This document shows, one piece after another, positions 1 through 64,000 of a stretch of 64,000 bases of DNA. This DNA comes from Burkholderiaceae bacterium (GTDB taxonomy: Bacteria; Pseudomonadota; Gammaproteobacteria; Burkholderiales; Burkholderiaceae_C). Under the pieces are notes generated by a model. That model saw nothing but the letters and a program-made list of their open reading frames with translations. It was not told where the DNA came from and searched no databases. The DNA lies in the NCBI GenBank assembly GCA_026125795.1, contig JAHCKM010000001.1, positions 1,736,001 through 1,800,000 on the forward strand. Direction: 5' to 3'. Numbering within the stretch: the stretch's first letter is position 1; every line of letters starts with the position of its first letter. A program made the translations under genes and the position numbers.

Positions 1-918
1 TTCCTCGACATCACGGTGAACGGCGATGCGCTGAACATCGTCGCGCGCGGGCCGCTGGTGCACATCACCGCGTTCGAGATCTTCGTGCTGTCGATCGTCA
101 ACGAGCTGTACTTCCGCCGCCTGACCACGCCGGCGGTGATGGCCGAAGGGCGGCGCCGCCTGGCGGCCAAGATCGAGCACCTGCGCTCGTTCATGGCCGA
201 CCCTCAGCACCAGCGGCGCCACCCGTACGAGTTCTTCGACTTCGGCACGCGGCGGCGCTTCTCGCGCGAGTGGCACGACGAGGTGATCGCCACGCTCGCG
301 CGCGAAGTGCCGCAGTGGTTTCGCGGCACCAGCAACGTCGAGCTGGCGTTCAAGCACGGCGTGGCGCCGATCGGCACGATGGCGCACGAGCACATGCAGA
401 AGCACCAGGGCCTGGGCAACGTGCAGCTGCGCCGCTCGGTGCGTGCCGCGCTGGAGGAGTGGGTGCAGGAGTACCGCGGCGACCTCGGCATCGCGCTCAC
501 CGACGTGATCACCACAGACGCCTTCCTGCGCGACTTTGACCTGTACTACACCAAGCTGTTTGACGGTGTGCGCCACGACTCGGGCGATCCCGACGCATGG
601 GCGCACAAGGTGCTCGAGCACTACAAGCGGCTGCGCATCGATGCGCGCACCAAGCGGCTGGTGTTCTCCAACGCGCTCACGTTCGACGACTCGTTTCGCC
701 TCTACCTGAACTGGGGCGACGCCGCGCAGCACGGCTCGGGCATCGGCACCTGGCTTTCGAACGACCTCGGACTGACGCCGCTCAACATCGTGATGAAGCT
801 CAAGCAGGTGAACAACCAGCCGGTGGCCAAGATCTCCGACGATCCGAGCAAGGCGCTCGGCGAAGACCCGGTGTTCCTGGCGTACCTGAAGCAGGTGTTC
901 GACGTGACGCCACGCTGA
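1..918 (+). CDS. pncB: Nicotinate phosphoribosyltransferase, C-terminal part (5' end outside window)
   Basis: This enzyme joins nicotinate to PRPP to give nicotinate mononucleotide in the Preiss-Handler and NAD salvage pathway, in the cytoplasm. The frame is open from base 1, so the first residues lie upstream of the window. About 305 residues are visible. They include family-typical segments such as ITAFEIFVLSIVNELYF near the start, the catalytic-face SNVELAFKHGVAPIGTMAHE, and the C-terminal FSNALTFDDSF followed by HGSGIGTWLSND. The normal family length is about 400 residues, so roughly a quarter is missing on the left. The next gene on this strand is a small unknown ORF. No terminator is obvious after the stop. 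The family assignment is confident. Confidence 0.95.
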   Translation, partial: FLDITVNGDALNIVARGPLVHITAFEIFVLSIVNELYFRRLTTPAVMAEGRRRLAAKIEHLRSFMADPQHQRRHPYEFFDFGTRRRFSREWHDEVIATLAREVPQWFRGTSNVELAFKHGVAPIGTMAHEHMQKHQGLGNVQLRRSVRAALEEWVQEYRGDLGIALTDVITTDAFLRDFDLYYTKLFDGVRHDSGDPDAWAHKVLEHYKRLRIDARTKRLVFSNALTFDDSFRLYLNWGDAAQHGSGIGTWLSNDLGLTPLNIVMKLKQVNNQPVAKISDDPSKALGEDPVFLAYLKQVFDVTPR

Positions 919-1082
919 GCGGTGGCGCCGGCTTGCGCGGCCACTCGGCCCGGCCCGTGCACATTGCGCACGTGCGCCGATTGTTCGGGCGCATCGGCAG
1001 CGGTTGCTGACCTGGATCAGACCGGCGCGGGCGCAGAAGTGCGTTCATTGCACCCCCACCGCCCATGCCACCGAGGTGCACC

Positions 1083-1295
1083 GTGTCGAGCCGCCCCAGG
1101 AACGTCCAGCAGCTGATCGCCGAGTGGGTCTGCCTGACCCATGCCCGGAACACGCGCGATCACTCGCGCGGTTATGACGCGCGCCACCTGCAGCAGGAGA
1201 TCGATCGCCAGCGCGTGATCGACGAGGCCAGCGCCGCGGCGGCGCTGGCCAGGCAGTACGTCGCCGGCGATCGCAACGCGCCGCGCGCGGCCTGA
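1083..1295 (+). CDS. Small hypothetical protein (about 70 aa)
   Basis: This short frame lies between pncB and the convergent nnrS gene. The GTG at 1083 is preferred because GAGG lies six bases upstream; an ATG at 1065 is an in-frame alternative. The predicted product is about 70 residues, charged and probably helical, with an Arg/His/Gln-rich middle and an Ala-rich end. It has no cysteines, signal peptide or membrane segment. I do not recognise a family. It could be a real small protein or a chance frame in GC-rich DNA; the plausible ribosome-binding site and the otherwise empty interval are its only support. Confidence 0.35.
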   Translation: MSSRPRNVQQLIAEWVCLTHARNTRDHSRGYDARHLQQEIDRQRVIDEASAAAALARQYVAGDRNAPRAA

Positions 1296-1322
1296 AGCAG
1301 CGGATTTCTGGATCCGGGCGGC

Positions 1323-2480
1323 TCAGCCCGGCCGGCCGTCGATTCGCGCGCGCGTGAGCACCGGCCAGTAGCGCACCGCAAAGAGCCCGAATCCAGCCGA
1401 CCACAGCAGTGCCGAGGCTTGCAGCGCGGCGAAAGAGGCGGCGGGCCACAGCAACGGCACCAGCACGCGTGCCGCGCCGGCCAGCAGCACGAGCACATAA
1501 CACGCCACGTCGAAGCGGTCGGCGCGCAGCGGCCGCGCCGTGTGGCCGCGCGCGGTGCGCGTCATCATGCCGATGATCATGGCGCCGATCGCGCCCACCG
1601 TCAGCGCGTGCGTGGCGGCCGACGCGGCGACGAGCCCGAGCCCGGCCGCGGCGCGCAGACCCAGGTGGATCGGTATCCAGCCGTAGGCGAGGTGCAGCAC
1701 CCAGACGAGCGGAGCACCGGTGGTACGCCACGGGCGCCACAGCGCCCAGCGCACGGCATGTGCGATGCCTGCGACGGCGGCCAGGGCGACCAACCCGCCG
1801 CCGCCGATGCCGGCCACGTCGGCCGCCAGCAGCACGAGCAGCGAGCCCAACGCCGCTTTCTCGAGCGCCGCGTGGCGCACGGCACCGGCACCCGGCACAC
1901 CGTTGTTGGTGAACATCGGGATCACGCGCCCGCCCATCACGGCCACGATGAACAGCACCACGTCCAGGCCGAGCTGGAGGCCGGCCCACGCCGGTGCCGC
2001 CACGACGCCGAGCTGGGCCAGGTGGACAAAGCCGGAAGCCGACGCCAGCAAGACCAGCAGACCGATGAAGAAATAGTTGCGCCGGTTGCGGGCGCGGATG
2101 AACGGCCTGGCCAGGCCGAGCGCCGCGGCCAATGGGAAAACGACGTTGGCCGCGGCGGCGAGCCAGCCGTACGGCGTCAGCACCAGCACACGCGCCGCCA
2201 GCCACAACAGCAGCAGCGCCGCCAGCGCCGCGCCGGTGGGCGTGGGCTGGTTGGTCCAGTTGCGGCCTGCGGTGAACAGGAAGCCGACGATGATCGCGAG
2301 CGCAAAGCCGAACAGCATCTCGTGCGCGTGCCACACCGGCCCCGCGAGATACGCCGTGTCGAGTGTGCCGGTGAGCTGCAGCAGCCACAGCAGGATCGAC
2401 AACGCGGCGAACGTGCTGCCAGCCAGGTAAAACGGACGAAAGCCCAACTCCCACAGCGCAAAGCGCCGAGGGTGTGCCAT
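1323..2480 (-). CDS. nnrS: NnrS family haem-copper membrane protein
   Basis: NnrS proteins are polytopic inner-membrane haem/copper proteins linked to denitrification and relief of nitrosative stress. The sequence has the family opening ALWELGFRPFYLAG, then about ten to twelve hydrophobic segments. It also has family landmarks such as VWHAHEMLFGFA, GRNWTNQPTP, GGRVIPMFTNNGVPG and MTRTARGHT, whose His and Arg residues are likely cofactor ligands. The ATG at 2480 is chosen: it starts MAHPRR, lies seven bases after the preceding stop and has GAAGAG upstream. A longer in-frame start at 2510 would overlap the neighbour. It is the third gene of a leftward set with a MIP18-like gene and a second membrane gene, and lies near norZ and nsrR, which supports a role in NO handling. 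Confidence 0.92.
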   Translation of the reverse strand: MAHPRRFALWELGFRPFYLAGSTFAALSILLWLLQLTGTLDTAYLAGPVWHAHEMLFGFALAIIVGFLFTAGRNWTNQPTPTGAALAALLLLWLAARVLVLTPYGWLAAAANVVFPLAAALGLARPFIRARNRRNYFFIGLLVLLASASGFVHLAQLGVVAAPAWAGLQLGLDVVLFIVAVMGGRVIPMFTNNGVPGAGAVRHAALEKAALGSLLVLLAADVAGIGGGGLVALAAVAGIAHAVRWALWRPWRTTGAPLVWVLHLAYGWIPIHLGLRAAAGLGLVAASAATHALTVGAIGAMIIGMMTRTARGHTARPLRADRFDVACYVLVLLAGAARVLVPLLWPAASFAALQASALLWSAGFGLFAVRYWPVLTRARIDGRPG

Positions 2481-2487
2481 GGGCTCT

Positions 2488-3630
2488 TCAATGGTGTGCA
2501 GGGAGTGCATGTCGTTCAGGATGTTTCAGTCGCCAGGCTGCGGCCGAGCCGAGCAGCGTGACCATGAACACGGCGATAGCGACTCCGTGGCCCAGCGCGC
2601 CAGCGCTCAGGAACGTGACGTCCAGCGCGCTCGGCACGCGCATCGCCAGCGAGGCGTGCAGCAGCGCCAGCGGCAGATAGAAGTGCAGGCCGAAGTGCAC
2701 CTTGATGCCGGTCAGCGCGGGCAGGATCACCGGCGCGTGCGCAAAGATCATGCTGAACACGAAGCCCACGCCGAGCGCATGCAGCGCGAGGTCGCGCAGC
2801 GGCTGCCCCAAGGCGGTGGCGATCCACGCCGCACCGGCGACGCCGAGCCACGCATAGCCGATCAGCAGCGCCACCGCCATGTAGCGGCTCAAGCCGTGCG
2901 AGGCGATGGTGCGGCGCGCGATGTCAAAAGTGGCCAGCCACGCCGCCAACGCGAGCAGCGCGCCGCCGAACACGATCGCGCCGGCGTCGGGCCGCACGGC
3001 GAACAGTGCCGAGCCGAGCAGCAGCACCGCGAGCACCACGGCCAGCGCCGCCGTGGCGCCGGCGCGCCGGCGCATCAGCCGCGTCATCTCCAGGCGCTCG
3101 CCGGCGATGGTGAGGATCAGGAACGAGAACCACCAGGGCACGGCCGCCGCGCCGCGCACGGCACCGCCGAGCGCGAACAACAGCGCCCCCACCAGCCATG
3201 CCGCCGCGCCGGCCAGCAGCACCCCCATGTGCGGCTGCCGCTGCCGCAGCCACATCGACGCATTGACCATCACGAACGCGAGCGCGGCGAACACCGACGA
3301 CCACGCGGCCAGCGACAGTGCGCCGTTCAGCGCGGCCCATCCGGCCAGCGCGGAGGCGATCGGGCTGGCCCATGCAGCGCGTGCCTTTGCCGCCACGGCG
3401 CGCTCGATGCCGATCACGGTGCCGAGGAAGCCGCACATCATCAGGAACGCGTGCGCCAGCACCGCATGGCCGGGCCATGCGCTCGAGGCCGACAGCGGCA
3501 CCGGCACACCAGCGCGCAACAGGCCGCCGACCAAGCCGCTGACCAGCAGCAGCGCCACGGCGAGCATGACGACCGCGCGCAAGCCGAGCTTCAACAGGCG
3601 TGGCGGCGAACCGGACGTGTGCATCGCCAA
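2488..3630 (-). CDS. Polytopic membrane protein associated with NnrS
   Basis: The 380-residue product has about ten to twelve predicted transmembrane helices and little soluble sequence. His- and Met-bearing segments in the helices (AHAFLMMCGF; ALHALGVGFVFSMIFAHAP; KVHFGLHFYLPLALLHASL) suggest a metal or haem site, as in NnrS. It is similar in style to NnrS and may be a distant relative, but it lacks the typical NnrS opening. The stop lies only seven bases before the nnrS start and the gene starts three bases after the MIP18-like gene ends, so the three are almost certainly cotranscribed. A role in NO or nitrite metabolism is inferred from context only. Confidence 0.75.
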   Translation of the reverse strand: MAMHTSGSPPRLLKLGLRAVVMLAVALLLVSGLVGGLLRAGVPVPLSASSAWPGHAVLAHAFLMMCGFLGTVIGIERAVAAKARAAWASPIASALAGWAALNGALSLAAWSSVFAALAFVMVNASMWLRQRQPHMGVLLAGAAAWLVGALLFALGGAVRGAAAVPWWFSFLILTIAGERLEMTRLMRRRAGATAALAVVLAVLLLGSALFAVRPDAGAIVFGGALLALAAWLATFDIARRTIASHGLSRYMAVALLIGYAWLGVAGAAWIATALGQPLRDLALHALGVGFVFSMIFAHAPVILPALTGIKVHFGLHFYLPLALLHASLAMRVPSALDVTFLSAGALGHGVAIAVFMVTLLGSAAAWRLKHPERHALPAHH

Positions 3631-3633
3631 CCC

Positions 3634-3987
3634 CTACCAGCCCATGAACGCCTTGCCCGCCGGACTCATGCGCTCGGCGCTCCATGCGGGCTCCCAGACC
3701 AGCTCGACGGCGATCGTGAGCCCATCCGGGACCACGCGGTGCAACTCGGCCTCGACGTCCTGCACGATCATCTCGGTGACCGGGCAGGCCACGGACGTCA
3801 TCGTCAGCACCACGTGCACCTTGCCGTCGGCCACCGTGACGCCGTAGACCAGGCCGACGTCGACAATGGACAGCGCGAGCTCGGGATCGACCACGGCATG
3901 CAGCGCACGCTCGATCGGCTGCTGCAGGGCTGATGGGCCGCTGTAGGGGAAAGGCGGCGCTGCGGGTGAGTCGGGTATCTCGTGCAT
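3634..3987 (-). CDS. MIP18/DUF59 family metal-sulfur cluster assembly factor
   Basis: The 117-residue product matches the MIP18 (DUF59, PaaD/SufT-like) family, small cytoplasmic proteins that help load iron-sulfur clusters. Visible landmarks are VVDPELALSIVDVGLVYGV, then LTMTSVACPVTEMI with the conserved Cys, and the end EPAWSAERMSP. The ATG at 3987 is chosen because GGGGAG lies five bases upstream and the product then has normal length; a longer open frame upstream runs through repeat DNA and is not credible. It is the first gene of the leftward set with the two NnrS-type membrane genes, so it may serve an iron protein of the nitric-oxide response. No clear NsrR or FNR box was found just upstream. 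Confidence 0.88.
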   Translation of the reverse strand: MHEIPDSPAAPPFPYSGPSALQQPIERALHAVVDPELALSIVDVGLVYGVTVADGKVHVVLTMTSVACPVTEMIVQDVEAELHRVVPDGLTIAVELVWEPAWSAERMSPAGKAFMGW

Positions 3988-4147
3988 GTCAGCTCCCCAT
4001 TGCCCTGCGCGCGTCGTGCAACGCATGAAACGTGACCGGTACCGAGCGAGCAAAGCCGCGGCCGGGTATGCGCCGGCGCTCGGCTGCGGCGGTCGGCCTG
4101 CGGCCGACGTCCACGGCCCGGCCTGCATGCCGGGCCGGCTCGCCAGG

Positions 4148-4177
4148 CGAGCAAGAGTCCGCAGGGACTCTTGCTCG
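4148..4177. repeat. Strong 13-bp inverted repeat (hairpin)
   Basis: CGAGCAAGAGTCC at 4148-4160 is followed after four bases by its exact complement at 4165-4177. There is no T-run, so it is not a classical terminator. It lies in the roughly 700-bp non-coding interval 3988-4691, which also contains one copy of the interspersed repeat at about 4345-4665. Between 4178 and 4344 I see only GC-rich sequence with short palindromes and no gene. Confidence 0.6.
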
Positions 4178-4344
4178 TCCGGGCTCGCCCCTGCGGTCCT
4201 CGATCGCATGGCCCGCGTCGAAACTCGCTTCACTCACTGCGTTCGTTGCGCTCGAACAATCGACGCGAGTCAGAAGTTGAAGCGCGCGCTGCGCGCGCGT
4301 GGCCATGCGCTCTGCGCTCCTCAGCGCCGCAGATGTCGCTGCCG

Positions 4345-4665
4345 GCGCACACCCGACCACGGCTTTGCCGATGCACCGAGGTGTTTCACGGAGCACACCA
4401 CGAGCGGTGCTGCGCGGTGGGCGGTACCCGGGGTGGGCGACTTGTGGGGCGGCGAGGAGCGGAACGCAGAGAGGGGAAGTCCGGACCCGCAGGGGCCGGA
4501 CCGGCGAGAAGCCATGAGGCAGTGGCCCGTTCAGGGCCGCTGCGAGCGGCATCGCAGCCGCCCTCTCGGAGTGAGCACCGCAGCGAAGTCGGCCTGCAAG
4601 GCCGACCGACCCAGTAGGAGCCCGCCCCGGGTACCGCCCACCGCGCCGCGCAACGGGCGCGAATG
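4345..4665 (-). repeat. Interspersed repeat with terminal inverted repeats, copy 1
   Basis: This non-coding element is closely repeated, in opposite orientation, at about 15295-15650. Its core is bounded by near-perfect inverted repeats of about 26 bases: one at about 4413-4438 containing GGTGGGCGGTACCCGGGG, and the complement at about 4620-4645. The middle holds further palindromes around 4480-4560. Similarity to the second copy continues outward past the left repeat to about 4345. Reading frames across it are open by GC bias, but the two copies are not constrained as a protein. It resembles a MITE-like or REP-type element. No transposase or clear target duplication is seen. Confidence 0.7.
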
Positions 4666-4691
4666 ACGGTTCGAGTATCTCAACCTTCATC

Positions 4692-5132
4692 TCAAGCCGC
4701 CCGGATCATCAACACCTTGGCCAGCGTCTGGCGGTTGCGCGCGATGTCGGCCAGCGTGTACTGGTCGAGCACGCCGTAGAAGGCCTTCACCGCATCGGCC
4801 AGCACGTGCTTGAGCCGGCACGCCGCGGTGATGGCACAGGCGCCGCCTTCGGGCAGGAAACACTCCGCCGGCAGCGCCGCTCCTTCGGTCTCGCGCACGA
4901 CGTGTCCGACGTTGATGGCCTCGGGCGGCAGCGCCAGTTGCATGCCGCCGCCCTTGCCGCGCACCGTCTCGATCCATCCCTGCCGGCCGAGAAAGTGCAC
5001 CACCTTGACGAGATGGTTCTCCGAGATGTCGAACGCCGTCGCGATCTGCGCGATGGTGGCGCGCCGCGCAGGGTCGGCCGCCAGGTACATCAGCACGCGC
5101 AGGCTGTAGTCGGTGAACGCGGTCAGCTTCAT
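4692..5132 (-). CDS. nsrR: Rrf2 family NO-sensing repressor NsrR
   Basis: NsrR is a cytoplasmic [Fe-S] repressor inactivated by nitric oxide. The 146-residue product has the Rrf2 winged-helix N-terminus (MKLTAFTDYSLRVLMYLA; DISENHLVKVVHFLGRQGWIETVRGKGGG) and three clustered cysteines in the pattern C-x7-C-x5-C (CFLPEGGACAITAACRL), the NsrR cluster ligands. The start at 5132 lies five bases after the norZ stop, so it is the last gene of the DUF2249-norZ-nsrR operon and probably autoregulates through the operator at 7781-7801. IscR is the main alternative within Rrf2, but the neighbours and the GKGGG wing favour NsrR. Confidence 0.93.
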   Translation of the reverse strand: MKLTAFTDYSLRVLMYLAADPARRATIAQIATAFDISENHLVKVVHFLGRQGWIETVRGKGGGMQLALPPEAINVGHVVRETEGAALPAECFLPEGGACAITAACRLKHVLADAVKAFYGVLDQYTLADIARNRQTLAKVLMIRAA

Positions 5133-5137
5133 GGGGC

Positions 5138-7414
5138 TCAGTCTGCTGCGCCCGCAGGTGCCGCACCGATGGGGACCGGCGCCTGCCGGGCCGGCCGCAA
5201 CAGCTGCCACGCGTAGAGGGCGAGCAGCGCACTGCCGGCTGCGAACACGATGTCGCCCGGCACGCGCAGCCACACCAGCGTCTCCATCACGGTGGAGTGG
5301 ATGATCTCCGGCGAGCGCGCGTACCACAGGCCCTGCGTGATGCTGGCCCAGGCCTGGTAGATGCCGGCCGGCAGCAGCGACATGAACACCATCATCGCCA
5401 GGCCGATGTTGAGGCTCCAGAACGCCGGCTTGAGGAACCGGTCGGCATGCAGGTGGCGCGCATAGAGGCCGCGCAGGCAGAACAGCATCAGGCCGATGCC
5501 GAGCATGCCGTACACGCCGAACAGCGCGGCATGGCCGTGCGCCGCCGTCATGTTCAGGCCCTGCACGTAGTACAGCGCCGCCGGCGGGTTGATCGCGAAG
5601 CCGAGCAGGCCCGCGCCCACGGTGTTCCAGAAGCCGACGGCCACGAACGACAGGATCACCCACTTGTAGGCCGATAGCCACTGCACGTTCCGCGCCTTGC
5701 GCCAGGTCTGCAGCGCCTCCAGGCCGATCAGCGTCAGCGGCACGACCTCGAGCGCAGAGAACACCGCGCCGACGGCGATCACCGAGGTGGGCGTGCCCGT
5801 CCAGTACAGGTGGTGCAGCGTGCCCAGGATGCCGCCGAACAGGAACACGATGGTCTCGGCCACGATCGCGCGGTTGGCGCTGGCGGCGCGCACCAGGCCC
5901 AGGTTGGTGAAGATGAGGGCGACCACGGCGGTGGCAAACACCTCGAAGAAGCCTTCGACCCACAGGTGCACCAGCCACCAGCGCCAGTACTCCACCATCG
6001 CGTAGTGCGTGTGCTGGCCCCAGGTGAGCGAGGTGGCGTAGAAGCCGCCGATGCAGGTGGCCGACAGGAACACCATCGCGATCAGTCCGCGCGTCTCCGA
6101 CGGCCTCTTCAGCGCCGGCCACAACGCGCGGCCGAGCAGGAACACCCAGAACAGCAGGCCCACGAACAGCAGCAGCTGCCACACGCGGCCCATGCTGGTG
6201 AACTCCAGCCCCTGGTTGCCGAGCCAGAAGCTGAAGTCCACGCCGCGGTGCTGCAGCGTGCCGAGCCAGCCGGTGACGGTGGAGCCGAGCACGACCACGA
6301 GCAGCGCGTAGAACAGCGCGTCGACGCCGAGCTTCTGGTGCTTGGGTTCGCGGCCGCTCAGCAGCGGCGCGACATACAGGCCCGTGGCCAGCCACGCGGT
6401 GGCGATCCAGAATATGCCGATCTGCGTGTGCACCGTGCGGCTCACCACATACGGCAGCACCTGTGCCAGCGGAATGCCGAAGAACGACTGGCCCTCCACC
6501 GCGTAGTGCGCGGTGATGATGCCCATCGCGATCTGCAGCAGCATCAGGCCGATTACGACGAAGAAGTACTTGCGCGTGGCCTTCATCGACGGCGTGGCCT
6601 TCGCGCCCAGCAGCGGATCGGTCTTGGGGACCTGCGCCGGCTCTTCGTCGCTGCCGCGGCCGTGCAGCCACAACATCGCGGCGATGCCGGCCAGCAGCAG
6701 GATGATGCTGACCATCGACCACATCGCGGCCGAGGTCGTCATCGTGTTGCCCACCAGCGGCTCGTGCGGCCAGTTGCTGGTGTAGGACAGGTTGGCTTCA
6801 CCCGGCCGGTCGGTGGCCGCCGCCCACGCGGTCCAGAAGAAGAACGCCGTCAGCGCCTGGCGGTCGGCCTTCTCGGGCAGCGCGCCTTCGGTCATTGCGT
6901 ACTGCTCGCGCAGACCGGCCAGCGACGGCTCGGTGCCGAACAGGCCTTCGTAGTGGCGCGCCACTTCGCGGATCGCTTGCGCGCGCCCGGCCGACACCTG
7001 CACGGTCTGGTCGATCTCGTCGTAGGTGTTGCGGCGCATCTCTTCGCGCACGCGGGCATTGGCGGCGGCCTGGTCGGCGGCGCCCATCGCCGGCGTGGAC
7101 CGGCTTTGCTCGGCGGTACGCAGCCGCTGCAACGCAGTGGCCTCGCGGTGCAGCCAGTCGGCCGACCAGTCCGGCGCCACGTAACTGCCGTGGCCCCACA
7201 CCGTGCCGAGTTGTTGCCCGCCGGCCGACATCCAGGCCTGCTGGCCGCGTTGAATCTGCTCGCCGGTGAACAGCACATCGCCGTCGGCGCTGACCACCGC
7301 CTTCGGAATCGGCGGAGCGGCAAGGTAGATCTGCCAGCCGAGGTAACCGAGCGCGCCGAACGACAGCACGCAGATGAGGCCGAGCCAGCGCCACAGCCTT
7401 TGGGTGGACTTCAT
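5138..7414 (-). CDS. norZ: Quinol-dependent nitric oxide reductase (qNor, NorZ)
   Basis: This enzyme reduces two NO to N2O with electrons from quinol at the inner membrane. The 758-residue product is a single-chain qNor: an N-terminal helix and a periplasmic extension of about 200 residues replacing NorC, then a haem-copper-type core of about 12 helices. Expected ligand regions are present: RTVHTQIGIFW and AAHGHAALFG for haems, and HLWVEGFFEVFATA and GTLHHLYWTG for the FeB site with its glutamates. The start at 7414 has AGGAGC upstream and overlaps the DUF2249 stop as ATGA, which implies coupled translation. It is cotranscribed with nsrR. No nitrite reductase or N2O reductase is in the window, so detoxification is as likely as respiration. 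Confidence 0.96.
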   Translation of the reverse strand: MKSTQRLWRWLGLICVLSFGALGYLGWQIYLAAPPIPKAVVSADGDVLFTGEQIQRGQQAWMSAGGQQLGTVWGHGSYVAPDWSADWLHREATALQRLRTAEQSRSTPAMGAADQAAANARVREEMRRNTYDEIDQTVQVSAGRAQAIREVARHYEGLFGTEPSLAGLREQYAMTEGALPEKADRQALTAFFFWTAWAAATDRPGEANLSYTSNWPHEPLVGNTMTTSAAMWSMVSIILLLAGIAAMLWLHGRGSDEEPAQVPKTDPLLGAKATPSMKATRKYFFVVIGLMLLQIAMGIITAHYAVEGQSFFGIPLAQVLPYVVSRTVHTQIGIFWIATAWLATGLYVAPLLSGREPKHQKLGVDALFYALLVVVLGSTVTGWLGTLQHRGVDFSFWLGNQGLEFTSMGRVWQLLLFVGLLFWVFLLGRALWPALKRPSETRGLIAMVFLSATCIGGFYATSLTWGQHTHYAMVEYWRWWLVHLWVEGFFEVFATAVVALIFTNLGLVRAASANRAIVAETIVFLFGGILGTLHHLYWTGTPTSVIAVGAVFSALEVVPLTLIGLEALQTWRKARNVQWLSAYKWVILSFVAVGFWNTVGAGLLGFAINPPAALYYVQGLNMTAAHGHAALFGVYGMLGIGLMLFCLRGLYARHLHADRFLKPAFWSLNIGLAMMVFMSLLPAGIYQAWASITQGLWYARSPEIIHSTVMETLVWLRVPGDIVFAAGSALLALYAWQLLRPARQAPVPIGAAPAGAAD

Positions 7415-7749
7415 GGATTGCTCCTGTTTGTATTCATGGGTTGTGGGCTGGCGCTGCCGCCACCGCACACGCCGCAGCACTCGCCGGCGCTGTAGATGCG
7501 GCTCAGCTTGCGCACGTTGACGGACCACGCGGCCGGTCCGCGCTGCAGGTACAGCCACGAGAAATCGCCGGGCGCGAGCGCCTGCAACGAGCCGTAGAGA
7601 TCGGTGGGGTCCCGCCCATCAACGATCTCCATCGTGTCGCCGACGTCGAGCCGGCGGTAGGCCGCCAGCGCGGTGCTGCGGCGCATGTCGGGGTCGACGC
7701 CGCGGACGTCGACCCGCGACAGGCCTGTGAGCGGTGCGGGGATGTTCAT
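7411..7749 (-). CDS. DUF2249 domain protein coupled to norZ
   Basis: The 112-residue product has the DUF2249 fold, a small TusA-like domain seen beside denitrification and haem-copper genes. Family signs are VDVRGVDPDMRRSTALAAYRRLDVGDTMEIV near the N-terminus and PGDFSWLYLQRGPAAWSVNVRKL further on. A cysteine-rich tail, CCGVCGGG, lies near the C-terminus and could bind a metal. It has no signal peptide, so it is cytoplasmic. It is the first gene of the operon: its stop overlaps the norZ start by four bases. The operator pair upstream (7781-7801 and 7824-7837) implies induction by NO and low oxygen. Its biochemical role is not established. Confidence 0.85.
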   Translation of the reverse strand: MNIPAPLTGLSRVDVRGVDPDMRRSTALAAYRRLDVGDTMEIVDGRDPTDLYGSLQALAPGDFSWLYLQRGPAAWSVNVRKLSRIYSAGECCGVCGGGSASPQPMNTNRSNP

Positions 7750-7780
7750 GGTTGCCAGCTCTCTCGAGTGCCGGCAGTTT

Positions 7781-7801
7781 AGGTGTATTCGTAATGCACC
7801 T
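7781..7801 (-). promoter_or_regulatory. Candidate NsrR operator
   Basis: A 21-base imperfect palindrome reads, on the minus strand, AGGTGCATT, three bases, then AATACACCT. This matches the shape of the known NsrR site (two A/T-rich ATGCATTT-like halves about a centre). It lies 32-52 bases before the ATG of the DUF2249 gene. With an FNR box centred at -41.5, the expected transcription start falls inside it, which suits repression. Confidence 0.7.
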
Positions 7802-7823
7802 TTAACCGTGACATCGCCACGGC

Positions 7824-7837
7824 TTGATCAACCTCAA
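7824..7837 (-). promoter_or_regulatory. FNR/DNR-type box for DUF2249-norZ-nsrR
   Basis: On the minus strand the site reads TTGAGGTTGATCAA, one change from TTGAT-N4-ATCAA. Its centre is about 41 bases upstream of the middle of the NsrR-like operator, a classical class II activator position. Confidence 0.7.
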
Positions 7838-7869
7838 GGCAACGCCGGTCCGCGCGCCGGCACCGAGGA

Positions 7870-9228
7870 TCAATCCACGTCGAAGCCGGCGCGGTGCTCC
7901 GGCACGTGCGTTTCCCAGCCGAGCTGGTCGCGGATGCGCAGCCGCAGCGCATCGGCGGCCTGCGGCTCGCCGTGCACCACATACGTCATCTTCGGTGGTG
8001 CTCGAAGGCCGCCCAGCCAGCGCAGGATGCCGTCGCTGTCGGCGTGCGCCGACAACCCCTCGATCTGGCTCACCTCGGCCTTGATCGCCACGTACTCGCC
8101 GTGGATCTTCACGTCATGCGCGCCCGCCACCATGTGCGCGCCGCGCGTGCCGGCGACCTGGAAGCCCGGGAACACGATGTGGTGGCGCGGGTTCGGCGCC
8201 ATCGCCTTCAGGTAGTGCAGCACGCGCCCGCCGGTGGCCATTCCGCTGGCGGCGATCACCACCTTGGGCCAGCGGCTGTGCGTGAGGCGCATCGACTGCT
8301 GCGCGTTCTCCACCACCGTGACGCCGTCGGTGAGCGACTCGGCCTCGCCCGGCTTGATGCGCAGCAGCTTGCGGTGCCGCAGGTACAGCTCGGTCGCGGC
8401 GCGCGCCATCGGGCTGTCGAGCACGATCGGCAGGTCTTCGGGGATCGCACCCGCGCTGCGCAGGCGCTGCAGCACCAGCAGCAGCGCTTGCGCGCGGCCC
8501 ACCGCGAACGACGGCAACAGCACGCTGCCGCCGCGGTGCACCGTGTGGCGGATGATCGCGCCGAGCCGCTCGGCGACGTCCTCGTGCGGGTGCAGGCGGT
8601 CGCCGTAGGTCGATTCGATCAGCAGCACGTCGGCTTGCGCGATGCGTTTGGGCGCCGGCATCAGCAGATCGTCGTCGCGCCCGAGGTCGCCAGAGAACAC
8701 CAGCGTGCGGCCGTCGCCTTGCAGCGTGACGGCGCTGGCTCCGAGCAGGTGGCCCACCGGCGTGAGGTCGATCTTCACGCGGCCCACCTGCGCACGCTTG
8801 CCCGCGGGCACCGTGACGAAACGCGCCATCGTGCGGCGCGCCTGTGCAGTGTCGTACAGCGGGCGCGCCGGATGGTGGCGCGACCAGCCGCCGCGGTTGG
8901 CGCGGCGCGCGTCTTCTTCCTGCAGGTGCGCGCTGTCGAGCAGCAACACCTCGGCCAGATCGCGCGTCGCAGGCGACGCATAGATCGGTCCGCGAAATCC
9001 CTGGTTCACCAGCACCGGCAGCCAGCCCGAGTGGTCAAGGTGCGCATGGCTCAGCACCACGGCATCGATGTCGGACGGCGGCATCGACAACGGCGCCCAG
9101 TTGCGCTCGCGCAGCGTCTTGAAGCCCTGGAACAGGCCGCAGTCCAGCAGCACCTGCACGCCTTCGGCCTCGACAAGATGCTTCGATCCGGTCACGGTGT
9201 CGGCGGCGCCGAGAAAGGTGATCTTCAT
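7870..9228 (-). CDS. MBL-fold beta-CASP exonuclease-like protein
   Basis: The 452-residue product belongs to the metallo-beta-lactamase/beta-CASP RNA-processing family. The zinc motif SHAHLDHSGWLP lies near residue 55, followed by VGHLLGAS and SGDLG, the beta-CASP insert (LLIESTYGDRLH; PSFAVGRAQ; LDSPMA) and the C-terminal pieces ASGMATGGR, QVAGTRG, EGLSAHAD and VHGEP. It is probably a cytoplasmic RNA nuclease. The ATG at 9228 (MKITFLGAADTVTGSKH) begins at the normal family start; an extension to 9312 has no support. It is divergent from the acyl-CoA ligase gene. Similar nucleases occur beside universal stress proteins in low-oxygen gene groups of Burkholderiales. Confidence 0.92.
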   Translation of the reverse strand: MKITFLGAADTVTGSKHLVEAEGVQVLLDCGLFQGFKTLRERNWAPLSMPPSDIDAVVLSHAHLDHSGWLPVLVNQGFRGPIYASPATRDLAEVLLLDSAHLQEEDARRANRGGWSRHHPARPLYDTAQARRTMARFVTVPAGKRAQVGRVKIDLTPVGHLLGASAVTLQGDGRTLVFSGDLGRDDDLLMPAPKRIAQADVLLIESTYGDRLHPHEDVAERLGAIIRHTVHRGGSVLLPSFAVGRAQALLLVLQRLRSAGAIPEDLPIVLDSPMARAATELYLRHRKLLRIKPGEAESLTDGVTVVENAQQSMRLTHSRWPKVVIAASGMATGGRVLHYLKAMAPNPRHHIVFPGFQVAGTRGAHMVAGAHDVKIHGEYVAIKAEVSQIEGLSAHADSDGILRWLGGLRAPPKMTYVVHGEPQAADALRLRIRDQLGWETHVPEHRAGFDVD

Positions 9229-9356
9229 GGGTGGTGTGCGGTGCTCCCGGTGGGCCTGCAGCGTAGGCATGCGCTGCAACCGCACGCCGGCGCGACGGTA
9301 ACACTGCGTCAATCGTGGGTGACGGCTGCGTAACGCCGGCGCCGGCGCGCGGGCAA

Positions 9357-9370
9357 TTGACGAGTCGCAA
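9357..9370. promoter_or_regulatory. FNR-type box, variant TTGAC-N4-CGCAA
   Basis: TTGACGAGTCGCAA lies between the divergent nuclease (ATG 9228) and acyl-CoA ligase (ATG 9448) genes. A -41.5 position would put the rightward start near 9405, giving a 43-base leader. The same variant recurs at three other promoters in the window. Confidence 0.5.
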
Positions 9371-9447
9371 GCGGGATCGATGCGGCGCCGTTAGGCTTCC
9401 TGTTCGGCGTGCCTTGCCGCGGTTGGGGGGCGCACGCCCGATGCACC

Positions 9448-12117
9448 ATGACCATCCGCCATCTCGATCGCCTGCTCACGCCCCAGTCGGTGGCCGTCAT
9501 CGGTGCGTCGGCGCGTGCGGGCAGCGTGGGTGCCACCGTGTGGCGCAACCTGCGCGCCGGCTCGTTCGGCGGCGCGGTTCACGCGGTCAATCTCAAACAG
9601 CCGCTGCTCGACGGACAGCGGGCGGTGGCGCGCGTGAGCGACCTGCCCGGGCCGCCGGACCTGGCCGTGGTGTGCACGCCGCCCGACACGGTGCCCGGCC
9701 TGATCGGCGAACTCGGCGCGTTCGGCACGCGCGCGGTGGTGGTGCTGTCGGCCGGCTTGAGCGCGGCGCAGAAGCAGGCCTGCCTCGATGCCGCGCGCCC
9801 GCACGTGCTGCGCCTGCTGGGCCCCAACTGCCTCGGCCTGATGACGCCGCGCCTCGGGCTCAACGCGAGCTTCTCGCACGCGGCGGCGCTGCCGGGCGAG
9901 CTGGCCTTCGTGTCGCAATCGGGCGCGCTGGTCACCGCGATGATCGATTGGGCCAACGCGCGCGGCATCGGCTTCTCGCAGATCGTGTCGCTCGGCGAGC
10001 GCGTCGACGTCGACTTCGGCGACCTGCTCGATCACCTGGCGAGCGATCCGTCCACACGCGCGATCCTGCTGTACATCGAATCGATAGAAGCCCCGAAGAA
10101 GTTCATGTCGGCAGCGCGCGCCGCGGCGCGCAACAAGCCGGTGATCGTGGTCAAGGCCGGCCGCTCCGAGGACGGGCGGCGCGCGGTGGCGTCGCACACC
10201 GGGGCGCTGGCCGGCGCCGATGTGGTGTTCGACGCCGCGATCCGCCGCGCCGGCATGTTGCGTGTGGATACGCTCGACGAGCTGTTCATCGCCGCACAGA
10301 CGCTGGCGCGCTTTCGCGCCAACGACAGCAACGAGCTGACCGTGATGACCAACGGCGGCGGCGGTGGCGTGCTGGCCGCCGATGCGGCGGCGCGCCTGGG
10401 CGTCAGGCTGCACCAGCCCGACGATGCGCTGCTGCAGCGGCTCGATGCGGTGCTGCCGGCCAACTGGTCGCGCGGCAACCCGGTGGACCTGATCGGCGAC
10501 GCTCCAGTCGAGCGCTACCTGGCCACGCTGCAGGCGCTGCTCGACGATCGGCGCACCGGCGCGGTGTTGTTCATGCATGCGCCGACTGCCATCGTGCCCA
10601 GTGCCGAGATCGCGCGCGCCTGTGCGCCGCTGGCCGCCGGTGCGCGCGATCGTGTGCTGAGCTGCTGGCTCGGCGACGCGGCGGTGGCGCAGGCGCGCAG
10701 CGTGTTCGCTCAGGCCGACGTCGCCGACTACGCCACGCCCGAGGAGGCGGTGCGCGCGTTTGCGCTGCTGCGCACCTATCGGGACAACCAACGCCAGCTG
10801 ATGGAAGCACCCGCGGTGCAGGCGCCGGGGCCGCAGCCCGATGCCGTCGGCGCACGCGCGCTGCTCGACGCGGCGCTGGCGCAGGGTCGGCAGTGGCTCG
10901 ATGCCACCGAGGTGAACGCGCTGCTGCGTGCGTACCACATCCCGACGGTGGCCATGCGCACGGCACCGCCCGACGCCGAGGCGGCGGTGGCCGCGGCGCG
11001 CGCCATCGGCTACCCGGTGGCGCTGAAGCTGATGTCGCCCGACATCACGCACAAGACCGAAGTCGGCGGCGTGCGGCTGCAGCTGCGCGGCGACGCCGAC
11101 GTGGCGAGCGCGGCGCGCGAGATGCTGGCCCGCGTGGCCGCCGAGCGACCGCAGGCACGCGTCGATGGCTTGCTCGTGCAGCAGATGGTCGAGCGCCCGC
11201 AGGCCGAGGAGCTGATCGTCGGCAGCAGCATCGATGCGGTGTTCGGTCCGGTGGTGCTGTTCGGGCACGGCGGCATCGCGGTCGAGGTGCTGGGCGACCG
11301 CGCCGTCGGCCTGCCGCCGTTGAACCGCGTGCTGGCGCGCGAGCTGATCGCCCGCACCAGCGTGGCCAGGCTGCTGGCCGGCTTTCGCAACCGGCCGCCG
11401 GCGCGCATCGATGCGGTGATCGACGTGCTGGTGGCGGTGTCGTGTCTGCTGGCCGACCTGCCGCAGATCGCCGAGCTCGACATCAACCCGCTGCTGGCCG
11501 ACGCCCAGGGCGTGGTGGCACTCGATGCGCGCGTGCGCGTGTCGCCGCAGCGCGCCGGCGGCGCCGCGCACTTTGCGATCCGGCCGTATCCGCAGGAGCT
11601 GGTCGAGGCGGTGTCGTGGCACGGCGAGACGCTGACCTTGCGTCCGATCCGTCCCGAGGATGAAGGGCAGCACCTGCGCTTCATCGAGCAGCTCAGCCCG
11701 GAAGACATTCGTATGCGCGTGTTTGCGCCGCGCCGCGAGCTGCCGCGCAGCGAGCTCGCACGTCTGACGCAGATCGACTACGCGCGCGAGATGGCGTTTC
11801 TCGCCGAGCGGTCCGGCCCCGATGGCCAGCCCGAGACGATCGGTACCGTGCGTGCCGTGTCGGATCCCGACGGCATCGAAGCCGAGTTCGCGATCGTGGT
11901 GCGCTCCGACCTCAAGGGCCGCGGGCTCGGTCGCCTGCTGCTCGACAAGCTCGAGCGTTATGCGCGCGCACAGGGACTGCAGCGCATCACCGGTGTCGTG
12001 TTGCGCGAGAACGAGGCGATGCTCGGCCTGGCACAGCACGTGGGCTTCGTGATCGACGGCAGCAAGGCGCGTGAGCCCGGCGTGGTGCCGCTGGTGCGCG
12101 AGCTGCAGCCGGCCTAG
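9448..12117 (+). CDS. ADP-forming acyl-CoA synthetase fused to GNAT acetyltransferase (Pat/PatZ type)
   Basis: The 889-residue product has three parts. Residues 1-450 are CoA-binding and ligase-CoA domains ([45 protein letters not shown]). Residues about 480-700 are an ATP-grasp domain ([25 protein letters not shown]). The last 170 residues are a GNAT domain ([38 protein letters not shown], the acetyl-CoA loop). Such proteins are protein lysine acetyltransferases that control acetyl-CoA synthetase, or active ADP-forming ligases. The ligase catalytic His region SHTGALAG is present, so ligase activity is possible. The ATG at 9448 matches the family start. An FNR-type box lies upstream. Confidence 0.93.
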
Positions 12118-12124
12118 GGCCGCG

Positions 12125-12847
<723 letters not shown>

Positions 12848-12885
12848 ACGCCATGACGGCCGACGTGCCTTGCGCCGACTGAACG

Positions 12886-15255
12886 ATGCGCGCGCTCGAC
12901 CGCAAGCTGCTGCGCGACCTGGCCCGCATGTGGAGCCAGGCGCTGACGATCGCGCTGGTGGTCGCCAGCGGCGTCGGCGGCTTCATCGCCACGCTGTCGG
13001 CGGTGGATTCGCTGGCCGCCGCACGCGACCGCTTCTATGCCGACGGCCGCTTCGCGCAGGTGTTTGCCGCCGTCAAGCGCGCGCCGAACGCGTTGCAGGA
13101 ACGCCTGCTCGGCCTGCCCGGCGTGGCCGACTTGCAGGGCAGCGTGGAGCGCCTGGTGCGCGTCGACATCGAGGGCCTCGACGATCCGATCCTCGGGCAG
13201 TTGATCGGCGTGGATCGGCGCGTGCCGCGCCGGCTCAACCAGCTGGTGGTGGCCAGCGGCCGCGCGCTGGATGCCGACGCGCGCCACGGCGACGGCGCGA
13301 TCGAGGCGCTGGTGTCGCAAGGCTTTGCGCAGGCGCACGGCCTGAAGCCGGGCGCGCGCCTGAGCGCGCTGGTCAACGGCAAGCGGCGCGCGCTGCTGGT
13401 GGTGGGCACGGCGCTGTCGCCGGAGTACGTGTTCGCCGGGCTGTGGGGCATGCCCGACCTGCGCGGCTTCGGCGTGTTCTGGGTCGACCACGACACGCTG
13501 GCGGCGGCCTACGACATGCAAGGCGCCTTCGACCACGTGTCGGTACGGCTCGCGGCCGGTGCGTCGGAGCGCGCGGTGATCGAGCGCCTGCAGTCGGTGC
13601 TGGCGCGCTACGGCGGTCGCGACGTGCACGGCCGCGACGAGCAGGCCTCGCACGCGATGCTCGACAACGAGATCAAGGAGCAGCGCGTGCTCGGCACCGT
13701 GCTGCCGGCCATCTTCCTCGCGGTGGCGGCGTTCCTGCTCAACGTGGTGGTGTCGCGGCTGGTGGCCACGCAGCGCGAGCAGATCGCCACGCTGAAGGCG
13801 GTGGGTTATCCCAACCGCACGATCGCGGCGCACTACCTGAAGCTGGTGCTGGTGATCCTGGCCTGCGGCTTGGGCCTCGGCGTGGCCGCAGGCGCCTGGC
13901 TGGGCAGCCTGCTGACCGACCTGTACACCGAGTTCTTCCGCTTCCCGCGCTTCGAGCACCGGGTGCCGTTGAGCCTGGTGGTGATCGCCGGCGGCATCGC
14001 GCTGGCCACCGCGGTGCTCGGCACGCTCAACGCCATCGCGGCCACGGTGCGCCTGGCGCCCGCCGAGGCGATGCGGCCGCCGGCACCGGAGCGCTACCGC
14101 CGCACGGTGATGGAGCGGCTCGGCATCCAGGCGATGACGCCGGCGCTGCGCATGATCGTGAGAAATCTCGAGCGCAAGCCGTTGCGTTCGTCGCTGGCGA
14201 TCGTCGGCGTGGCCGCCGCGGTGGCGATCGTCGTGGTCGGCAACTTCGTGCGCGACGCGATCGACGTGATCGTCGACGTGCAGTTCCGGCAGGTGCTGCG
14301 CGGCGATGTCACGCTGTGGACGGTGGAGGCGGTCGAGGACCACGCCGGGCGCGAGCTGGTGCGCCTGCCGGGTGCAGTGGCGGTCGAGTCGGTGCGTTTC
14401 GTGCCGGTCACGTTCAGCCGCGGGCACCGCAGCGAGCGCACCATCTTGCGCGGCTACCACGGCCGCGCGCAGCTCTATCGCGTGATCGACGGCGCACAGC
14501 GCGAGCTGCTGCTCGAAGGCCGCGGCCTGGTGATCAACGAACGGCTGGCCGAGAAACTCGACGCGCGCGTGGGCGAACGCGTGCGCATGCACGTGATCGA
14601 AGGCCGCGGCCAGACGCTGGAGCTGCCGGTGGGGCAGATCGTGCCCGAGATGATGGGGCTCAACGCCTACATCGACCGGCGCGAGCTGAACCGGCTGCTC
14701 GGCGATGGCGATCTGTCCACCGGCTTCGTCGTTTCCACGCTGCGCGGTCAGGAGGCGCGGCTGCTCGATGCCAGCAAAGGCCTGCCGCTGGTGGCCGGCG
14801 CGTGGAGCAAGGCCACGATGCTGCGCAACATGGAGGACGTGAGCGCGCGCAACGTGCGCATCATGGGTGCGATCCTCACGGCGTTTGCCACCGTGATCGC
14901 GGTCGGCGTGGTCTACAACAACGCGCGCATCGCGCTGGCCGAACGCGCCTGGGAGCTGGCCAGCCTGCGCGTGCTCGGCCTCACGCGCGGCGAGGTGTCG
15001 GCGCTGCTGCTCGGCGAGCTGGCCATCACCATCGCGATCGCGCTGCCGCTGGGCATGCTGCTCGGCCTGGGCCTGACGCACCTGGTGGTCGAGCTGTTGA
15101 AGTCCGACCAGTTCCACTTTCCGGTGGCGATCAGCGCCAGCACCTACGCATGGGCGGCGCTCAGCGTGACGCTGGCCGGCCTGGGCAGCGCACTGGTCGT
15201 GCGACGGCGCATCGATCGGCTGGACATGGTCTCGGCTTTGAAGGCAAGGGATTGA
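12886..15255 (+). CDS. ABC transporter permease with two FtsX domains
   Basis: The 789-residue inner-membrane permease starts with a single helix (TIALVVASGVGGFIATLSAV), then a large periplasmic region. A first FtsX/MacB-type core lies at about 260-390 (FLAVAAFLLNVVVSRLVATQREQIATLKAVGYPNRTI) and a second at about 660-785 (GVVYNNARIALAERAWELASLRVLGLTRGEV). It is about twice the length of LolC/MacB permeases, as in the duplicated-FtsX permeases found with a DevA-like ATPase. It pairs with the ATPase upstream; the membrane-fusion protein gene follows after a non-coding repeat. The substrate cannot be told from the sequence. Confidence 0.92.
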   Translation: MRALDRKLLRDLARMWSQALTIALVVASGVGGFIATLSAVDSLAAARDRFYADGRFAQVFAAVKRAPNALQERLLGLPGVADLQGSVERLVRVDIEGLDDPILGQLIGVDRRVPRRLNQLVVASGRALDADARHGDGAIEALVSQGFAQAHGLKPGARLSALVNGKRRALLVVGTALSPEYVFAGLWGMPDLRGFGVFWVDHDTLAAAYDMQGAFDHVSVRLAAGASERAVIERLQSVLARYGGRDVHGRDEQASHAMLDNEIKEQRVLGTVLPAIFLAVAAFLLNVVVSRLVATQREQIATLKAVGYPNRTIAAHYLKLVLVILACGLGLGVAAGAWLGSLLTDLYTEFFRFPRFEHRVPLSLVVIAGGIALATAVLGTLNAIAATVRLAPAEAMRPPAPERYRRTVMERLGIQAMTPALRMIVRNLERKPLRSSLAIVGVAAAVAIVVVGNFVRDAIDVIVDVQFRQVLRGDVTLWTVEAVEDHAGRELVRLPGAVAVESVRFVPVTFSRGHRSERTILRGYHGRAQLYRVIDGAQRELLLEGRGLVINERLAEKLDARVGERVRMHVIEGRGQTLELPVGQIVPEMMGLNAYIDRRELNRLLGDGDLSTGFVVSTLRGQEARLLDASKGLPLVAGAWSKATMLRNMEDVSARNVRIMGAILTAFATVIAVGVVYNNARIALAERAWELASLRVLGLTRGEVSALLLGELAITIAIALPLGMLLGLGLTHLVVELLKSDQFHFPVAISASTYAWAALSVTLAGLGSALVVRRRIDRLDMVSALKARD

Positions 15256-15294
15256 GGTGTTGAGATGAGAATCTGGCAGTCATGCGAGCGCTTG

Positions 15295-15650
15295 GCGCGG
15301 CGCGGCGGGCGGTACCCGGGGTGGGCTCCTACTGGGTCGGTCGGCCCTGCGGGCCGACTGCGCTGCGGTGCTCGCTCCGAGAGGGCGGCTGCGATGCCGC
15401 TCGCAGCGGCCCTGAACGGGCCACTGCCTCATGGCTTCTCGCCGGTCCGGACCCTGCGGGCCCGGACTTCCCCTCTCTGCGTTCCGCTCTTGGCTCCGGC
15501 TCACATGCGCTTCGCGCATATGACCCTACGCCGCAACTTCGTTGTCGCCGCCCCACAAGTCGCCCACCCCGGATACCGCCCACCGCGCAGAGACGCTCGT
15601 GGTGTGCGTCGTGAAGCACCTCGGTGCGTCGGCACACCCGGCCGCTGCTT
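15295..15650 (+). repeat. Interspersed repeat with terminal inverted repeats, copy 2
   Basis: This is the second copy of the element at 4345-4665, in opposite orientation. One terminal repeat lies at about 15299-15327 (CGGGCGGTACCCGGGGTGGG) and its complement at about 15560-15588 (CACCCCGGATACCGCCCACC). This copy has about 50 extra bases at about 15490-15540 that copy 1 lacks. It separates the permease from the HlyD-like gene and may act as a spacer in an otherwise tight operon. The stretch 15256-15715 has no gene. Confidence 0.7.
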
Positions 15651-15715
15651 TGCGCGCTCACACTCGACCGCGTTTCGCGCGTGGCAGGACGCCCAAAGCG
15701 CAACAGGAAACTGAC

Positions 15716-16936
15716 ATGCAAATCCGACGCAGCTGGATCATCGCCGCCGTGGCAACCGCCGCTGCCGTGGCCGGGCTGGTGTGGGCCTTCGCGCCGCGCG
15801 CAATACCCATCGAAACCGCACGCGCCACACAAGGGCACTTCGAGACCGCGATCGAGGAGGAGGGCAAGACCCGTGTGCGTGATCGTTACGTGGTGGCCGC
15901 GCCGCTGGCCGGCGTGCTGGCGCGCGTGGCGCTGCGTGAAGGTGATGCGGTGAGTGCGGGCCAGGTGGTGGCCACGCTGCAGCCGGTGCTGCCGCCGCTG
16001 TACGACGAGCGCACGCTGCGCGAGCTGCGCGCGCGTCTGGCCACCGCCCAGGCCGAAGCAGACCGCGCGCAGGCGCAGGTGGCCAGCGCCGAGGTCGCGC
16101 TGGCGCGCGCCGGCAACGATCTGCAGCGCAGCGACGCCTTGGCGCGCGACGGCTTCGTGTCGGCGCACAAGCTCGATGCCGACCGGCTCGCCGAGCAGGC
16201 GGCCCGCAAGGATCTCGGCACCGCACTGGAGGGCCGTCGCGTCGCACAGCACGCGGTGGAGCAGGCGCGCGCGGCGTTGTCGGTCGTGCAGCGCGGCGGC
16301 AGCGCCGACGTGTTCGCGTTGCGCTCGCCGGTGTCCGGGCGCGTGATGCGCGTGGCGCAGACCAGCGAGACGCCGCTGGCGGCCGGCACGCCGCTGCTCG
16401 AGATCGGCGACACGCGCCAGCTGGAGGTCGTGGCCGAGCTGCTCACCACCGAGGCGCTGCAGGCCGTGCCGGGCAGCGCGGTGGTGATCGAGCGCTGGGG
16501 CGGCGCGTTGCCCCTGACCGGCCGCGTGCGCGCGGTGGAGCCGGCCGCGTTCACCAAGGTGTCGGCGCTCGGCGTCGAGGAGCAGCGCGTCAAGGTGCTG
16601 ATCGATCTGACGAGCCCGCCCGAACACTGGCAGGCGCTGGGCGATGCCTACCGCGTGACGGTGCGCATCGTCACGCGCTCGGTGGACCAGGCGCTGACGG
16701 TGCCCACCAGCGCCGTGTTCCCGCTGCCTGGCGACGCCATGGCCAACGGCGCCGAGGGGGCGAGCGGCGTGTTCGTCGTGCGCGACGGCCGGGCGCGGCT
16801 GCGCGAGGTCGACGTGGTGGCACGCAACAGCCAGGACGCGTGGCTGCGCCGCGGCCTGCAGCCGGGCGACCCGGTGATCGTGTATCCATCTGCCGAGGTG
16901 CGCGACGGCGTGCGGGTGGCGCCGCGCGCCCCCTGA
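15716..16936 (+). CDS. HlyD/RND-type periplasmic membrane fusion protein
   Basis: The 406-residue product has an N-terminal anchor (IIAAVATAAAVAGLVWAFAP, about residues 7-27). It continues with the first half of a biotinyl-lipoyl domain (VVAAPLAGVLARVALREGDAVSAGQVVATL), a long Ala/Gln-rich coiled coil at about 95-195, the second lipoyl half (ALRSPVSGRVMRVAQTSETPLAAGTPLLEI) and a C-terminal barrel. It should bridge the two-FtsX permease to the outer membrane in an export complex. The ATG at 15716 has AGGAAA seven bases upstream. Interruption of the operon by repeat copy 2 is unusual. It ends ten bases before an FNR-type box that serves the next gene. Confidence 0.92.
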   Translation: MQIRRSWIIAAVATAAAVAGLVWAFAPRAIPIETARATQGHFETAIEEEGKTRVRDRYVVAAPLAGVLARVALREGDAVSAGQVVATLQPVLPPLYDERTLRELRARLATAQAEADRAQAQVASAEVALARAGNDLQRSDALARDGFVSAHKLDADRLAEQAARKDLGTALEGRRVAQHAVEQARAALSVVQRGGSADVFALRSPVSGRVMRVAQTSETPLAAGTPLLEIGDTRQLEVVAELLTTEALQAVPGSAVVIERWGGALPLTGRVRAVEPAAFTKVSALGVEEQRVKVLIDLTSPPEHWQALGDAYRVTVRIVTRSVDQALTVPTSAVFPLPGDAMANGAEGASGVFVVRDGRARLREVDVVARNSQDAWLRRGLQPGDPVIVYPSAEVRDGVRVAPRAP

Positions 16937-16946
16937 TGCCGGCCGG

Positions 16947-16960
16947 TTGACAATAGTCAA
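16947..16960 (+). promoter_or_regulatory. FNR/DNR-type box for uspA
   Basis: TTGACAATAGTCAA is a perfect palindrome of the FNR family (TTGAC-N4-GTCAA). Its centre lies 62 bases before the ATG at 17016, so a -41.5 activator site would give a start near 16995 and a 21-base leader. Confidence 0.7.
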
Positions 16961-17015
16961 GCGGTGGCCGCCCGAGGCGCGACACCATCACAGCCACCAA
17001 CCAACGAGGTCGACG

Positions 17016-17438
17016 ATGAAGATTCTGCTGCCGGTCGATGGAAGCGACTACACCAAGCGCATGCTCGCTTTCGTGGCGGCGCACGACGAGCTGTTCGGCG
17101 CCGGCAACGAGTTCACGGTGTTCACCGTCGTGCCGTCGATCCCCGCGCACGCGAGCCGGTTTCTCCAGCAGTCGGTGCTGGACGCCTACTACAGCGAACA
17201 GGCCGAGGCCGTGCTGGGGCCGGTGCGCAAATTCGCCGAGCAGCACGGCTGGAACGTCAAGATGCTGCACGTGCACGGGCCGGCGGCCGAGTCGATCGCC
17301 GCGTACGCCAACGAATCGCGCCCCAACCTGATCGTGATGGGTTCGCACGGCCACTCGGCGCTCGGCAGCATGGTGCTGGGCTCGGTGGCCAGCGGCGTGC
17401 TGGCGCGCTGCAAGACGCCGGTCCTGCTGGTGCGCTGA
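17016..17438 (+). CDS. Universal stress protein UspA family, ATP-binding type
   Basis: The 140-residue cytoplasmic protein has a single Usp domain: MKILLPVDGSDYTKR at the start and the nucleotide loop GSHGHSALGSMVLGS (G-x2-G-x9-GS), so it should bind ATP. Usp proteins support survival under energy limitation and hypoxia. The start at 17016 has GAGG upstream; an upstream in-frame ATG at 16947 would overlap the FNR-type box and is not used. It stands alone, convergent with the HtrA gene. The regulation is inferred from the palindromic box at 16947-16960. Confidence 0.95.
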   Translation: MKILLPVDGSDYTKRMLAFVAAHDELFGAGNEFTVFTVVPSIPAHASRFLQQSVLDAYYSEQAEAVLGPVRKFAEQHGWNVKMLHVHGPAAESIAAYANESRPNLIVMGSHGHSALGSMVLGSVASGVLARCKTPVLLVR

Positions 17439-17472
17439 GTGTTGCGGGTGCGCCGGATGGCGGCGCGTCTCG

Positions 17473-18867
17473 TCAGTGCATGACGGCCAGGTAACGAAAC
17501 TGGCCGTCGCGCAGGATCAGCAGCGCCACCGGGCGACCGGCGCGCGCAGCGGTCTCGATCGCCGCGTCGAACTCGGCCAGCGTCCTCACCGGCTGTGCGC
17601 CCACCGCAAGCACGGTGTCGTAGGGCAACACGCCGCTGCGCGCCGCGGCCGCGCGCGCACGCACGACCGCCAAGCCGCCGTCCACGCCCAACGCGCGGCG
17701 GCGCGGCTCGCTGAGCTCCGACAGCCGCAGGCCGAGACGCGGCGCAGCGTGTTCGCTCGCCGGTGCCCGCACCGGCAGATCGGCGCGCGCCTCGCGCACC
17801 GACACCACCACGCGCAGCGGCGCGCCGGCGCGCCACACGTTGAGGTTCAGGCGCGTGCCGGCGCGCGCGGCCGCCACCTCCTGCTGCAAGGTCTCGAAAG
17901 GCATGTCGCTGCGCTCGTCGATGCCCAGCACGATGTCGCCGCTGCGCAGCCCGGCACGCGCTGCGGCCGAGCGCGCTTGCACGCGCGTGACCAGCGCGCC
18001 GCCGGCGCGCGGCAGGCCGAAGGACAGCGCCAGTTCCTGCGACAGCTCCTGGATCAGGGCGCCCAGCTCGCCGCGCCGCACGCGGCCCGCGCTGCGCAGC
18101 TCGTGGGCGACGTTGATCGCGATGTCGATCGGCACGGCGAGGCTGATCCCCATGAAGCCGCCGTTGAGCGAATAGATCATCGTGTTGACACCGATCACCT
18201 CGCCGTGCTGGTTGAACAGCGGGCCGCCGGAGCTGCCGGGATTCAGCGCCACGTCGGTCTGGATCAGCGCGACGCCGGGGCTGTTGGCCAGCACGCGGTG
18301 CGGTGAACTGACCACGCCGGCGGTCACTGTGCCTTCCAGTCCGAGCGGCGAGCCGACCGCGAACACCCACTCGCCGGCGCTGAGCGCCGCGCTGCGACCG
18401 ATGCGCGCCATTGGCAGGCCTGTGGCGTCGATCTTGAGCAGCGCGATGTCGCTGCGCTTGTCGAGGCCGAGCACGCGGGCGTTGAAGCGACGGCCGTCGC
18501 GCAGGCGCACCACGGCCAGCGGCGTGTCCGCGACCACATGCGCGTTGGTGATGACGTGGCCGTCGCTGGCGATGATGAAACCCGAGGCCAGCCCCCCGGC
18601 GGACACGCGGTGCGAGCGATCGGCCTCCGCGCCGCGGCGCAGCAGCTCCTGTGCGCTGAAGCCGAGCGAATCGAGCTCTTCGTCGGTCAGCGCGTCGAGC
18701 CCCTGCGTCGGCACGCTGATGCTGACCACGATGTCGAACTGGCGCGCCGCCTGGGCGGCGAAGTCGGGCGCCGGCGCCGGCGCTTCGGTGGTGCCCGCAT
18801 GCAGCGGTGTCACCGCCAGGGCGAGCAGGCAGCTCAACTGAACCAGCCAAGTGATCGTGGTGTTCAT
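17473..18867 (-). CDS. Periplasmic HtrA/Deg family serine protease with two PDZ domains
   Basis: The 464-residue product has a signal peptide (LVQLSCLLALAVTPLHAG, cleaved near residue 25) and a trypsin-like domain with the catalytic triad in NAHVV, SDIALLKI and GSSGGP. Two PDZ domains follow at about 275-355 (ALVTRVQARSAAARAGLRSGDIVLG) and 375-460. It is a periplasmic quality-control protease or chaperone of the DegP/DegQ type. The N-terminal linker with a DEELDSLGF stretch is longer than in DegS. It is divergent from the DksA-like gene with a 133-bp shared promoter region that has an FNR-type box at its centre. The substrate is unknown. Confidence 0.94.
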   Translation of the reverse strand: MNTTITWLVQLSCLLALAVTPLHAGTTEAPAPAPDFAAQAARQFDIVVSISVPTQGLDALTDEELDSLGFSAQELLRRGAEADRSHRVSAGGLASGFIIASDGHVITNAHVVADTPLAVVRLRDGRRFNARVLGLDKRSDIALLKIDATGLPMARIGRSAALSAGEWVFAVGSPLGLEGTVTAGVVSSPHRVLANSPGVALIQTDVALNPGSSGGPLFNQHGEVIGVNTMIYSLNGGFMGISLAVPIDIAINVAHELRSAGRVRRGELGALIQELSQELALSFGLPRAGGALVTRVQARSAAARAGLRSGDIVLGIDERSDMPFETLQQEVAAARAGTRLNLNVWRAGAPLRVVVSVREARADLPVRAPASEHAAPRLGLRLSELSEPRRRALGVDGGLAVVRARAAAARSGVLPYDTVLAVGAQPVRTLAEFDAAIETAARAGRPVALLILRDGQFRYLAVMH

Positions 18868-18925
18868 GGCATCGGCGTCGGCCTCGACGCGGAGTCACAA
18901 GCTACCAGTCCCACCGGCGCGGCAT

Positions 18926-18939
18926 TTGATGTTTCGCAA
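18926..18939. promoter_or_regulatory. FNR-type box between htrA-like and dksA-like genes
   Basis: TTGATGTTTCGCAA has a consensus left half and the CGCAA right half seen in other boxes here. Its centre is 65 bases from the protease ATG and 68 from the DksA-like ATG, so it could serve either gene. Confidence 0.5.
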
Positions 18940-19000
18940 GCCGATGCCGGCCCGCGCGGCCCACGATGCACCGCCACGCATTCATCGAAACAACCGAACC

Positions 19001-19384
19001 ATGGAAATCAAGACCCAGACCCACCTCGCCAAGCTGCGCGACCTGCTCAACTACCGGCTGGCCGAACTGCGCGCCGACCTGCATGCCGCGGACCTCGCTG
19101 CCAGCGAGGCCTCCGCTGGCGCGCCCGGCTTCGAAGAGGTGCGCGACACCAAGGATGCCGCCGCGCAGGTGTCGGATCTCGAGGTCGCGCAGGCGCAGCG
19201 GCAGCGCGATGCCGACGAGCTGGCACAGGTCGAACAGGCGTTGCATCGGCTTGACGCCGGTCGCTACGGCGATTGCGTGTCGTGCGGCGAGGCGATTCCG
19301 CTGGCGCGCCTGTGGGCCCAGCCGGCGGCGACGCGCTGCGCGCGCTGCCAGGCCGAGTCCGAGAAGGCGCCGCGCGCGGCCTGA
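19001..19384 (+). CDS. DksA/TraR family zinc-finger protein
   Basis: The 127-residue product has an N-terminal coiled coil with several acidic residues and a C-terminal four-Cys zinc finger (DCVSCGEAIPLARLWAQPAA then TRCARC). The family binds RNA polymerase in the secondary channel or acts in stress control. It is shorter than DksA (about 150) and lacks its DDxxDxA tip in the expected place, so classical DksA function is doubtful; small relatives are known in low-oxygen regulons. The ATG at 19001 is preferred over upstream frames because it begins the family domain. The formate/nitrite channel gene follows after 39 bases. Confidence 0.88.
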   Translation: MEIKTQTHLAKLRDLLNYRLAELRADLHAADLAASEASAGAPGFEEVRDTKDAAAQVSDLEVAQAQRQRDADELAQVEQALHRLDAGRYGDCVSCGEAIPLARLWAQPAATRCARCQAESEKAPRAA

Positions 19385-19423
19385 CGCGCCGCGTTGGCGA
19401 CCCGACTGACGCCGCGACTGCGC

Positions 19424-20299
19424 ATGGATCCGATCATCCACACGCTCGACGCCTACGCGCCGCGGGAGATCCCGGCGCGCGTCAAGGACTTCTGCCTGGT
19501 CAAGGCCAGGCTGCCGCTGCTGTCGCTGGCCATGCTCGGCATGCTGGCCGGTGCCTTCATCGGCCTGGGCGCGATGATGTTCACGCTGGTGTCCAGCGAC
19601 GCCTCGCTCGGCTTCGCGGCGCAGCGGCTGCTCGGCGGCCTGGCGTTTTCGCTCGGCCTGGTGCTGGTCACCGTGGCCGGGGCGGAGCTGTTCACCGGCA
19701 ACAACCTGCTGGCCATGGGCTGGGCCGACGGCTGCGTCGGCACGCGCCAGGTGCTGCGCAACTGGACCGTGGTATGCGCCACCAACTTCATCGGCGCGGT
19801 CGCGCTGGCGCTGCTGGTATGGCTGTCGGGTATGGCGCAGATGAACGGCGGCGCGGTGGGCGAGACGGCGGTGCGCATCGCGGTGGCCAAGGCCAATCTC
19901 GGACCGCTGGAGGCGTTCGTGCGCGGCCTGCTGTGCAACGTGCTGGTCTGCATGGCGGCCTGGATGGCGCTGGCCGGGCGCAGCGTGACCGACAAGGCGG
20001 TGGCCATCGTTTTCCCGATCACCGCGTTCGTGGCCGCCGGCTTCGAGCATTCGATCGCCAACATGTACCTGATGCCGCTGGCGATGCTGCTGGGCGCGCC
20101 GATCGGCCCGCTCGACATGCTGCTCAACCTGGTGCCCGTGATCGCCGGCAACCTGATCGGTGGCAGCGTGCTGGTCGCGCTCGTGTACCACGTGATCTAC
20201 CTGCGGCCCGGCCAGGGCCAGCCGTCGCCGCAGCCCAACGACAGCGCGGCGCAGCGCGCCCGGCCCGCCGACACACCGCACACGATGGCGCCGCGGTGA
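19424..20299 (+). CDS. Formate/nitrite transporter (FocA/NirC family)
   Basis: The 291-residue inner-membrane channel has six helices with FNT signs: KARLPLLSLAMLGMLAGAFIGLGAMMF, GAELFTGNNLLA (the first re-entrant loop), RNWTVVCATNFIGA and GFEHSIANMYLMPLAM with the central-pore His. It moves formate, nitrite or related monovalent anions. In this position, near NO and low-oxygen genes and just before a Usp gene, export of fermentation acids or nitrite uptake is plausible. The C-terminal 30 residues are Pro/Gln-rich and not conserved. It starts 39 bases after the DksA-like gene and ends four bases before the next. Confidence 0.94.
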   Translation: MDPIIHTLDAYAPREIPARVKDFCLVKARLPLLSLAMLGMLAGAFIGLGAMMFTLVSSDASLGFAAQRLLGGLAFSLGLVLVTVAGAELFTGNNLLAMGWADGCVGTRQVLRNWTVVCATNFIGAVALALLVWLSGMAQMNGGAVGETAVRIAVAKANLGPLEAFVRGLLCNVLVCMAAWMALAGRSVTDKAVAIVFPITAFVAAGFEHSIANMYLMPLAMLLGAPIGPLDMLLNLVPVIAGNLIGGSVLVALVYHVIYLRPGQGQPSPQPNDSAAQRARPADTPHTMAPR

Positions 20300-20303
20300 T
20301 CCG

Positions 20304-20729
20304 ATGAAGCTGCTGGTTCCGGTCGACGATTCCGAGGTGTCGCTGCATGCCATCGACTGGGTGGCGGCGCTGCAGCGAGAGAGCGTTCCAATCCAGGTGC
20401 AACTGCTGAACGTGCGCTCGCCCGCCGAGTACTACGGCGCCGTCTCCGCGCTCGACCATGCCGCGGTGGAGCGCGCGCTGCTCGAGGCGCAGCAGCAGGT
20501 CCTGGCGCGGGCGCTGCACCACGCCACTCGCGCGGGGCTGCAGCACGTGGCCGTGCACACGGCCCAGGGCTTGCCGCCCGAGGCGATCGTGCAAGCCGCG
20601 CGGGCGCACGGCGTGGATCAGATCGTGATGTCCACGCACGGGCGCGGCTCGCTCGGCGCGTTGTTCCTCGGCTCGGTGGCGCAGCGGGTGACGCATCTCG
20701 CCCCGATGCCGGTGACATTGGTCAAGTAG
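20304..20729 (+). CDS. Universal stress protein UspA family, second copy
   Basis: The 141-residue cytoplasmic protein has one Usp domain: MKLLVPVDDSEVSLHAIDW and the loop STHGRGSLGALFLGSVAQRV. The first Gly of the G-x2-G-x9-G motif is Ser here, as in some family members, so ATP binding is less sure than for the copy at 17016. It starts four bases after the channel gene stop and is likely cotranscribed with it and with the DksA-like gene, giving a small stress operon. Confidence 0.93.
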   Translation: MKLLVPVDDSEVSLHAIDWVAALQRESVPIQVQLLNVRSPAEYYGAVSALDHAAVERALLEAQQQVLARALHHATRAGLQHVAVHTAQGLPPEAIVQAARAHGVDQIVMSTHGRGSLGALFLGSVAQRVTHLAPMPVTLVK

Positions 20730-20820
20730 TTCCCTGGGCCCGTGGTGCCGATCGGGCCGCGGCTTTGCGCATCGCGCACGATGGGCCTAAAGTGCATCGA
20801 TGGTCACAGGAGAAGTCACC

Positions 20821-21264
20821 ATGCCCAGTTCTGCCGGCGCTCAGCAGGTGAGCGCCTCGACGCTGTATCCCTCGGCCTGGTCGCCGCCGGCCTTCGATAT
20901 CGCACGCCTCACCGCCTCGCAGGCCGAATGGACCTCGCAGCAGTGGTCGTTCGCGGCGCAAGCCGGTTCCGGACTGTTGTCGGCGCTGTTCGATGCCCAG
21001 GCCGCGGCCTGGCGCAGCACCGAGGCGCTCATGCGTGCGGGCTTGCAGCCCTGGGTGGCGGCCGATCCGGGCCCGCTGGCGGTCGAGTCGACGCTGGAGA
21101 CACCCGATGACCTGTCGCCGCCGGCCTTGTTCCAGCGCACCGCCACCGCGTGGCTGATCCTCGGCAAGGCGTGCATGAACGCGCTCGAGCACGATCTGCA
21201 GGAGGCGGAGCCCATACCCACGGCCGCCCCGCGTCGGCGGCGCGCCGCGCGCGCCAACGGCTAG
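20821..21264 (+). CDS. Small hypothetical protein, possibly phasin-like
   Basis: The 147-residue product is probably mostly helical: Ala/Trp/Gln-rich amphipathic stretches (EWTSQQWSFAAQAGSGLLSALFDAQAAAWRSTEALM) and a basic tail (PRRRRAARANG). It has no signal peptide. The start at 20821 has AGGAG eight to nine bases upstream; an ATG 21 bases earlier is less likely. The composition resembles phasins, the granule-coating proteins found in low-oxygen loci of Burkholderiales, but no clear motif is seen. It ends four bases before the convergent OTC-like gene stop. Confidence 0.6.
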   Translation: MPSSAGAQQVSASTLYPSAWSPPAFDIARLTASQAEWTSQQWSFAAQAGSGLLSALFDAQAAAWRSTEALMRAGLQPWVAADPGPLAVESTLETPDDLSPPALFQRTATAWLILGKACMNALEHDLQEAEPIPTAAPRRRRAARANG

Positions 21265-21268
21265 GGCC

Positions 21269-22039
21269 CTACTGCAGTCCGCAGACGATCGCGGCCTGCA
21301 GCGTGCACTGGCGGTTGACGGCCAGCCTGCCGTTGATCTCGGCCTGCTGCAGCGCCGTCGCGCGCGGTTGCGTCAGCCGGTTGGCCGAGGAGGTCAAGCC
21401 GGTGTCCAGGATGAAGTCCGGCTCTGCGCTGTCGGGCTGCGCGGCGTCATCGGGACCGGGCTGCACGCCATCGCGCAGGAGCACTTGCATGCCGGCCAGG
21501 CGCGCCATCGCCACCGCCGGGTGCACCGCCTGCGAAAGGCCGTGCGCGGTCACGTCCAGGCGTGACAGGTGCAGCGGCTTGTCCATCGCCTCGCGCATGG
21601 TCAGAAACTCTCCCAGCAGCGCCATCGGGTGGTCGGACTTGCCCAGCCCGTTGAACACCGGCACGCCGCTGTGCGTCTCGATCTGTTCGATGATCTCGGC
21701 CGGCAGGTCGCAGCAGTCGATGGCGTCGTACAGCCTGCCCAGCAGGCGCGCCGCCTCGGGGATGCGATCGCCGGCACGCGCGCGCCATTCGTCGGCGTTG
21801 AGCAGCGACGCGGTGCCGCCGAGCTCGGTCACCGCGCGCTCAAAGGCCGGCGCGACGCCGCTGCCGCCGCTGCACAGCAGCGCCACATGGCGCCCGCGCA
21901 GCGGGGCCCAGCCGTCGGCGCGCTGCCCGGCCCCGGCCCGCTTGAGCATCGCCGCCGTGTTCAGCAGCAGCTGCAGGTCGTACGCGGTCAGGCGCTCGGG
22001 CGACCAAAGGTGGCGATGAGGCACGGTGGACGGGTTCAT
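21269..22039 (-). CDS. Ornithine/aspartate carbamoyltransferase-like protein lacking the catalytic motifs
   Basis: The 256-residue product aligns by eye with the ATCase/OTCase fold: HLWSPERLTAYDLQLLLNTAAMLKR, then LRGRHVALLCSGGSGVAPAFERAVTELGG, and VFNGLGKSDHPMALLGEFLTM. The carbamoyl-phosphate loop S-T-R-T-R is replaced by SGGSGVA, the HPxQ motif reads HPMA, and the HCLP motif is missing. It is also shorter than the usual 305-335 residues. It is therefore unlikely to be a working transferase and may be regulatory or structural. The ATG at 22039 is in family register. A perfect FNR box (22083-22096) lies upstream, so expression at low oxygen is likely. Confidence 0.8.
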   Translation of the reverse strand: MNPSTVPHRHLWSPERLTAYDLQLLLNTAAMLKRAGAGQRADGWAPLRGRHVALLCSGGSGVAPAFERAVTELGGTASLLNADEWRARAGDRIPEAARLLGRLYDAIDCCDLPAEIIEQIETHSGVPVFNGLGKSDHPMALLGEFLTMREAMDKPLHLSRLDVTAHGLSQAVHPAVAMARLAGMQVLLRDGVQPGPDDAAQPDSAEPDFILDTGLTSSANRLTQPRATALQQAEINGRLAVNRQCTLQAAIVCGLQ

Positions 22040-22082
22040 GGCGTGGGGTGGCGCAAGATTAGGGGCCGCGCCGCGGCTTCCC

Positions 22083-22096
22083 TTGATGGACATCAA
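22083..22096. promoter_or_regulatory. Perfect FNR box, TTGAT-N4-ATCAA
   Basis: TTGATGGACATCAA is an exact match to the FNR/Anr consensus. It lies 44 bases before the OTC-like ATG (22039) on the minus strand, so a -41.5 site gives a start near 22048. It is 143 bases from the Crp/Fnr regulator start on the other strand. Confidence 0.8.
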
Positions 22097-22231
22097 CCGC
22101 CAGCCCTCTGTGCCGTGCTGATACCGACGGTTCACCGAGCGTTACCGAACGACATACGCCATTGGCACGGCGTTGATCGGGGCCTCCTACGCTGCACGGC
22201 ATCGAATCCCCATCCCCAGCCAAGGACCGCC

Positions 22232-22954
22232 ATGTCAGCCACCGCCGAGCGCAACCAACCGACCGACGCCGCACGCCAGATCAGCGACACGTTGCAGCTG
22301 CTGCAGCAGCACGTGCCGATGCAGCGGCGCATCGTGCACGCCGGCGACCGCCTGTTCCAGGCCGGCGACCGCTTCACCACGCTGCACGTGCTGAACTCGG
22401 GCTTCTTCAAGATCGTCAACGGCTCCAACGACGGCCGCGAGCAGGTGGTGGGCCTGAACTTCAAGGGCGACTGGCTCGGCTTCGACGGCATCGCGCTCGG
22501 CCGCCACGGCTGCGACGCGGTGGCGATCGACACCGGCGAGATCTGGTCGTTCCGCTACGACGATCTGCTGGCCGCCTGCTCGCGCGAGCCCCGGCTGATG
22601 GCGCTGTTCCATGCGGCGATGAGCCGCGAGATCGGCCGCGACCGCGATTCGATGCTCGCGCTGGCCACCTTGCCCGCCGATGCCCGCGTGGCCGACTTCC
22701 TGCGCTACTGGGCCCACACGCTGGCCGAACGCGGCCTGCGTAACGACTGCATCACGCTGCGCCTGACGCGCGCCGAGATCGGCAACTACCTCGGCATGAC
22801 GCTGGAGTCGGTGAGCCGCGCGCTGTCGCGCCTGGCGCGGGCCAGCGTGATCCGCTTTCCCGAGAAGGGCCGGCGCGACATCCAGATCCCCGAGGTGGGC
22901 GCGTTGCACGCGTTCATCGAGCGCTGCACGGCCACGGCGGCGGTGGTTCACTGA
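22232..22954 (+). CDS. Crp/Fnr family regulator, DNR-like (no N-terminal cluster cysteines)
   Basis: The 240-residue regulator has a cyclic-nucleotide-type sensor domain (RLFQAGDRFTTLHVLNSGFFKIV; NFKGDWLGFDGIA), a dimer helix and a C-terminal helix-turn-helix EIGNYLGMTLESVSRALSRL. The E-x2-SR recognition pattern is that of proteins reading TTGA half-sites. The N-terminus has no cysteines, so it cannot carry the FNR [4Fe-4S] cluster; a haem or other sensor, as in DNR/NnrR, is more likely. It is a good candidate to bind the FNR-type boxes in this window. A strong intrinsic terminator follows. Confidence 0.92.
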   Translation: MSATAERNQPTDAARQISDTLQLLQQHVPMQRRIVHAGDRLFQAGDRFTTLHVLNSGFFKIVNGSNDGREQVVGLNFKGDWLGFDGIALGRHGCDAVAIDTGEIWSFRYDDLLAACSREPRLMALFHAAMSREIGRDRDSMLALATLPADARVADFLRYWAHTLAERGLRNDCITLRLTRAEIGNYLGMTLESVSRALSRLARASVIRFPEKGRRDIQIPEVGALHAFIERCTATAAVVH

Positions 22955-22973
22955 TCCAGACCGATTGACTCCT

Positions 22974-23005
22974 CGGGCCGCGGCGACGCGGCCCGCTTTC
23001 TTTTT
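22974..23005 (+). terminator. Intrinsic terminator after the Crp/Fnr regulator
   Basis: CGGGCCGCG at 22974-22982 pairs exactly with CGCGGCCCG at 22987-22995 across a GCGA tetraloop, followed by a T-rich run (CTTTCTTTTT). Confidence 0.88.
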
Positions 23006-23139
23006 AGGGCGTGCAGCAGCGTGCCCGTTGCTCCAGCGCGTGACAGTGTTCCAGGTCAGCGCTGGGCCGCGGCGCGCAGAGGGCCGCCGCCTTGGGGTTG
23101 GGCCTTAGCTTCGGAGCGTCGTGGGTTCATCCGGGCGAT

Positions 23140-23155
23140 TGGCACGGGCTTTGCG
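23140..23155 (+). promoter_or_regulatory. Sigma-54 (-24/-12) promoter of the aldehyde dehydrogenase gene
   Basis: TGGCACGGGCTTTGCG matches the RpoN consensus TGGCACG-N4-TTGC exactly. The ATG of the aldehyde dehydrogenase lies 51 bases downstream. The rest of 22996-23205 has no gene. Confidence 0.85.
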
Positions 23156-23205
23156 GTTGGCTTCGCCGCAACCGCCCCGTGTCCCATCCATCGCAGGAGA
23201 TCCCG

Positions 23206-24726
<1,521 letters not shown>

Positions 24727-24746
24727 GCACGTTCGTCATGACCGCG

Positions 24747-24767
24747 GGGAGGGCGCCCGGCCCTCCC
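24747..24767 (+). other. Intercistronic hairpin between exaC and the PQQ dehydrogenase gene
   Basis: GGGAGGGC at 24747-24754 pairs with GCCCTCCC at 24760-24767 over a five-base loop. There is no T-run, so it may set relative expression by partial termination or mRNA protection rather than end transcription. Confidence 0.5.
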
Positions 24768-24796
24768 GTGCTCCACCGTTTTCTCGAGGAGACACC

Positions 24797-26581
24797 ATGC
24801 AAGTCAAGTTGCTGACCGTCCTGATCGGCGCCGCGTTCGCTTCGGCCGCGCACGCCGTCGTCACCGACGCCATGATCCAGAGCGAGGCCACCGCCAAGGG
24901 CGAGGTGCTCACCTGGGGCATCAACACACAAGGCCAGCGCTACTCGCCGCTGAAGCAGGTGAACACCGCCACCGTCGGCAAGCTGGTGCCGGCGTGGGCG
25001 TTCTCGTTCGGCGGCGAGAAGCAGCGCGGCCAGGAGTCGCAGCCGCTGATCCACGACGGCCGCATGTTCGTCACCGCGTCGTACTCGCGGCTGTTCGCGC
25101 TCGACGCCGCCACCGGCCGCAAGCTGTGGAAGTACGAGCACCGCCTGCCCGAGGGCATCATGCCGTGCTGCGACGTGGTCAACCGCGGCGCCGCGCTGTA
25201 CGACAACCTGGTGATCTTCGCCACGCTCGATGCGCAGCTGGTCGCGCTCGACCAGAAGACCGGCGACCTGGTGTGGAAGGAGAAGATCGACGACTACGCG
25301 GCCGGCTACTCAGCCACCGCGGCGCCGATCGTCGCCAACGGCCTGGTGCTCACCGGCGTGTCGGGCGGCGAGTTCGGCGTGGTGGGCCGGGTGGAGGCGC
25401 GCAACGCGAAGACCGGCCACCTCGTCTGGACGCGCCCCACGGTCGAAGGCCACATGGGTTACGCCTACGACGCCGACGGCAACCGCAAGGACAACGGCGT
25501 CTCCGGCACGCCCAACAAGAGCTGGCCTGGCGACCTGTGGAAGACCGGCGGCGCGGCCACCTGGCTCGGCGGCACCTACGACCCGAAGACGGGCCTGGCG
25601 TACTTCGGCACCGGCAACCCGGCGCCGTGGAACAGCCACCTGCGCAAGGGCGACAACCTGTTCTCGTGCTCCACGGTGGCGATCGACGTCAAGACCGGCC
25701 AGATCAAGTGGCACTACCAGAACACGCCCAACGACGGTTGGGACTTCGACGGCGTCAACGAATTCGTCACCTTCGAGATGGACGGCCGGCGCGTCGGCGG
25801 CAAGGCCGATCGCAACGGCTTCTTCTACGTCAACGATGCGGTCACCGGTCAGCTGCTCAACGCGTTCCCGTTCGTCAGGAAGGTGACGTGGGCCAGCAGC
25901 ATCGACCTGAAGACCGGCAAGCCCAACTTCGTGGCCGAGAACCGCCCGGGCGATCCCACCGGGGCGGGCGACGGCAAGAAGGGCAGCACCATCTTCGCGG
26001 CGCCGAGCTTCCTCGGCGGCAAGAACCAGATGCCGATGGCCTACAGCCCGGACACCAGGCTGTTCTACGTGCCGGCCAACGAATGGGGCATGGACATCTG
26101 GAACGAGCCGGTGACCTACAAGAAGGGCGCGGCCTACCTCGGCGCGGGCTTCACGATCAAGCCCACCAATGACGACCACATCGGCGCACTGCGGGCGGTG
26201 GATCCGAAGAGCGGCAAGATCGTCTGGGAGGTGAAGAACAACGCGCCGCTGTGGGGCGGTGTGTTGACCACGGGCGGCAACCTGGTGTTCTGGGGCACGC
26301 CCGAAGGTCACCTGAAGGCGGCCGATGCCAAGACCGGCAAGGTGCTGTGGCAGTTCCAGACCGGCTCCGGCGTGGTCGCGCCGCCCGTCACCTGGTTGCA
26401 CGGCGGCGAGCAGTACGTGAGCGTGGTGTCGGGCTGGGGCGGTGCGGTGCCGCTGTGGGGCGGCGAGGTGGCCAAGAAGGTCAACTTCCTCGAGCAGGGC
26501 GGCATGGTGTGGGTGTTCAAGCTGCCCAAGGCGATATCCAGCGCCAAGGGCTCCGGCGCGAAAGTGGCGCAGGCGAACTGA
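24797..26581 (+). CDS. PQQ-dependent alcohol dehydrogenase with lanthanide-type active site (ExaF/PedH-like)
   Basis: This periplasmic quinoprotein oxidises alcohols such as ethanol to aldehydes. The 594-residue product has a signal peptide (cleaved near residue 20), an eight-blade propeller with tryptophan-docking repeats, the vicinal disulfide Cys124-Cys125 over PQQ, metal ligands Glu192 (SGGEFG) and Asn274 (GTGNPAPWN), and catalytic Asp316 in WDFDGVNE. Asp318, two residues on, is the extra carboxylate known from lanthanide-dependent XoxF, ExaF and PedH enzymes; calcium types have Ala, Ser or Thr there. It has no C-terminal cytochrome domain, so it needs a separate acceptor, probably PedF (32586). 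GAGGAGA lies just before the start. Confidence 0.93.
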
Positions 26582-26597
26582 AGCGTGCCGGTTCGAG

Positions 26598-26630
26598 AGC
26601 GCGCGGCTGAAGGCCGCGCGCTTTCATTGT
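26598..26630. terminator. Bidirectional terminator between convergent genes
   Basis: AGCGCGCGGC at 26598-26607 pairs exactly with GCCGCGCGCT at 26613-26622, followed by TTCATTG. It lies between the stops of the PQQ dehydrogenase gene and the convergent apbE gene. Confidence 0.75.
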
Positions 26631-26634
26631 CTGG

Positions 26635-27612
26635 CTAGAGGCGCAGCCCCGGCGTGGCCAACCAGTGGCCGCGCTTGTCGAACCAGAGCACGTCCACACC
26701 CCACCGGCGCGCGAGCGCCGGGATGCGCCGCGGGCCGGCGACGAACATCACCTTGGTCAGCGCATCGGCCAGTGCGCCGCTCGGCGCCGCCACGGTCACC
26801 AACGTGAGTTCGGGCGGTGAATAGCCGGTGCGCGGATCCACGATGTGGTGATGGCGCCGGTCGGCGCTGAAGCTCGTCTCGTTGTCGGCCGACGTGGCCA
26901 CGCAGCGGCCGTCGGTGACCAGGTGCGCGAGCAGCGCGGCCTCGGTGCGCGGATCGGCGATGCCGAGGGTCCACGGTTGCTGCTGCGGGTTGTGCCCGAG
27001 CGCGGTGAACTCGCCGGCGTCGATCAGTGCGTGGCCGATGCCGTGCCGCGCCAGCGCAGCGCGCACGGCGTCGGCCGCATACCCCTGCGCGATACCGTTG
27101 AGCGTCACCGCCATGCCGGGGCGTTGCAGGCGCAACTCGTGCGGCGCCACGTGCAGCGAGCGCCAGTCGACGAGCGTGCGTGCCGCGGACACCTCGGATG
27201 CGTCCGGCAGGCGATGCTCGCGCCGTGCCGCGTCGAAGGCCTGCCACAGCGGCTGCACGGTCACGTCGAATGCGCCGCCGCTGGCGCGCGACACGTGCTG
27301 CGCGAGCCGCAGCACGTGCAGCAGCTCGGCCGGCGGCGCGCGCAGCACACGATCGCGATTCAGCCGCGACAGCGCACTCGCCGGATCGAACAGGCTCATC
27401 TGCGCCTCGATCCGGCGCAGCAGCACCACCGCTGTGTCGAGCGCGCGCTCGAGCACCGCCTCATCGTGGTGTGCCGCCTGCAGCGACAGCGTGGTGCCGA
27501 AGCCGAGCAGCGTGCGTCGTTGCCAGCGCAGCGCCGGCTGGCCTGCGCGCGCCCCGCACGCGGCCAGCGCACCCAGACCGAGCGCGGCACGAAGGAAGCG
27601 CTGCCGCTTCAT
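26635..27612 (-). CDS. apbE: FAD:protein FMN transferase ApbE (copy 1)
   Basis: ApbE links FMN to a Ser or Thr of exported redox proteins. The 325-residue product starts with a Tat-like basic signal (MKRQRFLRAALGLGALAACGARAG). It has family landmarks FGTTLSLQA, MSLFDPASALSRLNRD, AVTLNGIAQGYAAD, the Asp-rich IDAGEF and HIVDPRTGYSP. The start at 27612 overlaps the stop of the NosR-like gene as ATGA, so the two are translated together. The neighbour carries an N-terminal FMN-binding domain with DGVAKATAS, a plausible acceptor site. The genetic and motif pairing makes the NosR-like protein its likely substrate. Confidence 0.93.
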   Translation of the reverse strand: MKRQRFLRAALGLGALAACGARAGQPALRWQRRTLLGFGTTLSLQAAHHDEAVLERALDTAVVLLRRIEAQMSLFDPASALSRLNRDRVLRAPPAELLHVLRLAQHVSRASGGAFDVTVQPLWQAFDAARREHRLPDASEVSAARTLVDWRSLHVAPHELRLQRPGMAVTLNGIAQGYAADAVRAALARHGIGHALIDAGEFTALGHNPQQQPWTLGIADPRTEAALLAHLVTDGRCVATSADNETSFSADRRHHHIVDPRTGYSPPELTLVTVAAPSGALADALTKVMFVAGPRRIPALARRWGVDVLWFDKRGHWLATPGLRL

Positions 27613-29717
27613 TCCACCAGTCCCGGGCTGCGCAGCGCGGCCGGCAGTGGCCGGATCGTGATCACGCGGTCGCGCCGCCGCGCGATCAGCGGCGCGCAGC
27701 GGCGCTCGCTGGCATGGATCGCCACGCATTCCAGGCACTGGAAACACTCATCGTAGACGATGCGTCCGTCGCCGCGGATCGCCTGGTACTCGCAGGCGTG
27801 GCGGCAGGTCTGGCACGGCGTGCCGCATTCAGCTCGGCGCGGAATCCACGACCACAGGCGCACGCGACCGAGCAGCGCCAGCCCGGCGCCGAGCGGACAT
27901 AGATAACGGCAGAAGCCCTTGTAGAGAAAGGCGGCGGCGAGCAGCAGCGCGCCGGCCCACAACACATGCGGCCAGGCGCGCACGAAGCCGAGCGTGATCG
28001 CGGTCTTGAACGGCTCGATCTCCACCGCGTGGTCGCTCCAGCCCGGCGCCGCCAGCGCCACCGCGAGCAAGCCGGCGAGCACCGCGTACTTGATCGCCTT
28101 CAGCCGCGTGTCGACGCGGCTGTGCACTTGAAAGCGGCGCCAGCCCACGGCGCGCGCCAGCCGGTGCACCAGCTCCTGCAGCGCACCGAACGGGCACAAC
28201 CAGCCGCAGAACGTGGCGCGCCCCCACACCAGCAACGTGACGGCGACAAAGCCCCACAGCAGCACGGTGGGCGGGTCGTAGAGAAGGAACTCGAGCGGGC
28301 GCGCGTCGCGCAGTGCCTGCACGAGCGCGGTAAGGTTGATCATCGACAGCTGCGCCTGCGCGAACCAGCCGACGAACGCCAGCGTGAAGAGTTGAAAGCC
28401 GAGGCGAAAGCGCGCCAGCCGTATCGCATCGGCCAGCAGCCACGCCGGCCGTGCCAGCAGCCAGGCGAGCAGCGCGAGCGCCGCCACCAGCACGGCCAAC
28501 TCCCATGCGCGCGCACGCCACACGCCGTGCCAGGCCGCCTCCGCCGCAGCCGGCTCGATCCACCGCTCGCGTGGCAGCCGATCGTGCAGCACGAACTCGC
28601 GGCTCACGCGCTCGGGGAACACGATGCCCTTCTCGCGCGTGACGCGCAGCGTGACCTCCAGCGGTTGCGACAGGTCGAGCCCGGCCGGGCCGATAACGCG
28701 AAACACCTTGGCGTCGGCGCGCTGCAGCGCGGGCGGCAGTTTCAGCGCGGCGTCGAGATCGAGGTCGCGCAGCTCGATGGGCAATGCGCCCTGGCGCAAG
28801 TGCAGGCGCTCGGGCACCGCGCCGCGCACGAAGTCATCGCCGACGAAGCTGTAGCGGCCGCTGGCGATCACCAGCAATGCGTGATCGCCGTCGTCGATGC
28901 GCCCGAGCAGGCGCTGCCAGCCGGCCTCGTCGAGCAGGTTGCGGCCCACAGCGGGCACGTTGAGGTGGGCGACGATCAGCTCGGCAAAGGTGTCGTCGTG
29001 CGCCGCGTGGTGCAGCACGATCTCGACGCCGCTGCCGGCGAACGCGCGCTCCGCCGCGCCGCGCGTGATGCGCAGCCGCTGCACCAGGCCGGCGGCTTCG
29101 AGCGCATGCCAATCCATCGGCTCGAAGCCGCCGCGCCGCACGCGCGGCAGCCGCGCGGGGTCGCGCCCACCCGCATAGCCGAGGCGGGCGCGTGCCACCT
29201 GCAAGGCCGCCGCGAGCAGGCTCTGGTTGACGATGCGCACCGACGCGGTGGCTTTGGCCACGCCGTCGATGACGGCGTCGGCGCCGCGCTCGGCGCGGTG
29301 GCCGGCGGATCCGATCCGGATGTTCTGCTGCAGCGACAGACCCTTGTACTGCTCGACAAAGCGCAGCAGCGGGGCCTCGCCCAGCCCGTCGACGAACACC
29401 GGCTCGTGCTGCGACAGCACGTGAACGTCGAGGAAGACGCCCTTGGCGTCGAGCGCCACCAGAAGGTTGGGCGGCGTGCCCGAGAAGCCGGGGATCGGCG
29501 CCAGGTCGATCGACTCGAACAGGTAGCCCACCAGCGCCGTGGCGGTCCCGTCCTGCTTGAACACCGGCCACACCGGAAGCTGCGCATCCTTCTCGCCGAC
29601 GATCAGCGGCGACGGGTAACGTTGTTGCAGCGCCTGCCGGGTCAGCACGCCGCCATGGGCGGCGCCGGCCAGGCCGAGTGCCGCCGCCAGGATCAGCAGC
29701 GCGCGGCGGATCGACAT
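27609..29717 (-). CDS. NosR/NirI-like membrane flavo-iron-sulfur protein
   Basis: The 702-residue product has a signal peptide, then a periplasmic FMN-binding domain (about residues 90-180) with the possible flavinylation site DGVAKATAS. About six transmembrane helices follow, with cytoplasm-facing CGWLCPFGALQE and CRYLCPLGAG motifs. The C-terminal part holds two cysteine sets (CGTPCQTCRHACEY and CFQCLECV with a later Cys) for [4Fe-4S] clusters. NosR and NirI move electrons across the membrane for N2O or nitrite reduction, yet no nosZ or nir gene is near. Its partners here are PqqD (nine bases upstream) and ApbE (4-base overlap). It may couple the PQQ alcohol system to the quinone pool, which is inference. 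Confidence 0.9.
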   Translation of the reverse strand: MSIRRALLILAAALGLAGAAHGGVLTRQALQQRYPSPLIVGEKDAQLPVWPVFKQDGTATALVGYLFESIDLAPIPGFSGTPPNLLVALDAKGVFLDVHVLSQHEPVFVDGLGEAPLLRFVEQYKGLSLQQNIRIGSAGHRAERGADAVIDGVAKATASVRIVNQSLLAAALQVARARLGYAGGRDPARLPRVRRGGFEPMDWHALEAAGLVQRLRITRGAAERAFAGSGVEIVLHHAAHDDTFAELIVAHLNVPAVGRNLLDEAGWQRLLGRIDDGDHALLVIASGRYSFVGDDFVRGAVPERLHLRQGALPIELRDLDLDAALKLPPALQRADAKVFRVIGPAGLDLSQPLEVTLRVTREKGIVFPERVSREFVLHDRLPRERWIEPAAAEAAWHGVWRARAWELAVLVAALALLAWLLARPAWLLADAIRLARFRLGFQLFTLAFVGWFAQAQLSMINLTALVQALRDARPLEFLLYDPPTVLLWGFVAVTLLVWGRATFCGWLCPFGALQELVHRLARAVGWRRFQVHSRVDTRLKAIKYAVLAGLLAVALAAPGWSDHAVEIEPFKTAITLGFVRAWPHVLWAGALLLAAAFLYKGFCRYLCPLGAGLALLGRVRLWSWIPRRAECGTPCQTCRHACEYQAIRGDGRIVYDECFQCLECVAIHASERRCAPLIARRRDRVITIRPLPAALRSPGLVE

Positions 29718-29726
29718 CGGCCGCGC

Positions 29727-30005
29727 CTATTGCAGCCAGCCGCGTTGCCGCGCCTGGACCAGGAAGTTGCACACGTCGTTGCGCAACGCGTCGCAGGCGA
29801 AGGCCACTTCGAGCTCGGCCACGATCTCGTCGATCGAGCGGCGGCCGTCGCAGCGCCGCAGGATCTCGGCCGCCGGTGCGTTGAGCTGGACCGTGCCCTG
29901 CGGCGACAGCAGCAGCCAGCGGTCGTGCGCCGGCTCGAACTGCAAGCGCAACATCGTGGCCACGGCCGGACGCGTGGGCACGGGGGTCTTCGGCTTGTCC
30001 TCCAT
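29727..30005 (-). CDS. pqqD: PQQ biosynthesis peptide chaperone PqqD
   Basis: PqqD is a small cytoplasmic RiPP-recognition protein that carries the precursor PqqA to the radical-SAM enzyme PqqE. The 92-residue product has the family pattern RPAVATMLRLQFEPAHDRWLLLSPQGTVQLN, then AAEILRRCDGRRSIDEIVAELE and a C-terminal LVQARQRGW helix. No other pqq gene is in the window, so PQQ synthesis must be completed elsewhere or this is a second PqqD-like copy. It is the first gene of the pqqD-NosR-like-apbE operon. The start at 30005 gives the usual size; an upstream ATG at 30023 is possible. Confidence 0.9.
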   Translation of the reverse strand: MEDKPKTPVPTRPAVATMLRLQFEPAHDRWLLLSPQGTVQLNAPAAEILRRCDGRRSIDEIVAELEVAFACDALRNDVCNFLVQARQRGWLQ

Positions 30006-30137
30006 GCCCCGTGCGACGTGCAAGTCGCATGCCGCCGCTCTTGCGCCATGTGCGCGGTGGCTGGTGCTCCAACGCGCAACAGTCGCGCCGCGCCGCCGTG
30101 CCGCGCTGGCGCAGGGTTTACTCCGAGGCCTGCGGGT

Positions 30138-32279
<2,142 letters not shown>

Positions 32280-32338
32280 CGTGGTGTCTCCTATGACCTG
32301 CCGCAGCAGGCTGTCTCCATCGTTGTCCCGGCCATGCC

Positions 32339-32355
32339 GTGTCCTGCGATGACAC
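32339..32355. promoter_or_regulatory. Possible upstream activator site (GTGTC-N7-GACAC)
   Basis: A perfect five-base inverted repeat lies 170 bases before the pedF -24/-12 promoter and 60 bases before the activator's own start, a usual distance for an enhancer-binding protein. No matching site was clear near 23140, so the support is weak. Confidence 0.3.
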
Positions 32356-32458
32356 GCACAGGCCATGCCTGCGCCGTCCTGGCACAACGGACCCGGGATT
32401 CTGCGTACCGGTGGCCGCTGCGCGTCGGCGCAGCGTGCCGGCCGATCGCTGCGTTGGC

Positions 32459-32472
32459 TTGACTTATCGCAA
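32459..32472. promoter_or_regulatory. FNR-type box, variant TTGAC-N4-CGCAA
   Basis: TTGACTTATCGCAA lies between the divergent sigma-54 activator and pedF genes, 53 bases before the RpoN promoter. It is flanked by C and G as CTTG...CAAG, like the boxes at 34390 and 36962. Confidence 0.5.
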
Positions 32473-32524
32473 GCGAGCGCGCGATCGGCCCCGTTGATCT
32501 GCTCCATCCCCCCGGCCCGGCGCG

Positions 32525-32540
32525 TGGCATGGGGTTTGCA
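32525..32540 (+). promoter_or_regulatory. Sigma-54 (-24/-12) promoter of the pedF operon
   Basis: TGGCATGGGGTTTGCA fits TGGCACG-N4-TTGCA with one change. The pedF ATG is 45 bases downstream. The AcoR-like activator gene is divergent next door. Confidence 0.8.
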
Positions 32541-32585
32541 GTTGCAGCCCGCATCGTCCACATCACCTTGACGGAGACCTGACAC

Positions 32586-33101
32586 ATGAAGCGCGCCGCC
32601 CCCATCTTGCCCACCCCACCCGCGCTGCCCCGGCCGCGCGCCCGCAGCGCACGTGGCGTCGCCGCCGTGCTCGGCCTGGCCGTCAGCGCCGTGGTGTGGG
32701 CGCATGGCGACGTGACGCCGCAAGCGGTGGACACCTCCGGGCTGCCGAGCCTGGGCAAGGAGCGGCGCGCCGAGAACCCATACCGCGGCAACGGCGCGGC
32801 GATCAAGGTGGGCACCTCGGCCTACAACCAGAACTGCGCGCGCTGCCACGGGCTGGAGGCGATCTCCGGCGGCATCGCGCCCGATCTGCGCAAGCTCGAC
32901 AACGACTGCTCGAGCCTGAAGGACAGCAAGCGCAAGTCGGCCTGCGTGAAGGAGATCGACGAGTACTACTACACCACGGTGCGCGCCGGCCGCACGCGCA
33001 ACGGCGCGGTCTACATGCCGCCGTTCGAGGGCGTGATGAACCAGGAGGCGATCTGGGCCATCAAGTCGTACCTCGAGACGCGGCGCGAGAAGCCGCTGTA
33101 G
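32586..33101 (+). CDS. pedF: Cytochrome c-550 PedF
   Basis: The 171-residue periplasmic cytochrome c has a long signal region (RGVAAVLGLAVSAVVWA, about residues 23-39), one haem site CARCH near residue 84 and an axial Met in YMPPFEG. The stretch DLRKLDNDCSSLKDSKRKSACVKEIDEYYYTTVRAGR is typical of the PedF subgroup, which takes electrons from PQQ alcohol dehydrogenases. It is the likely direct acceptor for the enzyme at 24797. Two extra Cys may form a disulfide. It starts the operon with the binding-protein gene (nine-base gap) and a small cytochrome, under a sigma-54 promoter. Confidence 0.92.
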   Translation: MKRAAPILPTPPALPRPRARSARGVAAVLGLAVSAVVWAHGDVTPQAVDTSGLPSLGKERRAENPYRGNGAAIKVGTSAYNQNCARCHGLEAISGGIAPDLRKLDNDCSSLKDSKRKSACVKEIDEYYYTTVRAGRTRNGAVYMPPFEGVMNQEAIWAIKSYLETRREKPL

Positions 33102-33110
33102 GACCCGGCC

Positions 33111-33962
33111 ATGAACGCCCATGCTGCCTTGGACCGCAGGCGCTGCCTGCACTGGATGGCCGCCGGCGCGGCCGCGCTGTGCGGCGCGCCGACGGTCTCG
33201 GCGGCCACGCCGCTGCAGCGCGTGCGCGAACGCGGCGCGCTGACGGTGGGCCTGTACCACGACATGCCGCCGTTCCATGCCGCCGGGGAGGGCGTGGACG
33301 TCGAGCTGGCACGCGCCTTGGCCGATGCGCTCGGCGTGCGGCTCGCGCCGCTGCCGTTCCATGCCGACGACAACATGAACGACGACCTGCGCAACATGGT
33401 GTGGCGCGGGCACTACCTGGGCTACGGACCGGCCGACGTGCTGCTGCACGTGCCGGTGGACCGGCCGCTGATGGAGCACAACCCGCGCGTGCGCATCTTC
33501 GCGCCGTACTACCGCGAGCGCGTGATGATCGCGCGCCGCCTCGAGCGCCTGCCGCGGCTCGATGTGCTGTCGCAGCTCGGCGCGCTGCCGGTGGCGGTGT
33601 CGGGCAAGTCGCTCGCCGGCTGGCTGATGCTCGGCGCCGACGGCGGTGCGTACCGGCCCCAGCTCGACACGCAGCACAAGCATGGCGCGCAGGCGGCACA
33701 GGCGCTGGCACGTGGCGACGCAGCGGCCGCCGTGGGCCTGGCCTCGGAGCTGGAGTCGGTGCTCCGCGGCGATGCGCGCTTCGCGATCACGCCGCTGCCC
33801 GTGCCGCGTGCGCCGCGCGACGGCTGGGCCGTGGGCATGGCGGTGAAGAACGACGCCACCGAGCTGGCCGACGCGCTGGCCGCCGCGGTGAACGCACTGT
33901 CCGCCGGCGGCCGCCTGCAACAGATCTTCGAGCGCGCCAACGTGAGCTGGCAGCGCGTTTGA
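33111..33962 (+). CDS. Quinoprotein-dehydrogenase-associated substrate-binding-like protein (XoxJ/MoxJ type)
   Basis: The 283-residue periplasmic protein has a signal peptide (LHWMAAGAAALCGAPTVSAA) and the type-2 binding-protein fold (LTVGLYHDMPPFH; DVELARALADALGVRLAPLPF; WRGHYLGYGPADVLLHVPVD). No ABC transporter partner is near. This is the subgroup found with PQQ dehydrogenases, where XoxJ/MoxJ-type proteins are thought to help activate the enzyme or its cytochrome rather than import a solute. It lies between pedF and another cytochrome c gene, which fits. Some key ligand-pocket residues of amino-acid binders are absent. Confidence 0.9.
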   Translation: MNAHAALDRRRCLHWMAAGAAALCGAPTVSAATPLQRVRERGALTVGLYHDMPPFHAAGEGVDVELARALADALGVRLAPLPFHADDNMNDDLRNMVWRGHYLGYGPADVLLHVPVDRPLMEHNPRVRIFAPYYRERVMIARRLERLPRLDVLSQLGALPVAVSGKSLAGWLMLGADGGAYRPQLDTQHKHGAQAAQALARGDAAAAVGLASELESVLRGDARFAITPLPVPRAPRDGWAVGMAVKNDATELADALAAAVNALSAGGRLQQIFERANVSWQRV

Positions 33963-33989
33963 CACCCGATCCACAACCCTGAGAGCACG

Positions 33990-34361
33990 ATGAACAAGAA
34001 CCTCGCGATCGCACTGTTCGCTGCGGCGCATGCGCTGGTCGCTGGCGCCGCCGAAGACCCGATGCTGAAGCTGGCCAGCACCAGCGGCTGCCTGACCTGC
34101 CACCACCTCGAGCGCGGCGCCAAAGGGCCCGACGGGCTGGCCCCGGTGGGCCCGGCGTGGCGCGACGTGGCCGTCAAGTACGCGCGCGACAAGGAGGCCG
34201 CGACGAAGCTGACCCACACCGTGATGACCGGCTCCAACCCCTATGCCAGCCACTGGAAGGGCAAGGTCAGCGGCCTGGCGATGCCGCCCAACGAGGTGGC
34301 GATCAACGAAGCCGATGCGCGCAAGCTGGTGAACTGGATCCTCGCCCTCGAGCGCAAGTAG
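33990..34361 (+). CDS. Small class I cytochrome c (c551/c5 type)
   Basis: The 123-residue product has a signal peptide (LAIALFAAAHALVAGAA), one haem motif CLTCH near residue 34, a downstream GPAWRDVAVKYARD segment and axial Met in LAMPPNEV. It is a periplasmic electron carrier, probably passing electrons from PedF toward the terminal oxidase. It starts 27 bases after the binding-protein gene, as the third gene of the pedF operon. Confidence 0.92.
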   Translation: MNKNLAIALFAAAHALVAGAAEDPMLKLASTSGCLTCHHLERGAKGPDGLAPVGPAWRDVAVKYARDKEAATKLTHTVMTGSNPYASHWKGKVSGLAMPPNEVAINEADARKLVNWILALERK

Positions 34362-34389
34362 CGGTGGCCGGCGCCCCGCCGCGCGCCGC

Positions 34390-34403
34390 TTGACGTGGCG
34401 CAA
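34390..34403 (+). promoter_or_regulatory. FNR-type box, variant TTGAC-N4-CGCAA, before ligA
   Basis: TTGACGTGGCGCAA lies 58 bases upstream of the ligA ATG at 34462 (centre 65 bases). A -41.5 activator site gives a start near 34438 and a 24-base leader. The flanks again read CTTG...CAAG. Confidence 0.5.
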
Positions 34404-34461
34404 GGCCCGCGCACGCCGAGGGCCCAACACTGTCTGCTCCAAGAAAACTTCGATTGGGCAG

Positions 34462-34821
34462 ATGGCAATGAGCAAGCCCCGACCCGAGATCCCCGGCACC
34501 GTGATCTTCGACGGCGCGCAGGCCATGAAAGGCTACGCGCTGAACAAGATGTGCTACTCGTTCAACGAGGCGGCCAATCGCCAGGCCTTCGTGGCCGACG
34601 AGGATGCCTACTGCGCGCGCTACGGCCTCAACGCGCAGCAGCGCGAGGCGATCCGCAGCCGCAACGTGCTGCAGCTGATCGCCGCCGGCGGCAATGCCTA
34701 CTACCTGGCCAAGTTCGCCGGCATCTTCGGTCTCGACATGCAGGACATCGGCGCGCAGCAGACCGGGATGAGCAAGGACGAGTTCAAGGCCAAGCTGCAG
34801 GCCGCCAACGCGCAGTGCTGA
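34462..34821 (+). CDS. ligA: Protocatechuate 4,5-dioxygenase alpha subunit (LigA) family
   Basis: The 119-residue product is the small helical subunit that caps the active site of class III extradiol dioxygenases (GTVIFDGAQAMKGYALNKMCYSFNEAANRQAF; then LIAAGGNAYYLAKFAGIFG). It starts at ATG 34462 or the second ATG at 34468; neither has a strong ribosome-binding site. The catalytic subunit gene follows after 38 bases. No other protocatechuate-pathway gene is present, so the true ring substrate is uncertain. Confidence 0.9.
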   Translation: MAMSKPRPEIPGTVIFDGAQAMKGYALNKMCYSFNEAANRQAFVADEDAYCARYGLNAQQREAIRSRNVLQLIAAGGNAYYLAKFAGIFGLDMQDIGAQQTGMSKDEFKAKLQAANAQC

Positions 34822-34859
34822 ACGCGGCGCTCCACGCACACTGAGCCAAGGAGATCTTC

Positions 34860-35699
34860 ATGGCCCGCATCGTCGGCGGCATCACCACTTCGCACGTGCC
34901 CGCGATCGGCGGGGCCATCGCCAAGCGGCGCCAGGACGAGCCGTACTGGAAGCCGTTCTTCGACGGCTTCGTGCCGGTGCGAAAGTGGCTGTCGGAAGTG
35001 AAGCCCGACGTGGCGGTGGTGTTCTACAACGACCACGGCCTGAACTTCTTCCTCGACAAGATGCCCACGTTTGCGGTCGGGGCCGCGCCCGAGTACCGCA
35101 ACGCCGACGAAGGCTGGGGCATTCCCACGCTCGCGCCGCTGACCGGCCACCCGGAGCTGTCGTGGCACGTGATCGAATCGCTGGTCGACGACGAGTTCGA
35201 CCCGGTCACTTGCCAGGAGATGCTGATCGACCACGCGGTGAGCCTGCCGATGGCGCTGCTGTGGCCCGACCAGCCTTGCCCGCTGCGCGTGATCCCGGTG
35301 TGCATCAACACCGTGCAGGCGCCGCTGCCGTCGGCCAAGCGCTGCTGGAAACTCGGCCAGGCGGTGGCGCGCGCGGTGCAATCGTGGCCGGGCGACGAAA
35401 AGGTGCTGATGATCGGCACCGGCGGGTTGTCGCACCAGCTCGACGGCGAACGCGCCGGCTTCATCAACAAGCCGTTCGATCTCGAGTTCATGCGCAGTCT
35501 GATCGGCAACCCGACCTGGGCCACGCAGTTCAGCACGCACCAGATCGTGGAGAAGGCCGGCACGCAGGGCGTCGAGCTGTTGATGTGGCTGGCCACGCGC
35601 GCCGCGCTGCCGGGCGCCGTGACGCAGCTGCACACCAACTACCACATCCCGATCTCCAACACGGCAAGCGGCTTGATGCTGATGGAAGCGGCGGCCTGA
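34860..35699 (+). CDS. ligB: Class III extradiol dioxygenase beta subunit (LigB), protocatechuate 4,5-dioxygenase-like
   Basis: The 279-residue catalytic subunit of a non-haem Fe(II) ring-cleavage enzyme has iron-ligand His12 (TSHVPAIGG), His59 (YNDHGLNFF) and a downstream acidic ligand region, plus active-site TGGLSHQLDG with the conserved acid/base His. AAGGAG lies before the start. With LigA it should open catechol-type rings such as protocatechuate or gallate next to a hydroxyl. The pathway genes (hydratase, aldolase, dehydrogenase) are absent from the window. It ends four bases before the convergent monooxygenase-like gene. Confidence 0.92.
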   Translation: MARIVGGITTSHVPAIGGAIAKRRQDEPYWKPFFDGFVPVRKWLSEVKPDVAVVFYNDHGLNFFLDKMPTFAVGAAPEYRNADEGWGIPTLAPLTGHPELSWHVIESLVDDEFDPVTCQEMLIDHAVSLPMALLWPDQPCPLRVIPVCINTVQAPLPSAKRCWKLGQAVARAVQSWPGDEKVLMIGTGGLSHQLDGERAGFINKPFDLEFMRSLIGNPTWATQFSTHQIVEKAGTQGVELLMWLATRAALPGAVTQLHTNYHIPISNTASGLMLMEAAA

Positions 35700-35703
35700 G
35701 CCG

Positions 35704-36894
35704 CTAGCACGGAGCCGGCACGGCCGGCGCATCGCCGCCGAGCAGCCGGACCATCAGCTCGCGCACGCTGCGGATCTGACCGCCAAACGGCAGCGCGCCG
35801 CGGCCGGTGAAGAACAAGCCGCGCCTGACGTCGCCGTGCAGCGCGGCGGCGAGTTGCTGGTCGATGCAGAACTGGCCCCATCCGATCTTGCCGTCGCGCA
35901 GGCCGCACTGGGCCAGGCAGTCGAACACCTTGGTGCAGCGTTTCTTGGCGTGCGCCACCGCCTGCAGCCGTGCCTGCACCTTGAGATAGGCCTGCAGCCA
36001 CGGCGTGTTCACGGCTCGCGCGGGCAGCCCGGCGACGCTGACGAACTCGATCTTGTCGTCCTCGCTCGCCTGCGCGAGCACGTGCTTGAACTGCGGATGC
36101 GCGTCGCATTCGCTGGTCACCGCGAACGGCGTGCCGAGTTGCACCGCCGATGCGCCCAGCGACACCACGCGACGGATGTCGTGCAGCGAGCGGATGCCGC
36201 CGGCGGCGATGACCGGCGTGTCGCGTTCGATGCCGGCCGCGCGCAGCACCTGCACCGTCTCCGGAACGACGCGCTCGAACTCGAACCGCGGGTCGTCGAG
36301 GTCCTCGACCTTGGCTGCGCCGAGGTGCCCGCCGGCCAGGCGCGGGTGCTCCAGCACGATGGCATCGGGCATGCGCCGCTTGCGCTCCCACTTGCGCAAC
36401 AAGAGCTGCACGCCGCGCGCGTCGGACAGGATCGGAATCAGCGCGGTCCGGGGATGCTCGCAGGCGAGGTCCGGCAGGTCGAGCGGCAGGCCGGCGCCGA
36501 CCACGATGGCATCGAGCCCCGCCTCGAGCGAACGCCTGACGTAGGACACGTATTCGCTGACCGCGCGCATCACGTTCATCGCGATCAGGCCATGGCCGCC
36601 GGCCAGCGTGCGCGCCAGGCGCGCCTCGCGGTCGAGCGCTTCCAGGTTGGCCCGATCGATGGCAGCCTTGGCCTCGGGGCCGACGCCGAGGCCTTTGGTG
36701 GTTTCCATCAGATCGGGATGGTGGCGGCGCAGGTCCACCGAGCTGATCGTGCCGATGCCGCCCAGCGAGGCCACCGTGCCGGCGAGCCGGTGCGCGGACA
36801 CGCCGATGCCCATGCCGCCCTGCACGATCGGCAGCACGCTGCGGCCGGCGACGCGCAGCGGCGCCAACCCGCAGGCGGCCAGCAGGCGCTGCAT
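35704..36894 (-). CDS. Nitronate monooxygenase-like FMN protein
   Basis: The product of about 396 residues is a TIM-barrel FMN enzyme of the nitronate monooxygenase / 2-nitropropane dioxygenase family: PIVQGGMGIGVSAHRLAGTVASLGGIGTIS at the phosphate-binding start, DAIVVGAGLPLDLP, PVIAAGGIRSLHDI and GASAVQLGTPFAVT for FMN. The C-terminal Cys-rich stretch KKRCTKVFDCLAQCGLRDG is a mark of one subgroup and may bind metal. The ATG at 36894 is chosen; an in-frame TTG at 36924 is possible, but the predicted start from the FNR-type box (about 36927) leaves it almost no leader. The true substrate is unknown. Confidence 0.88.
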   Translation of the reverse strand: MQRLLAACGLAPLRVAGRSVLPIVQGGMGIGVSAHRLAGTVASLGGIGTISSVDLRRHHPDLMETTKGLGVGPEAKAAIDRANLEALDREARLARTLAGGHGLIAMNVMRAVSEYVSYVRRSLEAGLDAIVVGAGLPLDLPDLACEHPRTALIPILSDARGVQLLLRKWERKRRMPDAIVLEHPRLAGGHLGAAKVEDLDDPRFEFERVVPETVQVLRAAGIERDTPVIAAGGIRSLHDIRRVVSLGASAVQLGTPFAVTSECDAHPQFKHVLAQASEDDKIEFVSVAGLPARAVNTPWLQAYLKVQARLQAVAHAKKRCTKVFDCLAQCGLRDGKIGWGQFCIDQQLAAALHGDVRRGLFFTGRGALPFGGQIRSVRELMVRLLGGDAPAVPAPC

Positions 36895-36961
36895 GTCCGG
36901 GGGAATCAAGGGCAATGGCTCCAAGGGTGCCGAAGCCTAGGCGCCTTCCGGGCCGCGGCGC

Positions 36962-36975
36962 TTGACATTGCGCAA
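36962..36975 (-). promoter_or_regulatory. FNR-type box, variant, before the nitronate monooxygenase-like gene
   Basis: The plus strand reads TTGACATTGCGCAA, with CTTG...CAAG flanks. It lies between the hybrid kinase stop (37003) and the monooxygenase start; a -41.5 site would start transcription near 36927, 33 bases before ATG 36894. Confidence 0.5.
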
Positions 36976-37002
36976 GGCAGGCCGGCGCGCCGCCGCGCCG
37001 AT

Positions 37003-39029
<2,027 letters not shown>

Positions 39030-39033
<4 letters not shown>

Positions 39034-39488
39034 CCGGCCGGCACCAGGCCCCTGTTGCCCACCGACTGCGCGAACTTCCTCAGCATCTCGGCGATGCGGC
39101 GGCTGCTGAACGGCTTGACGACGAAGCCGGCCACGCCCAGCGCCACCGCCTCCTGCACCTTCTCCAGCGAGCCATGCGCGGAAACCATCACGACGAACGC
39201 TTGCGGCTCGGCGCTGCGGATCTCCTTGAGCACGGTCAAACCGTCCGCTCCGGGCATGTCGATGTCGAGAAAGGTCACCTGCGGCAGCCTGGCGCGGTAC
39301 TCGCGCAGCGCCTCCGGTCCGTTGCGCGCTTCGTACACCTGCGCGTCCACCGATTGGCGCAGCATGCGCACCAGGATCTCGCGGATGGCCGGCGTGTCAT
39401 CGGCGATCAGGATGCGCAGGGGTTTGTCGGCCGCTCGCGCGGCGGCGGTGCCACCGGATGCGGCGGCGGGTGCGGGGTGGTCGCTCAT
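39030..39488 (-). CDS. Stand-alone receiver-domain response regulator
   Basis: The 152-residue product is almost all a CheY-like receiver: acidic LIADDTPAI, phospho-acceptor Asp in VTFLDIDMPGADG, Ser in VMVSAHGS and Lys in VVKPFSSRR. A variable Ala-rich N-terminus of about 25 residues precedes it. It has no DNA-binding output, so it may pass phosphate to another protein or act by binding. It is coupled by a four-base overlap to the hybrid kinase. Confidence 0.92.
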
Positions 39489-39609
39489 GACGCGCTCGAC
39501 GATGAAGCTTGGATATCGGCCCGGCCCGAAATCACTTGAGCCGGCGGCCGACGCCGGCCGCAACGCTGTGCAGTTAGGCCGCCCAAGGCCGCCAACGGCC
39601 CGGCGCCGG

Positions 39610-41613
39610 TCAGCGCGCTCCCGGCACCGCCAGAGCGCGCGCCAGCGCCGCAGCAAGCTCATTGCGTGTGCAGGGCTTGCGCAACAGCTCCCACGGCAGC
39701 GGCTGGTCGGCATCGGCCTCGAGCAGCTCGGGAGCAAAGCCCGACATCAACAGCACGGCCAGGTCGGGGTCGCGCTGCTGCGCCAGGCGCGCCAGCTCGG
39801 TGCCGCGCATGCCGGGGCCGAGCGCGATGTCGCTCAGCAGCAGGTCGATGTCGCCGTCGCTGTCGAGCCAGGCCAGCGCCTGTTCGCCATCGGTGGCGCT
39901 GGTGAACTTGATGCCGAGCGTGGTGAGGAAGTTGCCGATCACCTTGCGCACCTCGGGCTCGTCTTCCACCAACAGAAGTTTCAAGTGGCGCGGCAGCACG
40001 GTGCCGCCGGCCGTGTCGGCCGCTGCGGCAGCGGCCTCGGCCTCGCGCCAGCGCGGCAGGTGCAGCGTCACCGTGGTGCCGCGCCCCGGCGCGCTGTCGA
40101 GGTCGATCGTGCCTTTCGATTGTTTGACGAAGCCGTAGACGGTGCTCAGGCCCAGGCCGGTGCCGCGCCCCTTGGCCTTGGTGGTGAAGAACGGCTCGAA
40201 CGCGCGCTCGAGCACCTCTTCGGACATGCCGCTGCCGGTGTCGCCGACGGCCAGCGCCACCGCGCCATCGGCGGAGCTGCGTGCGCTGAACGACAGCGTG
40301 CCGCCCTCGGCCATCGCGTCGCGCGCATTGATCGCGATGTTGAGCAGCGCCGACTCGAGCTGCGACGGATCGGCCAGCACCGGCGGGCACTCGGCCTGCA
40401 CGTCGACACGGATGCGCACGCGCTGGTCGAGCGTGCGCCTGAGCATGTCGGCCAGCGAGTGCAGCATCGCGCCCACGTCGACCCGGGCCGGCTGCAGCAC
40501 CTGGCGGCGCGAGAACGCGAGCAGCTTGCCGGTCAGCTCGCCGGCGCGCTTGGCGGCGCGCGTGGCCGAGATGACCAGGTCGTCGGCCGTGCTGCCCTGC
40601 ACCTCGGGCTGCTCGTGCAGCACCTCCAGGTTGCCCTGGATGATGGTCAAGAGGTTGTTGAAGTCGTGCGCGATGCCGCCGGTGAGCTGCCCCACGCTCT
40701 CGAGCCGCTGCGAATGCGCCAGCGCCTCCTCGGTCTCGGCGCGCTGCAGGCTGCTGGACAGCAGGTTGCACAGCGATTGCAGGAAGTGGAGCTCGTCGTC
40801 GCTGCTGGCTTGCGCACGGCGCGCGTGCACCGCCAGCAGGCCGATGGCCCGCCCGCGGTCCAGCAGCGGCACGACGATGCTGCTGACCACGCCGTGCTCG
40901 CGGTAGCTGTCGGGCATGACAAAGCGCGTCTCGCGCGCCCAGTCTTCCACCACCGTGGGCCGCTCGTGTGCCAGCGCGAAACCATGCACGCTGTCGCGGC
41001 GGTTGGGCAGCGGCCCCGCGTCGATGCCCTCGGACCCGGCGCGCCCCACCACGCGCAGCTCGAGCCCGCTGGGCTCCAGGAGCAGCAGCACCGCGCTGTC
41101 GGCGTCGAGCGTGCGCACCGCGGCGGCCGGCACCTCGCGCAGCAGCGGCTGCGGGTCGCGCGCATCGACCGCCAGGCGCCCGATGTCGGCCACACACTCG
41201 CTGTAGCGCGCGCGCTGCAACGCCTGCTTGACCCGCGGATAGGTGCCGATGCCGCGGATCGCGGCGACCACCAGCGGCGGCTGCGAGTTCGGCAGCGGGC
41301 TGAGCGCGATCTCGACCATCACCTCGCTGCCGTCGCGGCGCCGTGCCACGAGATCCATCTGCGTGCCCATCGGCCGCGCGCGCGGGTTGGTGGCGTAGTC
41401 GGCCCGGTATTGCGCATGGCGCGCACGCACCGCATCGGGCACCAGCGCATCGACCGACAGGCTGCCGAGTTCTTCGGCGCTGTACCCCAACAACAACGAG
41501 GCCGTCGGGTTGGCCAGCAGGATGCGGCCGCGCGAATCGACCAGCAGCAGCGCATCCGGGTAGGCCGCGAACAGCGAGCGATAGATCGAGTCGACGTCGA
41601 GCCCGGTCAGCAT
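39610..41613 (-). CDS. PAS-GAF hybrid histidine kinase with C-terminal receiver
   Basis: The 667-residue product has no membrane segment. It has a PAS domain at about 10-130 (DALLLVDSRGRILLANPTAS; YSAEELGSL), a GAF domain at about 150-310, a HisKA with His in GGIAHDFNNLLT (the H-D-F-N-N group), an ATPase domain (LNIAINARDAM; DTGSGM; GTGLGLSTVYG) and a receiver with Asp in LLLSDIALGPGM. It is a cytoplasmic sensor. It starts four bases after the OmpR-type regulator, its likely partner. The GAF domain lacks obvious Cys or His ligands for haem or a cluster. Confidence 0.92.
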   Translation of the reverse strand: MLTGLDVDSIYRSLFAAYPDALLLVDSRGRILLANPTASLLLGYSAEELGSLSVDALVPDAVRARHAQYRADYATNPRARPMGTQMDLVARRRDGSEVMVEIALSPLPNSQPPLVVAAIRGIGTYPRVKQALQRARYSECVADIGRLAVDARDPQPLLREVPAAAVRTLDADSAVLLLLEPSGLELRVVGRAGSEGIDAGPLPNRRDSVHGFALAHERPTVVEDWARETRFVMPDSYREHGVVSSIVVPLLDRGRAIGLLAVHARRAQASSDDELHFLQSLCNLLSSSLQRAETEEALAHSQRLESVGQLTGGIAHDFNNLLTIIQGNLEVLHEQPEVQGSTADDLVISATRAAKRAGELTGKLLAFSRRQVLQPARVDVGAMLHSLADMLRRTLDQRVRIRVDVQAECPPVLADPSQLESALLNIAINARDAMAEGGTLSFSARSSADGAVALAVGDTGSGMSEEVLERAFEPFFTTKAKGRGTGLGLSTVYGFVKQSKGTIDLDSAPGRGTTVTLHLPRWREAEAAAAAADTAGGTVLPRHLKLLLVEDEPEVRKVIGNFLTTLGIKFTSATDGEQALAWLDSDGDIDLLLSDIALGPGMRGTELARLAQQRDPDLAVLLMSGFAPELLEADADQPLPWELLRKPCTRNELAAALARALAVPGAR

Positions 41614-41617
41614 GTCG

Positions 41618-42358
41618 CTAAGCCGTCGTGACGGTGGGCACGAACAGGTAGCCGGCACCGCGCACCGACTTGATGATCTGCGGGTTCTCCGGGTCGGTTT
41701 CGATCTTGCGGCGCAGGCGTCCCACCTGCACGTCGATCGTGCGGTCGAACGGGCCCGACTCGCGTCCGCGTGTCGACTCCAGCAGGAAGTCGCGCGACAG
41801 CACGCGGCCCGGATGCCTGGCGAAGGTGTTGAGCAGGTCGAACTCGCCGGTGGTCAGCGCCACTTCGCGCTGCTGCGGGTTGAACAGCGTGCGGGCCGAG
41901 ACGTCGAGCGCCCAGCCGGCGAAACGCAGCATCGCCCGCCCGGCCGGTGCCGCGTCGGCGGCTGCCGGGGGTGCCGCCAGGGCGGCCCCGGGCTCCAGCC
42001 GCCGCTGCAGCGCCTTGATGCGGGCCAGCAGCTCGCGCAGATCGAACGGCTTGGTCACATAGTCATCGGCGCCGACCTCGAGGCCGACGATCCGGTCGAC
42101 CGGGTCGCTGCGGCCGGTGACGATCACCAGCCCGCAGCGGTGGTGCTCGCGCAGCTTGCGCGCAATGGCCAGACCGTCTTCATCACCGAGACCGAGATCG
42201 AGCAGCACCAGCAGCGGCGGATCCGCCGCCATCAGCTCGAACAGCGCGGCACTGTCGTGCAGCTGGCTGACGCGGTAGCCGTGGCCCCTGAAATAGTTTG
42301 CAACGAGCTGGGTGATCTCGACTTCGTCGTCGACCACGGCCAGGTGAACGGTGCTCAT
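41618..42358 (-). CDS. OmpR-family response regulator
   Basis: The 246-residue regulator has a receiver (LAVVDDEVEI; Asp in LLVLLDLGLGDEDG; Lys in YVTKPFDLRE) and a C-terminal winged helix (LTTGEFDLLNTFARHPGRVLSRDFLLE; DRTIDVQVGRLRRKIE; VRGAGYLF). A short Ala-rich linker joins them. It binds DNA, and its gene leads the operon with the PAS-GAF hybrid kinase. Its targets are not evident. Bases 42359-42542 hold no gene and probably the promoters of this and the divergent peptidase gene. Confidence 0.93.
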   Translation of the reverse strand: MSTVHLAVVDDEVEITQLVANYFRGHGYRVSQLHDSAALFELMAADPPLLVLLDLGLGDEDGLAIARKLREHHRCGLVIVTGRSDPVDRIVGLEVGADDYVTKPFDLRELLARIKALQRRLEPGAALAAPPAAADAAPAGRAMLRFAGWALDVSARTLFNPQQREVALTTGEFDLLNTFARHPGRVLSRDFLLESTRGRESGPFDRTIDVQVGRLRRKIETDPENPQIIKSVRGAGYLFVPTVTTA

Positions 42359-42542
42359 GGGCCCTAAGTTTGCCACCGCCGCAGCCGGCGCAGCCGCAGG
42401 CCCCCGCAGCTGCGAAAATGGCCGTCCTCCAGAAGGCGGGCGCGCGTAGCTTTGGGTGGCCCGCGGATTGCTACGCCCCTGGTGTGAAGTCGCCTGAGCC
42501 CACGTTTGTCGCCAGGTGATGCGCTGAACACTTGGGGGCGGC

Positions 42543-43235
42543 ATGCGCAAGCTTGGAGCGATTCTCGGGTTATGGGTCGCGATGTCGCCGGCGTGCGCCG
42601 ACGACATCGTCAGTGTGCTGGAGCGATCGCAGCGGCTGCGCCTGGAGCAGCGGGTGGCCGCTCCCGACAGCGAGCGCAGCCGGCGTGTGCGCGTTACCTT
42701 CGATCGCCTGATGACGCGCTCGCGCCTCTCGCCGCACGCCGTGGAGTTGCGCGTGATGCAAGGTGGTGTCCAGGCCGAGGCGATGCTGGGCCGGCTGCTG
42801 GTGGTGGGCGACGCCGTGGGCGATCTGCCCGAAGGCGAGCGCCTGGTGCTGCTGGCGCACGAGTTGAGCCATCTCTCGCTCGAGCATTGGCAGGCGCTGT
42901 GTGCCGTTTACCGCAAGCACGTCCCCGGCGATGTGCGGCCCGACACCACCGACCCCGTGGCCGGCGCACTGAGCCACGACGCGAACGCGCTGTCGCATCG
43001 GCACGAATACGAGGCCGATGCCCACGGCTTTGCGCTCGCGCGCCCGCTGGGTGCCACGCTCGACGATGCGCTGTCGCTGCTGATGCGCCAGCCGATGCTG
43101 GGCGACAGCCCCACGCATCCGGCCACGCGCCGCCGCATCGCGCAGTTCCGCATGTTGCAGGCACGCGCCGAGGCCATCGAGGCCCAAGGCGGTGCGTTGC
43201 GCACGGGTGGGGTGAACGTGGCGCCGCCGCGCTGA
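42543..43235 (+). CDS. Small secreted M48-like metallopeptidase
   Basis: The 230-residue product has a signal peptide (LGAILGLWVAMSPACA) and a zinc-peptidase core: HELSH (HExxH) near residue 106 and the third-ligand region HEYEADAHGFAL near residue 155. These are the marks of M48 (BepA/YcaL-like) peptidases, which act on outer-membrane proteins in the periplasm. It is shorter than BepA and lacks TPR repeats. It does not form an operon with a neighbour. The substrate is unknown. Confidence 0.85.
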   Translation: MRKLGAILGLWVAMSPACADDIVSVLERSQRLRLEQRVAAPDSERSRRVRVTFDRLMTRSRLSPHAVELRVMQGGVQAEAMLGRLLVVGDAVGDLPEGERLVLLAHELSHLSLEHWQALCAVYRKHVPGDVRPDTTDPVAGALSHDANALSHRHEYEADAHGFALARPLGATLDDALSLLMRQPMLGDSPTHPATRRRIAQFRMLQARAEAIEAQGGALRTGGVNVAPPR

Positions 43236-43368
43236 GGCGAGAACCTCAGCCGGTTGCGCGCGCGTGGCCTCGGGCGCCTGCGGTCGACCGCCGGTGCCCG
43301 CAAAATGCTTGGCCGGGTCGATGCCGACATGGAGAATGGCCCAGCAGCGTCGTTGCCTCCCATTGCAC

Positions 43369-46300
43369 ATGGCCACAACCATCCGCACCTGGTTGGAAGG
43401 ACTGGGTCTGGTCCAGTACGCGGACGCCTTCGAGGCCAACGACATCGCGGTCGACCTGCTGCCGCAGATCAGCGACCAGATCCTCAAGGACATCGGCGTG
43501 GCCAGCGCCGGTCATCGGCTGCGCATGCTCGCCGCGGTGCCACGGCTCGCGGCCCCGAAAGACACGCCGCCTGGCGCGACGGATGAGCCCGAGCCGCAGC
43601 GATCCGACGGCGAGCGGCGGCAGGCCACCGTGCTGATCGCCGACATCGCCGGCTACACGACCCTCTGTGGTCGACTGGACCCCGAGCAGGTGCAGGCGCT
43701 GCTGGCTCGGTTCTATGAAGTGACCGACGGCATCGTGGCCCGCTACGGGGGTCATGTGATCGATCACGCGGGCGACGGCACCCTGGCCGCCTTTGGGGCG
43801 CCGGTGGCCCACGACAACGACGCCGAGCGCACGGTCCGCGCAGCGCTCGACATGCAGGCGCAGGTGGCCACCATCACCGATCCGGCGGGACAGGCCCTGG
43901 CCCTGCACACGGGCATCGCCAGCGGCGAGGTCGTTGCCGCAACCATCACCACCGGCGCCAAGCCCAAGTACGCGGTCACCGGGGAGGCGGTGAACCTGGC
44001 GGCCCGGCTGTGCGCCATTGCAGGCGCTGGACAGACGCTCATTGCAGAGGGCACGTGGCACCACGTGTCGCGCAAGGTCGATGCGCAACCGCTCGGAGAG
44101 GTATCGGTGAAGGGCGTGGCTCGGCCGGTTTCACATTGGAGCGTGCGAGGCCTGCGGCCGGCAGGGGCCGAGCGGCGCCCCTTCTTCGGCCGGCAGACCG
44201 AGCTGCGGCAGCTGGTGGGTGTGCTGGAAGCGGCCGAGTCAGGGCGCGGATTGGCATTGTGCGTGCGCGGCGAAGCAGGCATCGGCAAGTCGCGCTTGAT
44301 CGAAGAGCTGCGGGAGCACGCGCACGCCCGTGGATTCGCGTGCCACACCGGGCTCGTGCTCGACTTCGGCGTCGGCAAGGGGCAGGGTGCGCTGGCGGCC
44401 ATCGTCAAGGACGTCCTCGAGGTGGCCGCGCAGACCGACGAGGTCACCTTGCGCGCTGCGGTGCAGCGCGCGGTGTCGTCGGGCCTGGTCACCGTCGATC
44501 AGGAAGTGCTGATCAACGACCTGCTCGAGCTGACGCAGTCCACCGAGCAACGCGCGGCGTTCGATGCCATGGACAGCATGACCCGCACACAGCGTCTGGG
44601 CGAGGCGTTTGCCGGCATCCTGCAGCGCGGCGCGCTGCAGCGCCCGCGCCTGGTGATTGCGGAAGACCTTCATTGGGGATCGCAGGATCTGCTGCGCCAC
44701 CTCGCCGAGCTGGCCCGCGTCGCCGGCGAGTCGCGCATCGTGCTTGCGATGACTTCGCGCTTCGAGGGCTACCCGCTCGACAAGTCCTGGCGCGCCGCGG
44801 CGCGCGGCAGCTCGCTGATGACGGTGGATCTCGGACCGATGCGCCCGGATGAGTGCCGGCTGATGGCCGCCGGCGTGCTGCAAACCTCTGACCATCTGAT
44901 CGCCGAGTGCATCGAGCGTGCCGACGGCAACCCGCTGTTTCTGGAGCAACTGCTGCGCAACGCCGCCGAGAGCCAGGCATCGAGCCTTCCGGGGAGCATC
45001 CAGAGCCTGGTGCTCGCGCGCATGGACCGGCTGCATCAACGCGACAAGAACGCCCTGCAGGTTGCCGCCGTTCTTGGCAAGCGCTTCGACAAAAGCGCCT
45101 TGCAGGCCCTGCTGGGAGACCAGGCCTATGCGTGTGATGCCCTGATCGAGACCGACCTGGTGCGTCCGGAGGGACACGAGTACGTCTTTGCGCACGCCCT
45201 CATCCAGGAGGGCGTCTATTCGTCATTGCTGCATGCCAGAAAGCGCGAGCTGCACCGGCGCGCGGCCGAGAGGTTCGGCAGCCAGGAGCCGATCCTGCGG
45301 GCCGAGCACCTGGATCGCGCGGCCGATCCGGCGGCTGCAGCGGCTTACCTGGCGGCCGCGGGTGACCAGCTGGCGCGCTTCCGGCACGAATCCGCGCTGC
45401 GCCTGGCCGACCGCGGGCTCGAGATCGAGCCCGATGGCGGCGATGTGCGGTGCGCGCTGCTGCTGTTGCGCGGTGACGTGTTGCGCGAGACGGGGAGGTC
45501 GGGCGACTCGCTGGCCGCGTTTCAGTCGGCGCTCCAGTCGGCCCGGGACGATGGCGTGCGCGGCCAGGCGTTGATGGGCATCGCTGCGGCGTTTCGCGTC
45601 ACCAGCGACATCCCGGCCGCCATGGCCGCGCTCGACCAGGCGCAGTCCATCGCCGACCGGCAAGGTGTCTCGGAAACGCTTTCGCGCATCCACCATGTGC
45701 GAGGCAATCTGCTGTTTGCGGCGGGAGACAGCGCGGGCTGCGAGCGCGAGCACGCGGCGGCGCTGCACCATGCGCAGCAGGCCGGCAACGCCGAGTGCGA
45801 AGCCCAGGCCTTGAGCGGCTTGGGCGACGCCCAGTACCTGCAGGCCCGGATGCTGAGCGCGCTGGAGTGCTTCAGCCGCTGCGTGGCGCTGTGCGAGCGC
45901 GCGGGCCTGATGAAGGTCCAGATTCCCAACCGATGCATGGTGGGGCATTGCCTCTACTACGCCAATCGGATGGACGAGTCGACCGCCACGATTGGCCTGG
46001 CGCTGGAGGATGCGCGCCGAATCGGCCAGGCCCAGACCGAGATCTTTGCGTTGGAGTCATTGGGGCTGCTGCTCGCGTGGACGGGCGAATACGGGCCCGC
46101 CGAACAGGCGTTGGCCAGCGGTATCCCGTTGGCGAGGGCCGCGGGAGCACGGCGATACCTCGCAGCGATGCTGTGTGCCCTTGCCGAAGTGCGCCTGGCC
46201 CAGAAGGCAGGCGATGAGGCGCGCGGGCTGCTGGAGGAGGCCATCGCGCTCTCGCAGCAGTCGGGCATGGCGTTCGTCGGTGCATTGGCCTTCTCGCTGG

Positions 46301-46674
46301 TGGCCCGCGCCCAGCCCGACCGCGAGCAGGCCATGCGTGCACTCGAGCAAGGAGAGGCCGTGCTGCGCCAGCGCGCCGTGTCGCACAGCGAGCTGCACTT
46401 CTACCGCCATGCCATCGATGTCAGCCTGCACTGGCAGGATTGGAGCCAAGCCGCCCGCTACGCGGCGATGCTCGAACGCTGCGTGCAGGCCGAACCACTA
46501 CCGTGGGCCACCTTGCTGATCGACCGCGCACATGCCTTGATCGCAGCGGGTTCCGGCGCGAACGGCGAAGCGTTGCGCAACCGGCTGCAAGGCATCCGTG
46601 AGGAGATCGCGCGTGTCGGGTTCCGGTCAGCGCTTGTGGCTGTGGAGTCGGCGCTCGGACGAGTGAAGGCTTGA
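43369..46674 (+). CDS. SAM domain / class III cyclase / AAA ATPase / TPR signalling protein
   Basis: The 1101-residue product has a SAM domain at residues 1-65 (TIRTWLEGLGLVQYADAFEANDIAVDLLPQI) and a class III nucleotide cyclase domain at about 85-255, with both metal aspartates (IADIAGYTTL; HAGDGTLAAFG). An ATPase region follows at about 265-600 (Walker A GEAGIGKS; VIAEDLHWGS), then a long TPR-like helical region to the end. Such large proteins occur in actinobacteria and proteobacteria; the cyclase may respond to protein or small-molecule input through the ATPase/TPR part. The ATG at 43369 begins the SAM domain; an upstream frame from 43264 is not needed. Confidence 0.9.
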   Translation: MATTIRTWLEGLGLVQYADAFEANDIAVDLLPQISDQILKDIGVASAGHRLRMLAAVPRLAAPKDTPPGATDEPEPQRSDGERRQATVLIADIAGYTTLCGRLDPEQVQALLARFYEVTDGIVARYGGHVIDHAGDGTLAAFGAPVAHDNDAERTVRAALDMQAQVATITDPAGQALALHTGIASGEVVAATITTGAKPKYAVTGEAVNLAARLCAIAGAGQTLIAEGTWHHVSRKVDAQPLGEVSVKGVARPVSHWSVRGLRPAGAERRPFFGRQTELRQLVGVLEAAESGRGLALCVRGEAGIGKSRLIEELREHAHARGFACHTGLVLDFGVGKGQGALAAIVKDVLEVAAQTDEVTLRAAVQRAVSSGLVTVDQEVLINDLLELTQSTEQRAAFDAMDSMTRTQRLGEAFAGILQRGALQRPRLVIAEDLHWGSQDLLRHLAELARVAGESRIVLAMTSRFEGYPLDKSWRAAARGSSLMTVDLGPMRPDECRLMAAGVLQTSDHLIAECIERADGNPLFLEQLLRNAAESQASSLPGSIQSLVLARMDRLHQRDKNALQVAAVLGKRFDKSALQALLGDQAYACDALIETDLVRPEGHEYVFAHALIQEGVYSSLLHARKRELHRRAAERFGSQEPILRAEHLDRAADPAAAAAYLAAAGDQLARFRHESALRLADRGLEIEPDGGDVRCALLLLRGDVLRETGRSGDSLAAFQSALQSARDDGVRGQALMGIAAAFRVTSDIPAAMAALDQAQSIADRQGVSETLSRIHHVRGNLLFAAGDSAGCEREHAAALHHAQQAGNAECEAQALSGLGDAQYLQARMLSALECFSRCVALCERAGLMKVQIPNRCMVGHCLYYANRMDESTATIGLALEDARRIGQAQTEIFALESLGLLLAWTGEYGPAEQALASGIPLARAAGARRYLAAMLCALAEVRLAQKAGDEARGLLEEAIALSQQSGMAFVGALAFSLVARAQPDREQAMRALEQGEAVLRQRAVSHSELHFYRHAIDVSLHWQDWSQAARYAAMLERCVQAEPLPWATLLIDRAHALIAAGSGANGEALRNRLQGIREEIARVGFRSALVAVESALGRVKA

Positions 46675-46908
46675 GAGGGCGGCTGGCGGCCACGAGCGGT
46701 CATCCGCCGCTTGTGCCCAGAACAGTCGTTGGACCCCAAGCTTTGCCACGAGGCGCAGCCGCATCCCTCGCCCATTCAGCTCCATCAGGGCCAAGGTCCA
46801 ATGCCTACGCCTGCCGTCAGGCCAAGCTGCCGAGACATCCAGTAGGCGGGCTCTAACTCATCAACGTAGAAGACACATGGTCAATGGCTGAAAGCGTCGG
46901 CCTCAAAC

Positions 46909-47415
46909 CTAGGGCTGCGGCTTCGGCGCGGGCGCGCCAAACGGCTGCACCAGCGTGTTGTGGAAAGCGGCCACGCGCCACTCGCCGCCTTCCTTGACGA
47001 ACACCCGGAGGCTCAGTTCCTGGTGCGGCGGCGGCCGTCCGCCGTCGGGCGCGATCAGTCCGCTCAGCTCGTTGGTCACGTGCGCCAGCGCCACGTCCGG
47101 CCGCAAGAAGCGCACCGACACGTTGAGGGTGCGGTGCGTGGCCTCGCGGGCGCGAGTGGTGAAGATCGACGCCAGGCCCTTCTCGAATTCGGTGGTGCCG
47201 CGAAAGCGCTCGCCGCGCACGGTGATCAGATCGGCATCGGGCGTGTACATGCGCGTCGAGGCGCGTGCATCGTGCTTGTTGAAGCCCTCGGTCATCTCGA
47301 CGATGACGTTGCGGATGGCCTGCTCGTCCTCCGGCGTGCCGTGCGCCAAGCACGGCGTGGCCCAGGGCAGCGTCGCGGCGAGCAGGGCTGCGGCAATCGG
47401 CGCGGTGCGGTGCAT
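46909..47415 (-). CDS. Secreted SnoaL-like (DUF4440/SgcJ-type) protein
   Basis: The 168-residue product has a signal peptide (AAALLAATLPWATPCLA) and a SnoaL-like cone fold: EQAIRNVIVEMTEGFNKHDARASTRMYTPDADLITVRG, then VALAHVTNELSG and EWRVAAFHNTLV. Family members bind or convert small hydrophobic ligands; no specific reaction can be named. AGGAGA precedes the ATG at 47415. The 234 bases to its right-hand neighbour on the left side (46675-46908) hold nothing I can identify. Confidence 0.8.
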   Translation of the reverse strand: MHRTAPIAAALLAATLPWATPCLAHGTPEDEQAIRNVIVEMTEGFNKHDARASTRMYTPDADLITVRGERFRGTTEFEKGLASIFTTRAREATHRTLNVSVRFLRPDVALAHVTNELSGLIAPDGGRPPPHQELSLRVFVKEGGEWRVAAFHNTLVQPFGAPAPKPQP

Positions 47416-47603
47416 GCGGCGTCTCCTTGGACGTGGATGCGATGTTCACAATCTACGGAAAGCAACGGCCCAGTGGAACGCGGCACCGGTTCAGCAACGA
47501 ACGCGCGAGCGTTCAATACTGAATCGTGAAGGTGGCTGCGCGCGCTTTGTGCACGTGGTCCAATCATGCCGGCCGCAGGATGCGGTGGACAACTTAGGCG
47601 CGC

Positions 47604-48602
47604 ATGCACCCAGGGTCAATCCACAGGCATGGAAGGTCGCACGTCGACCGCCGTCGCGTGCTGGCCGCGATCGGCGCCGCGCCAATCGCGGCCCGCGCGC
47701 AAGGCCCGGCGCGGGTCTATCGCGTCGGTCTGGTCTCGATCGCGGGTGCGGAGGCGACCTGGCAGCCGCTGATCGACGGACTGCGCGCCATGGGCTACAG
47801 CGAGGGGCGCAACCTGCAACTGCATCCAACCTTCGCACAGGGCAACGCCGAGCGCATCGGCTCAATGGTCGAGCAGCTGGTGCGCGACGGCGTCGACGTG
47901 ATCGTCACCTCTGGCAATCGCGAAACGCGCGCCGCCGCCGCGGCCACGTCGACGATTCCGGTGGTGATGCTGTTCGTCCCCGATCCGGTGTCACAAGGAT
48001 TCGCCAGAAGCCTCGGACAGCCGGGCGGCAACGTGACGGGGTTGACCAACATGGTGCCGGGGCTGAGCCAGAAGTACGTCGAACTGATGCGCGAATTGCT
48101 GCCCGATGCACAGCAGCTCGGGGTGCTGGCCAGCCCGTCGAATCCGGTCGCCGAGCACCGGGCGGAGCTCGACATGGCCGCGCAACGCGCGCGGCTCGCA
48201 TTGCGCTATCTGCCCGTGGCCTCGCAGGGCGACATCGAACCCACGCTGGCGCGTGCCCGGCGTGCCGGCGTGCAGGGTTTGATCGTCACGCAGGATCCAC
48301 TGACCTTCCTGCACCGGCGCACGCTGGTGCAGGCGGCCGAGGCGCACCGGCTGCCCGCCATCTACTGGGCACGCGAGTACGTCGATGCAGGGGGATTCAT
48401 GACCTACAGTGCGCGCATCGCCGACTTGGTGCGGCGCGGCGCCGTGTTCGTCGACAAGCTGCTGCGCGGCGCACGCGCTGCTGAGCTTCCGATCGAGCAG
48501 CCCACGACGTTCGAGTTGGTGGTCAACCTGAAGGCTGCGCAGTTGATCGGTGCCGCGGTGCCGCCGTCGTTCCTGCTGCGCGCCGATGAAGTGCTGCGCT
48601 GA
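47604..48602 (+). CDS. ABC_sub_bind (TrpX/DUF534-like) periplasmic binding protein, orphan copy 1
   Basis: The product of about 332 residues belongs to the ABC_sub_bind family (RVGLVSIAGAEATWQPLIDGLRAMGYSEGRNLQLHPTFAQGN; VVMLFVPDPVSQGFARSLGQPGGNVTG; LPIEQPTTFELVVNLKAAQLIG). A Tat-like start (DRRRVLAAIGAAPIAARA) suggests export. No permease or ATPase is near, as is common for the many orphan copies in Burkholderiales. The exact start is unsure; ATG 47604 has no good ribosome-binding site. A second relative lies at 49020. Confidence 0.85.
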   Translation: MHPGSIHRHGRSHVDRRRVLAAIGAAPIAARAQGPARVYRVGLVSIAGAEATWQPLIDGLRAMGYSEGRNLQLHPTFAQGNAERIGSMVEQLVRDGVDVIVTSGNRETRAAAAATSTIPVVMLFVPDPVSQGFARSLGQPGGNVTGLTNMVPGLSQKYVELMRELLPDAQQLGVLASPSNPVAEHRAELDMAAQRARLALRYLPVASQGDIEPTLARARRAGVQGLIVTQDPLTFLHRRTLVQAAEAHRLPAIYWAREYVDAGGFMTYSARIADLVRRGAVFVDKLLRGARAAELPIEQPTTFELVVNLKAAQLIGAAVPPSFLLRADEVLR

Positions 48603-48801
48603 GCCCGGCCGCACCGCAAGGGTCGGAGTCCAACTGGTTGCCGACGGGCGGCAAGCGGGCCGCTGCCGGCGTTCCGGTTCTACGGGCCCGAAGAGCCGCT
48701 ATACGACCGATCGACGCGTCGAGTGATACCGAGCCGGTGCGATCAGCCTTAAGGGCGTCGCCCAAAGCCGCCACTGAATCTCGCCGGCGCTGGTCGTGAA
48801 C

Positions 48802-48836
48802 TTAACCAGCGGCCATTCATAGTTGACCGGCGGCCA
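48802..48836. repeat. Tandem terminal-type repeats, possible IS21-family end remnant
   Basis: TTAACCAGCGGCCA (48802-48815) recurs as TTGACCGGCGGCCA (48823-48836), 21 bases apart. Such multiple short repeats mark IS21-type ends. No transposase genes remain nearby; the 417-bp interval 48603-49019 has no gene. Confidence 0.35.
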
Positions 48837-49019
48837 CTTAAGGGGGCACCAAGGCGGGTGAAGTCCCATTCGGTCGCGGGGCCAAGTTCGACGTGGGCGT
48901 GTTCCAGGAGACCGCAAAGGCTTCCGGTAGAACACCTAGAAGATCAGGTGACACCAATGGTCATACTGTGCCTTCCCCGAAGGCTTGGGTCGTGACGTGA
49001 TGGACGTCCTGAGTTCGAG

Positions 49020-50006
49020 ATGAACCGGCGCGAGTACCTGTGCGGGCTCACTGTCGGAATGGTGAGCGCGCCGTTTGCCGCGCAGGCGCAGCAGGCGGCG
49101 ATGCCCGTGATCGGGGTACTGCATGGCGTGTCTGCGAAGCGCTGGACCGACCGCATGGTCGGGTTTCACCGAGGCCTGGCCGAGGCTGGCGTCGCCGAAG
49201 GCCGCAACGTCAGCATCGAATACCGGTGGGCGGAAGACCATTTCGACCGATTGCCTGCAATGGCCGCCGACCTCGTGAGCCGTAGAGTGAGGGTCATCAG
49301 TACCGGTGCGCCCGACGTCGCTATCCGGAGCGCAATGGGGGCAACGAACACCATCCCGATCGTGTTCATGACGGCCTCCGATCCAGTGCGCGCCGGGTTC
49401 GTGTCAAACCTCGGCTGTCCTGAAGGGAACGTCACGGGTGTGACCCTGATTGCCGCCGAGCTCTCCGCCAAGCGGATGGAACTACTGCATGAGATCGCTC
49501 CTACCGCTACCCGGGTTGCGCTCCTGGTGAATCCCAACAATCCGGGCCTGATGCAAGACAACATTCAACAGCTCTCGGCCGCGTTGCATAGCCTCGGTTT
49601 GGAGATGTTGGTCGTCAAGGCCGGAAGCGAAAGCGGGATCGAAAACGCTTTTGCAACTGCCGTGCAGCAGCGCGCCCAAGCCATGCACATCGGCGCTGAC
49701 GCATATCTGAGTTCCCGCAGTCCGCAAATTTCATCCTTGGCTCTTCGCCATGGCCTGCCCACATCGTCGGAATCTCGGGAGGGTGTCGCGGCTGGATTGT
49801 TGATGAGCTACGGTCAGAGTCACTCGGAGGTCTTTCGCCAGCTCGGCCTGTATGTGGGCCGCATCGTCAATGGTGCAAAGCCGGCTGAGCTGCCGGTCTT
49901 GCAGCCCACCAAGCTTGAGCTGGTGATCAACCTGAAGATTTCCAGGGCCCTCGGGTTGCCGCTCCCGCGACCGTTGCTCCTCCGGGCCGATGAGATCATC
50001 GAGTAG
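49020..50006 (+). CDS. ABC_sub_bind (TrpX-like) periplasmic binding protein, orphan copy 2
   Basis: The 328-residue product has a signal peptide (MNRREYLCGLTVGMVSAPFAAQA) and the ABC_sub_bind fold (PVIGVLHGVSAKRWTDRMVGFHRGLAEAGVAEGRNVSIEYRWAEDHFDRLP; IVFMTASDPVRAGFVSNL; ELPVLQPTKLELVINLKISRALG). Its third-base GC looks lower than that of neighbours by eye, and a possible insertion-sequence end lies just upstream, so it may have been acquired. No transporter partner is present and the ligand is unknown. It differs enough from copy 1 that recent duplication is unlikely. Confidence 0.88.
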   Translation: MNRREYLCGLTVGMVSAPFAAQAQQAAMPVIGVLHGVSAKRWTDRMVGFHRGLAEAGVAEGRNVSIEYRWAEDHFDRLPAMAADLVSRRVRVISTGAPDVAIRSAMGATNTIPIVFMTASDPVRAGFVSNLGCPEGNVTGVTLIAAELSAKRMELLHEIAPTATRVALLVNPNNPGLMQDNIQQLSAALHSLGLEMLVVKAGSESGIENAFATAVQQRAQAMHIGADAYLSSRSPQISSLALRHGLPTSSESREGVAAGLLMSYGQSHSEVFRQLGLYVGRIVNGAKPAELPVLQPTKLELVINLKISRALGLPLPRPLLLRADEIIE

Positions 50007-50075
50007 GTCTTGGCTGATCTAGAGTTCGCGCACTTAGCATGATCTCGGCACGGCTCGCTGCACACGGAGACGGCC

Positions 50076-51014
50076 ATGAGCGGATACTTGGATCACGGCG
50101 AGTGGCGTGACGGCTGGTACGACACCCGCGGCACCCAGGGCGAGTTCGTGCGGACGAGCTCGGCCTTCCGCCACTGGATCACCGCAGACGCGTCGAGCCT
50201 ATTTCAGCCGGAGGCCGGCCGCTACCACCTCTATGTGTCGCGTGCGTGCCCGTGGGCGCACCGCACGCTGATCGCGCGCACGCTGAAGGGCCTGGACGAA
50301 GCGATCTCCGTCTCGGTGGTGGAGCCCGTCATGACCAAGGGTTGGTGCTTCAGCGAAGCCTTGCCCGATCACCTGCATGGTTTCCGGTATCTCTACGAGA
50401 TCTACTGCGCCGCCGAGCCGGATTACACCGGGCGCGTGCTGGTGCCGGTGCTGTGGGACAAGCGCATGCGCACGATCGTCAGCAACGAGTCGAGCGAGAT
50501 CATCCGCATGTTCAACAGCGCCTTCGCCGGCCTGGCCAAGGACGATGTGGATCTGTATCCCGCGCCGCTGCGAGAAGAGATCGACCGCGTCAACGCATTC
50601 GTCTACGACAACATCAACAACGGCGTCTATCGGTGCGGCTTCGCCACGTCACAGGCGGCTTACGAGCGCGCGTTCGAGCGGCTGTTCTCGGCGCTGGACT
50701 GGGTGGAGGGCGAGTTGGGCAAGCGGCCGTACCTGGTGGGCGAGCAACCCACCGAGGCGGACTGGCGGCTCTTCACCACGCTCGCGCGCTTCGACGCCGT
50801 GTACGTGGGCCACTTCAAGTGCAACCGCAATCGCCTGGAGGACTACCCGAACATCTCCCGCTACCTGCGCAGCCTGTCCCTGGTGCCGGGGATCGCCGCC
50901 ACGGTGGACATCGATCACATCAAGCGGCACTACTACATGAGCCACCCGCACATCAACCCGACGCGCATCGTCCCGGTCGGCCCCCGGCTGAAGTTCTTGC
51001 ACTCCAGTGAATGA
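50076..51014 (+). CDS. Glutathionyl-hydroquinone reductase (Xi-class GST, YqjG/PcpF-like)
   Basis: This enzyme reduces glutathionyl-hydroquinones back to hydroquinones with glutathione in the cytoplasm. The 312-residue product has the catalytic Cys in SRACPWAHRTLI near residue 59, then a thioredoxin-like fold (VLVPVLWDKRMRTIVSNESSEIIRMFN) and an alpha-helical GST C-terminus (YLVGEQPTEADWRLFTTLARFDAVYVGHFKCN). These are strong marks of the Xi class. GGAGA precedes the ATG. It is convergent with trmO and could protect against quinones from aromatic metabolism. Confidence 0.94.
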   Translation: MSGYLDHGEWRDGWYDTRGTQGEFVRTSSAFRHWITADASSLFQPEAGRYHLYVSRACPWAHRTLIARTLKGLDEAISVSVVEPVMTKGWCFSEALPDHLHGFRYLYEIYCAAEPDYTGRVLVPVLWDKRMRTIVSNESSEIIRMFNSAFAGLAKDDVDLYPAPLREEIDRVNAFVYDNINNGVYRCGFATSQAAYERAFERLFSALDWVEGELGKRPYLVGEQPTEADWRLFTTLARFDAVYVGHFKCNRNRLEDYPNISRYLRSLSLVPGIAATVDIDHIKRHYYMSHPHINPTRIVPVGPRLKFLHSSE

Positions 51015-51069
51015 GGCATGCGTTGGGTCACGGCGCGGCAGCGTCAGACGTGGATGGCATCGCGCGTGT

Positions 51070-51477
51070 TCACTCCACCACGCCCGCCAGCGTCGCCTTC
51101 ACGTCCACGATCGGTGTGCCATCGAACGCCTCGAGGTCGCGCACCTCGAAGCGCAAGGGGCTTGCGATGGAGACCACCGTGACACGGTGGACGCCGATCG
51201 GATTGGGCCGGTCATGCGATCGCGTGCTGAAGACGCCGCGCAACGGCATCGTCTTGTCGTCTCGCGGATGAACCTTCAGCACGCCTCGATCGGCGCGATC
51301 AAGCCACGTGAGCAGGAGCAACCTGTCACCGACCCGGATATCGGCCAGCCCAGCCTGCACGGATTGTTCGAACACGAGCACAGCGGGCGGTGCACCTTCC
51401 TCACCCTGCTTGGGTGCGCCTTCGCGGTTGCGCAGCGGCGACTCCACGCATCCGATGGGCCTGACGGAAAAATCCAT
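51070..51477 (-). CDS. trmO: tRNA (adenine-N6)-methyltransferase TrmO (YaeB/UPF0066)
   Basis: TrmO methylates the t6A37 base of tRNA(Thr) using SAM. The 135-residue product shows the family's beta-barrel motif series: VRPIGCVESPLRNREGAPKQGEEG, LLLLTWLDRADR, GVFSTRSHDRPNPIGVH and the end FDGTPIVDVKA. It has the short TsaA-type form without a C-terminal extension. It is divergent from the methyltransferase gene with only 51 bases between starts. Confidence 0.92.
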   Translation of the reverse strand: MDFSVRPIGCVESPLRNREGAPKQGEEGAPPAVLVFEQSVQAGLADIRVGDRLLLLTWLDRADRGVLKVHPRDDKTMPLRGVFSTRSHDRPNPIGVHRVTVVSIASPLRFEVRDLEAFDGTPIVDVKATLAGVVE

Positions 51478-51528
51478 GGCGACCTCGTCTTTCGTCGGTC
51501 TGTATTCAGGTACTTACACTCCGCTTCC

Positions 51529-52329
51529 ATGCACACACTGCGATATGACGCGGGTGCCGGCGCGTACGACCGTCTCACGGGCCGCTGGTCGAGGATGTAT
51601 GTCGATCATGTGCTCGATGCGGCGGGCGTGCGCTCGGGCAATCAGGTGCTCGACGTGGCCACCGGCACCGGCGATGCCGCGATCGCGGCGGCGGATCGCG
51701 TGGGTTCGGCCGGGCGGGTGGTGGCGGTGGACATCTCGGCGCCGATGTTGCGCGAGGCCGAGGCCAAGGCCGGCATGCGTGCCATCGAGTTTGCCGTGGC
51801 CGATGCGCAGCGGCTGCCGTACGCCGACGGCAGCTTCGATGCGATCGTGTGCCTCTTCGGTGTCATGTTCGTGCCAGACAAGATCGCGATGCTGGCAGGT
51901 TTTCGCCGTGCGTTGCGTCCGGGCGGCCGCGTGGTGGCCACGAGTTGGGCCACGCCCACGCAGGCGCCGTTTGCAGGCCTGGTGGCCGAGGCGCTCGCCG
52001 AGCAGTTGCCCGAGGATCGCGCGGACCTGCTGCGCCCGTTTTCGCTCGCCGACCCCGATGCCAACGCGGCGTTGTACCGGGCCGCAGGATTCGTCGACGT
52101 CAACGTGTCGCTGCAGACAAGACACTCGCCGTTCACCTCGTTCGACCGTGACTTCTGGGAGCCGATCGAAGCCGGCGGTGGACGGCTCGGGCAGGCGTAC
52201 CTTGGCCTGCCGCAGATCACACGGCAAGCCGTGCGCGAGCGCGTGCTGGGCCAGTTGCCGGTGCGGTCGGTGTCGGAGCCGTTCCAACTGCAGCACAGCG
52301 CATGGGTCGCTGTCGCCACCGCGCGGTAA
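51529..52329 (+). CDS. Class I SAM-dependent methyltransferase (UbiE-like)
   Basis: The 266-residue product has the Rossmann-type methyltransferase motifs: I VLDVATGTGDAAIAAA, II VVAVDISAPMLREA, then AVADAQRLPYADGSFDAIVCLFGVMFVPD and ALRPGGRVVATSWA. This is the UbiE/Methyltransf_11 group, which methylates quinone precursors or other small molecules; the substrate is not evident. The ATG at 51529 starts the domain; an upstream frame from 51007 would run through trmO and is rejected. An eroded RND-pump fragment follows downstream. Confidence 0.9.
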   Translation: MHTLRYDAGAGAYDRLTGRWSRMYVDHVLDAAGVRSGNQVLDVATGTGDAAIAAADRVGSAGRVVAVDISAPMLREAEAKAGMRAIEFAVADAQRLPYADGSFDAIVCLFGVMFVPDKIAMLAGFRRALRPGGRVVATSWATPTQAPFAGLVAEALAEQLPEDRADLLRPFSLADPDANAALYRAAGFVDVNVSLQTRHSPFTSFDRDFWEPIEAGGGRLGQAYLGLPQITRQAVRERVLGQLPVRSVSEPFQLQHSAWVAVATAR

Positions 52330-52439
52330 GCCACTCGGGCTCCCACCACGCCCCGGTGATCCCATGAACGCCATGACCGCGATCACGACCGGGCGCGTGC
52401 TGCTGTGTGCAGTAGCCCGCCTGAACGCGGCAGCGGCCG

Positions 52440-52619
52440 ATCCTGCTGGTGGACTGCGCCGTCATCGCCCGCGAGCAGCTTGACTTGAGCCGCATGGATG
52501 CGGTGATCGATGCGTGCCGCAAGCGCGCTCGGCCGATTGTCATGACCACCCTCGCGATGGGCGCTGGGATGCTGCCGATCGCGCTGGGCTGGGGCAGCGA
52601 ACTTGGGACGCCAGAGTGA
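52440..52619 (+). pseudogene. Fragment of an RND efflux pump inner-membrane protein (AcrB/HAE1 family)
   Basis: About 59 codons encode ILLVDCAVIAREQLDLSRMD, DAVIDACRKRARPIVMTT and LAMGAGMLPIALGWGS, the signature of transmembrane segments 11-12 of RND pumps. The rest of the roughly 1040-residue protein is missing on both sides and the frame ends at a TGA at 52617. No start codon precedes it. The 3' part lies antisense to the end of the ECF sigma gene. Confidence 0.8.
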
Positions 52620-53505
52620 GTTCAATCTCGGCGACAACATAGCGGACATACCGGTAGTCGCGGATGAACTGGATCCGACCGTCGTCCCACTCGAGCCACA
52701 TCATGTACGCCGGTTTGGTATCCGCACGGTTCTCGAAGACCGCGACCACCTCCTGATCATCCAGCCACGCCGGAGCCAGCCAGACCTCAGGGTACTGCGC
52801 GTACAGGGTGAAGAACATGCCGACTTCCGTGCGGCCCACCCGCAGCGAGTGCGTGGACTGGCTGAGCTTGACGTCGTCGGCCAGCAGCGACCGCAAGGCG
52901 TCCCAGTCCCGCTGATTGAACAGCGTGACATAGCGCGAAACGGCTGCCGACGGCGGCCGCACTTCAGCGCGCCGACCATCCTGTGCATTGAGTTCGCGCA
53001 GCCGAGCGCGCCCGCGTGCCAGATGAGCCTTCACGGCATCGACCGACAGGCCCAGCAGCGAGGCGATCTCGCTCAGCGGTTCGTCGAGCACGTCCTTCAG
53101 GACGACAACACTGCGCTGCGCGACGGAGAGCTCGACAAAGCGCGAGATCGCCGTCTTGACGGCTTCGTGACGCATCAGCGTCTCCAACGGGTCGGGATTG
53201 CCTGTGTCGGCAACCTCCGGGGCGGCGTCCAACGGTTCCGAACTCCGTACGGATCGCCCGCGCAAGACGTCGAGGGCGCGGTTGTGGGCCACCCTGAACA
53301 GCCAGGGTCTGAGCGGCGGCAGCTCGTCCAGATCCTGCAAGGCCACCAGCGCACGCAGCAGCGTGTCCTGCACGATGTCCTCACCGTCGATGACGGATCC
53401 CATCAGCCGGGCGCAGTAGCGATGCAGCTCCGGACGCACCTCGGCCGCCAGAGCCACCAGCCGGGCCTGGCGGTCGTGGCTCGAGTGGGATGCCCCTGCT
53501 TTCAA
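52540..53505 (-). CDS. ECF sigma factor with C-terminal SnoaL-like domain (SigJ/ECF41-like)
   Basis: The 321-residue product has sigma region 2 (ELHRYCARLMGSVIDGEDIVQDTLLRALVAL; PWLFRVAHNRALDVLRG), region 4 (LSVAQRSVVVLKDVLDEPLSEIASLLGLSVDAVKAHLARGRARL) and a C-terminal SnoaL-like domain (VSRYVTLFNQRDWDALRSLLADDV), which in ECF41-type factors modulates activity in place of an anti-sigma factor. The start is read as TTG at 53505, overlapping the SDR stop as TTGA, with GAAGAG upstream; no ATG gives an intact region 2. The last 25 residues run antisense to the RND fragment and look unconserved. ECF41 factors often sit beside an oxidoreductase, as here. Confidence 0.87.
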   Translation of the reverse strand: MKAGASHSSHDRQARLVALAAEVRPELHRYCARLMGSVIDGEDIVQDTLLRALVALQDLDELPPLRPWLFRVAHNRALDVLRGRSVRSSEPLDAAPEVADTGNPDPLETLMRHEAVKTAISRFVELSVAQRSVVVLKDVLDEPLSEIASLLGLSVDAVKAHLARGRARLRELNAQDGRRAEVRPPSAAVSRYVTLFNQRDWDALRSLLADDVKLSQSTHSLRVGRTEVGMFFTLYAQYPEVWLAPAWLDDQEVVAVFENRADTKPAYMMWLEWDDGRIQFIRDYRYVRYVVAEIELTLASQVRCPSPARSAASQRPSRGWS

Positions 53506-54260
53506 GCTGTCGACTCTTCCAGAATGGTGATGCCCGTGTCGCCCTTGAGCCCGAAAGCCAGGCCCGATGCATATTGCGCATCGTTCAGCACGGACACCAC
53601 CTTCTCGCCGAAATCCCTCGGCGGCATCTCGGCGCCGAATCGGGCCAGGAACTGTTCCTTGTGGATGCCCAGGGCGTGTGCATAGGCGATGGCGCCTGCG
53701 TCGCCCACACCGGTGCCACCCACCATCTGCTGTGGAACGATCACCTGGAAACGGATGCCGAGGTCCGCTTGCTCCGACACGCCGTTGGCGTACTTGGCCA
53801 TGATCCACAGCATGCGCTTGGCGCCAGCATAACCACCCGAGAGCGGCGACCCGTTCAGCGCAGCGCCGCTGGAGCCCACCAATACCCGGCTCCCGCGCTT
53901 GAGCGGCAGCCTGAGTGCAGCCTGCAGCCAATGGAACCCGGCCCTGACATCGGTGTCCCAGGTGGCGGCGAAGTCATCCCAGGTCAACTTGTCCAATCGC
54001 CCCATCGGCGGCTTGGCGCCGGCGTTGAGCACCAGAAGGTCCGGATGCGTCTCGGATAGAACCCGATGGGCCGCTGCAGCGTCCGTCACGTCGGCGGAGA
54101 TGGTGGCGACCTTCAATTGATCCCGCACCGACGCGAGCGAGTCCGCGTTGCGCGCGACCACGGTCACCTTGGCTCCGTGCGACACAAGGGCCTCGACGAG
54201 ACCCAGGCCGAGCCCCCGGCTTCCCCCGGTGACGACCACTTTCATGCTCTTGAGATCCAT
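53502..54260 (-). CDS. Short-chain dehydrogenase/reductase
   Basis: The 252-residue NAD(P)-dependent enzyme has the glycine-rich TGGSRGLGLGL near residue 14, NAG in VLNAGAKPP, catalytic Ser in LVGSSGAAL, and Tyr/Lys in YAGAKRML. The product is thus a classical SDR of unknown substrate. The start at 54260 (MDLKSMKVVVTGG) is favoured; longer frames upstream have no homology. It is translationally coupled to the downstream ECF sigma factor and may be part of its regulon, as in ECF41 groups. The 540 bases upstream (54261-54800) have no recognisable gene. Confidence 0.92.
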   Translation of the reverse strand: MDLKSMKVVVTGGSRGLGLGLVEALVSHGAKVTVVARNADSLASVRDQLKVATISADVTDAAAAHRVLSETHPDLLVLNAGAKPPMGRLDKLTWDDFAATWDTDVRAGFHWLQAALRLPLKRGSRVLVGSSGAALNGSPLSGGYAGAKRMLWIMAKYANGVSEQADLGIRFQVIVPQQMVGGTGVGDAGAIAYAHALGIHKEQFLARFGAEMPPRDFGEKVVSVLNDAQYASGLAFGLKGDTGITILEESTA

Positions 54261-54819
54261 CGGACGGCTCCACGGTTGATGTACCGCCAAGACGATCCAG
54301 GTTCGCAAAAGGAGTCGGTCAAGGTGCTGTGTGCATCGACATTCTTGATTCGGGTCGAGGCCTCGCATCGTGTTCGGTGATGAAGCCAAACGACGCGGCC
54401 ACCGACGGCGCGACCCGGCCGATGCGGTGTCCCACACAGGGCCAACCGCATTGCCGCAAAGCTCTGCGACGGTTGAGGCCCGGTTCATACGCGCAAGGAT
54501 CTCTGACGGATCGTTGAACGTCCGTCCAGCGACGGCAGCCGGCCAGAAGCGGTCGATCAAGAAAGTTGCCTCAAAGCTGCCATCGCTGTCACACGCGAGC
54601 GTTCATTGCTCGTTGATGACCCACAGTGCGAGCGCGCATTGCCCGTGGGTTTGGGCCGTCCCTCGCCTAGCGGCACGCTGTGCGGTAGTTCGAACCTTCG
54701 CGCGCCGAGCGGCACGACACCGCATCGGCAAGCTTGTGCGACAAACAGACTTGCGCGGTGGACTTCAGAAACGGCGCGAAATCGATCCTGCCCGGGCAGG
54801 GATGTCCGACGTGGTCAGG

Positions 54820-55050
54820 TGTCGCTGTTGGCGGCGATCGAGGATGACGGGCCGGGCATCGATGCGCTGTCGCGTGAACGTGCTCGAGCGCCGTGTTCGC
54901 CGGGACGCCGTGCCTGGGAGCGGGCTCAGTCTTGCGATCATGCATGACTGGCGGCGCTGTAAGAGGGCTCGCTCACGCGGGAGTCTTCGGCACTGGCCGG
55001 TTTGCGCGCCCCGCTGGTCTTGCCGCGCCGCGGCGGCGGCTGAGGGCCGC
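54820..55050 (+). pseudogene. Frameshifted fragment of a PhoQ-like sensor histidine kinase
   Basis: Two frames in order encode the end of an ATPase domain: IEDDGPGIDALSRERA (the G1 box) in one, then, after a frameshift near 54875, VLERRVRRDAVPGSGLSLAI (the G2 box) and an Arg/Ala-rich tail typical of this kinase family. The sensor and phospho-acceptor parts are not recognisable upstream. It resembles the C-terminus expected for the kinase that begins at 63134. Confidence 0.65.
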
Positions 55051-55106
55051 GCCGCCGCGCCTGCACCGGCGTTCTCGATGGTGGGGTTGGGTACCGAGTC
55101 CCGCCG

Positions 55107-55517
55107 TCAGGACTTGGGCTGCGTCACGGCGACCAGGCCGAGGCCCTCGCCGCGACTGTAGTAGTACTCACCTTGCGGGCTGATCACGACAGCGCGGCAC
55201 GCCGCGGGATCCGAGAAGTAGCGCCAGCCGTGGCCAGGCTCGCCGGCACCGGCGCCGGTGGGAACGGCCTGCATACCATGGTCGAACCAGCTGCCACGGC
55301 GCGCACGCGTGGGGTGTTCGCGGTCGCGGCGGTGATCGCGACTGTCGTACCGGTCTGCACGCGTGTCGCTGATGCGGAAGTCTGATGCATGCATGCTCCT
55401 CTGGGCCTGCGGCGCTGCGCCATCGGCCGCACGGGATCCCCGGCCGTCGGCCAAGGACGAGGTGCTGGCAGCGGTCGCCAGCACAGCGATCGATGCGACG
55501 AGAAGGATCGAGTTCAT
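55107..55517 (-). CDS. Secreted hypothetical protein (136 aa)
   Basis: The product has a signal peptide (MNSILLVASIAVLATAASTSSLADG), then a low-complexity basic/acidic stretch (ISDTRADRYDSRDHRRDREHPTRARRG) and a C-terminal segment that looks folded (GWRYFSDPAACRAVVISPQGEYYYSRGEGLGLVAV). It is therefore periplasmic or outer-membrane associated. AGGACA precedes the ATG. I know no family for it. A direct-repeat box upstream (55604-55620) matches those at the PepSY/two-component promoter, so it may belong to that regulon. Confidence 0.6.
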   Translation of the reverse strand: MNSILLVASIAVLATAASTSSLADGRGSRAADGAAPQAQRSMHASDFRISDTRADRYDSRDHRRDREHPTRARRGSWFDHGMQAVPTGAGAGEPGHGWRYFSDPAACRAVVISPQGEYYYSRGEGLGLVAVTQPKS

Positions 55518-55603
55518 GATGGTGTCCTCTGCATGCAGCTCCAGTCGACATTGACTGTGCGTGCAGTCTGGGCGCGCCGCAATGTATGGACGCTGAAGGG
55601 CGT

Positions 55604-55620
55604 GTTCATCTGCCGTTCAT
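55604..55620 (-). promoter_or_regulatory. Response-regulator-type direct repeat, GTTCAT-N5-GTTCAT
   Basis: Two GTTCAT hexamers start 11 bases apart (55604 and 55615). On the minus strand they lie 87-103 bases before the secreted-protein ATG, with CATACA about 18 bases downstream as a possible -10. An 11-base period is typical of OmpR-family regulator sites. Confidence 0.5.
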
Positions 55621-55645
55621 CCGGTGCGTGTGTGCCGGCCCTGGT

Positions 55646-57658
55646 TCACCAGATCAACAGAACGACGGTCGCGCCCCGGTGCTTGAGATCCAACGCCGCG
55701 CCATGCCGCTGCAGGAGCTGCGCGAGTTGCACGGCGGGCGCTGCGAAGTCCTGGTCCGTCATCGCGAGCGTGGCGATGCCGGCCGGATGACTCAATCGTT
55801 CAAGGGTGGCCATGCCGAGCCAAAGCGGCGCCGCTGAACCCTTGGCCGGCTCAACCCGGTACGGCGTAGCCCAAAGGCGGATCACCAGACGACGCTGCCG
55901 GTCCAGTTCCCTTTGCAGGCTCAGCGCAGGCGGGTCACCATATTGAAGCTTCGGCAGCACGGGAAGTTCGCCGATCCGGGTGGACGGCATCAGCCACAAC
56001 AGGGTGGACCTCGACCACCAGGCCGGCGGCCTGCGCCATCCGGTGGCCTGGAGCACCCGTTCGATCTCATCGGCCGTGCCGGCCCATTGCACCGACAGCG
56101 GCTCTTCGACCTCGCCGCTCACGTCCATTCGGTGGCTGGACAGCTCCTGCCACCCATCGGTCCTCCATTCGGCCGGCAGCACCCGGGTGGCGGCCTGGTT
56201 GGGCGCATAGCGGGCCACATCCACCGCGTGCTGCGTCGCAATGACCCCGGTGCCCGCCAGCGCCATCGCGCCCAGAGCGGCGAGCGACATGGCCCGGGCC
56301 GGCAACCGCTCGTCACGCACATGCTGGGTGTAGGCGCTGCTGAGCAGCGCGACCCAGGCCGTCCCGAGACCCAGGCCGGCCAGCGCGTCCGAGAGCCAGC
56401 TTGCGCCGAGGTACAGGCGCGAGCACGTGATGAGCACGATCAGCAGCACCGCAGCCAAGGCGAGAACCACCTTGACCCTGGGCGCCTTGCCGTGCGACAG
56501 CAGCACCGCCAGGAACCCGTACAACACGATGCTGGTCGCGACGTGTCCGCTCGGAAACGAGAACTGCTCCGTGCCGCTGTACATGGCGATCGGCCGGGCT
56601 CGCTCCAGCGTCGCCTTCAGGGTCCAGACGAGCGCCTGCGCAAAGCCCACGGCCGCCAGCCAGTAGCCCAGCGTCCGCCAGTACCGCTTCAATGCGAGCA
56701 ACACCGACACCGCGGCGATGACCGCGATCACCACCGGCGCGCTGCCGAGTTCGGTGGCGATGATCATCGCCCGATCGGTCCAGGCAGTACGCAGCGCTTG
56801 CAGCGTGTTGAACACGACCTGGTCGAAGTGCACCAGCGGGTCGTTCGACACCACGTCTTCGAGGACGCCCAGGAACAACCAGGCCCCGCCCAGCATCAGC
56901 GCGGCCGCGACAAGCAGCCCGAAGGACTCCGGCCTTGTGGGATCGAGCAGCGACAGGATGACGCGCGAACGCGTGCCGGTTCGCGCGCGCGCCCACGCGA
57001 CCATGTGATCGCGCTGGCGCACGAGAACCGGCAGCGCAATCTGCTGCGCCAGGCGCAGCAGCGCCGCGCACAGCCAGACGACGGCCACCGCACCTGCCAG
57101 CAGAACGAGCAGGCGCGAGCTCATCGCGCCCGCCAACTGCAGCGACGCGCCGAACAGCGCGCCGGGAAGCAGGTGGGTTGCAGCCCAGGCGAGGGCCGAG
57201 AGCAGATTCATCCACGTGAATCGCGGCACCGTCATGTCCGACATGCCCGCGATCATGGGCACCACGGCGCGCAACGGCCCCACCAGTCGGCCCAGGATCA
57301 TGCTCTTGCCGCCGTTGCGCGCAAAGTACGCCTGCCCTCGATCCAGCAGCTCGGGGTACTTTCTGAGTGGCCACCGGGTGCGAAGCTGCTCGTGATACCG
57401 ACGGCCGAGCCAGAAGTTGAATCCGTCGCCCAGCGCGGCGCCACTCAGGGCCGCCAGCGCGCCCCACCAAGCATCGAGGACCTGCAGGCCGATCAGCACG
57501 CCGCCGCCAAACACCACCAGGCTGCCCGGGACGAACATGCCGATCACGGCTAACGACTCGAGCAACGCCGCGGCGAACACCGCGCCCAGTGCGAGCACGG
57601 GATGCGGCGAGAGGGCGTCGATCAGAGCCTGCACGGGCGAGTCCGGACCGGCGAGCAC
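55646..57658 (-). CDS. DedA / PAP2 phosphatase / LssY-like fusion membrane protein
   Basis: The 670-residue inner-membrane protein joins three modules: a DedA (SNARE-associated) domain at about 15-190 (IGMFVPGSLVVFGGG; FLGRL-type GRLVGPLRAVVPMIAGMS), a PAP2 lipid-phosphatase domain at about 250-430 (KATLERARP; FPSGH; SRLYLGASWLSD), and a C-terminal LssY-like domain. Such fusions are thought to act on undecaprenyl or other lipid phosphates. In PAP2 motif 3 the usual His (SR-x5-H-x3-D) reads Ser, so the nucleophile seems missing. It stands alone on the minus strand after the flavin operon. Confidence 0.88.
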   Translation of the reverse strand: MLAGPDSPVQALIDALSPHPVLALGAVFAAALLESLAVIGMFVPGSLVVFGGGVLIGLQVLDAWWGALAALSGAALGDGFNFWLGRRYHEQLRTRWPLRKYPELLDRGQAYFARNGGKSMILGRLVGPLRAVVPMIAGMSDMTVPRFTWMNLLSALAWAATHLLPGALFGASLQLAGAMSSRLLVLLAGAVAVVWLCAALLRLAQQIALPVLVRQRDHMVAWARARTGTRSRVILSLLDPTRPESFGLLVAAALMLGGAWLFLGVLEDVVSNDPLVHFDQVVFNTLQALRTAWTDRAMIIATELGSAPVVIAVIAAVSVLLALKRYWRTLGYWLAAVGFAQALVWTLKATLERARPIAMYSGTEQFSFPSGHVATSIVLYGFLAVLLSHGKAPRVKVVLALAAVLLIVLITCSRLYLGASWLSDALAGLGLGTAWVALLSSAYTQHVRDERLPARAMSLAALGAMALAGTGVIATQHAVDVARYAPNQAATRVLPAEWRTDGWQELSSHRMDVSGEVEEPLSVQWAGTADEIERVLQATGWRRPPAWWSRSTLLWLMPSTRIGELPVLPKLQYGDPPALSLQRELDRQRRLVIRLWATPYRVEPAKGSAAPLWLGMATLERLSHPAGIATLAMTDQDFAAPAVQLAQLLQRHGAALDLKHRGATVVLLIW

Positions 57659-57775
57659 AAGCTGTGCGCTCCACCGCCCGCGCTCGGTGCGGTCGCCTGG
57701 GCGCTGCGACGGCGCGTTGAATTGCAGGTCATGGTGTGTGCGTGCGCATGCACGGCGAACGGCAAGAGCAAGCCG

Positions 57776-58744
57776 CTACGCATCGCCGAACGAGCCCGTA
57801 CCGCTCGCACGAAACCGATCGCCATCCCGCGAGACGATGAGCGCATCGAGCCCGAGCCGCTGCGCGAGTTCACGCCCCGCGCCTTCTCCGAGCACCATCA
57901 GCGCCGTCGCATAGGCATCCGCATCCATGCAGCAGGGGGCGACGACGGTCACGGATGCCGGCGCGCCGCGCAGCGCAGCGCCGCAGCGAGGATCCATGGT
58001 GTGCGAGATGCGATGGCCGTCCAACTCGATCCAGTGGCGGTAGTCGCCCGAGGTCGCCACGGCGGCGTCGCCCAGCTCGACCACGCCCATCGCCGCTCGG
58101 CGAGCGTCCTCGGGCGACTCCAGCGCGATGGACCAGGAGGAGCCGTCGGGCTTGGCCCCGCGTGCGCGCATCTCGCCGTCGATGCCAACGAGCCAGGACC
58201 CGATGCCGTTCGCGTCCAGGACCCGCCCGATTTCGTCGACGCCGAACCCCTTGGCAATGCCGCACAAGTCGAGCGCAACGGCGTCGTGCTTGCGCGCCCG
58301 GCATCCAGGCACGTCGAGCTCGAGTAGTGCCTCTATAGGTGGGCGGGCGCGCGTCCGCGCAGCCACACCCTTCAACTCCCGCGAGCCGGACGGCCCGAAG
58401 CCCCATGCATCGACGAGATCGCCCACGCCGATGTTGAAGGCATTGCCGGTCTCGCGTCCGATCGCGACGGCGCGCGCCAGCACGGTCGTCAGCTTTGCGG
58501 GGATTGGGATCCAGACATCCAGAGCCGCTCGATTGAGGCGCGACAGGTCGGAATGCACCTTCCAGTTGGACATCTGGTTGTCGACGGCAGTGACCGCGGC
58601 CGCGAGCGCGTTGACGATCGCTTGCACGTCAGCCTGCGCCGGCACAGAGAACCGCGCCGTGTAGCGGGTCCCCATGGTCTCGCCGCTCGTGCGGCAATCC
58701 TTCAGACCGAGGTCGGGCAACCACTTAATAGACGTCTTCGACAT
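57776..58744 (-). CDS. apbE: FAD:protein FMN transferase ApbE (copy 2)
   Basis: The 322-residue product has family landmarks: SGETMGTRYTARFSV at the N-terminus, VDNQMSNWKVHSDLSRLNR, FNIGVGDLVDAWGFGP, AVALDLCGIAKGFGVDEIG, VGIDGEMRARG and SHTMDPRCGA. It lacks an obvious cleavable signal peptide, unlike copy 1, so its location is less clear. Its start overlaps the reductase stop by 20 bases. As last gene of the PepSY-DUF2271-reductase operon it should attach FMN to DUF2271, which has a D-G-I-S-G-A-S motif. Confidence 0.93.
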   Translation of the reverse strand: MSKTSIKWLPDLGLKDCRTSGETMGTRYTARFSVPAQADVQAIVNALAAAVTAVDNQMSNWKVHSDLSRLNRAALDVWIPIPAKLTTVLARAVAIGRETGNAFNIGVGDLVDAWGFGPSGSRELKGVAARTRARPPIEALLELDVPGCRARKHDAVALDLCGIAKGFGVDEIGRVLDANGIGSWLVGIDGEMRARGAKPDGSSWSIALESPEDARRAAMGVVELGDAAVATSGDYRHWIELDGHRISHTMDPRCGAALRGAPASVTVVAPCCMDADAYATALMVLGEGAGRELAQRLGLDALIVSRDGDRFRASGTGSFGDA

Positions 58745-60932
58745 AGCGTCCCGCCGTGCGCAACCGTGCGACCGTGAGGCCGGAGCCCGCGAGGATGCGC
58801 TCCCATGCGTCCGCCACGCCCTCGGCCATCTTGCGGCCTCCGCACACCAGAATCTGCGCACCCTGTGCGACCAGCTCGCGCAACCGCGCCGCGTCGACGA
58901 GCAGCCGATCCTGGACGTAGGCCTTGTTGGTCGAGCGCGAGAAGGCGGTGGTCAGTGAGCGCAGGCGCCGATCGCCGACGAGACCCTGTAGTTCCTTCTG
59001 GTACAGGAATCCGTCGTCGGCGTTGCGCGCACCGAAATACAGATGCATGGGCCGCTGCGGCGGGTTGTGGCGAATGAATCCGATCAGCGGTCCGATGCCG
59101 GTGCCCGCTCCCACCAGGATCACCGGTGCCGCGCCCGGGGCCGGACGGAAGCTCTCGTGCGGCCGCACGAAGGCCTCGATGCTCGCACCCGGCTGCAGAG
59201 CCGTGAGGTAGCGCGAGCAGATGCCGTTGGGATGGCGTCGCACGCAGATCTCGACCACGCCGTCGGAGGCTGCGCTGGCCAGCGAGTAGTAGCGAGGGGC
59301 GCCACCGCCCGGGGGCACGACGCCGAGCAGGTCACCGGTCTCGAAAGCCGGCAGCGCCTTGTTGCGCCGCAAGCGCGACTTCTTTGCAGGCGCCGCGGGC
59401 GCGAAGCGAAGGACGGCAGTCAGCGTCTGCGCATCGGTACCGTAGTCGGTGCGCGAGAGGAGCGTCAGCGTCGTCGTGCGCGGAAGCACCGGCGCGTAGC
59501 GGATGTCGAGCGCCACTCCGAGCGTCTCGCCGAGCCACTCGCACCATTGGAGGAACTCGGGTTCGGATTGCCGGTCCACCTCGCCCGGTTGGCGCAATGC
59601 CACCATGCCTTTGGCGCTCATCGCCTCGTGCACCGCGTGTGCGTAGCCGCAGAAGCGCGGGAACTGCCGGTCGCCGAAGCCCAGCACACTGAACGGCGTG
59701 CCGGCCGGGATCGGCGCGCGCGCCAGCCGGTCCAGAAAGAGGCGCGCGCTCTCGGGTGACTCGCCGTCGCCATGCGTTGCAGTCAACACCAGCAGGCGCC
59801 GCCCACCGCGATAGCGGGCCGCAACGTCGTTCATCGGTGCCGTGTGCACGCGCAAGCCGGCGCGCGTCAGCGCGTCGTGCAGCGCCACGGCGAAGCCCCA
59901 GGTTGCATTGCCTTCGCTGCCCACCAGCAGCACGGTGTCGGCGTCCTGCGCCGAAGCATTGCCACGCAAACGCGGTAGCGCCTGGCGCCGGCGCCACCAC
60001 AACAACGTGCCGGTGACACCGAGCAGCGGCACCGTCAGCGATGCCGCGCCCAACACCAGTCCCAGCCACCACAGCCCGTCGCCGGTGTGCAACAGGCGCA
60101 CGGTGGCCTGCAGCGTTTGCCAGCCGTCGAGTGCGCTGTAGGAAAGCCAGTGGCCCGTGGCCGGATCGATCGCGCCGGTGCCGTCTGCGGTTTCCAGCTC
60201 GATCACGTCGGTGGGGTCCCCCCGCGTGGCCAGCTTCAGCTGGCGCAGCCGGGAGGCGCTGACGGCCTGCAGCGCCGGCATGCTGGCGAGCGGGATCGTG
60301 GCGGTGGAACTCGGCCGTGCATCGAGGAAGGGATCCGCACTGCCGCCTTCGGGAATCAGGCCGAATGTGGCCAGCGACATCAGCACACCGGTGATTGCGG
60401 ACAGCGCCAGCGCGACAAAGACCACGCGCGCGGTCTCGTTGTGCAGGCGCTGCAGCGCGTTGCCGCGCACGGGGCCGAACAGCTGCTTCCATCCCCCCAT
60501 GCGGCGGGCGAGCAACAGCACGCCGACGATCACGATGAACAGCATGCAGGCCGCGGCCACGCCGACCGCCACACGCCCTGCGTCGTCGAGCATCAGCTTG
60601 CGATGCAGGTTCTTAACCCAGCGCTGGACCGCCGATGACCGGTACGCGGCCATAGCGGTGCCGGTGGCCGGGTCGATGATGGAAGCCCTCTGATCCTGGC
60701 CCACCATGTGATAGGCGACGATCGCGCCCGAGGGCTGGCGCACCAGCGTCTCGACGCCCGGCACACGCGCGCTCACACGGCCGGCGAGTGTCGCCACGTC
60801 GACCATGCCGGCGTCCCTCGACTGCGCCGCCTCCAGGGCGGGGAACACAGACAGCACCGAGCCCGTCACCGCGACCAGCGCCAGCAGCAGCGCGGCGATC
60901 AGTCCGGGAATCGAATGAAGCGTGCGAAGCAT
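58725..60932 (-). CDS. PepSY membrane / flavodoxin / ferredoxin-reductase fusion
   Basis: The 735-residue protein has PepSY-type membrane segments (about 10-35, 125-145, 165-190 and 295-315; HSIPGLIAALLLALVAVTG; NLHRKLML). A cytoplasmic flavodoxin domain follows at about 340-480 (VLLVGSEGNATWGFA; TATHGDGESPE), then an FAD/NAD(P)H reductase at about 490-735 (RYYSLAS; VGAGTGIGPLIGFIR; ILVCGG). It is built like a CysJ-type electron input fused to a membrane bridge, taking electrons from NAD(P)H to the periplasm. DUF2271 is the likely flavoprotein partner. The gene is within the operon with ApbE, overlapping it by 20 bases. Confidence 0.92.
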   Translation of the reverse strand: MLRTLHSIPGLIAALLLALVAVTGSVLSVFPALEAAQSRDAGMVDVATLAGRVSARVPGVETLVRQPSGAIVAYHMVGQDQRASIIDPATGTAMAAYRSSAVQRWVKNLHRKLMLDDAGRVAVGVAAACMLFIVIVGVLLLARRMGGWKQLFGPVRGNALQRLHNETARVVFVALALSAITGVLMSLATFGLIPEGGSADPFLDARPSSTATIPLASMPALQAVSASRLRQLKLATRGDPTDVIELETADGTGAIDPATGHWLSYSALDGWQTLQATVRLLHTGDGLWWLGLVLGAASLTVPLLGVTGTLLWWRRRQALPRLRGNASAQDADTVLLVGSEGNATWGFAVALHDALTRAGLRVHTAPMNDVAARYRGGRRLLVLTATHGDGESPESARLFLDRLARAPIPAGTPFSVLGFGDRQFPRFCGYAHAVHEAMSAKGMVALRQPGEVDRQSEPEFLQWCEWLGETLGVALDIRYAPVLPRTTTLTLLSRTDYGTDAQTLTAVLRFAPAAPAKKSRLRRNKALPAFETGDLLGVVPPGGGAPRYYSLASAASDGVVEICVRRHPNGICSRYLTALQPGASIEAFVRPHESFRPAPGAAPVILVGAGTGIGPLIGFIRHNPPQRPMHLYFGARNADDGFLYQKELQGLVGDRRLRSLTTAFSRSTNKAYVQDRLLVDAARLRELVAQGAQILVCGGRKMAEGVADAWERILAGSGLTVARLRTAGRYVEDVY

Positions 60933-60948
60933 CGTCCTTGTCGTGTCA

Positions 60949-61416
60949 TCACAGCGTGTAGCGGAAGGACTTGACGTATCCGCGACCGGGCGTGGGCTTG
61001 CCGGCGCCTCCCACGGTGAGCGGTACCACCACGTCCGAGGGGTTCTCCTTCATCTTCTCCACGGCGGTGTCGATGTGGATCTCATAGCCGGCGTCCAGCA
61101 GCGCATCGGCCACTTCGACCGTGACGCGCAAGGCCTTGCCAGCCCCCACGCTCGCGCCGCTGATGCCGTCCACCTTGGCCTTGCCCCCGGTCACTCGGTA
61201 CCAGTCGCTCAAGTGGCGCCAGTACTTGGCCTTGGGTGCTGCGAGCCAGAGCGTGCTCTGATAGCGACCCGTTCGGTCGGTGAGGTAGATGGCGAGATAG
61301 GCACCGTCGCCGCCGTAGTTGTTGAGTTCCGCCTCGAGCGCGACCGGGCGTGCCGACGCGACCGATGGGACCGCGAGCGCGCCCGCGACTGCGGCGAGGG
61401 GCCATGCATGTTTCAT
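60949..61416 (-). CDS. DUF2271 periplasmic protein, probable flavinylation target
   Basis: The 155-residue product has a signal peptide (WPLAAVAGALAVPSVASA), a central AYLAIYLTDRTGRYQSTLWLAAPKAKYWRHLSDWYR typical of DUF2271, then VDGISGASVGAGKALRV and the end GGAGKPTPGRGYVKSF. The DGISGAS matches the ApbE acceptor pattern D-x-x-(S/T)-G-A-(T/S), so a Ser or Thr there may carry covalent FMN. DUF2271 is known from surveys of extracytoplasmic flavinylated systems. The stop lies 16 bases before the reductase start. Confidence 0.88.
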   Translation of the reverse strand: MKHAWPLAAVAGALAVPSVASARPVALEAELNNYGGDGAYLAIYLTDRTGRYQSTLWLAAPKAKYWRHLSDWYRVTGGKAKVDGISGASVGAGKALRVTVEVADALLDAGYEIHIDTAVEKMKENPSDVVVPLTVGGAGKPTPGRGYVKSFRYTL

Positions 61417-61493
61417 TCGAGTACTCCTGATGTCGGTGTTAGGGATAGACCCTGGAGGGCTGCGTTCAGCCGCGTCGAGACCTGCTGCCAGCT

Positions 61494-61859
61494 TCACGAG
61501 CCTGTTGCCGGCCCGCTGGCTGGTGATTTGGGAGAGACCGGAGCGCCTTTGCCCTCGCGTTCGCGTTCGCGTTGGCGGCCGCCTTGCTCGCGCTTCATCT
61601 CGACGACCTGCAGCGTGGCCGGGTCCAGCTTGGCCTTGATGCGGCGACCCTCGGCATCGCGGCCCTTGATTTCGTAGCAGCCGTCGTCGATCTTCAGTCT
61701 TTCCACCTGCCAGCCGTTGCGTTGCGCGAGCGCGTGCACCGCGCTGCGCGGTTGCCACGAATCGGCAGGGGCATCGCAGTCGTCGGCTGCCAGTACCGAC
61801 TGCCCGACGAGGACGAGCATCGCGAAAGCGAGAGTTGGGGTCAGGGGTGGATGACGCAT
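61494..61859 (-). CDS. Secreted PepSY-domain protein
   Basis: The 121-residue product has a signal peptide (PPLTPTLAFAMLVLVGQSVLA) and one PepSY domain (SAVHALAQRNGWQVERLKIDDGCYEIKGRDAEGRRIKAKLDPATLQVVEM). A charged, disordered tail follows. It is periplasmic and heads the leftward flavin operon, 77 bases before DUF2271. PepSY domains often modulate or scaffold partner proteins. Two Cys in the domain (DDCD and DGCYE) may form a disulfide. Confidence 0.85.
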   Translation of the reverse strand: MRHPPLTPTLAFAMLVLVGQSVLAADDCDAPADSWQPRSAVHALAQRNGWQVERLKIDDGCYEIKGRDAEGRRIKAKLDPATLQVVEMKREQGGRQREREREGKGAPVSPKSPASGPATGS

Positions 61860-62062
61860 GGAGCGCGACCTTTGTTCTCAGTCAATGCGGAGGATGCGTT
61901 CGGAAGGTCCAGAAGGTCTTGCGGGATCGCAAATGGACCGGCGTTGCCTCAGGCATGCAGATCGCCGCGGCAACCGTGGTGGCCAGGATGGTCGTTGTGA
62001 ACGAGCGGGACTCCAATCCAGGGCTCCGGGCCAGTGACGGAGCGCAGTGTGCGAAGCGGTGC

Positions 62063-62101
62063 TTGAACGCCGTCTGAAGCTCGCGTTCATCCGGCGTTCA
62101 G
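62063..62101. promoter_or_regulatory. Divergent response-regulator-type direct-repeat boxes
   Basis: GTTCATCCGGCGTTCAG (62085-62101) points right toward the PepSY/two-component genes. On the minus strand, CTTCAGACGGCGTTCAA (62079-62063) points left toward the flavin operon. Both have two TTCA-type halves 11 bases apart, like 55604-55620. The interval 61860-62124 holds no gene. Confidence 0.5.
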
Positions 62102-62124
62102 ATTCGGCCCGCGAGAATCGGCGC

Positions 62125-62463
62125 GTGAACACCTTCCGCACCTCGACCCTGTCGTTGCTTACCGCCGTGCTGGCGCTGCTGCTGACCAGCCCGCGAGCGC
62201 TTGCAGACAACGACCAGGACAGAGCGCGCGCGGCCGTTCAGGCCGGAAAGGTTCTGCCGCTGAAGACCATTCTGGAGCGACTGGAGCGCGATCATCCGGG
62301 CCGACTGCTCGAAGTGGAGCTCGAGGAGGACGACGGACGCTGGCTCTACGAGATCAAGCTGATCGAGCCAGGCGGTCGGTTGGTCAAGCTCAAACTCGAC
62401 GCCGCCAGCGGCGACGTCGTGCGGCGCATTGAGCGTTCGCAAAGGCCGAGCGATCGACGCTGA
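62125..62463 (+). CDS. Small secreted PepSY-domain protein before the two-component genes
   Basis: The 112-residue product from GTG 62125 has a signal peptide (TSTLSLLTAVLALLLTSPRALA) and one PepSY domain (KVLPLKTILERLERDHPGRLLEVELEEDDGRWLYEIKLIEPGGRLVKLKLDAASGDVV). Such a PepSY gene commonly leads PhoP/QseB-type two-component operons and may feed the sensor. It is 14 bases before the regulator GTG. An ATG at 62047 gives a longer frame that would start inside the regulatory boxes and is rejected. Confidence 0.85.
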   Translation: MNTFRTSTLSLLTAVLALLLTSPRALADNDQDRARAAVQAGKVLPLKTILERLERDHPGRLLEVELEEDDGRWLYEIKLIEPGGRLVKLKLDAASGDVVRRIERSQRPSDRR

Positions 62464-62477
62464 TAGGCTCGACGCTC

Positions 62478-63137
62478 GTGCGACTTCTTCTGGTTGAAGA
62501 CGACTCGACCCTGCGTGCGCAGCTTCGCGCTGGCCTGCAAGAGGCCGGCTATGTGGTCGACGAAGCCGACAATGGCCGCGATGCGCACTTCCAGGGTGAC
62601 ACCGAGGCCTACGACGCGGTCGTTCTCGACCTGGGCTTGCCGCTGCTCGACGGTCTCTCCGTGCTCAAGCGTTGGCGCGACGAGGGCCGCACCATGCCGG
62701 TCCTGATCCTGACGGCGCGCGACAACTGGAACGAAAAGGTGGCCGGGATCGACGCCGGCGCCGACGACTACCTGACCAAGCCCTTCCACACGGAAGAATT
62801 GCTCGCCCGTGTGCGCGGCTTGATCCGCCGCGCGGCCGGTCAGGCGGCGCCGGTCCTTCGATGCGGAGAACTCGCCCTGGACACGCGCAGCGGCCGCGTC
62901 ACGTTGGCCGGCCAGGCGTTGACCCTCACCAGCCACGAGTTCAAGGTGCTCGACTACCTGATGCATCGACCGGGTGCGGTGGTCTCGCGCACGGAACTGA
63001 TCGAGCACATCTACGCCCAAGACTTCGATCGCGACTCCAACACGATCGAGGTCTTCGTGGGGCGCCTGCGCAAGAAGCTGCCACCGGGACTGATCGAGAC
63101 CGTTCGCGGCCAGGGCTACCGCCTGGCGGTGGCGTGA
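62478..63137 (+). CDS. OmpR-family response regulator (PhoP/QseB-like)
   Basis: The 219-residue regulator has a receiver (MRLLLVEDDSTLRAQL; Asp in AVVLDLGLPLLDG; Lys in YLTKPFHTEE) and a winged helix (LTLTSHEFKVLDYLMHRPGAVVSRTELIEHIYAQDFDRDSNTIEVFVGRLRKKL). The sensor kinase gene overlaps its stop (GTGA). Its probable sites are the direct repeats at 62063-62101 and 55604-55620, so it would regulate itself, the flavin operon and the secreted 136-aa protein. Confidence 0.94.
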   Translation: MRLLLVEDDSTLRAQLRAGLQEAGYVVDEADNGRDAHFQGDTEAYDAVVLDLGLPLLDGLSVLKRWRDEGRTMPVLILTARDNWNEKVAGIDAGADDYLTKPFHTEELLARVRGLIRRAAGQAAPVLRCGELALDTRSGRVTLAGQALTLTSHEFKVLDYLMHRPGAVVSRTELIEHIYAQDFDRDSNTIEVFVGRLRKKLPPGLIETVRGQGYRLAVA

Positions 63138-64000
63138 GGCCGCGGTTCGGCTCGCTGCGCCTGCGGCTGCTGGGCGCCACGCTGGCGACGCTCGTCCTGG
63201 CGCTTGCCGGAGGGCATTGGTGGCTCACGGGCCTGTTTCGCGACCATGTGCTGCGGCAGTTCGACATCACCTTGTCGCAGCAGCTTGACCAGCTCGCGGC
63301 GCGTCTGGAGTTCGATGACCAGGGCCGTCCCGTCATCGGTCCGCGAGGCATGAGCGATCCACGCTGGGAGAAGCCGTACTCCGGCCTCTACTGGCAGGTC
63401 GAGGGACTCGTTGGCGATCCGGGCCGTCGCCACAGCGTCTTGCGCTCGCGCTCGCTGTGGGATGCCGAACTGCGTCTGCCCGACGATGCCCTGGCCGATG
63501 GCGCGGTGCACCGGCATGACATCGTCGGACCCCGGGGCGAGCGGCTTCGCGTCGTGGAGCGCTCGCTGCAGACACCCGCGCCAGCGGAGTCCCGATGGCG
63601 CCTGATCGTGGCGGGTGACATGCTCGATGCGGCTGCGGCCATCGATCGCTTCACTGGCGTGCTGGCGGCGTCGCTCGTCGGTCTCGGCGTGCTGCTGGCG
63701 CTTGCCGCGCTGGCCCAGGTCGCCGTGGGGCTGGCACCGCTCAAGGCCATGCAGCAGGGGCTGCAACGCGTACGGGAAGGTCGGGAGCAGCGCCTGGGGG
63801 GTCGGTTCCCGGCCGAGGTGCAGCCCCTCATCGACGAGTTCAACGGCGTGCTTGATCGAAACGCGGAGGTCGTGGCGCGCGCCCGGGCCCACGCGGGCAA
63901 TCTCGCGCATGCCTTGAAGACGCCGCTGGCCATACTCGGTCAGGCGGCACGCAAGGCCGGACCGTCCGAGTTCTCGGCGCTCGTGAACGAGCAGGTCCAG
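63134..64000 (+). CDS. Sensor histidine kinase (PhoQ-like), 3' end outside window
   Basis: The visible 289 residues start at GTG 63134, overlapping the regulator stop by four bases. There is a first helix at about 9-31 (LRLLGATLATLVLALAGG), a periplasmic domain of about 140 residues with DPRWEKPYSGLYWQVEG (a fold also seen in PhoQ-like kinases), a second helix at about 175-195, a HAMP-type linker, and the phospho-acceptor His259 in NLAHALKTPLAIL. The ATPase domain continues past the edge. It should sense a periplasmic signal, perhaps with the PepSY proteins or the flavin system. Confidence 0.93.
   Translation, partial: MRPRFGSLRLRLLGATLATLVLALAGGHWWLTGLFRDHVLRQFDITLSQQLDQLAARLEFDDQGRPVIGPRGMSDPRWEKPYSGLYWQVEGLVGDPGRRHSVLRSRSLWDAELRLPDDALADGAVHRHDIVGPRGERLRVVERSLQTPAPAESRWRLIVAGDMLDAAAAIDRFTGVLAASLVGLGVLLALAALAQVAVGLAPLKAMQQGLQRVREGREQRLGGRFPAEVQPLIDEFNGVLDRNAEVVARARAHAGNLAHALKTPLAILGQAARKAGPSEFSALVNEQVQ

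Follow-up and report, generated by a model that had tools for sequence, protein, structure and literature searches.

Four genes read leftwards in this Burkholderiaceae DNA encode what appears to be a flavin-based electron-transfer module, and divergent from them lie genes for a PepSY protein, a response regulator and a sensor kinase, which raises the question of whether the two sides form one unit and what such a unit would serve. All genes that an earlier note had named on the two sides were found, in frame and correctly read, in the 64-kb window (the whole stretch of DNA analysed; Table 1), although the range it gave, 57776–62463, omits the regulator and the kinase; the complete kinase, read in L033, has 458 aa. 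The note would have given the module up had its gene order not been conserved in related genomes, but all four leftward genes stand in the same order at 33 of 37 family loci, which speaks against a chance assembly. These 37 loci come from 38 family hits, a contig-end fragment (G356) having been left out; of the remaining four, L045 and L066 run off the ends of their contigs, while the fusion is missing from L034 and L069, and DUF2271 of L034 contains a stop.

Table 1. Predicted features of the locus, in window coordinates.
Feature	Position	Strand	Basis and remarks
Small gene c7, 136 aa; candidate regulon member	55107–55517	-	box before c7 in relatives
Third regulator-type box, upstream of c7	55605–55619	+	pattern match
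ApbE (FAD:protein FMN transferase), no export leader	57776–58744	-	PF02424, E 3e-71; likely start 58744
PepSY_TM-flavodoxin-NAD(P)H reductase fusion, 735 aa	58725–60932	-	Pfam; conserved His
DUF2271, exported, predicted FMN carrier	60949–61416	-	PF10029, E 4e-33; leader-like N-terminus; likely start 61416
SGAS flavin-acceptor motif, DUF2271 residues 86–89	61150–61161	-	
PepSY_2 protein, small, secreted; leftward operon gene 1	61494–61859	-	PF13670, E 5e-26; leader-like
Predicted regulator box TGAA-N7-TGAA (TTCA-N7-TTCA read toward leftward operon)	62064–62078	-	
Predicted regulator box TTCA-N7-TTCA facing rightward operon	62086–62100	+	
PepSY protein, small, secreted; Orf1/DbfQ-like position	62125–62463	+	PF03413, E 4e-11; leader-like; likely start 62125 (GTG)
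OmpR-type response regulator	62478–63137	+	PF00072, PF00486
SK1-type sensor kinase	63134–64000 (window end; runs on to about 64510)	+	SGLYWQ and RSRSLWD in sensor part; HATPase_c on full gene

The electron-transfer side is of a known kind, the PepSY-like flavinylation system of Meheust 2021 (PMC8238504), whose sequence hallmarks were found here: a PF03929/PF16357 protein clustered with members of the ApbE/FMN-binding/DUF2271/DUF3570 set, at least one of them with a leader, and an [ST]GA[ST] motif in DUF2271. As the earlier note stated, surveys of ApbE-linked proteins list these families; in that survey, PepSY_TM often occurs with a NAD-binding domain (1077 genes) and DUF2271 in 2833 of 3220 clusters. 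The present locus shares with these systems the PepSY_TM protein, DUF2271, ApbE and the SGAS-type motif, but differs from them, as described there, in that PepSY_2 replaces DUF4198, ApbE is leaderless and a two-component system lies divergent; in the main text of that survey, kinase and regulator terms occur only in one reference title.

Within the fusion, PepSY_TM (PF03929) spans residues 4–315, Flavodoxin_1 residues 336–458 and NAD_binding_1 residues 606–707. His110, His164 and His282 are invariant in all 76 aligned rows, His6 is present in 67 with gaps in 9, and the reductase residues are conserved in the same alignment; the membrane part thus carries the conserved candidate heme-ligand histidines expected of a PepSY_TM heme reductase. 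This likens it to FoxB, HiuB and CrpH (PMC11334425, PMC12424826, PMC13038864), which have a heme-binding PepSY_TM part with conserved His, whereas the available parts of those reports describe neither a fused flavodoxin/reductase domain nor a DUF2271 partner. The D-G-I-S-G-A-S acceptor motif previously proposed for DUF2271 holds in its core, with G84, G87, A88 and S89 invariant (GxxGAS) in 19 of 19 aligned homologues, but not in its leading D; a profile search for solved-structure relatives of DUF2271 returned none below E 0.7. The cofactor domains, the conserved histidines and the conserved SGAS lend support to the previously suggested path from NAD(P)H across the membrane to flavin. Electrons from NADPH would reach FAD first, next the FMN in the flavodoxin domain, then two hemes b held by the conserved histidines of the PepSY_TM part, then FMN covalently bound at Ser89 of the exported DUF2271, and finally an acceptor in the periplasm, the likeliest candidates being metals (Fe or Cu) and oxidised protein or heme targets.

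The kinase fits the SK1 sensor class (PMC2909971), as it carries variants of the SGVYWQ/RSRSLWD motifs in its periplasmic part (SGLYWQ at 83, RSRSLWD at 104); regular expressions for the two motifs matched 15 and 18, respectively, of 20 clustered family kinases. What had been described as the module's own two-component system has published relatives, both in the Orf1/RR/SK1 sets (PMC2909971) and in DbfQRS-like modules (PMC12714742). In the SHP operon of Meyer et al. 2010 (PMC2909971), an Orf1-RR-SK1 set likewise faces an electron-transfer operon across a divergent promoter, but the cargo is SHP, diheme cytochrome c and cytochrome b instead of a flavin module; CzcD is sometimes close by. Here the PepSY gene occupies the Orf1 place beside the regulator and the SK1-type kinase, and we infer that Orf1 of Meyer et al. 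is a PepSY protein. The PepSY protein of the present locus also has the predicted traits of the DbfQRS-like modules of Nguyen et al. 2025 (PMC12714742), being a small, secreted, single-PepSY protein encoded at most four genes from the kinase and regulator, although DbfQRS controls biofilm genes in Vibrio cholerae and the word flavin is absent from the text of that report. This PepSY protein is more likely a kinase modulator than an electron carrier, and would restrain the SK1 kinase.

The earlier view that no function had been defined for such a set does not stand, as a DUF2271 homologue is flavinylated by its own ApbE in E. coli (PMC8238504) and the DUF4198-type relative in Caulobacter, CCNA_03155–03159, is targeted by Fur, lowers fitness under EDTA when disrupted by insertions and has been proposed to carry out ferric reduction in the periplasm (PMC12004947, PMC3751524). 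The module might accordingly be a known PepSY-like iron-assimilation reductase, reducing periplasmic Fe(III) for uptake, with the two-component system as another iron sensor. We consider this rather unlikely, even though the Caulobacter precedent points that way, BqsS, an SK-type relative in Pseudomonas, is iron-responsive (PMC12714742) and the promoter is common to ferric-reductase-like genes in some relatives. The Caulobacter operon shares a PepSY-type reductase, DUF2271 and an ApbE-like gene with the present one, but it is Fur-regulated and includes DUF4198, and the available parts of both reports mention no two-component system. DUF4198 adjoins DUF2271 at 12 of 12 sampled high-score loci, but at 0 of 7 low-score and 0 of 37 family loci; it is absent beside DUF2271 here, the genome's nearest copy lying on contig C6. 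Moreover, the 12 high-score DUF4198 loci gave no regulator match, recurrent neighbours are CDF exporters, not importers, and the Vibrio DbfQRS reporter was unchanged by Fe(II) or Fe(III) (PMC12714742). A Fur consensus scan of 19 promoters linked to two-component systems gave one nominal match (L052, p 0.02), but the positive controls reached p <0.05 at only 2 of 12 DUF4198-type loci, which makes the scan uninformative.

For control by the neighbouring system, the shared promoter provides candidate sites: TGAA-N7-TGAA is followed 22 bp on by TTCA-N7-TTCA, the double-box arrangement of linked relatives. The box occurs at 18 of 19 loci linked to a two-component system, whereas none of 30 Markov-resampled sets gave it at more than 5 of 19. 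Where the kinase gene lies elsewhere, 10 of 10 genomes have the box before the operon, as do 2 of 8 genomes lacking an SK1-type kinase. Here some 205 bp separate the leftward box from the PepSY_2 start, a longer distance than certain relatives show. The window holds three such boxes, all at this locus; the second half-site of the one before c7 has one mismatch, judged by eye. A box precedes c7 in 13 of 16 called copies among relatives, and the c7 homologue tested had no Pfam match. Genome-wide, the pattern matched 59 times against 13 for a backward control, 4 of the 59 being local. A wider regulon was dropped, only local boxes being claimed: in 20 regions viewed, covering 21 of the 55 non-local matches, none had a box ahead of any labelled-set gene, and in 5 the box lay inside a called gene. 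Also left out was a match at C2:155800, about 0.9 kb before an SHP gene. The boxes are predicted to be regulator sites governing both arms: upon a signal, the regulator would be phosphorylated, bind the back-to-back TTCA-N7-TTCA boxes and turn both arms on.

Linkage recurs across relatives, the DUF4198-less subtype lying divergent to a two-component system at 19 of 37 family loci and at 51 of 80 named loci, which are not a random sample; a divergent system was also present at 5 of 7 low-score phylum loci. The kinase class was found in 30 of 38 DUF2271 genomes as against 92 of 361 others (raw counts, kinship ignored). The linked systems fall into two classes. In a quick fusion tree without bootstrap, whose change counts cannot separate gain from loss, SK1-linked rows are scattered over three distinct regions, so that a single origin of all SK1 linkage is not favoured, and the second class is linked in 52 rows. 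Conservation of the divergent boxes and this repeated linkage favour the proposal that the module is under the neighbouring system. The locus itself is an exception among its closest kin: no other row of its 7-row fusion clade bears a two-component system, the six nearest operons having neither an adjacent divergent system (0/6) nor the exact box (0/6), and the link was therefore not inherited within the operon's own lineage. As the nearest relatives of this kinase among 37 genomes are likewise unlinked to DUF2271, a rearrangement could have placed the operon, with a promoter of its own, accidentally beside an SK1 system. This appears improbable given the recurrence of both linked classes across the fusion tree, the fit of the box before the operon to the spaced layout of linked relatives, and the confinement of boxes to this locus within the window.

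A leader-like sequence was found in DUF2271 at 37 of 37 family and 72 of 80 named loci, but in ApbE at 0 of 33 and 0 of 69, respectively, counting copies with a readable start; at this locus too ApbE has no hydrophobic leader, though DUF2271 has one. The pattern might mean that ApbE modifies a cytoplasmic target and that DUF2271 is not its substrate here, which we regard as very improbable because SGAS, besides being invariant, is the sole [ST]GA[ST] among the five proteins examined (ApbE, the fusion, DUF2271 and both PepSY proteins) and a homologous ApbE/DUF2271 pair is functional in E. coli (PMC8238504). With DUF2271 as the substrate, an exported protein and a leaderless ApbE pose a direct question: which compartment hosts covalent flavinylation.

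The same switch class faces other electron-transfer genes in relatives, and the flavin module therefore looks like exchangeable cargo with a comparable job. All 20 DUF2271-free genomes sampled have the kinase class facing electron-transfer genes, namely SHP/diheme-cytochrome/cytochrome b genes in 18 and a ferric-reductase-like gene in 2; cytochrome b561 also faces it in relatives, and DUF2271-free L214 has the same CDF-HK-RR-PepSY order as this genome. SHP, diheme cytochrome c and cytochrome b are absent from this locus; the genome's own set, at G000:C2:156703, adjoins another kinase class. The exchange hints that heme-based and flavin chains answer one common need.

Taken together, gene content, gene order, box conservation, linkage and alternative cargo, all computed directly here, incline us towards a periplasm-directed reducing wire under an envelope-sensing switch, with the flavin module as exchangeable cargo. 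The electron module and the control side are each known separately; their combination is new. Of the earlier interpretation, the wire and its control by the two-component system are retained as inferences, while its functional blankness is not; the sensing of the need by the kinase is kept as a putative role, and the operon's nearest relatives (6/6) are free of such a system. More tentatively, the NADPH-heme-flavin wire ending in DUF2271 may be interchangeable with the quinol-cytochrome-SHP chain as an answer to one envelope problem, sensed by one class (SK1 with PepSY); the substrate of SHP would then be identical or closely akin to the acceptor of DUF2271, and ApbE would attach FMN to DUF2271 while the latter is still in the cytoplasm, ahead of its export. 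No acceptor has been agreed on for either of these electron-transfer systems, flavinylated DUF2271 and SHP/diheme cytochrome c, and the common predicted box, with cargo apparently exchanged at a single type of promoter, links the two and suggests a single inducing signal to seek.

At this locus, a leftward four-gene module faces a rightward two-component system (TCS) of PepSY, regulator and kinase across a shared divergent promoter, and the only DUF2271 copy of this genome lies within it.

Genes of the module and of the divergent two-component system (window positions)
Gene	Position	Direction	Remark
PepSY_2	61494-61859	leftward	
DUF2271	60949-61416	leftward	
PepSY_TM/flavodoxin/reductase fusion	58725-60932	leftward	735 aa
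ApbE	57776-58744	leftward	
PepSY	62125-62463	rightward	
OmpR-type regulator	62478-63137	rightward	
Kinase	63134 to about 64510	rightward	gene cut by window end

DUF2271 is present in 38 of 399 genomes of the family, and at 37 of these 38 loci, on which our family counts rest, the four leftward genes were complete and in order in 33 cases. Two of the other four loci are cut by contig ends and two (L034 and L069) are devoid of the fusion; L034 has a stop within DUF2271 and has kept the TCS. PepSY, regulator and kinase were found divergently upstream in 19/37 family loci (in L061 about 6 kb off), and a ferric-reductase-like flavocytochrome and a cytochrome b561 are encoded in or near the operon at nine and ten of the 37 loci, respectively. 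Among the best 80 of 584 named loci, picked by similarity, the fusion was next in 80 and ApbE in 75, and a divergent regulator was observed upstream in 51. The nearest class of the latter was SK1, the sensor-kinase class of Meyer 2010 (PMC2909971) that includes this window's kinase, in one case, and a second, non-SK1 class in 50; SK1 motifs were found in 0/30 second-class kinases called in full. In L123, the module and a second-class TCS reside on plasmid p1 of Cupriavidus pinatubonensis HN-2, indicating that the module can move. In a phylum sample, PF10029 was matched in 47/299 genomes (43 above the cut-off), and 20 of these loci were inspected. DUF4198 adjoins DUF2271 at 12/12 high-score loci, with a regulator hit in 0/12, and at 0/7 low-score loci (scores like the one obtained here), five of which carry a divergent TCS. 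L205, the last of the 20, is arranged otherwise, with DUF4198 about 1.3 kb off. No DUF4198 was found beside the DUF2271 locus in the 37 family genomes.

Beside PepSY_TM, the fusion contains Flavodoxin_1 and NAD-binding domains (the Pfam match to FAD_binding_6 was sub-threshold), and its best solved relatives, P450 reductases and CysJ, match across the reductase part. Conservation in 76 fusion sequences reaches at least 97% at S665, R666, V673 and Q674, which resemble the P450 reductase NADPH motif. His110, His164 and His282 are invariant in the same 76 sequences, and His6 is found in 67, the other nine having gaps. For PepSY proteins of this kind, PMC11334425 describes two heme sites, each with a pair of His. 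In DUF2271, G84, G87, A88 and S89 are invariant (19/19 aligned), and PMC8238504 reports a DUF2271 homologue that its cognate ApbE flavinylates, the acceptor Thr being required. The path of electrons through the fusion to DUF2271 is a predicted wire.

Using a hydrophobicity scan, we detected a leader in none of the ApbE sequences with a readable start (0/33 family and 0/69 named, two family and six named sequences without readable motif being left out). By a similar scan, leaders were detected in DUF2271 (37/37 family, 72/80 named), the rightward PepSY (19/19) and PepSY_2 (35/36), and no Tat motif was seen in DUF2271. As four DUF4198-type ApbE were likewise below the leader threshold, the lack of a leader extends beyond the TCS subtype. 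In PMC8238504, the flavinylation test pair was expressed minus signal peptides, hence that ApbE possessed one. Here, FMN may be loaded onto DUF2271 before export, or ApbE may be exported in some other way.

The shared promoter of the 19 TCS-linked family loci contains TGAA-N7-TGAA and then, usually 22 bp further, TTCA-N7-TTCA, the predicted regulator box in both orientations. The dyad was present in 18/19 regions, whereas no dyad exceeded 5/19 in any of 30 Markov-resampled sets; the single miss, L060, was a misplaced region with both boxes there on re-examination. All three exact boxes of the 64-kb window lie within this locus. An SK1-class kinase (E <= 1e-40) is encoded in 29/37 DUF2271 family genomes, and the remaining eight gave weaker kinase matches only (best E 6e-24). 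In the 10 genomes with an unlinked kinase, a box was found <=220 bp from the operon's first hit in 10/10, versus a predicted box near the operon in 2/8 genomes lacking the SK1 class (L058, and L065 with its box at 278 bp). Fisher's test gives p 0.0015 for this contrast, and 0.0034 after removal of one of the other six genomes, which has little upstream sequence. The class is enriched in DUF2271 genomes (30/38 versus 92/361 others, p 1e-10, uncorrected for kinship), provided that the two surveys cover one and the same set of 399 genomes, which the genome labels suggest. A dyad of another sequence, CTGA-N7-CTGA, goes with the second TCS class and is present in 44/50 regions versus at most 8/50 in 10 resampled sets.

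In genomes that bear the kinase, 39 loci with 120 boxes in 673,612 bases were tallied; a box was located <=250 bp upstream of the rightward PepSY in 28/28 cases, extra PepSY in 6/6, the small gene c7 in 13/16 called copies, PepSY_2 in 11/26, YceI in 3/3, SHP in 4/5, the ferric-reductase-like gene in 5/9, cytochrome b561 in 6/13, CDF in 2/3, P-ATPase in 2/14, NADred in 1/1, c20 in 1/5 and the regulator in 1/35, and of unlabelled genes in 14/346; labels were picked after viewing the same loci, and genes on the divergent promoter of the rightward PepSY score the same boxes as the latter. The comparison set of eight kinase-less loci held five boxes in 134,106 bases. At 13 loci of the family, a relative of c7 (window 55107-55517) lies close to the operon. 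In many relatives, a -10-like sequence is seen by eye a few bases ahead of the PepSY start codon (window 62086-62125 and linked promoters), given which the PepSY mRNA may be leaderless.

The closest relatives of the kinase among the 37 DUF2271 family genomes are seven proteins (52-80% identity), none beside a DUF2271 operon and several facing SHP (DUF1924)-diheme cytochrome-cytochrome b or P-type ATPase genes. We sampled 20 of 92 SK1 loci from DUF2271-free genomes, 18 being high-scoring. At least one of SHP, diheme cytochrome c (DHC) and cytochrome b was divergent in 18/20 (at least two in 16, cytochrome b alone in two), and the other two had PepSY and a ferric-reductase-like gene; both boxes were 22 bp apart in 17, with a single box in two and none in one. 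Meyer 2010 (PMC2909971) describes two species in which Orf1/RR/SK1 and Orf1-cytB-SHP-DHC are divergently arranged, and notes CzcD in the vicinity of some SHP operons; Nguyen 2025 (PMC12714742) reports that a small PepSY protein binds its kinase. In the portions consulted of the open-licence PMC literature, we found no paper joining SHP/SK1 or PepSY-kinase work with DUF2271/PepSY flavin systems. In this genome, contig C2 carries the SHP genes, next to another kinase (30% identity). Outside the window, 3' of the kinase, L033:10554-14676 (window-equivalent about 64553-68675) encodes a CDF metal exporter first, and behind it an FAD/NAD reductase with 2Fe-2S domain, a membrane protein that had no match in Pfam, and a multiheme c-type cytochrome; the CDF/reductase intergenic stretch holds one exact box. 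The same CDF-kinase-regulator-PepSY order recurs in L214, with SHP-DHC-cytochrome b opposite. Another kind of cargo is seen in L061 and L088, where PepSY-regulator-kinase is divergent to genes for a TetR-like regulator and a set of ABC/membrane-fusion exporter genes.

A quick tree of 116 fusion rows shows 16 changes of the TCS label, against 41-52 when the labels were shuffled (20 shuffles). The operon of this window falls in a seven-row clade with L113, L115, L117, L119, L121 and L122, none of which has a divergent TCS or an exact box within 3.2 kb; the TCS link is not common to this operon's own closest kin. SK1-linked rows are spread over three distinct regions of the tree, namely the window, L173 and the family clade, a distribution that fits repeated recruitment.

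Overall, the locus joins a known wire to a known switch in a recurring combination, with a predicted regulator box that can be tested.
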